Source: an uncultured Eubacteriales bacterium (GTDB lineage: Bacteria > Bacillota > Clostridia > Oscillospirales > Oscillospiraceae). From it: a stretch of DNA of 36,449 bases. Each line of letters opens with the position of its first letter. Positions within the stretch are counted from its first letter, which is position 1. Positions 1 through 36,449 of this stretch are shown here, one piece after another. A program made the position numbers and the translations under genes. The stretch spans positions 1 through 36,449 of the forward strand of contig ONCI01000021.1 in NCBI GenBank assembly GCA_900316255.1, written 5' to 3'. The notes beneath the pieces are model-generated. The model worked only from the letters and a program-made list of their open reading frames with translations, did no database searches and had not been told where the DNA came from.

Positions 1-1
1 C

Positions 2-3000
2 GTCAGCTCCGTCAGCGGCAGCAACATCAACCTGACGGACGCCGAAGGCAAGACCATTCAGATCTACAAGGCCGTCACCGGCGATGAGACCTATGCCGAG
101 GGCGACGTGATCAACTTCACCGGCGCCGTTGGCATCTACAACACGACCCTCCAGCTGCGCAACACCCTGGCCAGCGAGATCAGCCGCAAGGCCGAGGCCA
201 AGACCGGCTTCGTCACCGACCTGGCCGACCTGACCGAGGGCGCCATGGTCGTGATCCTGAACCCGGCCCACAACAAGGCCCTGAGCCAGGTCTACTCCGG
301 CAACTACAACTCCGGCGTGGACGTGGCTGTGAAGGACGGCAAGCTCACCGGCTTTGCTGCCAGCGAAGTCTGGACCGTCGGCGTCAACGCGGACGGCACC
401 TATACCTTCTCCACGGCCGATGGAAAGAAGCTCTCCATGGCCACAAGCTATTCCAGCATGTCCTTTGATAAGGATTACCCCAACTGGTCCGTGACGCCTG
501 TCGACGGCACCGAGGGCGGCTTCTACATCACCAACACCGGCCGCTCCGGCAACCGGATGGAGTGGTATGCCGACAGAAATTACTGGAGCTGCTACTACAA
601 GGACAACGAAGGCGAGCTCTTTATCCAGCAGTTCTATCTGGTGGATGAGATCCCCGCCGACCAGCCCGGCGAAGGCGAGCCCGCCGACGGCCAGCAGGTC
701 GTGATCTACTGCGCCGCCGCCGAGGGCGTGCTGGGTCTGCCCAACGACATGGGCAACAGCTTCCAGCTGGCCCCCGCCACGGTGGAAAATGACGCGGCTG
801 TCGTCTCCAACGGCGCCCTGGTCTTCACCGTGACCAGAGAAGGGGAGGACTATACCTTCGAGACCGGCGGCAAGTACCTTGCCACCAGCGACGCGGAGGA
901 CCTCTTCCTCCAGGATACCCAGGACGGGTACACCAAGTGGTATCTCACCAAGAACGGCGACGGCTTCCTGATCTACAACCGCACCGCCAAGTATAACGGG
1001 AACCCCGTCTGCATCGAGTTCTTCTCCGGCTCCTTCTCCGGCTGGACCTTCAAGAGCTCCGACGCCGCCATCTTCCGCTTCAACTTCTATCCCGTGGCGG
1101 AAGGCACCGCTGTGGTGAACGGCGTGGCACAGGTCCCCTCCGTGAACTTCGACTGCGAGGATACCCGCTATGTGGGTCAGGACTATGAGGTCAAGTTCAC
1201 GCTGGACGATCTTGCACCCGAGATCGCCGATATCTCCGTCACCTACACCATCGGCGATGTGACCGAGCAGGTGCAGGAGATGAGCTTTGCGGACAAGACC
1301 GGCTCCTTCACCCTGCCCGCCGCGGTGCTGGACGCTTCCGGCATCATCAAATCCTTCACCGTCACCGTGAGCGTGAAGAACAGCTATGATCTCACTTACG
1401 CCGGCGTCAAGACCGTCACTGTGGCGGACGAGCCCTACATCGGCAAGCTGACGCCCGCTCCCAATGCCCAGACCCTGGAGGACAAGCGTCCCGTCATTTC
1501 CGCCGAGATCGGCAACGTGGGCGAGAACGCCGTCTTCACCATGACCGTGAACGACGAGCCCGTTGATGCGGTTTACGCCGACGGCGTCCTGCGCTACCAG
1601 GCGGCCGAGGACATGGCCGACGGACGCTACACCGTCATCATCACCGCGGTGCGCGCTGACGGCAAGACCGTGGAGAAGATGTGGAGCTTCTTTGTGGGCG
1701 AGGCCCAGCTCCAGCTCTTCTTCGGCCAGCTGCACTCCCACACCACCTATTCCGACGGCTCCGGCACCCTGGATGCCGCCCTGGACTACATCTCCAAGAT
1801 CCCCGAGAGCGGCAACATCCAGTTCGTGGCCTTCACCGACCACTCCAACTACTTTGACTCCACCTCTGCCGCCAACCCCGAGGAAGCGCTCTATGACGTG
1901 AGCAAGATGACCGACGCCAGCAGAGTCACCTGGGATACCTACAAGCAGACCGTTGCGAACTTCAACGCTTCCCAGGGCGCCCTCGTGGCCATCGCCGGCT
2001 TTGAGATGACTTGGTCCGGCGGCCCCGGCCACATCAACACCTTTAACAGCCCCGGTCTTGTCTCCCGCAACAACACCACCCTGAACAACAAGACCAACGA
2101 CGCCGGCATGAAGGCCTACTACGCCCTGCTGGGCAATGAGGCGCTCTCCGGCGCGCTGAGCCAGTTCAACCACCCGGGCAAGACCTTCGGCAACTTCACG
2201 GACTTCTCCTACTGGGATGCTGTCACCGACAGCCGCATCTATCTGGTCGAGGTCGGCAACGGCGAAGGCCAGATCGGCGCCGGCGGCTACTATCCCAGCT
2301 ACGAGCAGTACATCATGGCCCTGGACAAGGGCTGGCACGTCGGCCCCACCAACAACCAGGACAACCACAAGGGCCGCTGGGGCAACGCCAACGACGCCCG
2401 CGATGTTATCCTCACCGATAACTTCAGCGAGCAGGGCATTTACGACGCCATCAAGCTCTACCGCATCTACGCCACCGAGGACAAGAACCTGGAGATCCAG
2501 TACACGGTGAACGACGAGCCTCTGGGCACCATCTTCAGCGAGATCCCCGAGGAACTGGCCTTCTCCGTCTCCGTCTACGATCCGGACGACAGCGACTCCA
2601 TCACCAAGGTGGAGCTGGTCGCCAACTCCGGCAAGGTGGCCTACACCTGGGATGATCCCAACGAGATCAAGACCGGCCTCCTGGAGGTCACCCTGGATCC
2701 CGCCTACAATTACTACTTCGTCCGCGTCACCCAGGCCGACGGCGACCTGGCGGTCACGGCGCCTGTGTGGGTGGGCGAGAGCCTGAAGCTGGGCATCTCC
2801 GCTGTGGAATGCGGCACCTCCACGCCGGTCACCGGTGAGGAATTCACCCTGAGCACCACCTTCTACAACAGCGAAGCCACCGCCGCGACGGTCAAGTCCA
2901 TCGTCTACACCGTCAACGGCAGCGAGGTCATCGGCACCGATTCTGAGCAGCACAGCATTCCCGCCAGCTCCACTGCCACCGTGGACTTCAAGTACACGCC

Positions 3001-5482
3001 CGCCGTTGCCAAGATCATGACCATCACCGTGACGGCGATCGTGGAAATGGACGGCGAGGAGTACACCTTCACCAAGGACATCGAGCTGCAGGTGAAGGAC
3101 GCCGACAAGCTGGTCTACATCGGCATCGACGCCTCCCACTACAACGAGTATGTGGCCGGCAACTACAAGGACAGCATGGGCAACTTCGGCGCCCTGGCCG
3201 CGGGCTACGGCGTCCGCACCGTGGAGCTGAAAACCTCCGAGGAACTGATCGCCGCCTGCTCCAACGAGAAGTATGTGGCCATCATCTTCACCGCGCCCTC
3301 CCGCCGTCTGCCTGCCGCCCAGTCTGACCCGAGGACCTACTCCGCCGAGGAGATCGCCGCCATTACCGCCTTCAACCAGGCCGGCGGCCAGGTGATCGTC
3401 TGCGGCTGGGCCGACAACTACGAGAACTACTCTGTCATCACCGGCAATCCCGAGGTCAAGCACATGGCCCAGACCCAGAACGAACTGCTGGCCGCGCTGG
3501 GCTCCAGCATCCGCCTGGGCGATGACGAGGCTGTGGACGATGTGCTCAACGGCGGTCAGTCCCAGCGCCTGTATTTGGACGCCTTCAACTTTGACAGCTA
3601 CCTCATGCAGGACGTCATCGTGGATCCCGAGCATCCCAACGACCGCAACTATTCCGAGGTCTACTCCAACTACGGCGGCTGCTCCGTGTTCTTTGAGGGC
3701 GAGGGCGTTCCCGCCACTGTGACGCCTATCGTCTACGGTCACAGCAGCACTTACACCAAGGACTGCGACGGAGACGGCCTGAATGAACAGATCTATCCCT
3801 ACGGCGACGGCCAGCGCGTGGTCCTCATGGCCAGCGAGCAGCTGACGGACAAGGGCCTGATCATCGTTGCGGGCGCTGCCTTCATGTCCAACTTTGAGGT
3901 CCAGGCTGCTGCTTCCAGCGGCTCCTCCGACGCGGACATGCAGAAGAACTACGCCAACTACAAGATCTGCGAGAACCTGGTGAAGGGCTTCAACGAGATC
4001 ACCGTGACGCCCATTGCCGAGGTCCAGAAGCAGACCGAGATCGGCCTGGTCTACACCATCGAGGGCACCGTGACCTCCAACGCCTCCGGCTATGACAAGG
4101 ACACCGCCTTCTTCGACTGCATCTATGTCCAGGACGAGACCGCCGGCATCTGCTGCTTCCCCGTCTCCGGCAACTACAAGATCGGCGATCGGGTCCGCAT
4201 CACGGGCTACACCGACTTCTACCAGGCTGAGATGGAGCTGCAGGTCATGAGCATCGAGGTCATCGGTGAAGGCGAGCCTGTCCAGCCCATCGAAGTCACC
4301 GCCGCCCAGATCAACGATCTGAGCGTGCTGGGCTCCCTGGTCACCCTGAAGGGCACCGTGGAGAGCTTTGAGACCGAGAACGGCCTGATCCAGACCATCC
4401 TGGTCAAGGACGCCGCCGGCAATATCGCCCGCGTGTTCATCGACGGCTACATCACCACCGCCGTGGATGTGATGGACCTGGCTGTCGGCTGCCGGATCGA
4501 GGCCACCGGTCTCAGCTCCTATGACGACACCTGGAAGGACAGCAATTACTTCCCGCGCATCCGCGTGCGCGACCGTGCGGATATCATCTGCACGCCTGCC
4601 GCGGACGCCGCCGTGGTCTATGGCCGCACCCTGCTTCTCCAGAGCAAGATCGGCATCCGCTTCTATCTGGATCTGCCCGAGACGCTTCTGGCTGACAGCG
4701 CTGCCTATGTGAGCATCGACGGCGTGAAATTCTCCGTGAGCTCTGCTCCCACCAGCACGATTTCCGGCAAGACCTATCGCAGCTTCACCATCTTCGTGAA
4801 GCTCACGGAGCTCACCGAGAAGCACCTGCTCCGCGTCTTCAACGGTGCGGACGAGGCTGTTGCGCTCCTTGATCGCGAGGGCGCCGACTATACTGCCGAG
4901 GGCTACAGCTATGCTGCCCAGCAGTACATCGAAGCGGCCCGCGGCACCGGCAATGAAAAGCTCATCAAGCTGGTCAACGCCCTGTCCGACCTGGGAAGCC
5001 TTTCGCAGCTGTATTTCAAGGTGGATGAGGAGAACCGCGCCGAAGTCCTGGCCGACCTCAGCGCTGTAACGCTGGAGTCTGTCACCGACTATGCGCCTCA
5101 GGTGAACGTGAAGGACGGCGCCGGACTGAGCTTCATCGGCAGCAGCCTGCTCCTGCGGGAGGATTTCACCATCCGTCACTACTTCAAGGTCACCGGCGAT
5201 ATCAGCCAGTACACCTTCATGGTGGACGGCAAGAAGGTCACGCCGGTCCAGAAGGGTGATTACTACTTCGTCCCGATCAAGAATATCTATTCTACGGATC
5301 TGAGCAAGAACTTCCATGTGGAGGTCAGTTCCGCCGCCTCCGGTGTGATCGCCGAGATCGATTACTGCGCCCTCAGCTATGCCTACAAGCAGCTGAATAC
5401 CGGTGAGGAATCCGATCTCACGGATCTCATCCGTGCCCTGGTGCTCTACAGCCGGGAAGCCGATTCCTACTTCGGCGGCTGA
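2..5482 (+). CDS. Large secreted multidomain protein with PHP/CehA-type metallohydrolase domain (5' partial)
   Basis: The reading frame is open from base 2, so the true start lies upstream and 1826 residues of the C-terminal part are visible. Order: the end of an OB-fold-like region; two beta-rich modules (about 180-1110); Ig-like modules (1140-1715); a PHP/CehA-McbA-type phosphoesterase domain from 1722 with HSH (1733-1741), FTDHSN (near 1832), FNHPGK (near 2165) and NNQDNHKGRW (near 2350) as likely metal ligands; a CARDB-like module (2790-3100); a glutamine-amidotransferase-like fold (3110-3950); OB-fold repeats (4010-4600); and two copies of a C-terminal module (4610-5479). No sortase motif, SLH repeat or dockerin is visible at the C-terminus. 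Related giant proteins are exported and thought to act on extracellular nucleotides or phosphoesters, but the substrate is not deducible here. The C-terminal module recurs in the protein at 22422. Confidence 0.8.
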   Translation, partial: VSSVSGSNINLTDAEGKTIQIYKAVTGDETYAEGDVINFTGAVGIYNTTLQLRNTLASEISRKAEAKTGFVTDLADLTEGAMVVILNPAHNKALSQVYSGNYNSGVDVAVKDGKLTGFAASEVWTVGVNADGTYTFSTADGKKLSMATSYSSMSFDKDYPNWSVTPVDGTEGGFYITNTGRSGNRMEWYADRNYWSCYYKDNEGELFIQQFYLVDEIPADQPGEGEPADGQQVVIYCAAAEGVLGLPNDMGNSFQLAPATVENDAAVVSNGALVFTVTREGEDYTFETGGKYLATSDAEDLFLQDTQDGYTKWYLTKNGDGFLIYNRTAKYNGNPVCIEFFSGSFSGWTFKSSDAAIFRFNFYPVAEGTAVVNGVAQVPSVNFDCEDTRYVGQDYEVKFTLDDLAPEIADISVTYTIGDVTEQVQEMSFADKTGSFTLPAAVLDASGIIKSFTVTVSVKNSYDLTYAGVKTVTVADEPYIGKLTPAPNAQTLEDKRPVISAEIGNVGENAVFTMTVNDEPVDAVYADGVLRYQAAEDMADGRYTVIITAVRADGKTVEKMWSFFVGEAQLQLFFGQLHSHTTYSDGSGTLDAALDYISKIPESGNIQFVAFTDHSNYFDSTSAANPEEALYDVSKMTDASRVTWDTYKQTVANFNASQGALVAIAGFEMTWSGGPGHINTFNSPGLVSRNNTTLNNKTNDAGMKAYYALLGNEALSGALSQFNHPGKTFGNFTDFSYWDAVTDSRIYLVEVGNGEGQIGAGGYYPSYEQYIMALDKGWHVGPTNNQDNHKGRWGNANDARDVILTDNFSEQGIYDAIKLYRIYATEDKNLEIQYTVNDEPLGTIFSEIPEELAFSVSVYDPDDSDSITKVELVANSGKVAYTWDDPNEIKTGLLEVTLDPAYNYYFVRVTQADGDLAVTAPVWVGESLKLGISAVECGTSTPVTGEEFTLSTTFYNSEATAATVKSIVYTVNGSEVIGTDSEQHSIPASSTATVDFKYTPAVAKIMTITVTAIVEMDGEEYTFTKDIELQVKDADKLVYIGIDASHYNEYVAGNYKDSMGNFGALAAGYGVRTVELKTSEELIAACSNEKYVAIIFTAPSRRLPAAQSDPRTYSAEEIAAITAFNQAGGQVIVCGWADNYENYSVITGNPEVKHMAQTQNELLAALGSSIRLGDDEAVDDVLNGGQSQRLYLDAFNFDSYLMQDVIVDPEHPNDRNYSEVYSNYGGCSVFFEGEGVPATVTPIVYGHSSTYTKDCDGDGLNEQIYPYGDGQRVVLMASEQLTDKGLIIVAGAAFMSNFEVQAAASSGSSDADMQKNYANYKICENLVKGFNEITVTPIAEVQKQTEIGLVYTIEGTVTSNASGYDKDTAFFDCIYVQDETAGICCFPVSGNYKIGDRVRITGYTDFYQAEMELQVMSIEVIGEGEPVQPIEVTAAQINDLSVLGSLVTLKGTVESFETENGLIQTILVKDAAGNIARVFIDGYITTAVDVMDLAVGCRIEATGLSSYDDTWKDSNYFPRIRVRDRADIICTPAADAAVVYGRTLLLQSKIGIRFYLDLPETLLADSAAYVSIDGVKFSVSSAPTSTISGKTYRSFTIFVKLTELTEKHLLRVFNGADEAVALLDREGADYTAEGYSYAAQQYIEAARGTGNEKLIKLVNALSDLGSLSQLYFKVDEENRAEVLADLSAVTLESVTDYAPQVNVKDGAGLSFIGSSLLLREDFTIRHYFKVTGDISQYTFMVDGKKVTPVQKGDYYFVPIKNIYSTDLSKNFHVEVSSAASGVIAEIDYCALSYAYKQLNTGEESDLTDLIRALVLYSREADSYFGG

Positions 5483-5492
5483 TCCCGGACAG

Positions 5493-5512
5493 CCTCCCTT
5501 GCAGAAGGGAGG
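5493..5512 (+). other. Small hairpin after the large secreted protein gene
   Basis: The arms CCTCCCTT and AAGGGAGG are separated by GCAG. It lies 10 bases after the stop codon and upstream of the stronger terminator at 5565. It has no T-run, so it is more likely a 3' stabilising structure than a terminator. Confidence 0.45.
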
Positions 5513-5564
5513 ATAAGCGAATCGGCAGGGAAGGGCGCCTTCTCTCGCGAAAACCTTAAGCACC

Positions 5565-5597
5565 AAACCCCCGGGCTGCGGCCCGGGGGTTTTCTTT
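5565..5597 (+). terminator. Rho-independent terminator
   Basis: A perfect 12-bp stem (AAACCCCCGGGC / GCCCGGGGGTTT, loop TGCG) is followed by TTTTC. It ends the transcript of the large secreted protein. The stretch 5598-5818 that follows holds no gene I can support. Confidence 0.85.
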
Positions 5598-5818
5598 CGG
5601 CCTGTCCTGTCTCGCTTCTCCCGTCCCGGGGAGGAGAAGAAAGAACGGAAAGGAAATAAGGAAGCGGAAACGGGAGAGCCTAAGCAAGAAAGAAGGAAGA
5701 CGCCGGCACCAGGGCAATGACGGAGGGGCTGTCATCCCTTCGGAAGATCCAACGGGCGCATCCTCCTGGCCGGAGTCAACGTTCTCGGGTCCGCTCCTTT
5801 GCCGTTTCCGTCTTTCCA

Positions 5819-5847
5819 TTGACAGCCGCGGCAAAACCATCTACAAT
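5819..5847 (+). promoter_or_regulatory. Sigma-A promoter for the PrsW-like gene
   Basis: TTGACA at 5819-5824, a 17-bp spacer and TACAAT at 5842-5847. Transcription would start near 5854, giving a leader of about 26 bases to the GTG at 5881. Confidence 0.75.
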
Positions 5848-5880
5848 ACCAACGATACCCGAAAGGAGGGAGTGAGCTTC

Positions 5881-6633
5881 GTGAATTTGATTTTGATCCT
5901 GGCCGCCGTGATCCCGGCCCTGTTTCTGCTGGTGCAGGTCTACCGGGCGGACCGTCTGGAAAAGGAGCCGCTCTCTCTGCTCATCAGCCTGGTCCTCTGG
6001 GGCGTCGTGGCAACAGAGCTGGCCGCTCTCTCCGAGCAGGCGGGCATTTTGATCCTGCAGCGCCTCTTCCGTCCCAGCCAGGCCGTCGCCTGGAATTTCC
6101 GCTGGGCAGGTCCTACCCAGGCTGTCGCGGCCCAGGGCTCTGTGGTCTATGACGCGCTGCTTTACTTTGGGGTGGTGGCCGTCTCGGAGGAGGGCTTCAA
6201 ATTTCTCCTGCTCCACCGCCGGACCTGGCGGGAGGAGGAATTCAACTGCTGCTTTGACGGCGTGGTCTATGCCGTCTTTCTGTCCCTGGGCTTTGCCCTT
6301 TGGGAGAATATCCGTTATGTTCTGGCCTACGGCTTCGGCACGGCCATCGCCCGCGCGCTCACCGCGGTCCCCGGCCACGCCTGCTTCGGCGTGTTCATGG
6401 GCGCCTGGTACGGGGCGGCCAAGCGGGAGGCTCTCTCCGGAAAACGGCAGAAGAGCCGCTGGCTCCGCTTCCTGGCCTTCCTGGTGCCCTGCCTGCTCCA
6501 CGGAGCCTATGACTTCATCGCCACCACCCGGCTGCTGGAATACGGCTGGCTCTTCCTTCCCTTTGTGGCCGGCCTCTTCCTGGTTTCCGTCGGCCTTGTT
6601 CGCCATCTCTCCCGGGGAGACAGGTATATCTGA
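5881..6633 (+). CDS. PrsW-family intramembrane metalloprotease
   Basis: A 250-residue polytopic membrane protein. The PrsW signature is present: EExxK (E103, E104, K107), DGVVYAVFLSLGFALWEN (126-143, with E142-N143), GHACFGVFMG (165-174) and LLHGAYDF (205-212). Conserved Glu and His residues in membrane helices form the presumed metal site. In Bacillus subtilis, PrsW cleaves the anti-sigma factor RsiW at site 1; the substrate here is unknown and no anti-sigma gene is adjacent. I prefer GTG 5881 over GTG 5872 because the ribosome-binding site AAAGGAGG ends at 5869, leaving only 2 bases before 5872 but 11 before 5881. The MATE gene follows after 36 bases and is probably co-transcribed. Confidence 0.85.
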   Translation: MNLILILAAVIPALFLLVQVYRADRLEKEPLSLLISLVLWGVVATELAALSEQAGILILQRLFRPSQAVAWNFRWAGPTQAVAAQGSVVYDALLYFGVVAVSEEGFKFLLLHRRTWREEEFNCCFDGVVYAVFLSLGFALWENIRYVLAYGFGTAIARALTAVPGHACFGVFMGAWYGAAKREALSGKRQKSRWLRFLAFLVPCLLHGAYDFIATTRLLEYGWLFLPFVAGLFLVSVGLVRHLSRGDRYI

Positions 6634-6669
6634 TCCAATCCCGCAAATACCGTTTATCTGGAGTCTGCC

Positions 6670-8058
6670 ATGCGTCTTCGCTCTTATATCGGCGACCGGG
6701 CCTTCTACCGACGCCTTTCCGCCGTCATGGTCCCCATCCTCATTCAGCAGCTCATCACCAATTTTGTGAGCCTGCTGGATAACCTGATGGTCGGCCAGGT
6801 GGGCACCGAACCCATGTCCGGCGTCGCCATCGTGAACCAGCTGCTCTTCGTCTATAATCTCTGTATCTTCGGCGGCCTTGCCGGCGCCGGGATCTTCACG
6901 GCCCAATTCTACGGCAAGGGCGATCAGGAAGGGCTGCGCAGCACCGTGCGCTTCAAGCTCTGGTTCGCTCTGCTTGCGGTGCTGACCTGTCTGGGGGTCT
7001 TCCTCTTGTTTGGGGACAAGCTGATCACCCTTTTCCTCCATCCCGGGGAAGAGGACCTGGACCTGGCGGCCACCCTCCATTATGCCAAAGAATACATGGC
7101 CGTCATGTTGATCCAGACGGCGCCCTTTGCCCTCTCCCAGGTCTATTCCGGCACCCTGCGGGAGACCGGGGAGACCCTGCTCCCCATGCGGGCCGGCATC
7201 GTCGCCGTTTTCGTGAACCTTGTTTTCAACTATGTCCTCATCTTCGGCAAGCTTGGCGTTCCCGCTCTCGGGGTGGTGGGTGCGGCAGCGGCCACAGTCC
7301 TCTCCCGCTTCGTGGAGCTTGCCATCATTCTGGTCTGGACCCACAGCCACCGGGAGCGCTGTCCCTTCGCCGTGGGGCTCTACCGCAGCCTCCGCGTTCC
7401 GTCTGCGCTGTTTCGCCGTATCCTGGTCCTGGGAACCCCGCTGCTTTTGAATGAATTCCTTTGGTCCGGCGGCATGACTGTGCTGAACCAGTGCTATTCC
7501 CTCAGGGGCCTGGAGGTGGTCTCCGCCTTCAACATCTCCAACACGGTGGGCAACCTCTTCTTCTGCGCCTTTATCGCCATGGGCAATGCCATCTCCATCA
7601 TCGTCGGCCAGCTTCTCGGCGCCGGGGAACTGGAGCGGGCCGTGGACGAGGACCGCAAACTCATCGCCTTTTCCCTGGCTCTCAGTGTGGGCGTGGGCCT
7701 GCTCATGGCCCTGGTCTCGCCCTTCATCCCCCAGGTCTACAACACTACCGATACCGTGAAGGCCCTGGCCGTGAAGCTCCTGCTGGTCTATGCCGCCATG
7801 ATGCCCCTCTTCTCCTACACCAACAGCTGCTATTTCACCCTTCGCTCCGGCGGCAAGACCCTCATTACCTTCGCCTTTGACAGCCTCTTCGTCTGGGTCT
7901 TCAGCATCCCTGCGGCCTTTTACTTCTCCCGCGGCACGGACATGGGGATCGTGCTCATGTATGCCATCGTGGAGCTGCTGAACCTGGTGAAGTGCTTGAT
8001 CGGCGCGGTGCTGGTCCGCAGGCGCCGCTGGGTGGTGAACCTGGTAGGCAAGGCCTGA
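6670..8058 (+). CDS. MATE-family multidrug/cation antiporter
   Basis: A 462-residue protein with about 12 membrane helices in two homologous six-helix halves, the usual size for the family. The N-terminal half carries the typical VSLLDNLMVGQVG segment, followed by GVAIVNQLLF, and the pattern is echoed in the second half (FNISNTVGNLFFCAFIAMGNA). MATE proteins export organic cations or drugs in exchange for Na+ or H+; the substrate cannot be read from sequence. The ATG at 6670 has only a weak GGAG upstream, and the gene sits 36 bases behind the PrsW-like gene with no promoter between them, so it is probably the second gene of that transcript. It converges on sigE. Confidence 0.9.
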   Translation: MRLRSYIGDRAFYRRLSAVMVPILIQQLITNFVSLLDNLMVGQVGTEPMSGVAIVNQLLFVYNLCIFGGLAGAGIFTAQFYGKGDQEGLRSTVRFKLWFALLAVLTCLGVFLLFGDKLITLFLHPGEEDLDLAATLHYAKEYMAVMLIQTAPFALSQVYSGTLRETGETLLPMRAGIVAVFVNLVFNYVLIFGKLGVPALGVVGAAAATVLSRFVELAIILVWTHSHRERCPFAVGLYRSLRVPSALFRRILVLGTPLLLNEFLWSGGMTVLNQCYSLRGLEVVSAFNISNTVGNLFFCAFIAMGNAISIIVGQLLGAGELERAVDEDRKLIAFSLALSVGVGLLMALVSPFIPQVYNTTDTVKALAVKLLLVYAAMMPLFSYTNSCYFTLRSGGKTLITFAFDSLFVWVFSIPAAFYFSRGTDMGIVLMYAIVELLNLVKCLIGAVLVRRRRWVVNLVGKA

Positions 8059-8077
8059 ACCTCTTGCTCGATTTCCG

Positions 8078-8096
8078 TCTCTCTCTCTCTCTCTCT
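8078..8096. repeat. CT dinucleotide run
   Basis: About nine consecutive TC units lie between the convergent MATE and sigE genes, directly next to the 18-bp repeat at 8100. Confidence 0.8.
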
Positions 8097-8099
8097 TCA

Positions 8100-8117
8100 C
8101 TATTCACTCTTCACTTT
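8100..8117 (-). repeat. Copy of an 18-bp gene-end repeat (AAAGTGAAGAGTGAATAG)
   Basis: On the minus strand this reads AAAGTGAAGAGTGAATAG. It is an exact match, in inverted orientation, to 11756-11773 at the end of uppS. It lies just past the original stop codon of sigE and supplies the stop used by the frameshifted sigE. Confidence 0.8.
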
Positions 8118-8803
8118 ATTATACCTGCATCCTGCGCGTCATGTCCTTTTTCAGACGTTCCAGGATCCGCTTTTCGATCGGCCACCTCTTTTTGCGTATA
8201 CTCCCGTCCGTGAGGCAGCCCGAAGCGCAGGGAGACGATCCTCTTTTCCCGCTCCGACAGGCAGCTCAGCGCCTCCAAAAGCACCTGTTTGTCCGCGTCG
8301 TCCTCCAGAGGTCGGGAGACCTCGTCCGCTTCCGTGCCCAGAATGTCCGAGAGCAGCAGTTCGTTCCCATCCCAGTCGGTGTTCAGCGGCTCATCAAAGC
8401 TCACCTCGCTCCGCTGGGCGCTGATTTTCCTCAGGTGCATCAGGATCTCGTTTTCGATGCAGCGGGAAGCGTAGGTGGCGAGCTTGATATTCCTCCCTGG
8501 CTTAAAGGTGTTGATGGATTTGATGAGCCCGATGGTGCCGATGGAGATCAGATCCTCGATGTTGACGCCGGTGTTCTCAAAGCGCTTGGCGATGAACACC
8601 ACCAGGCGCAGATTGTGCTCGATCAGGCGGCTTCGCGCGCTTTCGTCCCCCTGGCAGAGCGCGGCGATGCTCTTGTCCTCCTCCGCGCGGCTCAGGGGGG
8701 CAGGCAGCGTGTCGCTGCCGCCGATGTAGTAGACCTGGGACTGGAGTCCCAAAAGCTGCAGGATCCTGTCCTGCAGACTTGGAACGTTTCCTTCGATTTG
8801 CAT
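8111..8803 (-). pseudogene. sigE: Sporulation sigma factor SigE with frameshifting deletion in region 4.2
   Basis: Mother-cell sigma factor of early sporulation. Start ATG 8803 has AGGAGG four bases upstream. The pro-sequence region ([12 protein letters not shown]), region 2 ([31 protein letters not shown]), [19 protein letters not shown] and [15 protein letters not shown] all match the family. After YTQKEVAD the frame breaks near 8176: the normal continuation, MLGISQSYISRL or similar, is missing, and the conserved tail [18 protein letters not shown] is present but in another frame, ending at the TAA at 8119-8121. Compared with the family, a net 35 bases are absent, removing the DNA-recognition helix. 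As written, the protein ends in an unrelated tail with stop at 8111. The product should not recognise -35 elements. A real mutation and an assembly error are both possible. Confidence 0.85.
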
Positions 8804-8814
8804 GCTTCCTCCTG

Positions 8815-9621
8815 TCAAAGAATTGCCTCAAAACCGTTTCCCCGCGCTTCCGGAGAAACGGCAACCAATAGATCCCCGGCCTCCCTGCCGTCGATCCAGA
8901 TCTGTTCCGGACGAAACACCGGCACCAGCCCGCTGCCGCCCAGACTGCGGAAGGGGATGAGCCGGAGCTTCCCCATATACGCCGGAAGCTGTGACAACGC
9001 CTCTACCAGGTCAATGGGTGCAAGCTCCTCCAGAAGGACGCTGTGCTCCAGAAAAATGGGACGCAGCGCCGGAGGGGAGACGATCACTGCGCGCTCGCCG
9101 GTGTCAGGGCAGCGAAGACTGTTCCCACTGTCCACCAGAGCGGAAAAAACGGCCTCCCGACCCTGAAAGAGGAGCCTGACCTGCGCCTTCCGCTGCCCGT
9201 CCCAGCGCTCGCGGGTGCGGGAAAACAGCTTCAGCAGTCCGTAACAGCAGAAAAAGACGGCCAGGAGCTCCCGCAGAGAGAAGCACCGAAGCGCTCCCGG
9301 GCGGGGCATCAGCGCATAGAGCGCACCGCCGAAGAGCGCCGCGACGGCGAGCATGGTCAGCATACAGCGCAGGGGGCGGGCCTCTCCCCCAAAGGCAAGC
9401 AGACCCATGAGCAGAGCCGCCCCGAGCCGCCAGCAGGGGGCGGAGAGAAAGGCAAGAGCCGGCAGAACGGAAAGGGCGGCATAGACCGCACCCAGGAGCG
9501 AGGCCAGGAGATACCGCATCCGTCTCAGCCGCAGGGAACAGATCCTCCCGGCACTCAGACAGATCAGATAATCCGCCGAGAGATTGAGGAAAAAGAACAG
9601 ATCCAGATAGAGCGATTTCAT
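8815..9621 (-). CDS. spoIIGA: Sigma-E processing peptidase SpoIIGA
   Basis: A 268-residue protein. The N-terminal half is membrane-embedded with about five helices (residues 1-130) and starts [20 protein letters not shown], as expected for SpoIIGA. The C-terminal half is the aspartic-protease-like domain with [19 protein letters not shown], whose D164 corresponds to the catalytic Asp of B. subtilis SpoIIGA. It cleaves the pro-sequence of pro-SigE at the sporulation septum. It lies directly upstream of sigE with an 11-base gap, the classic spoIIG order. It looks intact even though its substrate gene is broken, which fits a recent sigE lesion or an assembly fault. The ATG at 9621 is preceded only by GAGG two bases away. 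Confidence 0.9.
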
Positions 9622-9627
9622 GGCCTC

Positions 9628-9675
9628 ATTGTAACGCAGGGGGCAGGGGAGTTTTTGTCAATTGGGAATTGTCAA
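9628..9675 (-). promoter_or_regulatory. Possible spoIIG-type promoter with 22-bp spacer and Spo0A-box-like repeats
   Basis: On the minus strand, TTGACA (9656-9661) and TACAAT (9628-9633) are 22 bp apart. This is the unusual spacing known for the Spo0A-activated B. subtilis spoIIG promoter. A second TTGACA copy at 9670-9675, in TTTGACA, is one base from the reverse 0A box TTCGACA. The predicted start would fall at or next to the spoIIGA ATG, implying a leaderless message, which lowers confidence. Confidence 0.4.
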
Positions 9676-9697
9676 AAGGAGAAGGCTGTGGTAAAAT
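9669..9697 (+). promoter_or_regulatory. Promoter for pyrH-frr-uppS
   Basis: TTGTCA at 9669-9674, a 17-bp spacer and TAAAAT at 9692-9697, with an extended -10 (CTGTGGTAAAAT). Its -35 overlaps the Spo0A-box-like repeat of the divergent spoIIG promoter. Confidence 0.7.
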
Positions 9698-9734
9698 TGC
9701 CTGGAGCGATATGCGTACAGGAGGAGTTTGCAGC

Positions 9735-10445
9735 ATGAAGCCTATCTATCGGCGCGTTTTGATCAAAATCAGCGGGGAAGCCCTGGCCGGGGAAAAGAAG
9801 ACCGGTTTCGATTTTCCCTTTGTTTCCCGGGTGTGCGAGACCGTCAAGCAGGCTGCGGAGAGCGGCGTGCAGGTCGGCATCGTGATCGGCGGAGGCAATT
9901 TCTGGCGCGGCGTCAAGGACGGCGGCGGCAAGGTGGAGCGGGTCAGCGCGGACCGGATGGGCATGCTGGCCACCGCCATGAACTGCCTGGCCGTGGCGGA
10001 CGTGTTCCGGCAGATCGGCGCCGACGCGCGGGTCATGACCGCCGTGGATATCCAGGGCGTGGGCGAGCGCTATGACACCCGCCGGGCCATCGAGTACCTG
10101 GAACAGGGAAAGATCGTGCTCTTCGGCTGCGGTACGGGTATGCCCTTCTTCTCCACCGACACCGCGGCGACCCTGCGTGCGGTGGAGATCCGGGCGGATG
10201 CGCTGCTGCTTGCCAAGAACATTGACGGCGTCTACACCGATGACCCCCGGAAGAATCCGGATGCGGTGCGCTTTGACACCATCAGCTATGATGAAGTGCT
10301 GGCAAGGCACCTGGCCGTGATGGACTCCACCGCGACGAGCCTGGCCATGGACAACGCGCTGCCGGTGGTGGTTTTCGCCCTGGCGGAGCCGGAGAACATC
10401 CTGCGCGTCCTGGCCGGCGAAAAGCTGGGCACCACAGTGGCTTGA
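9735..10445 (+). CDS. pyrH: UMP kinase
   Basis: A 236-residue amino acid kinase-fold protein that phosphorylates UMP to UDP with ATP in the cytoplasm. Visible signatures: KISGEAL near the N-terminus, GIVIGGGNFWRG (phosphate-binding loop), DRMGMLATAMN, the ligand-binding TRRAIEYLEQGKIVLFGCGTGMPFFSTDTAA and LLAKNIDGVYTDDPRKNPDA. The ATG at 9735 has AGGAGGAG eight bases upstream; an upstream in-frame extension from 9669 would start inside the promoter and is rejected. It is the first gene of pyrH-frr-uppS, a common order in Firmicutes; frr follows after 39 bases. Confidence 0.97.
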   Translation: MKPIYRRVLIKISGEALAGEKKTGFDFPFVSRVCETVKQAAESGVQVGIVIGGGNFWRGVKDGGGKVERVSADRMGMLATAMNCLAVADVFRQIGADARVMTAVDIQGVGERYDTRRAIEYLEQGKIVLFGCGTGMPFFSTDTAATLRAVEIRADALLLAKNIDGVYTDDPRKNPDAVRFDTISYDEVLARHLAVMDSTATSLAMDNALPVVVFALAEPENILRVLAGEKLGTTVA

Positions 10446-10484
10446 AAGCAAAACGATTTGAAATACAATTGAGGAGGGAATATC

Positions 10485-11036
10485 ATGTCTGATTACAAAG
10501 AATTTGAAAGCAAAATGAACAAGACCTGCGAGGCTTTGACTTCCACGCTGGCAACCATTCGTGCCGGCCGGGCCAACGCCGCGGTTCTGGATCAGATCCA
10601 GGTGGACTACTATGGGGTCCCCACCCCCATCCAGCAGGTGGCTTCCATTGCCACGCCCGATCCCCGCTCCCTGCTGATCCAGCCCTGGGACAACAAGCTG
10701 CTGAAGGGCATTGAAAAGGCGATCCTGGCCTCGGAGCTGGGCATCAATCCCCAGAACGACGGCCGCTGCATCCGCCTGGTATTCCCCCCGCTCACCGAGG
10801 AGCGCCGCCGGGATCTGGTGAAGCAGACCAAGAAGTACGGCGAGGAGAGCAAGGTCGCCATCCGCAATATCCGCCGGGACGCCATTGAGAAGTTCAAGAA
10901 GCAGCAGAAGGCCTCCGAAATCACCGAGGACGACTACAAGATCGCCGAGAAGGACATCCAGAAGCTCACCGACGACTTCATCAAGGAGATCGACAAGATC
11001 TCCGAGAAGAAGGAAAAAGAGCTGACCGAGATCTGA
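10485..11036 (+). CDS. frr: Ribosome recycling factor
   Basis: A 183-residue protein, near the usual 185. With EF-G it splits post-termination ribosomes. Visible family features: RAGRANAAVLDQIQVDYYGVPTPIQQVASI, DPRSLLIQPWD, LVFPPLTEERRRDLVKQ and a charged C-terminal helix EDDYKIAEKDIQKLTDDFIKEIDKI that completes the three-helix bundle. The ribosome-binding site GAGGAGGG lies at 10470-10477. Its TGA overlaps the ATG of uppS by one base, so uppS is probably translationally coupled. Confidence 0.97.
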   Translation: MSDYKEFESKMNKTCEALTSTLATIRAGRANAAVLDQIQVDYYGVPTPIQQVASIATPDPRSLLIQPWDNKLLKGIEKAILASELGINPQNDGRCIRLVFPPLTEERRRDLVKQTKKYGEESKVAIRNIRRDAIEKFKKQQKASEITEDDYKIAEKDIQKLTDDFIKEIDKISEKKEKELTEI

Positions 11037-11773
11037 TGGCGGCGGAGAAAAAAACCAATCAGCCGGGGGACACCGTCCCCCGGCATATTGCCATCATCCT
11101 GGATGGCAACGGCCGCTGGGCCAGACGCCGCGGCCTTCCCCGGACTGCGGGACACGCGGCGGGCTCGGAGAACTTCCGGAAGATCGCCACCTACTGCAAG
11201 GATATTGGGGTGGAGTATCTGACGGTGTACGCGTTTTCCACAGAGAACTGGAAGCGGCCGGAGGATGAGGTCAGGACCATTATGCGCCTGCTGCGCCGCT
11301 ATCTGAACGAGGCCATCGACACCATGGAGCGGGACAAGATCCGCATGAAGATCTTCGGCGACGTGGCTGGCCTGCCCCTGGAGCTGCAGGAGCTGGTGCG
11401 GAAGACCGACGAGATCTCCAAACGCTACCAGGGCTTTCAGGCCAACATCTGCCTGAACTATGGCGGAAGGGACGAGATCGTCCACGCGGCGAAGCGCTAT
11501 GCCGAGGACTATGCCGCAGGCAGGACTCAGGGGGAGCTCAGCGAGGAACAGTTCGGAGGCTACCTCTATTCCGCCGGCATCCCCGATCCGGATCTGTTGA
11601 TCCGCCCCGGCGGAGAGCAGCGCATCTCCAACTTCCTGCTGTGGCAGTGCGCCTATGCGGAGTTTTATTTCAGCGACGTGCTGTGGCCGGACTTCGGCAC
11701 CGACGAGCTGGACAAGGCCATCGCGGCCTTCCGGCAGCGGGACCGCCGCTTTGGAAAAGTGAAGAGTGAATAG
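11036..11773 (+). CDS. uppS: Isoprenyl transferase (undecaprenyl diphosphate synthase)
   Basis: A 245-residue cis-prenyltransferase that makes the C55 lipid carrier for peptidoglycan and other wall polymers. Motifs: HIAIILDGNGRWARRRGLPR with the catalytic Asp and phosphate-binding Arg, AGHAAGSENFRKI, YLTVYAFSTENWKRP, and DPDLLIRPGGEQRISNFLLWQ followed by AEFYFSDVLWPDF. It is the last gene of the operon; cdsA and dxr, which often follow in Firmicutes, are absent. Its last residues (KVKSE-stop) are encoded inside the 18-bp AAAGTGAAGAGTGAATAG repeat, so the repeat appears to have supplied the stop codon. Confidence 0.95.
   Translation: MAAEKKTNQPGDTVPRHIAIILDGNGRWARRRGLPRTAGHAAGSENFRKIATYCKDIGVEYLTVYAFSTENWKRPEDEVRTIMRLLRRYLNEAIDTMERDKIRMKIFGDVAGLPLELQELVRKTDEISKRYQGFQANICLNYGGRDEIVHAAKRYAEDYAAGRTQGELSEEQFGGYLYSAGIPDPDLLIRPGGEQRISNFLLWQCAYAEFYFSDVLWPDFGTDELDKAIAAFRQRDRRFGKVKSE
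11756..11773 (+). repeat. Copy of the 18-bp gene-end repeat overlapping the uppS stop
   Basis: AAAGTGAAGAGTGAATAG, including the uppS stop codon, exactly matches the minus strand of 8100-8117. A degenerate second unit, GGAAGAGTGAAGAGCGAA, follows at once. Beyond it, 11790-11894 shows nothing recognisable. Confidence 0.8.
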
Positions 11774-11894
11774 GGAAGAGTGAAGAGCGAACAGAACAAT
11801 GCTCCGGCTATCCAATGCGGCTTCCCGTTTTGCAGACGTGCATGCAGCGAGGTTCTCAGCGCTCCGAACAGTCGCCGACGCACATGGAAGAAGA

Positions 11895-11935
11895 AAAAAC
11901 GGCTATGGGAAACATGGTTTCCCATAGCCGTTTTT
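11895..11935. terminator. Bidirectional terminator between uppS and the esterase gene
   Basis: A perfect 19-bp inverted repeat with a 3-base loop (ATG): AAAAACGGCTATGGGAAAC and its complement. A-rich and T-rich flanks let it serve both convergent genes. Confidence 0.9.
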
Positions 11936-11946
11936 CCGTTCTGGGT

Positions 11947-12768
11947 TCAATTCTGGGCAAAGTAGTGGTCCAGAGCGTATTGAAACTGCTCCTCGAAGCG
12001 CTCGACAGCGGTCTTGCCCTGTTCGGACCAGAACTCATACAGGTCGAAGGCGTGAAAGCAGCCGGGGAATACGTCCACCTCGGCCTCCACCCCCGCGTCC
12101 CGCAAATGCTGTACAAAGTCCAGCGTCTCGCAGTAGAAGGGCTCGGCGTCCCCCACAAAGGTATAGGCGGGGGGAAGATTGGAAAAATCCGTCTGGCGTG
12201 CCGGTGCGGCGTAGGCCGGCGGCTCCGCTCCCTGCAGATCCCGCAGATAGAGCTGCCAGCCCCGGTGATTGCGGCGGGTGTTCCAGACCGGGGCGTGATT
12301 ATCCTTCGAGGAGGGCGTGTCCCGGTCGTCCAGCATGGGGTAGAGCGGCATCTGATAGGCGATGTTGACCTCTCCCTTGTCCCGGGCCAGCATGCAGAGG
12401 GCTGCCGTGAGTCCGCCGCCTGCGCTCTCTCCGCCCACCATGAGCTGATCCCGGCGGATGCCAAGGTCCTCCGTATGGTCCCGCAGCCAGAGAAGACTGG
12501 CATAGCAGTCCTCCAGGGCGGCAGGGTAGGGCGCCTCGTGGCTGAGCCGGTAGTCCGGCGCCAGCACCACGGCACCGAATTTGCGCACCAGGGAGATAGC
12601 GCGGGAGAAATAAGCCATCTCGGGCATGCCCATGGAGTAGCCTCCGCCGTGGATCCAGAGAACACCGGGACGCCCCTGCGCGCCCGCCTCTCCCTCCGGC
12701 CGGATCAGCAGTGCCCGGAGAAAGCCGCCGGGACCGGGAATGTATACGGTATCTGTTTTGCTGTTCAT
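11947..12768 (-). CDS. Alpha/beta hydrolase, hormone-sensitive-lipase-type esterase
   Basis: A 273-residue protein from the ATG at 12768 (GAGG upstream). The frame extends about 150 residues further upstream, but that part lies over the promoters and is low-complexity. The HSL-family features are clear: oxyanion-hole HGGGY (40-44), nucleophile elbow GESAGG with S115, catalytic Asp in GDAEP (D207) and His in FHAF (H239). Such enzymes hydrolyse short-chain acyl or acetyl esters. There is no signal peptide, so it is cytoplasmic. It is divergent from the pullulanase lipoprotein gene, and deacetylation of carbohydrates is a possible role, but this is inference from neighbourhood only. Confidence 0.88.
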   Translation of the reverse strand: MNSKTDTVYIPGPGGFLRALLIRPEGEAGAQGRPGVLWIHGGGYSMGMPEMAYFSRAISLVRKFGAVVLAPDYRLSHEAPYPAALEDCYASLLWLRDHTEDLGIRRDQLMVGGESAGGGLTAALCMLARDKGEVNIAYQMPLYPMLDDRDTPSSKDNHAPVWNTRRNHRGWQLYLRDLQGAEPPAYAAPARQTDFSNLPPAYTFVGDAEPFYCETLDFVQHLRDAGVEAEVDVFPGCFHAFDLYEFWSEQGKTAVERFEEQFQYALDHYFAQN

Positions 12769-12791
12769 CGAATTCGCCTCTTTCCGCAAAG

Positions 12792-12821
12792 AGTATAGCA
12801 CAGTCTGTGCGCAAACCGCAA
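12792..12821 (-). promoter_or_regulatory. Promoter for the esterase gene
   Basis: On the minus strand, TTGCGG (12816-12821), an 18-bp spacer and TATACT (12792-12797), with the extended -10 TGTGCTATACT. Back to back with the pullulanase promoter at 12833. Confidence 0.65.
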
Positions 12822-12832
12822 GGCGGCTTCCG

Positions 12833-12861
12833 TTGACTTTCCGGGGACATGGTGCTACCAT
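12833..12861 (+). promoter_or_regulatory. Promoter for the pullulanase gene
   Basis: TTGACT at 12833-12838, a 17-bp spacer and TACCAT at 12856-12861 preceded by TGC (extended -10). The -10 hexamer is weak. Confidence 0.55.
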
Positions 12862-12906
12862 AAAAACAAAGAACCCAAGTAATGCTGAAAGAAAAGAGGT
12901 GCCCGC

Positions 12907-15579
12907 ATGAAAAGCAAAAGAAGCATCGCCCTTCTGCTTGCGCTGCTGATGCTCTGCTCGTTCCTTACCGCCTGTACGGATACCCCGGCTCCCAAGGAGG
13001 CGCCGGCCCAGACAGAAGAAGCGGAACCGGCGGAAGAGACGGCCGCCGCGGAAGAAGCGGCCCCGGAGGAGCCTGCCCCCGAGGCGGGAGCGGAAGAGGA
13101 ATTCTTCCTGGAGAAAGAAGAGGGCTGCCGGCAGCTGACCCTCTATTGGAAGCACCCGGACGCGGATTACAGCAAGTGCGACGTCTGGCTCTGGTTCCCC
13201 GGAAAGGACGGGCACGGAGAGCTCTTCCATCCCTGCGCCTACGGCGTGAAATGCATGGTGAACGTGCCGGAGGACGTGGAGGAGGTGGGCTTTATCGTGC
13301 GGCGAGATTGCTCAAAGCCCGGCGGCTCCTCCTGGGGCGATGCCACCAAGGATTATGAGAACGACCGCTTCGTCCAGCTGACCGGAGAGGACACCGTCAT
13401 CTATCTGCAGCCCGGCGACGGCATGCAGTATCTCAGTGACGACGGCGGCGTTACCTTGAAGCCGATCCGGGTCTTTACCCTGGCGGGCATCATTTCCCCC
13501 ACCCAGATCCGCTATACGCTCAGCCCCTCCACCAAGATCGAGAGCCTCGGTCAGGTCCACGTGCGGCAGGACGGGCGGGAGCTGGAGCTGGAGGAGCTCT
13601 CCAGCCTGAACAACACCGTGGTCACCGGCGTCATCACCGTCAAGGAGGAACTGGACGTGTCCAAGGCCTATACCGTGGAGATCGAGGGTTACGGCGAGAT
13701 CGCCGCCATGCCCACGGATATTTTTGACTCTCCCGAATTTGTGGAAAACTACTGCTACGACGGGGACGATCTGGGAGCGGTGATCCAGGGAGATCATACG
13801 GTTTTCAAGCTCTGGGCGCCTACGGCCTCGGATGTGAAGCTGAACCTCTTTGAAGAGGGCGACGGGGGAGAGCCCTTCGCCGTGCTGGACATGGAAAAGG
13901 GCGAAAAGGGCGTCTGGAGTCTGACGGCTCCCTGCGGCCACGGCACCTATTATACCTACTCCGTCACCACCGCGATTGGTACCCAGGAGGCGGTGGACCC
14001 CTACGCCAGGACCGTGGGCGTGAACGGCGACCGGGGCATGGTGGTGGACCTCAGAAGCACCGACCCGGAGGGTTTCCGGGAGAGCGGCTGGTACGAGGAT
14101 CTGGACTGCTACGGGGACGCTGTGATCTGGGAGGTCCATGTGCGGGACTTCTCCAACCGGATCGCGGAAAGCAAGTACCCCGGCAAGTACCTGGCCTTTA
14201 CGGAGACGGGCCTCACCAACAGCGCCGGGCTTCCCGTGGGGCTGGACTATCTCAAGTGGCTGGGAGTCACCCATGTGCATCTGCAGCCGGTCTACGACTA
14301 CGCCACCGTGGATGAGAGCAGCAGCGAGCCGCAGTTCAACTGGGGCTACGATCCCAAGAACTACAACGCCCCCGAGGGCAGCTATTCCACCGATCCCTTC
14401 CACGGCGAGGTGCGGGTGAACGAGTTCAAGCAGATGGTGCAGGCCCTCCACGAAAACGGCTTTGCCGTGGTGATGGACATGGTCTACAACCATACCTACT
14501 CCCTGGACTCCAATCTGAACCGGATCGTACCCTATTACTATTACCGCTTCGCCTCTGACGGCAGCCCCGCCAACGGCAGCGGCTGCGGCAACGAGACCGC
14601 CTCCCAGCGCCTCATGTTCCGCAAGTACATGGTGGACAGCGTCCGCTACTGGGCGGAGGAGTACAAGATCGACGGCTTCCGCTTTGACCTGATGGCCCTG
14701 CACGACGTGGAAACCATGCAGGAGATCGAAAAGGCCGTCCATGAGCTGAATCCCAAAGCCATCCTCTACGGCGAAGGCTGGACCGGCGGCACCACGCCCC
14801 TGCGGGACAACGTGCAGGCCAGTCAGAAAAACATCGCCCAGATCCAGGCCAGCGGCCGGGGCATCGGCTCAGTCGCCGTGTTCAACGACGCCATCCGGGA
14901 CGGGCTGAAAGGAAGCGTCTTCAACGAGAAGGAGAGCGGCTACGCAAACGGCAGTCCCAGCAAGGGCAATGCCCAGAAGGTGATCTTCGGTATCCGGGGC
15001 GGCGCGCGGGACGGCACGGCCAGCTGGGGCGTGGAGAACGCCATGGTCATCAACTATACCTCCTGCCACGACAACCTGACCCTCTGGGACAAGCTCCTGG
15101 TCACCAATCCCGACGCCTCTGAGGAGGAACTGCAGCAGATGAACCGGCTCTGCGCCGAGATCGTGCTGCTCTCCAAAGGCACGCCCTTCTTCCTGGCGGG
15201 AGAGGAGATGCTGCGCACGAAGGGCGGCGACCACAACAGCTACATGTCCTCCGACGAGGTAAACAACCTGGACTGGGAGGCCCTGACCCCGGAGAGCGCG
15301 GCCTGGGAGATGGCAAACTTCTATCGGGAGCTGATCGCACTTCGCCGGGAGAATGATTTCTTCGCCAAGGCCGATGTCACGGCGGAGCTTGACGAAAGAA
15401 ATATGATCCATGTGAACTGGACGGTCGACGGCGAACTGGTTGCATGGGCTGTCATCAATCCTACGGAAGAAGAAGTGGTTTTTGAGCCTTCGCCTTTTGA
15501 CGATGAATTAGAGGTACTGCTGGGAGAGAACCTGTGGACGGCAGGACCCCGCAGCGCCCTGATCGTGAAGTTCAAATAA
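12907..15579 (+). CDS. Type I pullulanase, lipoprotein (GH13)
   Basis: 890 residues. A lipoprotein signal ends in LTAC (C23), followed by a Glu/Ala/Pro-rich linker (24-65) that would hold the enzyme off the membrane. A starch-binding PUD/CBM41-like module (LTLYWKHPDADYSKCDVWLWFP, about 75-190) and a CBM48-like domain (VFKLWAPTASDVKLNLF, about 295-395) precede the GH13 barrel. The type I pullulanase motif FNWGYDP is present (YNWGYDP in most relatives). Catalytic residues: D594 (DGFRFD, nucleophile), E623 (GEGW, acid/base) and D722 (SCHDN). It debranches alpha-1,6 links in pullulan, amylopectin or glycogen at the cell surface. The ATG at 12907 follows an AGAGGTG site. It lies alone between its promoter and the terminator at 15606. 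Confidence 0.93.
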   Translation: MKSKRSIALLLALLMLCSFLTACTDTPAPKEAPAQTEEAEPAEETAAAEEAAPEEPAPEAGAEEEFFLEKEEGCRQLTLYWKHPDADYSKCDVWLWFPGKDGHGELFHPCAYGVKCMVNVPEDVEEVGFIVRRDCSKPGGSSWGDATKDYENDRFVQLTGEDTVIYLQPGDGMQYLSDDGGVTLKPIRVFTLAGIISPTQIRYTLSPSTKIESLGQVHVRQDGRELELEELSSLNNTVVTGVITVKEELDVSKAYTVEIEGYGEIAAMPTDIFDSPEFVENYCYDGDDLGAVIQGDHTVFKLWAPTASDVKLNLFEEGDGGEPFAVLDMEKGEKGVWSLTAPCGHGTYYTYSVTTAIGTQEAVDPYARTVGVNGDRGMVVDLRSTDPEGFRESGWYEDLDCYGDAVIWEVHVRDFSNRIAESKYPGKYLAFTETGLTNSAGLPVGLDYLKWLGVTHVHLQPVYDYATVDESSSEPQFNWGYDPKNYNAPEGSYSTDPFHGEVRVNEFKQMVQALHENGFAVVMDMVYNHTYSLDSNLNRIVPYYYYRFASDGSPANGSGCGNETASQRLMFRKYMVDSVRYWAEEYKIDGFRFDLMALHDVETMQEIEKAVHELNPKAILYGEGWTGGTTPLRDNVQASQKNIAQIQASGRGIGSVAVFNDAIRDGLKGSVFNEKESGYANGSPSKGNAQKVIFGIRGGARDGTASWGVENAMVINYTSCHDNLTLWDKLLVTNPDASEEELQQMNRLCAEIVLLSKGTPFFLAGEEMLRTKGGDHNSYMSSDEVNNLDWEALTPESAAWEMANFYRELIALRRENDFFAKADVTAELDERNMIHVNWTVDGELVAWAVINPTEEEVVFEPSPFDDELEVLLGENLWTAGPRSALIVKFK

Positions 15580-15605
15580 GCGCGAAACAATCAAATCTCA
15601 CACGA

Positions 15606-15640
15606 AAGCACCCTGCGGACAAAGTTCCGCAGGGGCTTTT
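15606..15640 (+). terminator. Terminator of the pullulanase gene
   Basis: CCCTGCGGA (15611-15619) pairs with TCCGCAGGG (15626-15634) and is flanked by AAGC/GCTT. It ends in CTTTT. Confidence 0.8.
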
Positions 15641-15699
15641 GCGCGGGAGAGGAGAGGGACCGGATTTGCCCGGGGGGCGGCGCTGCGGCGGGACGGGGC

Positions 15700-15770
15700 G
15701 GACGGCCAATGGCCGTCCCTACGGATGCACAGATTTCGCACCGACCCGTAGGGACGAGCATTGCTCGTCC
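15700..15770. repeat. Nested palindromic repeat (REP-like)
   Basis: Two short palindromes, GGACGGCC-AAT-GGCCGTCC (15700-15718) and GGACGAGC-ATT-GCTCGTCC (15752-15770), lie inside a larger inverted repeat formed by GTCCCTACGG (15715-15724) and its complement near 15746-15755. The arrangement can fold as a cruciform. It is non-coding and looks like an interspersed repeat family. From 15771 to 15930 I see nothing else. Confidence 0.65.
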
Positions 15771-15932
15771 GGCCTCTGCAGGATCGATGGACACGAAGCG
15801 GGCGGACAAGGTGGCCGCAACTGCGGCGAGACGGGGCAGAGTTGGCGCGAAGAATCAAGCGGAAACATGACCAAAAATGAAACGGAAACTTTGTGCAAGC
15901 TCACGAATCGAGAGGCAAAATGCCGGCCCGAA

Positions 15933-15961
15933 TTGACAATTTCGCTTCAAAAAACTATACT
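15933..15961 (+). promoter_or_regulatory. Consensus sigma-A promoter of the transporter operon
   Basis: TTGACA at 15933-15938, a 17-bp spacer and TATACT at 15956-15961. The leader of about 80 bases contains a hairpin (TACTCC at 15984-15989 with GGAGTA at 16009-16014). No known riboswitch was recognised. Confidence 0.8.
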
Positions 15962-16047
15962 AAGCGCTGGCAAATGATGTTCCTACTCCGCGGATCTCAT
16001 CTCCGTCGGGAGTATCAACATAAAAAATCAAAAAAAGGAGAACCAAC

Positions 16048-17367
16048 ATGAAAAAGCTGCTTGCCCTTCTGCTTGCTCTGGCCATGATCTTTGCCCTGGC
16101 CGCCTGCGGCGAAGCCAAGACCGAGGCCCCCAAGACGGAGGAACCCGCCGCCGAGGCCCCTGCCGAGGAAGCGAAGGAAGAGACCCCCGCCGCCGAAGAG
16201 CCCGCCGCTGAGGCTCCTGCCGAAGAGGCCAAGGATTACTCCGGCTACACCATCCGCATCTACTCCAACTCCAACTCCACCGAGCGTGTGGACTGGCTGA
16301 TCGCCGCCGCTGCTGACGCCGGCTTCACCATCAGCCTGGACACCAACGAAGTCTACTCCGGCGACGCCGCCGCCATCCAGGCCGCCAACGAGAACAAGGA
16401 CGGCGACCTGATCTTCGGCCTGAACGAGACCCGCTGGGGCCAGCTGGTCGGCGGCCAGTACGAGAACCTGTCCGTCATGGACTGGACTCCCTCCTGGGCT
16501 GACGAAGTGGGCGCCTTCAAGTATGACGGCAAGGCCTACGGCATCGTCATCCAGAACGTGCTGATGCTCTACCGTACCGACGAGTTCGGCACCAACGGCG
16601 AAGAGCTGCACTTCGATCACTGGGCTGACGTGGTCAATTCCGGCTACACCTGGTATCGCCAGAACAAGGTCGGCGGCACCACCAACGCCAACATCAACTC
16701 CGCCATGCTCTATCCCTTTGTGGATCCCGCTTCTCCTGCCGGCGGCATCTCCGTTGACGGCTGGAAGACCCTGTGGAAGTTCTGCGCTGACGGCAAGTTC
16801 GGCGGCGACGAGTGGAAGTACGGCATCGAGCCTCTGAACCGCGGCGATGTGCAGGTCACCGAGTTCTACTCCTCCTCCCTCTACGGCTCCATCGATACCG
16901 CTGCCGACAGCAGCGAGCATCCTCTGAAGGGCACTCTGAACCCGGAGAACTGGGCTCTGGCCGACATCAAGGACGGCACCTACTACATCGCCGAGTATCT
17001 GGGCATCCTCGACCGCGCTGACCGTACCGAGGAAGAGACCGAGGCCGTCAAGGCCTTTGCCGAGTGGTTCGGCTCTGCCGCTGTGCAGGCCCAGTGGGGC
17101 GAAGAGTTCGACTCCTTCCCCTGCAACACCGTTGCTGCGGCTGAGCTCTATCCCGACGGCATCCCCGCCATTTACCAGATCCCCAACTTCGCCCTGAACG
17201 AAGTGGAGGGCGGCATGACCTATGCCGAGTATGTTGCCGCTCACAGCGCCGAGTGGACCAACATCCTCACCAACCTTGGCTTCTATTGGAAAGACGCCGC
17301 TGACGCCCCCGCTGAGCCCGACTGGGACAACCTGGATTGGGCGACCCTGACCCAGAAGGCCGAGTAA
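16048..17367 (+). CDS. ABC transporter substrate-binding lipoprotein (Fe3+/AfuA-like family)
   Basis: 439 residues with a lipoprotein signal ending LAAC (C20), then an Ala/Glu/Pro linker built from two copies of EEPAAEAPAEEAK. The mature part begins DYSGYTIRIYSNSN and has the two-lobe periplasmic-binding fold of the ferric/AfuA/2-aminoethylphosphonate class: DLIFGLNETRWGQLV, YGIVIQNVLMLYRTDE, and a C-terminal AVKAFAEWFGSAAVQAQW segment. The start has AAAAGGAG eight bases upstream. It heads an operon with an ATPase, a fused permease, a HAD phosphatase and a lyxose isomerase-like protein. The enzymes point to a sugar or sugar phosphate as ligand rather than iron; AfuA of Actinobacillus, in the same superfamily, binds hexose phosphates. 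Confidence 0.85.
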   Translation: MKKLLALLLALAMIFALAACGEAKTEAPKTEEPAAEAPAEEAKEETPAAEEPAAEAPAEEAKDYSGYTIRIYSNSNSTERVDWLIAAAADAGFTISLDTNEVYSGDAAAIQAANENKDGDLIFGLNETRWGQLVGGQYENLSVMDWTPSWADEVGAFKYDGKAYGIVIQNVLMLYRTDEFGTNGEELHFDHWADVVNSGYTWYRQNKVGGTTNANINSAMLYPFVDPASPAGGISVDGWKTLWKFCADGKFGGDEWKYGIEPLNRGDVQVTEFYSSSLYGSIDTAADSSEHPLKGTLNPENWALADIKDGTYYIAEYLGILDRADRTEEETEAVKAFAEWFGSAAVQAQWGEEFDSFPCNTVAAAELYPDGIPAIYQIPNFALNEVEGGMTYAEYVAAHSAEWTNILTNLGFYWKDAADAPAEPDWDNLDWATLTQKAE

Positions 17368-17386
17368 GCAAAGCCCGAATTCTATA

Positions 17387-17414
17387 TGGCGAGCCGGATC
17401 TCTCCGGCTCGCCA
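17387..17414 (+). other. Intercistronic hairpin without U-tract
   Basis: An 11-bp stem, TGGCGAGCCGG with its complement, and a 6-base loop. No T-run follows, so it probably protects the mRNA of the binding protein or lowers read-through into the ATPase gene. A second hairpin with 9-bp arms CATCCGGAA (17434-17442) and TTCCGGATG (17464-17472) follows. Confidence 0.6.
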
Positions 17415-17518
17415 TACCTGTATCATCCATGTGCATCCGGAAGCGCCTCCGGCGTGAAGACGTTTCCGGATGTCCATTTATGAGAGAAAAGAGAAGCGCT
17501 GAAAAGGAGTAATGCCTT

Positions 17519-18556
17519 ATGATCCAACTGAAAGACATCGTGGTCAAGTTCGGGGATTTCACCGCCCTGCACAACATCAACGTACATGTGAAGGAAGGGG
17601 AGTTTTTCACCTTCCTGGGCCCCTCCGGCTGCGGCAAGACCACCACGCTGCGCACCATCACCGGCTTCATCGAGCCCGTTTCCGGCACGGTGACCATGAA
17701 GGGGCGGGACATCACCCATGTGCCCATCGAGAAGCGGGAGATCGGCATCGTCTTCCAGAGCTATGCCCTTTTCCCCACCATGACGGTGTATGACAACATC
17801 GCCTTCGGCCTCAAGGTAAAGAAGATGAAAAAGCCGGAGATCGACAAGAAGGTGCGGGAGATCGCCCGGAAGGTGGATCTCAGCGACGAGCAGCTGCAGA
17901 AGGCCGTGTCCCAGCTCTCCGGCGGCCAGCAGCAGCGCGTGGCCATCGCACGCGCCCTGGTGACGGAGCCCGCCATCATCTGCATGGACGAGCCCCTGTC
18001 CAACCTGGACGCCAAGCTCCGGGTCCAGCTGAGAAACGAGCTGAAAAAGATGCAGAAAGACTTCGGCATCACCACCATCTACGTCACCCATGACCAGGAG
18101 GAGGCTCTGACCCTGTCCGACCGGATCGCCGTGTTCAACAAGGGCTATATCGAGCAGATCGGCACCCCCAACGAGGTCTACAACTTCTCCAAAACCGAGT
18201 TCGTGTGCAACTTCCTGGGGGATATCAACCGCCTCTCCGATGAGCTGTCGGAGAAGCTGGCCGCCGTTGCGCCCCAGATCAGCCCCAAGAAGCACAACTA
18301 CATCCGCCTGGAGCGGATCCAGGTGGGTGTGCAGCCCAAGGAGGGGCAGCTTGCCCTCCGCGGGCGTGTGCTCAGCCGGGAGTTTTACGGGATGTACATC
18401 AAGTATCTCATCGACGTGGGCTGCCAGACCCTGAAGGTCATTGAGAAGAACGGCGGGCCCGCCGGCGGCAAGCTGCCCAACGATATCGACGTGGTGATCG
18501 ATCCCGGCGACGTGATGTCCTATGAGCCGGATGAGGAAGCAGAGGTGGCGCAATGA
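17519..18556 (+). CDS. ABC transporter ATP-binding protein
   Basis: 345 residues. Walker [10 protein letters not shown] (34-42), Q-loop Q80, signature LSGGQQQR (133-140), Walker B IICMDEP (153-159), D-loop SNLD, and switch His in THDQEEA (H191). The C-terminal ~100 residues form a TOBE-like regulatory domain, as in the ferric/spermidine/sugar importer ATPases. It powers the permease at 18553. The ATG at 17519 lies 9 bases after AAGGAG; the ATG at 17512 opens a different, short frame and is rejected. Its stop overlaps the permease start by 4 bases (ATGA). Confidence 0.93.
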
Positions 18557-20463
18557 ACAGCAGCCTTGACAGAAAGCTTCGGCCGGAGATGCTGCTGCAG
18601 GTGTTCGGCATCGCATTCTTCGCCTATCTGTTCTTCGGCTTCATGCTGCTGCCCTGCCTGAACACCCTCACCAGCATATTCCGTACCAAGAACGCGGCAG
18701 GGGAGACGGATCCCTTTGCGGTCATCCGCTTCTTCCTGGCGGGCACTATGAAGCGCTACGTCTGGAATTCCCTGAAGCTTGCCATCTATCTGGTGGTCAC
18801 GGTGAACGTGGTGGGCATTTCCCTGGTGCTGCTCACCGAGTATTTCGACATCAAGGGCGCCAGGATCCTGCGCATGGGCTACATGACCACCATGATCTAC
18901 TCCGGCGTGGCCCTGGTCACCGGCTACATGTTCCTCTATGCCAGCGACGGCATGCTCACGAGCCTGATGAAGAACGCTTTTCCGGACTTCAATCCCAACT
19001 GGTTTTCCGGCTTCAACGCGGTGCTCTTCACCATGACCTTCGCCTGCACCTCCAACCACATGCTCTTTTTGCGCAACGCCATCCGCGGCATCGACTACAA
19101 CACCGTGGAGGCGGCCCGCAACATGGGCGCCAAGCCCTTCAAGGTCCTGCTGAAGGTGGTGCTGCCCTCTCTGTTGCCCACCCTCTTCTCCCTCACGGTC
19201 ATGACCTTCATCACGGGCCTCTGCGCCATGTCCGCGCCGACCCTGCTGGGCTATGACTCCATCAACCCCGAGATCGTGCGTCTGGCCGGCTCTTCCACCG
19301 CGGACGAGGCCTTCCCCCAGGCCCGCGCCGCCCTGCTGAGCATCATCCTGGCCACCTTCACCATCGTGCTGCTGACGGTGCTCTCCGCCTACGAGCGCAG
19401 GGGACATTACCTTTCTGTCTCCAAAACCAAGGCCAAGCTCCAGAAGCAGAAGATCACAAACCCCTTCTGGAACGTCATCGCCCACATCTATGCCTATATC
19501 CTCTTCATCATCTATATGACCCCGGTGGTCATGATCATCATCTTCTCCTTCCAGAACTACAGCGCCATCAAGGGCAAGCGCCTGGATCTGAACGGATGGA
19601 CGATCATCAACTTCATCGGCAAGCAGGACTATACCTATGTGAATGACCGCGGCCGGGAGAAGACGGTGGTGGGCGCCATTTCCGGCGTGTTCTCCAACGA
19701 CAAGACCCTGGGCGGCATCAAGCTCAGCTTTCTCATGTCCGCCGTCGCGGCGGCCCTGGCCTGCGTGATCGTGGTGGTGGCCTGCAACTACATCTTCAAC
19801 AAGAAAAAGAGCAAGCTCTCCGGCATCGTGCTGGAATATTCTCTGCTCTTCCCCTGGCTGCTGCCCACCATCCTCATCTGCTACTCCTACCGGACCTACT
19901 TCAACTCCACCGACGTCTGGTATGTGGGCAACAACAACCTCTATTCCAAAGAGAACGTACGCTTCCTGATCATCATGGCTTATACGGTGACGAAGCTGCC
20001 CTTCTCCCTGCGCATGATCAAGGCCAGCTTCTACGCCATCGACGATGAGCTGCAGGACGCCGCCCGGAACCTGGGCTCCAGCGGGCTGCGCACCTTCCTG
20101 AAGGTGAAGCTGCCCATCATCCTGCCCTCGGTCCTGGCGGTCTTCGCCCTGAACTTCAACGCCCTCTTCACGGAATACGACATGTCCGCCACCTTCCAGA
20201 GCCCGCAGGGCATCACCTATGCCATGGTCATCCAGGGCATGCTGGCGGACGCCACCCGCGGCGCCAACATGAACGCCCTGGGCCGCCGCTGTGCCTCCAC
20301 GGTGTTCATCATGGTGGTCTCCGGCATCGTCCTTTACCTGGTGTACGGCGTAGGCTCGAGAGACCTGGGCGAGCGGCTGGAGATCCGGAAGAGACGGCGT
20401 GAGCGCTGGGAAAAGCTCTTCGGCAGGAAGGAAAAGAAGGAAGCGAAAAAGGAAACGGTATGA
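18553..20463 (+). CDS. ABC transporter permease, two fused transmembrane domains
   Basis: 636 residues with two tandem BPD-type permease domains of about six helices each (roughly 10-280 and 310-610). Each carries the cytoplasmic EAA loop that docks on the ATPase: EAARNMGAKPFKVLLKVVLP and DAARNLGSSGLRTFLKVKLP. One protein therefore replaces a permease pair, as in FbpB/AfuB-type importers. The Lys/Glu-rich C-terminus is cytoplasmic. It overlaps the ATPase gene and the HAD gene by 4 bases each (ATGA), strong evidence for translational coupling. Confidence 0.92.
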   Translation: MNSSLDRKLRPEMLLQVFGIAFFAYLFFGFMLLPCLNTLTSIFRTKNAAGETDPFAVIRFFLAGTMKRYVWNSLKLAIYLVVTVNVVGISLVLLTEYFDIKGARILRMGYMTTMIYSGVALVTGYMFLYASDGMLTSLMKNAFPDFNPNWFSGFNAVLFTMTFACTSNHMLFLRNAIRGIDYNTVEAARNMGAKPFKVLLKVVLPSLLPTLFSLTVMTFITGLCAMSAPTLLGYDSINPEIVRLAGSSTADEAFPQARAALLSIILATFTIVLLTVLSAYERRGHYLSVSKTKAKLQKQKITNPFWNVIAHIYAYILFIIYMTPVVMIIIFSFQNYSAIKGKRLDLNGWTIINFIGKQDYTYVNDRGREKTVVGAISGVFSNDKTLGGIKLSFLMSAVAAALACVIVVVACNYIFNKKKSKLSGIVLEYSLLFPWLLPTILICYSYRTYFNSTDVWYVGNNNLYSKENVRFLIIMAYTVTKLPFSLRMIKASFYAIDDELQDAARNLGSSGLRTFLKVKLPIILPSVLAVFALNFNALFTEYDMSATFQSPQGITYAMVIQGMLADATRGANMNALGRRCASTVFIMVVSGIVLYLVYGVGSRDLGERLEIRKRRRERWEKLFGRKEKKEAKKETV

Positions 20464-21083
20464 TCCGAAACGTGGTATTTGATATGGGCGGCGTCCTCAT
20501 CGCCTGGGACCCCGCCCGCATCGTGGCCCGGCTGGGGCTGAGCGGGGAAGACGCACAGCTCCTCCTCCGGGAGGTCTTCCAGAGCGTGGAGTGGGTGTCC
20601 CTGGACCGGGGCAGCCTGTCCGAGCAGGCGGCGTTGGAGCGCTTTTATTCCCGCCTGCCCCGGCGGCTCCACGAGGCGGCGGTCCGCTGCGTCTTCTGGT
20701 GGAAGGACGAGCTCTGGCCCGTCCCCGGCATGGCGGAGCTGATCCAAGAACTGGACGGCCTGGGCTATGGGATCTATCTGCTCTCCAACGCCACCTCCGC
20801 CCTCAACGGCTATTTCCGCCGCATCCCGGGCTCGGAGCATTTCCGGGGCATGCTGGTTTCCGCGGACTGGAAGCTCCTGAAGCCCCAGCACGAGATCTAT
20901 GAAACCTTCCTTTCCGAGCAGAAGCTGGACCCGGCGGAGTGCCTCTTCCTGGACGACTACCCGCCCAACATTGAGGGGGCCGGCCGCTGCGGCATGCAAG
21001 GGCTGGTGTTCTATCAGGACATGGAGCGCCTGCGTCGGGAACTGCGGAGCCTGGGCGTCGGCGTGAAGGAGGGGAAAGAATGA
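20460..21083 (+). CDS. HAD-superfamily phosphatase (YihX-like subfamily IA)
   Basis: 207 residues. Motif I FDMGGVL with nucleophile D8, motif II LLSNAT, Lys in LLKPQHEIYETFL, and motif IV FLDDYPPNIEGAGRCGMQG. The sequence resembles YihX, an alpha-D-glucose-1-phosphatase, in replacing the second Asp of the usual DxD by Gly. It is cytoplasmic. Overlaps of 4 bases with both neighbours tie it to the transporter and the isomerase, suggesting that it dephosphorylates a sugar phosphate imported by the transporter or produced from its substrate. The exact substrate is inference. Confidence 0.85.
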   Translation: MIRNVVFDMGGVLIAWDPARIVARLGLSGEDAQLLLREVFQSVEWVSLDRGSLSEQAALERFYSRLPRRLHEAAVRCVFWWKDELWPVPGMAELIQELDGLGYGIYLLSNATSALNGYFRRIPGSEHFRGMLVSADWKLLKPQHEIYETFLSEQKLDPAECLFLDDYPPNIEGAGRCGMQGLVFYQDMERLRRELRSLGVGVKEGKE

Positions 21084-21769
21084 AACGAAGTCAGATCAAC
21101 GCCGCCCTGCGGGAAATGGAGGCCATGATCCGGGAATACCGGATCTCCCTGCCGCCCTTCTGTGATTTCACCCCGGAGCAGTGGCAGAGCCTGGGCCACG
21201 AATACGACGAGATCCGGGACTGCATGCTGGGCTGGGACATCACGGACTACGGCCAGGGGGATTTTGACCGCATCGGCTTTTCCCTCATCACCATCCGCAA
21301 CGGCAACCGTGCCATGGCGGATCGCTACCCCAAGGTCTATGCGGAAAAGCTGCTGTACCTGAAGGAAGGGCAGTATTCGCCCATGCATTTCCACTGGTTC
21401 AAGACCGAGGACATCATCAACCGGGCCGGCGGCAATGTGCTCATCCGGGTCTACAACTCTCTCCCCGATGAGGAGATCGACCGGGAAAGCCCCGTCACCG
21501 TGAAGTGCGACGGGCGCTGCTTCACCGTCCCGGCCGGGACCCAGGTGCGGCTTTGCCCCGGCGAGAGCATCCACATCTATCAGGGCCTCTACCACGATTT
21601 TGAGGTGGAGCCCGGCACCGGGCCGGTGCTGCTGGGCGAGGTGAGCCAGTGCAACGACGACAAGACCGACAACCGCTTCAACCCGCCCATGGGCCGCTTT
21701 CCTCAAATCGAGGAGGATGAGCCGCCCTACCGCCTCCTCTGCGGGGAGTATCCCGAAGCGAAGGACTGA
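21080..21769 (+). CDS. D-lyxose isomerase family protein (cupin)
   Basis: 229 residues. A cupin with SPMHFHWFKTEDIINRAGG: H103, H105 and E110 are candidate metal ligands and H172 (YHDF) is the distal one. The conserved VPAGTQVRLCPGESIHIYQGLYHDFE and the C-terminal EVSQCNDDKTDNRF match D-lyxose/D-mannose ketol-isomerases such as YdaE. These enzymes interconvert D-lyxose with D-xylulose and D-mannose with D-fructose using a divalent metal. It is the last gene of the operon and overlaps the HAD gene by 4 bases. No terminator with a long T-run is seen before the inverted repeat at 21816, whose right end (CTTTTTT) may serve. Confidence 0.9.
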   Translation: MKRSQINAALREMEAMIREYRISLPPFCDFTPEQWQSLGHEYDEIRDCMLGWDITDYGQGDFDRIGFSLITIRNGNRAMADRYPKVYAEKLLYLKEGQYSPMHFHWFKTEDIINRAGGNVLIRVYNSLPDEEIDRESPVTVKCDGRCFTVPAGTQVRLCPGESIHIYQGLYHDFEVEPGTGPVLLGEVSQCNDDKTDNRFNPPMGRFPQIEEDEPPYRLLCGEYPEAKD

Positions 21770-21815
21770 AGAAGCAACGGTCTCAAAACAACCTGTCATA
21801 AGAACTGTAGCAAGA

Positions 21816-21938
21816 AGCTGTCTCAAAACGACCTGTCATTCTGAGCGAAGCGAAGAATCTCTTTCGAACTCTTTTATAAGCTTTCGGAACAAGAGATTCT
21901 TCCCACAGGATGACAACGGGAATCGTTTTGAGACAGCT
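21816..21938. mobile_element. MITE-like inverted-repeat element, possibly also a terminator
   Basis: Perfect 16-bp terminal inverted repeats, AGCTGTCTCAAAACGA (21816-21831) and its complement (21923-21938). The inner arms also pair imperfectly, around TGTCATTCTGAGCGAAGCG and GAAGAATCTCTT. It encodes nothing. A partial direct copy of the left end (GTCTCAAAACAACCTGTCAT) lies just upstream from 21779. The right end runs into CTTTTTT, so it may end the transporter operon. Confidence 0.6.
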
Positions 21939-22022
21939 CTTTTTTGCTTGCGTATTCTGCGAAATGCGAAACGAAAGATGCAATCATAAAACCGGAAATA
22001 AATGATTGATAGTTAAAACAAG

Positions 22023-22148
22023 ATGCACGACACCTTGGACATCAACAGCGGAAATGCTGACGTCACCGGAGACGGAAAGGTGGGCTCCGCCGACCTGGTC
22101 CGTATGCGGAAGTATCTGGCCGGCGATCCCACAGCCGTGCTTGACTGA
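22023..22148 (+). pseudogene. Orphan type I dockerin fragment
   Basis: A 41-codon frame containing one dockerin-type calcium-binding repeat: DVTGDGKVGSADLVRMRKYL, then AGD. Asp, Asn/Asp, Asp and Asp of the EF-hand-like loop and the following helix are preserved. A complete dockerin has two such repeats and sits at the end of a larger secreted protein. Here the frame is closed upstream by TAA (22014) and has no ribosome-binding site or signal peptide, so it is probably the relic of a lost dockerin protein. It lies 270 bases upstream of a cohesin-like gene. Confidence 0.65.
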
Positions 22149-22199
22149 CGGCCGATCCGCATAGACAGACAAAAAACCCGATTTTGCCCCATTTTGAAA

Positions 22200-22242
22200 G
22201 TGGGGGAAGGGCGCGCAGATCAGGCACGTGTCCTTCCCCCAC
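22200..22242. other. Strong inverted repeat upstream of the cohesin-like gene
   Basis: An 11-bp perfect stem, GTGGGGGAAGG with its complement, and a 21-base loop. A shorter alternative pairing exists with CCCCA at 22187-22191. There is no T-run on the + strand. It lies upstream of the promoter, so it is not in the leader of the next gene. Confidence 0.5.
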
Positions 22243-22284
22243 GTGGGATAAAATAAAAAATACCCCGGGATTTGAATTTGGCCA

Positions 22285-22313
22285 TTGACGAATGCGATGA
22301 TTTCCGATACAAT
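22285..22313 (+). promoter_or_regulatory. Sigma-A promoter for the cohesin-like gene and peptide
   Basis: TTGACG at 22285-22290, a 17-bp spacer and TACAAT at 22308-22313. The leader is about 100 bases and includes ATCAGG...CCTGAT short pairing before the ribosome-binding site AAAGGAGAG. Confidence 0.72.
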
Positions 22314-22421
22314 AATATCCGTATGATGAAAGTGACAGTGTGTTCTGCCACAATCAGGATGCGGGCACAGCGTGTTTCTCTCTCCTGCGCCCCGCCTGAT
22401 TTCAGTTGAAAGGAGAGCAAC

Positions 22422-23849
22422 ATGAAAGCAATGAAGCGTTTTCTTTCCCTGGCAATGGTTTGCCTGCTCCTTTGCGGACTCCTTCCGGGCTTTGCCTATG
22501 CAGACGATCCCGCAGTTGGCACAATCGCTCTCAGCAATGCTTCCGGTAATGCCGGAGACACCGTTACGGTGGATGTAACGATCCAGAGCAATCCCGGCGT
22601 GATGGCGATGAAGCTGATGCCGCTGTTTGACACTGCAGTTTTGGAGCTGCAGGGAACCGAAGCGGACACGGAATCCGGATGGACTCTCGGCGCCGATGGC
22701 CAGGTTCTTTATGATACCTATCCCGACTCCACCTTTACCGGTAAGGTCGTGACCTACACCTTTAAGATCCTGGCTGATGCCCAGCCCGGCGAAACTCAGG
22801 TGAACCTCGAAGTCAAGGCAGCCAACTATGATGAAAACCTGGTCGAGTTCACTGTGACTCCCGCCACCATTACCGTCGGGGGCGAGAGCGGTAAGGTAGA
22901 CTTCCCCTTCAACCACAGCGCTTCCTTCGGCAACAACCTGTCCCTGAACTACTATATGCCCATCGAGTATGTGGAGGGCTATGAGCTTGACCGCCTGGAG
23001 ATCCGCCAGGTGCACTACAACGGGGAGGGTTCCGATTACACTTGGCGCGAGTATAACCTGACCTCTTGGGAGGACTCCAAACTAGGCGGGAAGAACTATA
23101 AGAAGATGGTGTTCGATAACATCGCGGCCAAGGAACTGGGCGACGACCTGTATGCCACCCTGTATCTGACCAAGGACGGCGAAAGCTACGAGAATACCGT
23201 CGATATTTACAACCTGAAGCAGTATGCATACAACCGCCTGAACAAGTCCACCGACGCCGCATTCAAGACCCTGCTGGTCGATCTGCTGAATTATGGTTCT
23301 CAGGCGCAGCTTTACTTCAACTACAACACTGCCAACCTGGCCAACGCGGATCTGACCGCGGAGCAGCAGGCCTACGGTACGGCTGAGATGCCCGAACTCA
23401 AGAGCGTGGAGAACGCCATCACCACTCCGGACGCCAGTGCTTTCTACTATGGCAAGACCATCGTGATGGGCAGCTATGTGGAGCTTCGGTACTACATGCA
23501 GTTTGGTGCCGGCAAGAACGAGGCTCCTGCCGATACGGTGAAGCTTGTCCTGACTTACACCAAGGTCAATGGTGAGACGGTTTCCGTGACGATCCCCGCC
23601 TCCGAGTTTGACTACAATTCCGGTTATAAGGCCTATTTCGCGAGCTTCACCGGCATCTCTGCCAAGGATATGCGCTGCACGGTGACGGCAAAGATCTATG
23701 ACGGGGACACCCTCATCAGCGACGTGCTGGAGTACAGCATCGAGACCTATGCCAAGAACCGTCTGGAGAAGTCCACGGACGAGGCTTTCAAGGAGCTGAT
23801 GCGGTGCCTGATGAAGTATGGCATTTCCGCCGAAAACTACCTGAGCTGA
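22422..23849 (+). CDS. Secreted protein with N-terminal cohesin-like domain and two C-terminal modules
   Basis: 475 residues. A signal peptide (1-27, likely cut after AYA) precedes a cohesin-type beta-sandwich (about 33-155: NASGNAGDTVTVDVTIQSNPGVMAMKL, then GKVVTYTFKI and a closing VTPATITV). Cohesins bind dockerins in cellulosomes and related assemblies; no second cohesin is present. The rest contains two copies of a module ending in YAYNRLNKSTDAAFKTLLVD...YGSQAQLYF and YAKNRLEKSTDEAFKELMRC...YGISAENYL, also found twice in the protein at 2-5482. No wall anchor is visible. The 33-codon peptide gene follows after 36 bases on the same transcript. Cohesin identity rests on sequence pattern and needs a profile check. 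Confidence 0.75.
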   Translation: MKAMKRFLSLAMVCLLLCGLLPGFAYADDPAVGTIALSNASGNAGDTVTVDVTIQSNPGVMAMKLMPLFDTAVLELQGTEADTESGWTLGADGQVLYDTYPDSTFTGKVVTYTFKILADAQPGETQVNLEVKAANYDENLVEFTVTPATITVGGESGKVDFPFNHSASFGNNLSLNYYMPIEYVEGYELDRLEIRQVHYNGEGSDYTWREYNLTSWEDSKLGGKNYKKMVFDNIAAKELGDDLYATLYLTKDGESYENTVDIYNLKQYAYNRLNKSTDAAFKTLLVDLLNYGSQAQLYFNYNTANLANADLTAEQQAYGTAEMPELKSVENAITTPDASAFYYGKTIVMGSYVELRYYMQFGAGKNEAPADTVKLVLTYTKVNGETVSVTIPASEFDYNSGYKAYFASFTGISAKDMRCTVTAKIYDGDTLISDVLEYSIETYAKNRLEKSTDEAFKELMRCLMKYGISAENYLS

Positions 23850-23885
23850 TAAAAAATCAACAGATCATAAAAGGAGAAATCAACT

Positions 23886-23987
23886 ATGAAGACCTATGAA
23901 GCTACCAAGATGGAGATCCTGCAGTTTGTCGACGCCGATATCCTGACCGTCTCCGGTCAGTGTGAGGACGAGGGCGAGCTGGACTGA
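23886..23987 (+). CDS. 33-residue peptide, candidate RiPP precursor
   Basis: ATG 23886 with AAGGAG nine bases upstream, a strong translation signal for so short a gene. The product starts MKTYEATKMEILQF, continues VDADILTVSGQ and ends in a Cys plus acidic tail (CEDEGELD). The N-terminal half resembles a leader peptide; the single Cys and the Thr/Ser residues (TVSG) would be the modifiable core. It follows the cohesin-like gene by 36 bases and is closed by a strong terminator; a radical SAM/SPASM gene starts 234 bases downstream from its own promoter. I do not recognise a named family with certainty. The function is inferred only from context and could instead relate to export or the neighbouring secreted protein. 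Confidence 0.6.
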   Translation: MKTYEATKMEILQFVDADILTVSGQCEDEGELD

Positions 23988-24022
23988 TCCGGCCTGATAT
24001 CACACCAGAGCAGTCACAAGGC

Positions 24023-24054
24023 AAAAGATCCGGGGAGTATACCCCGGATCTTTT
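24023..24054 (+). terminator. Terminator after the peptide gene
   Basis: A perfect 13-bp stem, AAAAGATCCGGGG with its complement, a 6-base loop and a run of T. It separates the peptide transcript from the radical SAM gene. Confidence 0.9.
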
Positions 24055-24092
24055 CCTTTTCCAAAGGTTCCTCAGATCGTCTTTCGAAGGTT

Positions 24093-24130
24093 GAAATACT
24101 TGCGCCGTCAAGCAGCCTGTGGTAAAGTGA
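24093..24130 (+). promoter_or_regulatory. Promoter of the radical SAM gene, near-identical to the Card1-like promoter
   Basis: TTGCGC (24100-24105), a 17-bp spacer and TAAAGT (24123-24128) with extended -10 TGG. The blocks GAAATACTTGCG and GCCTGTGGTAAAGTGA are identical, at the same spacing, to 27037-27074. Confidence 0.7.
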
Positions 24131-24220
24131 GCGCAGAGACACAGTTTCAGCGGCTGCGCCCCGGATCACGACCCGACTGGGGGAAATGCCGGCGGGCGCA
24201 GAGGAAAGAAGGAGCAAACC

Positions 24221-25552
24221 ATGATAATCGTACGAAACGGGAATCGGATGGTCCTGGATATCATGCAGCAGAGCGTTTTTCCCGACAGGGATTACCGCCT
24301 GAACCCATATGTCTTTTCTGCGGCCGAAGAAAATGGCGGGCTCCTGAAAAATATGGAGACGGGAATGGTTGTTTCCCTGTCAGATGCGGAGCTGCGTCTG
24401 ATCGAGCCTTTGGAGCAGGAAAGCGTGAAGGGAGCGGCCTTGCTGGAGGCCGGCCTTGGGGATTGCGTGAAGTACGGCTTCCTGGTGGAGAAGGAGACGG
24501 ACGACTACCAGCAGTACAGACAGCTGTGTTCCCTGCTGCCGCTTCTGGCCAACGAGAAGCCCGGAACCAAAATCTATACGATCCTGCCCACCACAGCCTG
24601 CAATGCCCGCTGCGTCTATTGTTACGAAGAAGGATTGCCGGTCCTGTCCATGAGCGAGGAAACGGCGGATAAGGTCGTGGAATTCATTGAGAAGACCCGC
24701 TGGCAGGATACGGTAACGCTCCTCTGGTTCGGGGGAGAACCGCTGGCGGGAAGCAAGATCATATCCAGGATCTGTCGCGGACTGCGGGAGAAATGCATCC
24801 CCTTTCGCTCCCAAATCATTACAAACGCCACGCTGATGAGCGCCGAGCTTCTGGAGGAGGCTGTTTCTCTCTGGTGCCTGGAGTCTGCCCAAGTCTCTGT
24901 TGATGGCTTACGAGCCGACTACGAGGCACGGAAGCAGTATGTGAATCCGGCGTCACACCATTATGACGCCATGATGGATGCTGTGGGGAGGATGCTGGAG
25001 AAGGGGATCCATGTCACCTTGCGCTGCAATTATGACGGAGACAATATTGACGGGCTGGAGGCTTTTGCGCAGGAAGTGAGGACTCGCTTTGCCTGCCGGG
25101 ACAAGCTGTCTTTCTATCCCGCCATGCTGTTTCAAGTGAAATCTCTGGAAAGCGGAATCGACCTGCAACGAAGGATCCAAAGCCTGAAGGATCGACTTGT
25201 GGAGATGAATCTGGCGGATAACGAGAAAAAACGAAGCGCCCTGAAAACCAACTACTGCGGCGCTGACAGCGGCGACAAAAACGTGGTGATCGCGCCTGAC
25301 GGGCAGCTTTATCATTGTGAACATCTTCCGGGGAACACGGCCTTTGGCAGTGTATACGATCCGGATCCGGTCATCTGCTCCGATCCGAGGGCGGAGCTTG
25401 AGGCCGATGAAATGTGCAGGACCTGTCCCTTCCTGCCGGAATGCACACCCTTCTACAAAAACGGCTGCGCGGATTATTATGCCAACTGCCGCGCGTTCAA
25501 ACAAATTGATCTGGAAGCGGTCCTGCGACGGATAGCCGATGAGATCCAATAA
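24221..25552 (+). CDS. Radical SAM/SPASM peptide maturase-like enzyme
   Basis: 443 residues. The N-terminal ~110 residues look like a PqqD-type winged-helix peptide-recognition region (NPYVFSAAEENGG, then LSDAELRLIEPL, then KYGFLVE). The radical SAM core has CNARCVYC (C127, C131, C134), binding the 4Fe-4S cluster that cleaves S-adenosylmethionine, and GGEP (171-174). The C-terminal SPASM domain has C346, C366, C399, C402, C408, C416 and C423, enough for two auxiliary Fe-S clusters. Such enzymes install thioethers or C-C links in ribosomal peptides, or mature sulfatases. No sulfatase is in the window and a 33-residue peptide gene lies just upstream, favouring peptide maturation. The start has AAGGAG eight bases upstream. 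No peptidase or exporter gene accompanies it. Confidence 0.88.
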   Translation: MIIVRNGNRMVLDIMQQSVFPDRDYRLNPYVFSAAEENGGLLKNMETGMVVSLSDAELRLIEPLEQESVKGAALLEAGLGDCVKYGFLVEKETDDYQQYRQLCSLLPLLANEKPGTKIYTILPTTACNARCVYCYEEGLPVLSMSEETADKVVEFIEKTRWQDTVTLLWFGGEPLAGSKIISRICRGLREKCIPFRSQIITNATLMSAELLEEAVSLWCLESAQVSVDGLRADYEARKQYVNPASHHYDAMMDAVGRMLEKGIHVTLRCNYDGDNIDGLEAFAQEVRTRFACRDKLSFYPAMLFQVKSLESGIDLQRRIQSLKDRLVEMNLADNEKKRSALKTNYCGADSGDKNVVIAPDGQLYHCEHLPGNTAFGSVYDPDPVICSDPRAELEADEMCRTCPFLPECTPFYKNGCADYYANCRAFKQIDLEAVLRRIADEIQ

Positions 25553-25590
25553 AGCATCGCGGCGGGCCAAACGGCCCGCCGCGATGCTTT
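25551..25590. terminator. Bidirectional terminator between the radical SAM and methionine gamma-lyase genes
   Basis: A perfect 18-bp inverted repeat with loop AAAC, beginning AAAGCATCGCGGCGGGCC. The arm includes the last base of the radical SAM stop codon. Confidence 0.9.
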
Positions 25591-25606
25591 GTGATCTTCG
25601 TCCCGC

Positions 25607-26800
25607 TTACAGCTGCGCCATGGCCTGCTCCAGATCGGCGATCAGATCCTCCGCGTTCTCCAGCCCGGCAGAGAGGCGGATCAGGCCGGGAGCGATCCCG
25701 GCGGCCCGCAGCTCGTCCTCGGCATAGGTGGAATGCGTCATGGAAGCCGGGTGCTCGATGAGGCTTTCGGCGTCTCCCAGGGAAACGGCCACCGTGATAA
25801 GCCGCAGGCCGTTCACCAGCGCCATCCCGGCTTCCTTTCCGCCCCGAACCTCAAAGCTCAGCATCCCGCCGAAATCCTTCATCTGCCGGGCGGCGATGTC
25901 GTGGCCTCGGTGGCTTTCCAGCCCCGGGTAATTGACTTTTTCCACCGCAGGGTGGGCGTTCAGAAAAGCGGCGATCTTCCGGGCGTTCTCGCAGTGACGG
26001 CTCATCCGCAGCTCCAGTGTCTTGAGTCCGCGCAGCAGCAGCCAGGCGGCAAACGGATCCATAACAGCGCCGGTCATGTCCTTCAGGCCGAACATGCGCA
26101 CCTGCTGGATAAAATCCGCCTTACCCACCACAAAACCGGCGACCACATCCCCATGGCCGTTGAGGTACTTGGTGGCGGAGTGAACCACCACGTCGGCACC
26201 CAGCTTCAAAGGGTTTTGAAGCGCCGGGGAGGCGAAGGTGTTGTCACAGACCACTTTGATGGCGGGACTGTAGGCGTGGGCCAGCTCGGCGACAGCCGCC
26301 ACGTCCGTGATTTTCAAGGTGGGATTGGCAGGCGTCTCCAGGTAAACGGCCACGGTGTTTTCTTTCAGATGAGAGCGCAGCGCGTCCAGATCGGAGGTGT
26401 CGATGAAATCGACCTCAACGCCGTAGCGGCTCAGGCCGTGGTTGAGAAGCGCGAAGGTGCAGCCATAGAGCGTTCCGTCGGCGATGATGTGTTTGCCCGC
26501 CCCGGCAATGGTCCAGAGACAGGAGGAGATCGCCCCCATGCCGGAGGCCGTGGCCAAACAGGTTTCACCGCCCTCCAGCGCCGCCACCTTGTTTTCCAGC
26601 ACAGCAGCCGTGGGGTTGCCGAGCCGGGTGTAGATGTAGCCCTTTTCCGCGCCTGCAAAGCGGCGGCCGCCCTGCTCGCAGCTGTCAAAGGTAAAGGTCG
26701 AGGTCTGGTAGATGGGCGTGGAGAGCGCGCCGAAACGGCTGTCCTTCTCGTTGCCTGCGTGAATTGCCTTTGTTCCGAATCCACAAGCTTCCTGCGTCAT
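25607..26800 (-). CDS. megL: Methionine gamma-lyase (PLP-dependent trans-sulfuration family)
   Basis: 397 residues. Fold-type I PLP enzyme of the Cys/Met metabolism family. Y57 and R59 (YTRLGNP) bind the cofactor phosphate of the partner subunit, and K211 (SATKYLNGHGD) forms the Schiff base. LYGCTFALLNHG with C114 carries the active-site Cys typical of methionine gamma-lyases (C116 in Pseudomonas putida), which separates them from cystathionine lyases and acetylhomoserine sulfhydrylases. It converts methionine to methanethiol, 2-oxobutyrate and ammonia. The start has AGGAGG seven bases upstream. It is a single-gene unit that converges on the radical SAM gene. A homocysteine or cysteine substrate cannot be excluded. 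Confidence 0.9.
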   Translation of the reverse strand: MTQEACGFGTKAIHAGNEKDSRFGALSTPIYQTSTFTFDSCEQGGRRFAGAEKGYIYTRLGNPTAAVLENKVAALEGGETCLATASGMGAISSCLWTIAGAGKHIIADGTLYGCTFALLNHGLSRYGVEVDFIDTSDLDALRSHLKENTVAVYLETPANPTLKITDVAAVAELAHAYSPAIKVVCDNTFASPALQNPLKLGADVVVHSATKYLNGHGDVVAGFVVGKADFIQQVRMFGLKDMTGAVMDPFAAWLLLRGLKTLELRMSRHCENARKIAAFLNAHPAVEKVNYPGLESHRGHDIAARQMKDFGGMLSFEVRGGKEAGMALVNGLRLITVAVSLGDAESLIEHPASMTHSTYAEDELRAAGIAPGLIRLSAGLENAEDLIADLEQAMAQL

Positions 26801-26860
26801 AAGAGAACCTCCTCTTCTTTGTCAGTTTTAGCCAAATTATGCGGAAAACATTCCTGCACC

Positions 26861-26889
26861 AATCTACCATATTTCACAAAAACAAGCAA
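26861..26889 (-). promoter_or_regulatory. Promoter of the methionine gamma-lyase gene
   Basis: Minus strand: TTGCTT (26884-26889), a 17-bp spacer and TAGATT (26861-26866) with TGG before the -10. The remaining 26890-27036 is AT-rich and holds nothing I recognise. Confidence 0.6.
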
Positions 26890-27036
26890 GATGCTTTTCC
26901 CTGGAACTCGATATTATCATAAATTATCCATCATGATCATCGGATGGCGGAATCCATCGAAAACTTGGTTGCGTTCGCCGCAAACGACCCGGCACAGGCA
27001 ATATCGGGATAGAGGATCCGAAAAACCGGGGGCGGA

Positions 27037-27074
27037 GAAATACTTGCGATGCGGAGCGGCCTGTGGTAAAGTGA
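27037..27074 (+). promoter_or_regulatory. Promoter of the Card1-like gene
   Basis: TTGCGA (27044-27049), a 17-bp spacer and TAAAGT (27067-27072), extended -10 TGG. It shares 28 of 38 positions in two solid blocks with 24093-24130, the promoter of the radical SAM gene. Confidence 0.7.
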
Positions 27075-27104
27075 AGCCAGAAAGTCAGAAAGGGAGGCGG
27101 CGCC

Positions 27105-28277
27105 ATGCGCACCCTGATCGAACTGTACGATGAACGGCCCCTGGAAAACGTGTTGGGCGTGGAGATGTTCCGGCCGCAGCGGGTGATCTACGTCTGCCCG
27201 GAGAATGTGGCCGGGGACAAGCGGGTCCACCGGCAGCTGAAGGAATACTTCCGGCACCGGGGACTGGCACCGGAGCTCTCCTTTGTCCGCACCGACGTCT
27301 ATGACAGCGAGTCGGTGCTGCAGCGCCTGCGCAGCATCACCGAACAGGAGGAGGACTGCGCCATCGACATCACCGGCGGCACGGACGCGGTGCTCTTTGC
27401 CGCGGGACTTCTCAGCGCGGAGCGGCCTGTGCCGGTCTTTACCTACAGCCGCAAGCGGAACCGGTTTTTTGATATCCGCAACGCTGCTTTTGCCGCGGAT
27501 CTGCCCTGCGACGTGCGCTTTACGGTGGAGGACTGCTTCCGCATGGCGGGCGGCTCCATGCGTACCGGACGGGTGGATAACCGGATCCTGGACCGCTATA
27601 TGGACGATTACGATCCCTTCTTCGTGCTCTACCTGGAGCACCGGCGGGACTGGACCCACATCGTGACCTATTTCCAGCGGATCTCCCAGACGGCGCCGGA
27701 TGCGGCCATCCCCCTGGATGTACAGGGCCCCTATGTGGTCAAGGGAGAACGTGCCTCCAGGATCCAGGCTCCGGAGAAAGCCCTTGCGGATCTGGAGAAG
27801 CTGGGCTTTTTGCAGCAGCTTCAGATCACCCCGGGGGAGCAGGTCAGTTTCCGCTTCCGGGACCATCAGATCCGCACCTGGCTGCGCGACGTGGGCAGCG
27901 TGCTGGAGCTCTATACCTATAAGGCCTGCCTGGATACGGGACTGTTTGACGACGTGCGCACCAGCGCTGTGGTGGACTGGGAAGAGAACAAGAAGGACAA
28001 CGCGGTGTCCAACGAGCTGGACGTGATGGCCACCCGGGGCGTGACCCCGGTATTCATCAGCTGCAAGACCTGCGATGTAAAGACCGAGGCTCTCAACGAG
28101 CTGGCGGTGCTGCGGGACCGCTTCGGCGGCCAGATCGCCCGGGCAGCCATCGTGACGGCGGAGCGGGGGCGGACTGTGATGCGGAACCGCGCCTCCGAAC
28201 TGAACATCCAGGTCATCGACCTGAACGACCTGCAGGCGGGACGGATCCAAAAGCGCCTGGAGTCCCTGATGCGATAA
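27105..28277 (+). CDS. Card1/Can2-like CARF-domain nuclease (DUF1887 type), stand-alone
   Basis: 390 residues. The N-terminal CARF domain (about 1-150) has VIYVCPEN and the ligand-loop pattern DITGGTDAVLFAAG (88-101), the site for cyclic oligoadenylate in CARF proteins. A winged-helix-like middle (about 155-260) follows. The C-terminal PD-(D/E)xK nuclease has NELD (303-306) and FISCK (317-321) with K321; the acidic residue usual before CK is Ser319 here, so E304 and D306 may supply the acids. Card1/Can2 enzymes cut nucleic acids when activated by cyclic tetra-adenylate from type III CRISPR complexes. No cas genes or CRISPR array occur in the window. The start has GGGAGGCG upstream, and it is a single-gene unit with its own promoter. 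Confidence 0.82.
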   Translation: MRTLIELYDERPLENVLGVEMFRPQRVIYVCPENVAGDKRVHRQLKEYFRHRGLAPELSFVRTDVYDSESVLQRLRSITEQEEDCAIDITGGTDAVLFAAGLLSAERPVPVFTYSRKRNRFFDIRNAAFAADLPCDVRFTVEDCFRMAGGSMRTGRVDNRILDRYMDDYDPFFVLYLEHRRDWTHIVTYFQRISQTAPDAAIPLDVQGPYVVKGERASRIQAPEKALADLEKLGFLQQLQITPGEQVSFRFRDHQIRTWLRDVGSVLELYTYKACLDTGLFDDVRTSAVVDWEENKKDNAVSNELDVMATRGVTPVFISCKTCDVKTEALNELAVLRDRFGGQIARAAIVTAERGRTVMRNRASELNIQVIDLNDLQAGRIQKRLESLMR

Positions 28278-28280
28278 CAA

Positions 28281-28317
28281 AAGCCCCTTGCCCTCCCAAT
28301 GGGAGAGCAAGGGGCTT
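28281..28317. terminator. Strong terminator between convergent genes
   Basis: AAGCCCCTTGC pairs with GCAAGGGGCTT, and CTCCC-AAT-GGGAG forms the tip. The T-run (CTTTTGTT) follows the stem only on the minus strand, so it mainly serves the lipoprotein gene at 28456. Confidence 0.8.
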
Positions 28318-28438
28318 GCAGACTGTAGACAAACCTATGCGGCAGAGCTTGGACACGCATGGGGGGATTGTGAAGGGGGGAGGGTATGCCCCCCTTCACG
28401 TTCAATCTATGCCAACAATGGGAGAGCAAGGGGCTTGC
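28297..28438. repeat. 23-bp direct repeat flanking a hairpin
   Basis: 28297-28319 and 28416-28438 are identical over 23 bases (the right half of the terminator hairpin). Between them lies a separate 11-bp hairpin, GTGAAGGGGGG (28370-28380) with its complement (28389-28399). Nothing coding is visible here. Confidence 0.7.
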
Positions 28439-28455
28439 TGCGTTTTAGAAAGGGC

Positions 28456-29079
28456 TCAGCCTCTCAGAGCGCCGGGATCGAGCGTGACCTCGCGCTTGAG
28501 CTCGGTCTTGCCGTCCAGGGACTCATAGACGAAGACCAGCTTGCCGCCCTGGCAGAGGACGCAGTGGTTGGTGCCGTTCACCAGCTGGGAAGCCAGGTGC
28601 AGCAGCGCACCGTCCACTTCCACCGTGGACTCGCGGTCCAGCTTCCAGCCGCCAAGCAGGTTCCCGGAAGTGGGGTCGGCGGCCTTGATCTCGCCGGTCT
28701 CGGCGATGTCGCCCAGATTCAGGGCCGCGATATTCAGGATCTCCGCGCCGCCCTTCAGGTCGGCGTAGACATAGACCAGCGCGTAGTAGGGCGCGGCGTC
28801 GGGCACGATGACCCGGGCCTCGCAGAGGATGCAGTAATTGGTGCCGGAGACCACCTGGGTTCCGATCAGCGCCACAGGCTCATATCCGACGCCGGTGAAG
28901 CCTTCCATGGCCTTCTCGAAGGCGGCGCGGGCCTCGTCGGTGATAGCGGCATCCTCGGAAATGGTCCAGCCGCCCACAACGGTGGGCGCCTTTTCGGCTG
29001 CGGGAGCCTTGCTCTGGCCGCAGGCACAGAGCGCCAGGACCATCAGCATCGTGAGCATCAAAGCAAAGAGTTTCTTCAT
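28456..29079 (-). CDS. Lipoprotein with two cystatin-like repeats
   Basis: 207 residues with a lipoprotein signal ending LCAC (C20). The mature protein has two similar halves, each beginning GGW (36-38 and 143-145) and carrying QVVSGTNYCILC (75-86) or QLVNGTNHCVLC (165-176). The GGW, the GVGYEPVALIGTQVVSGTNY segment and the QxVxG loop are typical of cystatin-fold cysteine-protease inhibitors. Each repeat also has a CxxC pair. A surface-bound inhibitor of host or competitor proteases is a plausible but unproven role; the QxVxG loop also occurs in non-inhibitory cystatin folds. It lies behind the membrane-protein gene at 29166-30053 on the same strand, and a hairpin at 29125-29156 sits between the two. 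Confidence 0.65.
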   Translation of the reverse strand: MKKLFALMLTMLMVLALCACGQSKAPAAEKAPTVVGGWTISEDAAITDEARAAFEKAMEGFTGVGYEPVALIGTQVVSGTNYCILCEARVIVPDAAPYYALVYVYADLKGGAEILNIAALNLGDIAETGEIKAADPTSGNLLGGWKLDRESTVEVDGALLHLASQLVNGTNHCVLCQGGKLVFVYESLDGKTELKREVTLDPGALRG

Positions 29080-29124
29080 GGGGATGACCTTCTTTCTCTC
29101 AAATATCGATTCCGACCATAGGAC

Positions 29125-29156
29125 GCAGGACCCGGGAAAAGGTTCCCGGGTCCTGC
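29125..29156 (+). terminator. GC-rich hairpin between two minus-strand genes
   Basis: A perfect 14-bp stem, GCAGGACCCGGGAA with its complement, loop AAGG. The T-run lies on the + side only (29161-29167), so it would terminate plus-strand transcripts, although both flanking genes are on the minus strand. For them it may only stabilise or attenuate. Confidence 0.55.
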
Positions 29157-29165
29157 AAACTTTTT

Positions 29166-30053
29166 TTATGGCGAGGGGGAGAGGCGCCGGATCTCGTAGC
29201 TGTGCCGCTGGATGTCCAGGGCATAGACAAAGCTCTCTCCCTCCGGGGAGCGGAGGATCAGCCTGGTGCTGCCTGTTTTGGTGAGAGACGCGTGGACCAG
29301 AAAACTCTCGATCACGTCCTCGCGGCGGATGGAGACGGTGCCGAAACTCTCGTCCTCCAGGGCGACGCTCCAGCTCTCGTCAAACTCCGTCCCGGCGGTC
29401 TCCCCGCCGCTGAGCAGCAGATCCGTGTTGTAGGCATTCTCTCCTCCGTCCCGCAGTCCCAGCACGGAGAACACCAGCAAGATCACAAGGCTCAGCGCCA
29501 GCCCCGTCAGACGCAGATTTCGGTCCCGGAAAATGCCCAGGGGATAGAGGAGCAGCGTGACGGCGCAGAACAGAGCGCTCAGCAGATGATTCGGGAAGAA
29601 ACTGAGGGCCTCCTGCAGGTAGCCTTTGAAATGCAGCCCGAGAAAGACCAGCATAGGGGCCAGGATCAGAAGGCTCCACCACTTGTCCTTCTTCATATAA
29701 TAGCCGACGAAGGCCATGGGGAAGGTCAGCAGGGTCCAGAGAAACCAGGTGGGGTAGTAGCGGAACACGCCGAAGCCGTCCGCGTGGAAGGGCACCTGGA
29801 CCAGATAAACCAGCGGCTGGCTGATCAGGAAGAAGACGAAGACCCTCAGCGCGGAGTCCAGGGGACTCTTGCTGTTCACGATGATCAGGATCGCAAAGAA
29901 GATCCACCATTCGAAGTGAATGGAGATATCCTGGAGCGATGTGTCTTTTGCAAAGGGCATCAGGGTGGTGAGTCCGGCATACAGGCCGCAGATCACGGCA
30001 AATACGATCAGCTTTCCCCAGGAGAAGGAAAGACCGCCGAAGAGTTTTTTCAT
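29166..30053 (-). CDS. Polytopic membrane protein of unknown function
   Basis: 295 residues from the ATG at 30053, which has GGAGG seven bases upstream; an upstream extension to 30203 would run over the promoter. There are about seven membrane helices in residues 1-205, then a hydrophilic C-terminal domain of about 90 residues (SWSVALEDESFGTVSIRREDVIESFLVH and following) that looks beta-rich. I do not recognise the family. The promoter lies next to the Fur-type operator that also faces the fur-like gene, so metal-dependent control is possible. Confidence 0.7.
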   Translation of the reverse strand: MKKLFGGLSFSWGKLIVFAVICGLYAGLTTLMPFAKDTSLQDISIHFEWWIFFAILIIVNSKSPLDSALRVFVFFLISQPLVYLVQVPFHADGFGVFRYYPTWFLWTLLTFPMAFVGYYMKKDKWWSLLILAPMLVFLGLHFKGYLQEALSFFPNHLLSALFCAVTLLLYPLGIFRDRNLRLTGLALSLVILLVFSVLGLRDGGENAYNTDLLLSGGETAGTEFDESWSVALEDESFGTVSIRREDVIESFLVHASLTKTGSTRLILRSPEGESFVYALDIQRHSYEIRRLSPSP

Positions 30054-30125
30054 GGGTTTGCCTCCGAAATTGAATGAAGACCCGGCACAGGGAAAGACAG
30101 AGCCTGCCTGCGCCGACAGTGGCAC

Positions 30126-30154
30126 AGTATAGCACAGGCAGTCGGCGTAGTAAA
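30126..30154 (-). promoter_or_regulatory. Promoter of the membrane-protein gene
   Basis: Minus strand: TTTACT (30149-30154), a 17-bp spacer and TATACT (30126-30131), extended -10 TGTGCTATACT. Confidence 0.6.
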
Positions 30155-30172
30155 GCGGAGAAAAGACAATCA

Positions 30173-30193
30173 ATTTGAAAATGATTTTCAAAT
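30173..30193. promoter_or_regulatory. Perfect 21-bp Fur-family operator
   Basis: ATTTGAAAAT-G-ATTTTCAAAT is a perfect 10-1-10 palindrome that contains the 7-1-7 core TGAAAAT-G-ATTTTCA typical of Fur, Zur and PerR boxes. It lies 3 bases upstream of the -35 of the fur-like gene and 18 bases behind the -35 of the divergent membrane-protein gene. Confidence 0.75.
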
Positions 30194-30196
30194 CTG

Positions 30197-30225
30197 TTGA
30201 CAACGGACCACACTTGTGCTATAAA
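30197..30225 (+). promoter_or_regulatory. Near-consensus promoter of the fur-like gene
   Basis: TTGACA (30197-30202), a 17-bp spacer and TATAAA (30220-30225), extended -10 TGTGCTATAAA. It lies 3 bases from the Fur-type operator. Confidence 0.8.
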
Positions 30226-30260
30226 TGGGAACCGTTCTCAAATTGGAAGGGGCGAGAAGG

Positions 30261-30686
30261 ATGAACGCACGGCCCAAATACAAAACGAAACAGCGGGATC
30301 GGCTGATCTCTTATCTGGAGACGGTGCCCGGGCAGCATATCACAGCCTTTGACGTCTGTGAGGCCTTTCGGCAGGACGGCGCTCCCATCGGCCAGTCCAC
30401 GGTCTACCGCCAGCTGGAGAGCCTGGTGGGGGAAGGGGTCCTGAACAAGTATATCATCGACGAGAAGAGCCCCGCCTGCTTTGAGTATGTGAGAAGCGCC
30501 AGCCACCAGGGGCCGGGGACCTGCTTCCACTGCAAGTGCGAAAAATGCGGAAGGCTCATTCATCTCCACTGCGAGGAACTGGAGGAGATCCGGAGCCACC
30601 TGCTGGGCGAGCACGGCTTCCGCCTTGACCCCAGGCGCACGGTGTTCTACGGGATCTGCGAGGCCTGTCAGCAGGCCGAGGGATGA
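30261..30686 (+). CDS. Fur-family metalloregulator
   Basis: 141 residues from the ATG at 30261; the in-frame ATG at 30225 overlaps the -10 and is rejected. An N-terminal winged helix (10-80) with STVYRQLESLVGEGVL is followed by the metal/dimerisation domain: CEKC (C93, C96) and CEAC (C133, C136) form the structural zinc site, and H90, H101, H103 and C104 add ligands. The nearby Znu-type transporter makes Zur a good guess, but Fur and PerR are not excluded. The perfect palindrome upstream suggests autoregulation. The same palindrome is not seen before znuA. Confidence 0.88.
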   Translation: MNARPKYKTKQRDRLISYLETVPGQHITAFDVCEAFRQDGAPIGQSTVYRQLESLVGEGVLNKYIIDEKSPACFEYVRSASHQGPGTCFHCKCEKCGRLIHLHCEELEEIRSHLLGEHGFRLDPRRTVFYGICEACQQAEG

Positions 30687-30708
30687 AAGAAGCCCGTGTA
30701 GCTTTCGC

Positions 30709-30764
30709 ACATGATTCGAATCCCGAGTCTCCACCAAACAAAAAACCAACACCTGTGGTGTTGG
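30709..30764 (+). repeat. tRNA 3'-end-like cassette, copy 1
   Basis: ATGATTCGAATCCC, two variable bases and GTCTCCACCA mimic the T-arm and acceptor end of a tRNA but have no 5' half. A hairpin, CCAACACC-TGT-GGTGTTGG (30746-30764), follows. The same cassette recurs 220 bp downstream at 30929. Confidence 0.65.
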
Positions 30765-30836
30765 CCTTATAGATGGAGAGTGTGGGCGCCCGATAGGGAC
30801 CGCTCATGAAACGTACCGACGGAGGGATTCGCATGC

Positions 30837-30927
30837 ATCCGATTTTCCCTTGCGGGGGATGGGAAAATCGGATCAAGGAATTCAACAGTGTGCGCACTGT
30901 TTCCTGAACATGCCACCGGCATGTTCA
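30837..30927. other. Row of three hairpins in the non-coding region before tRNA-Ala
   Basis: Stems: ATCCGATTTTCCC (30837-30849) with its complement at 30861-30873; ACAGTG-TGCG-CACTGT (30885-30900); TGAACATGCC-ACC-GGCATGTTCA (30905-30927). No coding signal is present, and the block looks like structured RNA or a repeat element. Confidence 0.6.
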
Positions 30928-30932
30928 GACAT

Positions 30933-31018
30933 GATTCGAATCCCTTGTCTCCACCATACCAAAAGGCCATCACCTTTTGGTGATGGCCTTTTGGTATGGT
31001 GGAGACGGAGGGATTCGA
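30933..31018. repeat. Fold-back repeat that contains the 3' half of tRNA-Ala
   Basis: A long inverted repeat: 30935-30974 pairs with 30979-31018, with a TTTT loop and one short mismatch zone. 27 consecutive base pairs surround the loop and 11 more lie beyond the mismatch. The right arm is the T-arm and acceptor end of tRNA-Ala, so the trailer of that tRNA is complementary to its own 3' half. The near-loop part probably also terminates tRNA transcription. Confidence 0.75.
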
Positions 31019-31072
31019 ACCCTTGACCTTACGGATGCGAACCGTACGCTCTCCCAGCTGAGCTACGCCCCC
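30997..31072 (-). tRNA. tRNA-Ala (anticodon CGC)
   Basis: A 76-base tRNA on the minus strand with encoded CCA. Acceptor stem GGGGGCG with CGTCTCC, including the G3-U70 pair that identifies alanine tRNAs; D-stem GCTC/GAGC; anticodon stem TACGG/CCGTA with loop TTCGCAT, giving anticodon CGC (codon GCG); T-loop TTCGAAT. The outermost T-stem pair (49-65) is an A-C mismatch. An open frame running through it reads AQLGERTVRIRK and is a well-known artefact of tRNA genes. Confidence 0.93.
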
Positions 31073-31090
31073 ATTTATGACAGCTCTGCC

Positions 31091-31118
31091 ATTATAGCAC
31101 ACTTTTTCGTTTTGTAAA
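31091..31118 (-). promoter_or_regulatory. Promoter of tRNA-Ala
   Basis: Minus strand: TTTACA (31113-31118), a 16-bp spacer and TATAAT (31091-31096) preceded by TGTGC, the extended -10 also seen at other genes here. Confidence 0.7.
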
Positions 31119-31148
31119 GAAAAACTTCTGATCATTTGGAGTAAAAGC

Positions 31149-32093
31149 ATGAAAAGAATGATGGCGGCGGTCCTGCTGCTCTGCCTTGCGCTGAGCCTGG
31201 CCGCCTGCGGAGAAAGCGATCCCGCACAGAAAAGTGGCGCTCCCCTGAGCATCGTGACCACGGTCTTCCCGGCCTATGACTTTGCCCGGCAGATCGCCGG
31301 CGAACGAGCAGAGGTGAGCCTGTTGGTTCCCCCCGGCGCCGAGTCCCACAGCTTCGAGCCCACACCGCAGGATATGCTCCGCGTGCAGGAGAGCAGCCTG
31401 TTCTTCTGCAACGGCGGTGAGTCCGAAGCCTGGGTGGAGGAGCTCCTGGAGGAGCAGCCGGTGGAAACTCTGATGATGCTGGACTGCGTGGAGGCCCTGG
31501 AAGAGGAAGAAAAAGAGGGCATGCAGGAGCTTCACGAGGAGCACGGAGAAGAGGAGGAAGGGCCGGAGTACGACGAGCACGTCTGGACCTCTCCCGTGAA
31601 CGCCCGGCGGATCTGTGAGGCGCTCTGCGAGAAGCTCTGCGCTCTGGACCCGGAAGGGGAGAGCCTCTACCGGGCGAATCTGGAGCGTTACTGCGGCGAG
31701 CTGCGGCTTTTGGACGACGCCTTTCGGAAGACGGTGGACGAAGGCAGGCACAGCACCGTGGTGTTTGCCGACCGCTTCCCGGTGCGCTATTTTGTGGAGG
31801 AATACGGCCTGGATTACTTCGCGGCCTTCCCCGGCTGCGCGGACGACACGGAGCCCGCGGCCCGGACCGTGGCCTTCCTCATCGACCGGGTGCGGGAGGA
31901 AGGGCTGCCGGCGGTCTTCTATATTGAATTCTCCAATGAGAAAATGGCAGACGTGATCTGCGAAGACACCGGCTGCAAAAAGCTGCTGTTCCACTCCTGC
32001 CACAATGTGTCGGCGGAGGATCTGGAAAACGGCGTGACCTATCTTCAACTGATGTGGGGCAACGTGAATGCCCTGAAGGAGGCCCTGGACTGA
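31149..32093 (+). CDS. znuA: Zinc/manganese ABC transporter binding lipoprotein (ZnuA-like)
   Basis: 314 residues with a lipoprotein signal ending LAAC (C20). Cluster-9 metal-binding protein: H67 in GAESHSFEPTPQD and H144 in YDEHVWTSPVNA are conserved ligands. Between them lies an acidic His-bearing loop (116-140) typical of zinc-specific members. The usual third ligand region reads FADRFPVRYFVEEYGL, with no His at the expected place, so D208 or the later FHSCHN may complete the site. It captures Zn2+ (or Mn2+) outside the membrane. GGAG lies eight bases before the ATG. Its stop overlaps the ATPase start by one base. No promoter or Zur box could be assigned with confidence. Confidence 0.87.
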   Translation: MKRMMAAVLLLCLALSLAACGESDPAQKSGAPLSIVTTVFPAYDFARQIAGERAEVSLLVPPGAESHSFEPTPQDMLRVQESSLFFCNGGESEAWVEELLEEQPVETLMMLDCVEALEEEEKEGMQELHEEHGEEEEGPEYDEHVWTSPVNARRICEALCEKLCALDPEGESLYRANLERYCGELRLLDDAFRKTVDEGRHSTVVFADRFPVRYFVEEYGLDYFAAFPGCADDTEPAARTVAFLIDRVREEGLPAVFYIEFSNEKMADVICEDTGCKKLLFHSCHNVSAEDLENGVTYLQLMWGNVNALKEALD

Positions 32094-32800
32094 TGGCGAT
32101 CTTGACATGCAAGGACCTGTGCTTTGCCTACGACGGCAGCACGGTATTGGAAGGCGTAAACTTCTCCTTGAACGCGGGGAATTATCTCTGCGTGGTGGGG
32201 GAGAACGGCTCCGGCAAATCCACCCTGATGAAGGGCCTTCTGGGGCTCAAAAGCCCGGACAGGGGCAGCATTGCGTTCGGAGAGGGACTTAAAAGCACCG
32301 AGATCGGCTATCTGCCTCAGCAGACCCAGCTTCAGCGGGACTTTCCCGCCAGCGTCCGGGAGGTGGTGCTCTCCGGCTGCCTCAACTCCCTGGGCCGCCG
32401 CCTGCACTATAACGATGAGGACAAAAAGCGTGCGCTCTTCAATATGGAGCGCATGGGCATCGAGGATCTGGCGGACAAGAGCTACCAGGCCCTCTCCGGA
32501 GGGCAGCAGCAGCGGGTGCTGCTGGCAAGGGCTCTCTGCGCCACCAAAAAGCTCCTGCTCCTGGACGAGCCGGTGACAGGCCTGGACCCCATCGCCACCG
32601 GGGAGATGTACAATCTCATCAAGCTTGTGAACCTCTGCGACAACATCACCGTCATCATGGTGTCTCATGACATCCACGCGGCGGCCCGCTATGCCACTCA
32701 CATCCTGCACCTGGGGCAGAAGCAGCTCTTCTTCGGCACCTCTGCCCAGTACCGGGAGAGCGCCCTGGCCCGCCGCTTTTTGGGAGGGAACCGGATATGA
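32093..32800 (+). CDS. znuC: Zinc/manganese ABC transporter ATPase (ZnuC-like)
   Basis: 235 residues. Walker A GENGSGKST (36-44), Q-loop in YLPQQTQ, signature LSGGQQQRV, Walker B LLLLDEPVTGLD and switch His in VSHDIHAA. The ATG at 32093 shares a base with the znuA stop and has AAGGAGG 11 bases upstream; an upstream in-frame start at 32054 lies inside znuA and is rejected. It overlaps znuB by 4 bases. Confidence 0.93.
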   Translation: MAILTCKDLCFAYDGSTVLEGVNFSLNAGNYLCVVGENGSGKSTLMKGLLGLKSPDRGSIAFGEGLKSTEIGYLPQQTQLQRDFPASVREVVLSGCLNSLGRRLHYNDEDKKRALFNMERMGIEDLADKSYQALSGGQQQRVLLARALCATKKLLLLDEPVTGLDPIATGEMYNLIKLVNLCDNITVIMVSHDIHAAARYATHILHLGQKQLFFGTSAQYRESALARRFLGGNRI

Positions 32801-33585
32801 ACGAGTTTTTGCATATGTTTTCCTTCCATTTCATGCAGCGTGCCCTGCTGGTGGGCGGACTCATCAGCCTCTGCGCGGCGCTGCTGGGCGTTTCCCTGGT
32901 CCTCAAGCGCTATTCCATGATCGGCGACGGGCTGAGCCATGTAGGCTTCGGCGCCCTGGCCATCGCCTCGGCGCTTCACGTGGCGCCCCTGGCCGTGGCC
33001 ATCCCCGTGGTGGTGGTGACTGCTGTGCTGCTGCTGCGTCTCAGCCAGAACAGCAGGATCAAGGGCGACGCCATGATCGCCATCATCTCCTCCTCGGCCC
33101 TGGCCATCGGCGTCATCTGCGTCTCCGTGACCACAGGGATGAACACCGAGGTCTCCAGCTACATGTTCGGCAGCATCCTCTCCCTCAGCCGCTCGGACGC
33201 CATCCTCAGCGCCCTGCTGCTTTTCGTGCTCTTCTATCCCCGGCTCTTCGCTGTGACCTTTGACGAGACCTTCTCGAAAGCTACCGGCACCAGGACGGAA
33301 CTCTATAACACCCTGCTGGCCGTTCTTACTGCCATCACCGTGGTGCTGGGCATGCGGATGATGGGCGCCCTGCTCATCTCCAGCCTCATCATCTTCCCGG
33401 CGCTCTCCGCCATGCGCGTTTGCCGGAGCTTCAAGTCCGTGGTGCTCTGCGCGGCGGGCCTGTCCCTGCTCTGCTTTACGGTGGGGACCATTGCCTCCTA
33501 CCTGCTGGATACTCCCGCGGGGGCCAGCATCGTGGCGGCAAACCTCCTGGCCTTCTGCGCCTGCTGCCTGATCGGGAAGAAATGA
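32797..33585 (+). CDS. znuB: Zinc/manganese ABC transporter permease (ZnuB-like)
   Basis: 262 residues with about eight membrane helices. The family signature MIGDGLSHVGFGALAI and TFSKATGTRTELYNTLLAVLTAITVVLGMRMMGALLISSLIIFPALSA (metal-channel and ATPase-contact regions) are present. It forms the membrane pore for the ZnuA/ZnuC pair. The ATG overlaps the end of znuC (ATGA). No terminator with a T-run follows; the CIRCE palindrome starts 33 bases after the stop. Confidence 0.93.
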   Translation: MNEFLHMFSFHFMQRALLVGGLISLCAALLGVSLVLKRYSMIGDGLSHVGFGALAIASALHVAPLAVAIPVVVVTAVLLLRLSQNSRIKGDAMIAIISSSALAIGVICVSVTTGMNTEVSSYMFGSILSLSRSDAILSALLLFVLFYPRLFAVTFDETFSKATGTRTELYNTLLAVLTAITVVLGMRMMGALLISSLIIFPALSAMRVCRSFKSVVLCAAGLSLLCFTVGTIASYLLDTPAGASIVAANLLAFCACCLIGKK

Positions 33586-33617
33586 CCGGCAGTCCGGGAA
33601 TCAATAGGGAACCGATA

Positions 33618-33644
33618 TTAGCACTCACGAATTGCGAGTGCTAA
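33618..33644. promoter_or_regulatory. CIRCE operator (HrcA binding site)
   Basis: An exact CIRCE consensus: TTAGCACTC, nine bases, GAGTGCTAA; the palindrome extends to ATATTAGCACTC. HrcA represses heat-shock genes by binding it. It lies 132 bases before the Hsp20 start at 33776, in an AT-rich leader/promoter region (33645-33760). Confidence 0.95.
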
Positions 33645-33775
33645 TATTCATACTCTGTTCATAAATATCACTATATTCGTTCATAATTGTTTGCTATTTT
33701 ATATACACGATGAAACGAAAGAAATGAATGTTTCAACGAATTAAAAGTGTAATTCATTTTATGGAGGTTATAGAG

Positions 33776-34198
33776 ATGTTTGAACTGATTCCTTTTACCC
33801 GTCATGTGAATGTGTACGATCCCTTCCGCGCCTTCGATGAGATGCAGCGCAGCTTCTTCAACGACAACAGCAGCCTGAGCTTCCGCACCGACGTCATCGA
33901 TACCGGCGACGCTTACAAGCTGGACGCCGAGCTGCCCGGTTTCAAGAAGGAAGACATCAGCATCGATGTGGAGAACGATTGCCTGACCATCAGCGCGGTG
34001 CGCAAGGTGGAGGACGAGGACAAGCGCCCGAACTACGTCAAGCGCGAGCGGGTCTACGGCTCCTTCAGCCGCAGCTTTGACGTCTCCGGCATCGATGTGG
34101 AGAAGATCGAGGCCGCGTACAACGACGGTATCCTGACCCTGACCATGCCCAAGAAGGTGGAGGTCAAGCCCGCCAGCCGCAAGCTGGAGATCAAGTAA
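33776..34198 (+). CDS. Small heat-shock protein (Hsp20 family)
   Basis: 140 residues. An alpha-crystallin domain (about 35-130) has the typical AELPGFKKEDISIDVENDCLTI, YGSFSRSF and AAYNDGILTLTMPKK, and the C-terminal tail carries a KLEIK motif. It is an ATP-independent holdase that prevents aggregation of unfolded proteins. The ATG at 33776 has GGAGG eight bases upstream; in-frame ATGs at 33728 and 33761 lack a site. The perfect CIRCE upstream predicts control by HrcA, which is unusual for small heat-shock genes, as CIRCE is better known for groESL and dnaK operons. Confidence 0.93.
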   Translation: MFELIPFTRHVNVYDPFRAFDEMQRSFFNDNSSLSFRTDVIDTGDAYKLDAELPGFKKEDISIDVENDCLTISAVRKVEDEDKRPNYVKRERVYGSFSRSFDVSGIDVEKIEAAYNDGILTLTMPKKVEVKPASRKLEIK

Positions 34199-34364
34199 AC
34201 AGTTTTGAGATTTGAGTTTTGAGAAAAGGAGCTGTTGCAAAACACGAAAACAGAGCGCAAGCTCCCGATCACAACGTAGGGGAGGGCCTTGTGCCAACAC
34301 CCATAAGAGAGTTTTGAAGCAAAAATGACTTGGTAACTGTCTGATAAGGGTTGGATAAAAGTGG

Positions 34365-34410
34365 GAGAGAGATACTCGGACCGTGAGTATCTCTCTCTTC
34401 TCTATTATTT
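34365..34410 (+). terminator. Terminator of the hsp20 gene
   Basis: A perfect 13-bp stem, GAGAGAGATACTC with its complement, a 7-base loop and a T-rich tail (TTCTCTATTATTT). It is 166 bases after the stop; the stretch between contains only short GTTTTGAGA-type repeats. Confidence 0.75.
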
Positions 34411-34487
34411 GTGTAGGTACGTATCCCTGTCTCTCTGTTGGCTTAGTACTCATATTTTGATAGAAAAATGCACCAAAAAAAAGACTC

Positions 34488-34660
34488 GGGTGCATTTTAG
34501 ATTTTTCAGGGTGCATTTCCGAAAAAGCAGGGTGCATTTTTCGGAGAGTAGGGTGCATTCCTGAAAATCGGGGTGCATTTTCCCGAGAGTCGGGTGCATT
34601 TCTGAAAAACAGGGTGCATTTTGGGAAAGCAGGGTGCATTTTGGGAAAGCAGGGTGCATT
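34488..34660 (+). repeat. Nine-copy GGGTGCATT array with 20-21 bp period
   Basis: GGGTGCATT starts at 34488, 34509, 34530, 34551, 34571, 34592, 34612, 34632 and 34652, so spacings are 21, 21, 21, 20, 21, 20, 20 and 20. The 11-12 bases between are variable but rich in GAAAA or GAGAG; two adjacent units are identical (TTGGGAAAGCA). An inverted half-copy (AAAATGCACC, 34465-34474) begins the array. It is non-coding, between the hsp20 terminator and the end of the hdeD-like gene. Confidence 0.85.
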
Positions 34661-34689
34661 TCTCGTTGCCGTGGTTTGCTATGGCCCTT

Positions 34690-35256
34690 CTACAACAGCC
34701 ATACACTCGTGCTAAGGAAGATCAAGTTGATACCTGCTGTGATCATACCGCAACCGACAACCACGCCGATTACACCAAGGCCTAGCAATGGGTTAAGAAT
34801 TACGATCATACCCAGAACACCAAGCAAAAGCCCAAGTATAAGCGCTACCCACCAGTTTGAACCAATCATTTCACCGAATACAAAATCCGGAGATTCTCTT
34901 TTGATTTTCAACAGATGAAATGCGTGGACGATACGAATAATACCCAGAGTCAGGATCCACCAACCTGTCAGTAGAACAACAAATACACCGACAGACATTT
35001 GGAGCATCGGCGAAGTAGTCAGTATCAGTCCAAAGACCAGGGAAATAATCGAACTCGCAAGGACCCAACCGCTTCGCGGAGCATATTCACGGATACTGAA
35101 CCATGCAATAATACGCCCGATTCCGTCAATCACCATGGCAAGCCCAAAAATGAACGGAATGACTGATGATGTTTCTACCGGCGTGAAAAAGCAGGTAATG
35201 CCAGCAAGGATCATCAGTATTCCAAGAATCACAAACAGGGTTTTTCTTGCTGTCAT
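34690..35256 (-). CDS. HdeD-family membrane protein (DUF308)
   Basis: 188 residues with six membrane helices arranged as repeats, the normal HdeD form: FVILGILMILAGITCFFTPVETSSVIPFIFGLAMVIDGIGRI, then WVLASSIISLVFGLIL and WWVALILGLLLGVLGMIVILNPLLGLG. HdeD is linked to acid and general stress tolerance. I chose ATG 35256 because GGAAGGAAG ends directly at the alternative ATG 35265, leaving no spacing there, while 35256 has nine bases. It is on the same strand as the DUF1269 and second Hsp20 genes, and base composition is visibly more AT-rich than the rest of the window. Confidence 0.85.
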   Translation of the reverse strand: MTARKTLFVILGILMILAGITCFFTPVETSSVIPFIFGLAMVIDGIGRIIAWFSIREYAPRSGWVLASSIISLVFGLILTTSPMLQMSVGVFVVLLTGWWILTLGIIRIVHAFHLLKIKRESPDFVFGEMIGSNWWVALILGLLLGVLGMIVILNPLLGLGVIGVVVGCGMITAGINLIFLSTSVWLL

Positions 35257-35294
35257 CACAAACATCTTCCTTCCGAGAAAAACTCTGCTATGGT

Positions 35295-35891
35295 TTATTC
35301 GCCTTTACCCAGATGAGAAAACCAGTTTTTCAGCTCTTCACTCTTCTTCGCAACAGATTCCTTGAAAGCCTCGGAGCGCTCTTCCCGCATCTTTTCCCGG
35401 GCCTCTTTGGCCATCTGTTTTTCCACTTCGCGCGCGTGCTCGACCTCCGCTGCGACCTCCGCAGCGTCAAACCTGGTTAGCTTCGCTGTAAGCGCTGTTT
35501 CATACTCTTCCTGGGCAAGCAGGATGATGGCCGTCTCGCCGTCAAGAATACTGTCACCGGCTTTCTCCAGCAAAGACGCATTGTCTGCCATGTCGCCGGC
35601 GTCAACCGCACCACCGATCAGCATGCCCATGCTGCCTCCCAGCAGTATTCCGAGCGGCCCGCCGAGGATACCGACAAGGCTGCCAATCAGGCCACCGGTC
35701 ATAGTATCATCACCGGTCGTAGCTCCGTTGACAAAACCGTCCATCACCGAAAGCTTTCCATTTTCCTTCTTTACGATCACTGCCTGGGAAATCGTATAAT
35801 TGGCATTAGTCGTTTCCCGCTTCAGTTCAGAAAGTGCTTGGTACGCTTCACTTTCGACTTTATAGTTAGCCAAAACCAAATTCTCTTTCAT
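35295..35891 (-). CDS. DUF1269-type protein with glycine-zipper segment
   Basis: 198 residues. The N-terminal ferredoxin-like part (NLVLANYKVESEAYQALSELKRET) and the Gly-rich hydrophobic stretch GGLIGSLVGILGGPLGILLGG (about 65-90) match the DUF1269 family. A second alpha/beta part contains GETAIILLAQEEY. The C-terminal 55 residues form a charged coiled coil (EVEHAREVEKQMAKEAREKM). The function is unknown; relatives are often near stress genes. The start at 35891 is preferred to 35900 because the GAGGGG site is adjacent to the latter. It probably forms a stress transcript with the hdeD-like gene 38 bases downstream. Confidence 0.78.
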   Translation of the reverse strand: MKENLVLANYKVESEAYQALSELKRETTNANYTISQAVIVKKENGKLSVMDGFVNGATTGDDTMTGGLIGSLVGILGGPLGILLGGSMGMLIGGAVDAGDMADNASLLEKAGDSILDGETAIILLAQEEYETALTAKLTRFDAAEVAAEVEHAREVEKQMAKEAREKMREERSEAFKESVAKKSEELKNWFSHLGKGE

Positions 35892-35909
35892 TTCAAACAT
35901 CCCCTCTGA

Positions 35910-35945
35910 AATAGAAAGCGCCCCGCGGATGGCAGGGCGCTGTGG
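35910..35945 (-). terminator. Terminator of the second hsp20 gene
   Basis: On the minus strand, AGCGCCC and GGGCGCT form a 7-bp stem with an 11-base loop, followed by TTCTATTT. It may be partial, with read-through into the DUF1269 gene. Confidence 0.65.
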
Positions 35946-35953
35946 TGGTTGTA

Positions 35954-36400
35954 TTATCCTTCGATCTGGATCGTTTTATGCTCCGGAAGCGCCATCGGCT
36001 TCTCTTTCGGGAAGTCAAGCGTCAGGACACCGTCCTCAAACTTGGCCTTGACGTCTTCTTCCTTGACATTCTCGCCGATGTAGAAGCTTCTGGTCATGGA
36101 ACCCGAATACCGCTCCTGATGGACGATCTTACCCTTCTTGTCCTTGCCCTCTTCTTCAAGGCCTTTGGACGCGGTAATCGTCAGGTAGCCGTTCTGCAGC
36201 TGCAGATCAATCTGATCTTTCTTGAAGCCCGGCAGATCCACTTTCAGCTCGTAGCCTTCGTCGTGCTCCTTCAGATCCGTCTTCATCACATGAGCCGCAT
36301 GTTTGCCATACAGCTTGTGATCCACATCGGATTCGAAGCCCCTGAACGGGAAGTCAAACCAGTCATCAAACAAACTCTCTCCAAAAATACTCGGTAACAT
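35954..36400 (-). CDS. Small heat-shock protein (Hsp20 family), second copy
   Basis: 148 residues. The N-terminal SLFDDWFDFPF is typical of bacterial small heat-shock proteins. The alpha-crystallin domain has KVDLPGFKKDQIDLQLQNGYLTITA, YSGSMTRSFYIG and AKFEDGVLTLDFPKE, and the tail has the IQI motif used for oligomer assembly. It is divergent in sequence from the copy at 33776 and lacks a CIRCE in the 49 bases visible upstream. The start has AGGAGG eight bases upstream. It heads the minus-strand stress cluster with DUF1269 and HdeD. Confidence 0.93.
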   Translation of the reverse strand: MLPSIFGESLFDDWFDFPFRGFESDVDHKLYGKHAAHVMKTDLKEHDEGYELKVDLPGFKKDQIDLQLQNGYLTITASKGLEEEGKDKKGKIVHQERYSGSMTRSFYIGENVKEEDVKAKFEDGVLTLDFPKEKPMALPEHKTIQIEG

Positions 36401-36449
36401 AAGTCATGCCTCCTTTTGCAATCACTATGTTTGTTACCTGAGCAAGGGG

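Follow-up and report, generated by a model that had tools for sequence, protein, structure and literature searches.

The window analysed here, a 36,449-nucleotide stretch of DNA from an uncultured Eubacteriales bacterium, raises the question of what is made by a gene for a 33-residue peptide that lies between the genes for a secreted cohesin-like protein and a radical SAM/SPASM enzyme. The first-pass annotation saw in this arrangement a possible new RiPP-like system. As described below, the peptide belongs to a widespread, unnamed family of gut-bacterial peptides, and it probably carries a modification on its cysteine and leaves the cell through machinery whose genes lie in another part of the genome.

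Results

Gene organisation of the locus

All three genes named by the first-pass annotation are present where it had placed them (Table 1). The secreted protein matches the PF00963 Cohesin model above its cut-off (35.3 versus 24.1 bits), and its C-terminal module consists of a beta-rich part plus a helical hairpin, the pair occurring twice; this module is common to giant proteins encoded upstream of peptide genes elsewhere. A fold search with the protein was uninformative, the 50 matches listed being mostly fibronectin-type or immunoglobulin-like with a TM to the query of 0.18 or less. The strong ribosome-binding site claimed for the peptide gene is there, and the claim that this gene has its own terminator stands in part: a stem-loop folds strongly (-32.1 kcal/mol for 23985-24075 against a shuffle mean of -19.65; z -4.22), but it is absent from the sites listed by the consensus terminator scan, and its T run is interrupted by CC. 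The promoter/terminator scan returned five promoter-like sites (1.8 in shuffles) and one terminator-like site (3.2 in shuffles), and no promoter-like site was listed by it on the + strand between the peptide and enzyme genes. Lying between those two genes, the hairpin counts against the explanation that we favour in the Discussion.

Table 1. Features of the locus, in window coordinates.
Feature	Position	Strand	Basis
Secreted protein, 475 aa	22422..23849	+	ORF; signal peptide-like N-terminus by eye
Cohesin-like domain, aa 35-152	22524..22877	+	PF00963 Cohesin, E 1.6e-8
Tandem C-terminal module of secreted protein, aa 159-475	22896..23846	+	
Peptide ribosome-binding site, AAGGAG	23871..23876	+	Sequence; ATG at 23886
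Putative precursor peptide, 33 aa	23886..23987	+	ORF; family model matches
Leader-like conserved half, aa 1-23, end ..DADILTVS	23886..23954	+	Alignments; exact boundary putative
Variable acidic core GQCEDEGELD, single Cys	23955..23984	+	Putative core
Terminator-like hairpin in the peptide-enzyme intergenic region	24023..24054	+	Folding of 23985-24075
Putative radical SAM/SPASM peptide maturase, 443 aa	24221..25552	+	PF04055, E 8.7e-15
Predicted RRE-like winged-helix domain, aa 1-95	24221..24505	+	Predicted structure only
Radical SAM core, aa 122-284	24584..25072	+	PF04055 match
Seven-cysteine SPASM region, C346 to C423	25256..25489	+	Invariant alignment columns

The peptide family and its linkage to the enzyme

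The peptide (MKTYEATKMEILQFVDADILTVSGQCEDEGELD) had been described as a leader-like half followed by TVSG and a cysteine with an acidic tail, and alignments bear out a conserved leader and a variable core. What we find is a short, genetically linked candidate precursor of this conserved-leader, variable-core type, by which RiPP precursors are recognised. Family members are 30-60 residues long and occur in gut and rumen bacteria; the conserved half has Y or F around position 4-5 and includes ..EDVITTS in relatives, and some cores comprise only 5-8 residues. None of 48,669 reversed ORFs matched the peptide model at E<0.01. The leader strings EDVITTS, DVITTSG, DIITTSG, DIICTSG, DVIVTSC and EDVIVTS were not found in the text of the papers searched, a search that sequences given only in figures would escape, and no description of the peptide/enzyme/surface-protein arrangement was found in the titles or abstract openings of the literature searched. 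A text search of the RRE-Finder paper was without match, and in a structure-based RRE paper "novel RiPP" was the only term matched.

A peptide homologue (family model E<=0.005) lies within 3 kb of the enzyme gene in 58 of 79 enzyme loci of other genomes, on the same strand in 56, so that the peptide is indeed conserved beside SPASM genes among relatives, the point on which the first-pass annotation had made its proposal depend. Among the 21 loci with no recognised peptide within that distance, some end at contig ends and four have a peptide at 3.9-7.1 kb. Ten further radical SAM loci of the window's own genome (L001-L010, 1.5 kb flanks) are all absent from the peptide-model matches. The enzyme is present (E<=1e-40) in 9 of 300 host-family genomes, and in two of these nine (G109 and G295) the peptide was not found. 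Judged by sequence, the peptide is a conserved partner of the enzyme; the peptide family is the wider of the two, and it is this family, not the enzyme, that forms the constant part.

The enzyme and the core cysteine

The seven SPASM cysteines claimed for the enzyme (residues 346, 366, 399, 402, 408, 416 and 423) and the CxxxCxxC motif (C127, C131 and C134) are invariant across 50 aligned enzymes; the PF13186 SPASM model itself scores the window enzyme below its cut-off (14.6 versus 21.5 bits). The structure model (pLDDT 91.9) predicts an N-terminus of strands followed by three helices, with four strands in residues 24-53, helices in 55-84 and a strand at 88-90, within a block of residues 1-100 that has a pLDDT of at least 85. 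The top PDB match by fold, which is full-length, and by sequence is 5why/5wgg (TM 0.62), an entry whose title refers to thioether bond formation; 5why is CteB. Passages of one report describe CteB as carrying an N-terminal RRE (PMC8326336). The PqqD-like N-terminus proposed for the window enzyme is consistent with the predicted structure and with the full-length 5why match; in an hhalign profile comparison the enzyme N-termini showed no similarity to 52 PqqD-like helper proteins.

Among the NCBIfam models listed, those scoring best on the window enzyme were TIGR04463 (98.1 bits; cut-off 525), CefB (95.9; 600), the geopeptide model TIGR04280 (92.5; 400) and Clo7bot (90.5; 600), and PapB reached 71.3 (340). 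The first four match all 50 aligned enzymes, the comparison with cut-offs being that for the window enzyme, and assignment to any of these five named SPASM maturase families was rejected, the scores lying far below the curated cut-offs. The window peptide and seven relatives gave no NCBIfam match. The linkage and these absent or sub-cut-off matches support the earlier view of a RiPP-like peptide and SPASM enzyme pair outside the named classes.

A core cysteine occurs in 64 of 67 enzyme-adjacent peptides (E up to 1e-4, duplicates removed, with an automatic leader/core split that counted leader cysteines of L153 and L155 as core), the other three having none, and in 2 of the 23 peptides read from family genomes that lack the enzyme, genomes which hold further copies. 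Within the host family, with the split made by hand, the figures are 11 of 15 with the enzyme versus 2 of 23 without (p 6.6e-5), and by genome 7 of 7 versus 2 of 21 (p 3e-5), p-values that overstate independence because the genomes are related. At the level of sequence, core cysteines track the presence of the enzyme, which lends indirect support to a modification of the core. Among 34 hand-picked peptides, Asp lies three residues past the first core Cys in 10 (binomial 0.007) and four residues past it in 11 (binomial 0.002), values uncorrected for the positions considered, and this spacing is a weak hint for a thioether. PapB links Cys to Asp or Glu, as stated in the abstract of PMC9413430. 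The PapB-type Cys-X3-Asp/Glu is absent from the window core, which has Gly at Cys+4; D or E stands at this position in 14 of the 34 peptides, a set that includes the window's own.

Candidate helper genes in trans and surface-protein neighbours

The reported lack of a peptidase or exporter holds for the locus but not for the genome, in which a candidate operon on contig C37 (L164:5919-9061) encodes an HPrK-like protein, a PqqD protein, a signal-peptidase-like protein and an ABC transporter. The PqqD match (58.2 bits; cut-off 23.4) and likewise the ABC match exceed their Pfam cut-offs; for the HPrK-like and signal-peptidase-like proteins there is no Pfam match, and NCBIfam models reach them only below cut-off, so that the peptidase label is a weak one. 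Across the 300 host-family genomes, an HPrK-like gene is present in 25 of 29 with the peptide versus 20 of 271 others (Fisher 3e-20). Of the 79 enzyme loci, 44 have a PqqD gene nearby, 32 an HPrK-like, 29 a signal-peptidase-like and 18 an ABC gene, and in enzyme-free genomes PqqD and/or ABC genes adjoin the peptide at six loci read. Helper sets also include nucleotidyltransferase genes, and two of the helper PqqD proteins are matched by lasso PqqD models, at 30.1 and 35.3 bits against a cut-off of 70.

For peptides with E up to 1e-5 and at least 1400 bases upstream, the peptide lies directly 3' of a long ORF in 19 of 21 loci read, many of these ORFs encoding secreted proteins, and the surface-protein neighbour recurs at relatives' peptide loci. 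In 7 of 30 cases (L063, on the same contig as L021, being left out) the C-terminus of the peptide matches that of a small secreted neighbour, a number reached in 0 of 2000 permutations; the test is post hoc, as the pattern was first noticed by eye in the same loci. The tails at L150 are alike by eye yet score only 7 in the tail test, because of an offset of 4. Among the window ORFs, inspection by eye gave no tail partner for the window peptide. The first interpretation of the locus is retained as to the RiPP-like pair and the recurring surface-protein neighbour, but is revised in that the genome does have candidates for processing and export, and in that the peptide family is the constant element.

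Discussion

The best overall explanation, to which we assign a probability of roughly 0.6, is that the peptide is a RiPP-type precursor that receives a cysteine thioether from the SPASM enzyme, is processed and exported in trans, and has an extracellular role. Its sequence-level support consists of the conserved peptide-enzyme linkage, the tie between core Cys and enzyme, the co-occurrence with the HPrK-like gene across genomes and the position 3' of long ORFs. Besides the hairpin, it is opposed by the enzyme loci and genomes in which no peptide was recognised, by the three cores without Cys and the window core without the PapB-type spacing, by the negative profile comparison of the enzyme N-terminus and by the weak peptidase label. 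As we infer it, the 33-residue gene would encode a precursor in which the conserved half (about 23 residues) is the recognition leader and the short acidic C-terminal part the core, and the RRE-like N-terminal domain would guide the enzyme to it. On the best reading the enzyme would be a CteB/PapB-like thioether maturase that joins the peptide's single cysteine to a nearby acidic residue (-2 Da). The leader would be removed and the product exported by the signal-peptidase-like protein and ABC transporter encoded in trans, and the signal-peptidase-like/ABC/PqqD/HPrK-like set on contig C37 may serve several precursors. Since the precursor gene accompanies that of a secreted surface protein, the product probably acts outside the cell and together with that protein.

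It is unlikely, in our estimation, that the enzyme instead carries out a different radical reaction on the core (C-C or C-O crosslinking, epimerisation or excision of a residue), in which the cysteine would act as ligand or catalytic partner without itself donating the bond. SuiB and TigE, which form other kinds of bond, are among its fold relatives, and the three enzyme-adjacent cores that have no cysteine fit such chemistry; it is opposed by the association of the core cysteine with the enzyme and by 5why/5wgg as the top match in both fold and sequence. We regard as more improbable still an unmodified peptide that serves as a signal or partner of the surface protein, with the enzyme recruited only sometimes. 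Many family members do lie 3' of long ORFs in enzyme-free genomes, but most of these genomes have an HPrK-like gene, and at the six loci PqqD and/or ABC genes neighbour the peptide gene, which argues for processing even where the enzyme is missing. A sulfatase maturase, or an enzyme whose substrate lies elsewhere and for which the peptide is a chance neighbour, is scarcely credible. While the fold matches include anSME, and 49 of the 50 aligned enzymes match TIGR03942 at E<=1e-5, the sulfatase elsewhere in the genome that the first-pass annotation had named as the adverse finding did not appear: PF00884 has no match in this genome, compared with 10 of 14 control genomes that have one. At about 96% completeness a sulfatase could have been missed, and we consider this candidate largely refuted; chance neighbourhood is countered by the linkage at 58 of 79 loci.

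A lasso-like peptide is suggested by leaders that end in T-S before G or C, by helper sets that hold PqqD, HPrK-like, nucleotidyltransferase and ABC genes as in Firmicutes clusters of the paeninodin type, and by the lasso PqqD models that match two helper PqqD proteins, if below cut-off. Ruminal lasso clusters contain HPr kinase, PqqD and nucleotidyltransferase according to passages of PMC7533575, and in paeninodin-type systems the PqqD-type B1 protein binds the leader, as passages of PMC5067487 state. Nevertheless we hold this possibility to be very remote, since a signal-peptidase-like gene stands in place of B2, Transglut_core3 (B2) has no match above cut-off in the genome (two PF13471 matches are both sub-cut-off), cores of 5-8 residues are too short, and a radical SAM enzyme is present.

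With the CteB/PapB thioether RiPPs, the window system shares a full-length fold match to 5why, the seven SPASM cysteines, a Cys-containing acidic core and a short leader-like half. It differs from PapB ranthipeptides in its enzyme score and in the absence of a fixed Cys-X3-Asp, and from CteB/PapB systems generally in that the precursor lies behind a secreted-protein gene and the helper genes in trans. The TIGR04463, geopeptide, CefB and Clo7bot maturases supply the enzyme's best models, yet far sub-cut-off.

A more elaborate and, at present, doubtful extension is a three-part extracellular system comprising a Sec-exported surface protein, an exported modified peptide and a small secreted or lipid-anchored protein that copies the peptide's distal tail. 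Shared genome-wide machinery might then make and export the peptide, and the shared tail might serve as the ligand that docks onto the surface protein; the peptide would then be a soluble form, locked by its chemistry, that either competes with the anchored protein or takes its place; each genome might hold several sets of such address tags, one per surface protein. No description of a system of this kind was found in the literature searched.

These findings connect a large, unnamed peptide family of gut and rumen bacteria with surface proteins and with candidate genes for maturation and export, and so provide short ORFs, which annotation mostly overlooks, with a role that can be tested. Because core cysteines and the enzyme go together, a single peptide and a single enzyme would suffice to test the chemistry directly. 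The arrangement also suggests that RiPP-type precursors may be scattered across a genome, each behind its own surface protein and with the processing operon unlinked, a layout that cluster-based mining would miss.

Results

Features discussed, in the window (contig C67 of its genome) and at loci fetched from the same genome
Location	Strand	Feature	Remarks
Window, 107-5482		1791-aa ORF	Ending resembles surface proteins; one stretch resembles a PHP-type domain; no peptide gene behind it in the window
Window, 22023-22148		Short frame DVTGDGKVGSADLVRMRKYLAG, directly preceding the cohesin-like gene	Dockerin-like repeat; may be the remnant of a gene
Window, 22422-23849	+	Secreted cohesin-like protein	475 aa
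Window, 23886-23987	+	Precursor-like peptide	33 aa; single Cys in acidic core GQCEDEGELD
Window, 24221-25552	+	Radical SAM/SPASM enzyme	443 aa
Window, 27105-28277		Card1-like endonuclease	PF09002
L163:5767-10429		Two NTP_transf_5 matches, one PqqD match, second PqqD-like ORF (by eye)	Contig C79; surroundings (by eye): small membrane-anchored proteins ending ..GF, polysaccharide-export-like genes
L164:5919-9061		Compact operon: HPrK-like / PqqD / signal-peptidase-like / ABC transporter	Contig C37; no peptide gene beside it
L205:9354-16547		2397-aa protein	Contig C127; no peptide gene found beside or behind it

The genome that holds the window comprises 2.7 Mb in 136 contigs (completeness 96%). 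The peptide gene, which has a clear ribosome-binding site and a strong hairpin on its 3' side, begins 36 bases downstream of the secreted protein's stop codon and ends 233 bases before the enzyme gene. As a promoter scan found a promoter-like site upstream of the secreted protein gene and listed none on the same strand from there to the enzyme gene, the layout fits the co-transcription of peptide and surface protein proposed in the first-pass annotation. In L029, a locus with an 80%-identical relative, a near-identical Card1-like ending follows the enzyme, and this gene order is thus conserved.

Relatives of the enzyme (E≤1e-40) were present in 9 of 300 genomes of the host family, six of which carry a related peptide upstream of it (the window's own genome and genomes G174, G187, G036, G274 and G080); in G174 the peptide start falls within a G run, a possible frame-shift, and in G109 the contig begins just upstream of the enzyme. 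From a contig database 554 relatives were recovered, and in the best 80, representing 79 distinct loci, an iterated profile placed a peptide within 3 kb of the enzyme at 58 and saw none within that distance at 21. The strand was that of the enzyme for 56 of the 58, 54 of these at E<1e-4. No match at E<0.01 arose among 48,669 reversed ORFs, ten other radical SAM loci from the window's genome were absent from the listed matches, and within the window the peptide scored 36.2 bits against 3.6 for the next ORF. The expectation that peptide and enzyme are conserved together is therefore borne out, by counts drawn throughout from related genomes. In the peptide alignment S23 is invariant, D18 nearly so, and the residues after S23 are variable; leader/core boundaries were set by eye.

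Judged by profile matches, the peptide family is larger than its enzyme-linked part. The first profile matched 46 of the 300 genomes at E≤0.05 and 29 at E≤1e-3, with seven of the nine enzyme genomes among them; its weak matches, some of them pieces of longer ORFs, may have arisen by chance. The window's genome has three peptides, on contigs C67, C52 and C96, the last two found at E 0.001 and 0.005 by a profile built without them. Three Prevotella-type loci (L085, L087, L089) encode peptides of the form MExKKKFEKPQM.VVKLKPAG.., and L085 has a tandem pair of HPrK-like genes.

A core Cys occurs in 64 of the 67 peptides beside an enzyme, and in two of the 23 read from family genomes without one (three by script, two after hand correction). 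Within the host family, this amounts to 11 of 15 peptides from enzyme genomes against the same 2 of 23, or by genome to 7/7 against 2/21. Four Cys-free peptides come from enzyme genomes, the window's genome supplying two, and none of the four lies beside the enzyme. Since three enzyme-distant peptides of G174 carry the Cys, the enzyme there may act in trans.

The seven SPASM cysteines of the first-pass annotation are indeed present and, like the CxxxCxxC motif, are kept in all 50 aligned enzymes. Many NCBIfam models of SPASM maturases match, with the window enzyme far below the cut-off in all 25 shown. Its structure prediction was confident, the best PDB matches being 5why/5wgg (CteB), TigE, SuiB and anSME. 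Residues 24-90 are predicted to form strands followed by three helices, an order in keeping with the proposed PqqD-like N-terminus, but profile comparison of this region with PqqD proteins gave no similarity. The fold of the peptide-recognition domain (RRE), as set out in PMC8326336, resembles this segment.

Upstream sequence of 1400 bases or more was available for 21 family peptides, four from enzyme loci and 17 from regions picked among first-profile matches. In 19 of them an ORF of 430 aa or longer stops no more than 200 bases before the peptide, a setting shared by 5.9% of random positions; at L138, one of the two misses, a giant protein lies 265 bases upstream. By a crude hydropathy rule, 10 of the 14 such ORFs with their start present have a signal-like N-terminus; one of the 14, at L143, is ATPase-like. 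Where flanks are short, such an ORF lies within 600 bases at 18 of 29 loci, and several of the rest are truncated by the end of the stretch. It is less common at loci found through the enzyme (24 of 59 peptides from 48 loci, with the enzyme itself as that ORF in two of the 24), others of which have an HPrK-like gene in front of the peptide. The long proteins are diverse, from a subtilase with Ig-like repeats (L138) to the window's cohesin, and many finish in a '..ALY.Y..AA..YF'-like helix; the last 316 residues of the window's secreted protein form a tandem module with such an ending. The 2397-aa C127 protein has the same last 20 residues as this secreted protein, and as no peptide lies behind it, the C-terminal module alone is no predictor of one.

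At least one small neighbour (<450 aa) with a signal-like N-terminus accompanies 30 of 94 peptides, and in seven of these (L056, L088, L033, L054, L144, L022 and L094, where it is secreted or lipoprotein-like) the two C-termini are alike at a BLOSUM62 score of at least 18 (2000 permutations: mean 1.05, maximum 5). Lower thresholds gave 8 against 2.02 (15; p 0.0005) and 11 against 5.46 (12; p 0.0095), in a test that is post hoc, the pattern having been spotted by eye. The common tails include DENEWA (L056), PNETEIL (L088), WELPR (L033) and PEIEF (L054). Six of the seven peptides have the core Cys, and no Cys occurs in the final 14 residues of their neighbours; what the two share is thus the Cys-free end. 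No tail-sharing small protein was seen in the window.

At six enzyme-free loci (L149, L150, L152, L153, L154, L156) PqqD and/or ABC genes adjoin the peptide, and several of these loci also encode PF14907 nucleotidyltransferases along with HPrK-like and signal-peptidase-like proteins. An HPrK-like gene (E≤1e-30) was found in 25 of the 29 peptide genomes (E≤1e-3) against 20 of the 271 others (p 3e-20), a co-occurrence of clear direction whose p-value is too small since the genomes are related; the four exceptions are 59-86% complete. GxGKST and NDDKP are invariant among the HPrK-like proteins. The helper genes account for the exporter that the earlier statement found lacking, the peptidase staying a candidate: in the C37 operon the PqqD and ABC proteins exceed Pfam cut-offs, and the signal-peptidase-like protein is the candidate leader peptidase. 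The latter and the HPrK-like protein matched no Pfam family, and scored below the NCBIfam cut-offs for signal peptidase I (22.8 of 51.85 bits) and HprK-related kinase A (23.2 of 200 bits), respectively.

Discussion

The simplest account of the shared tails, though no proof, is a common binding partner such as the neighbouring surface protein. The peptide strings were absent from the literature searched, and the arrangement is not described in related literature, as judged from titles and the opening parts of abstracts. None of the testable models of named families was reached. The closest published likeness found is to ruminal lasso clusters, which contain HPr kinase, PqqD and nucleotidyltransferase (PMC7533575).

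The strongest functional clue is the association of the core Cys with the enzyme. As the Cys tracks the enzyme's presence, it points to this residue as the one modified, and analogy with CteB and PapB points to a thioether. PapB tolerates Cys-Xn-Asp with n of 0-6, according to PMC9413430, a range that would cover the window core. The system appears to work like a thioether RiPP of the CteB/PapB type equipped with lasso-like helper genes.
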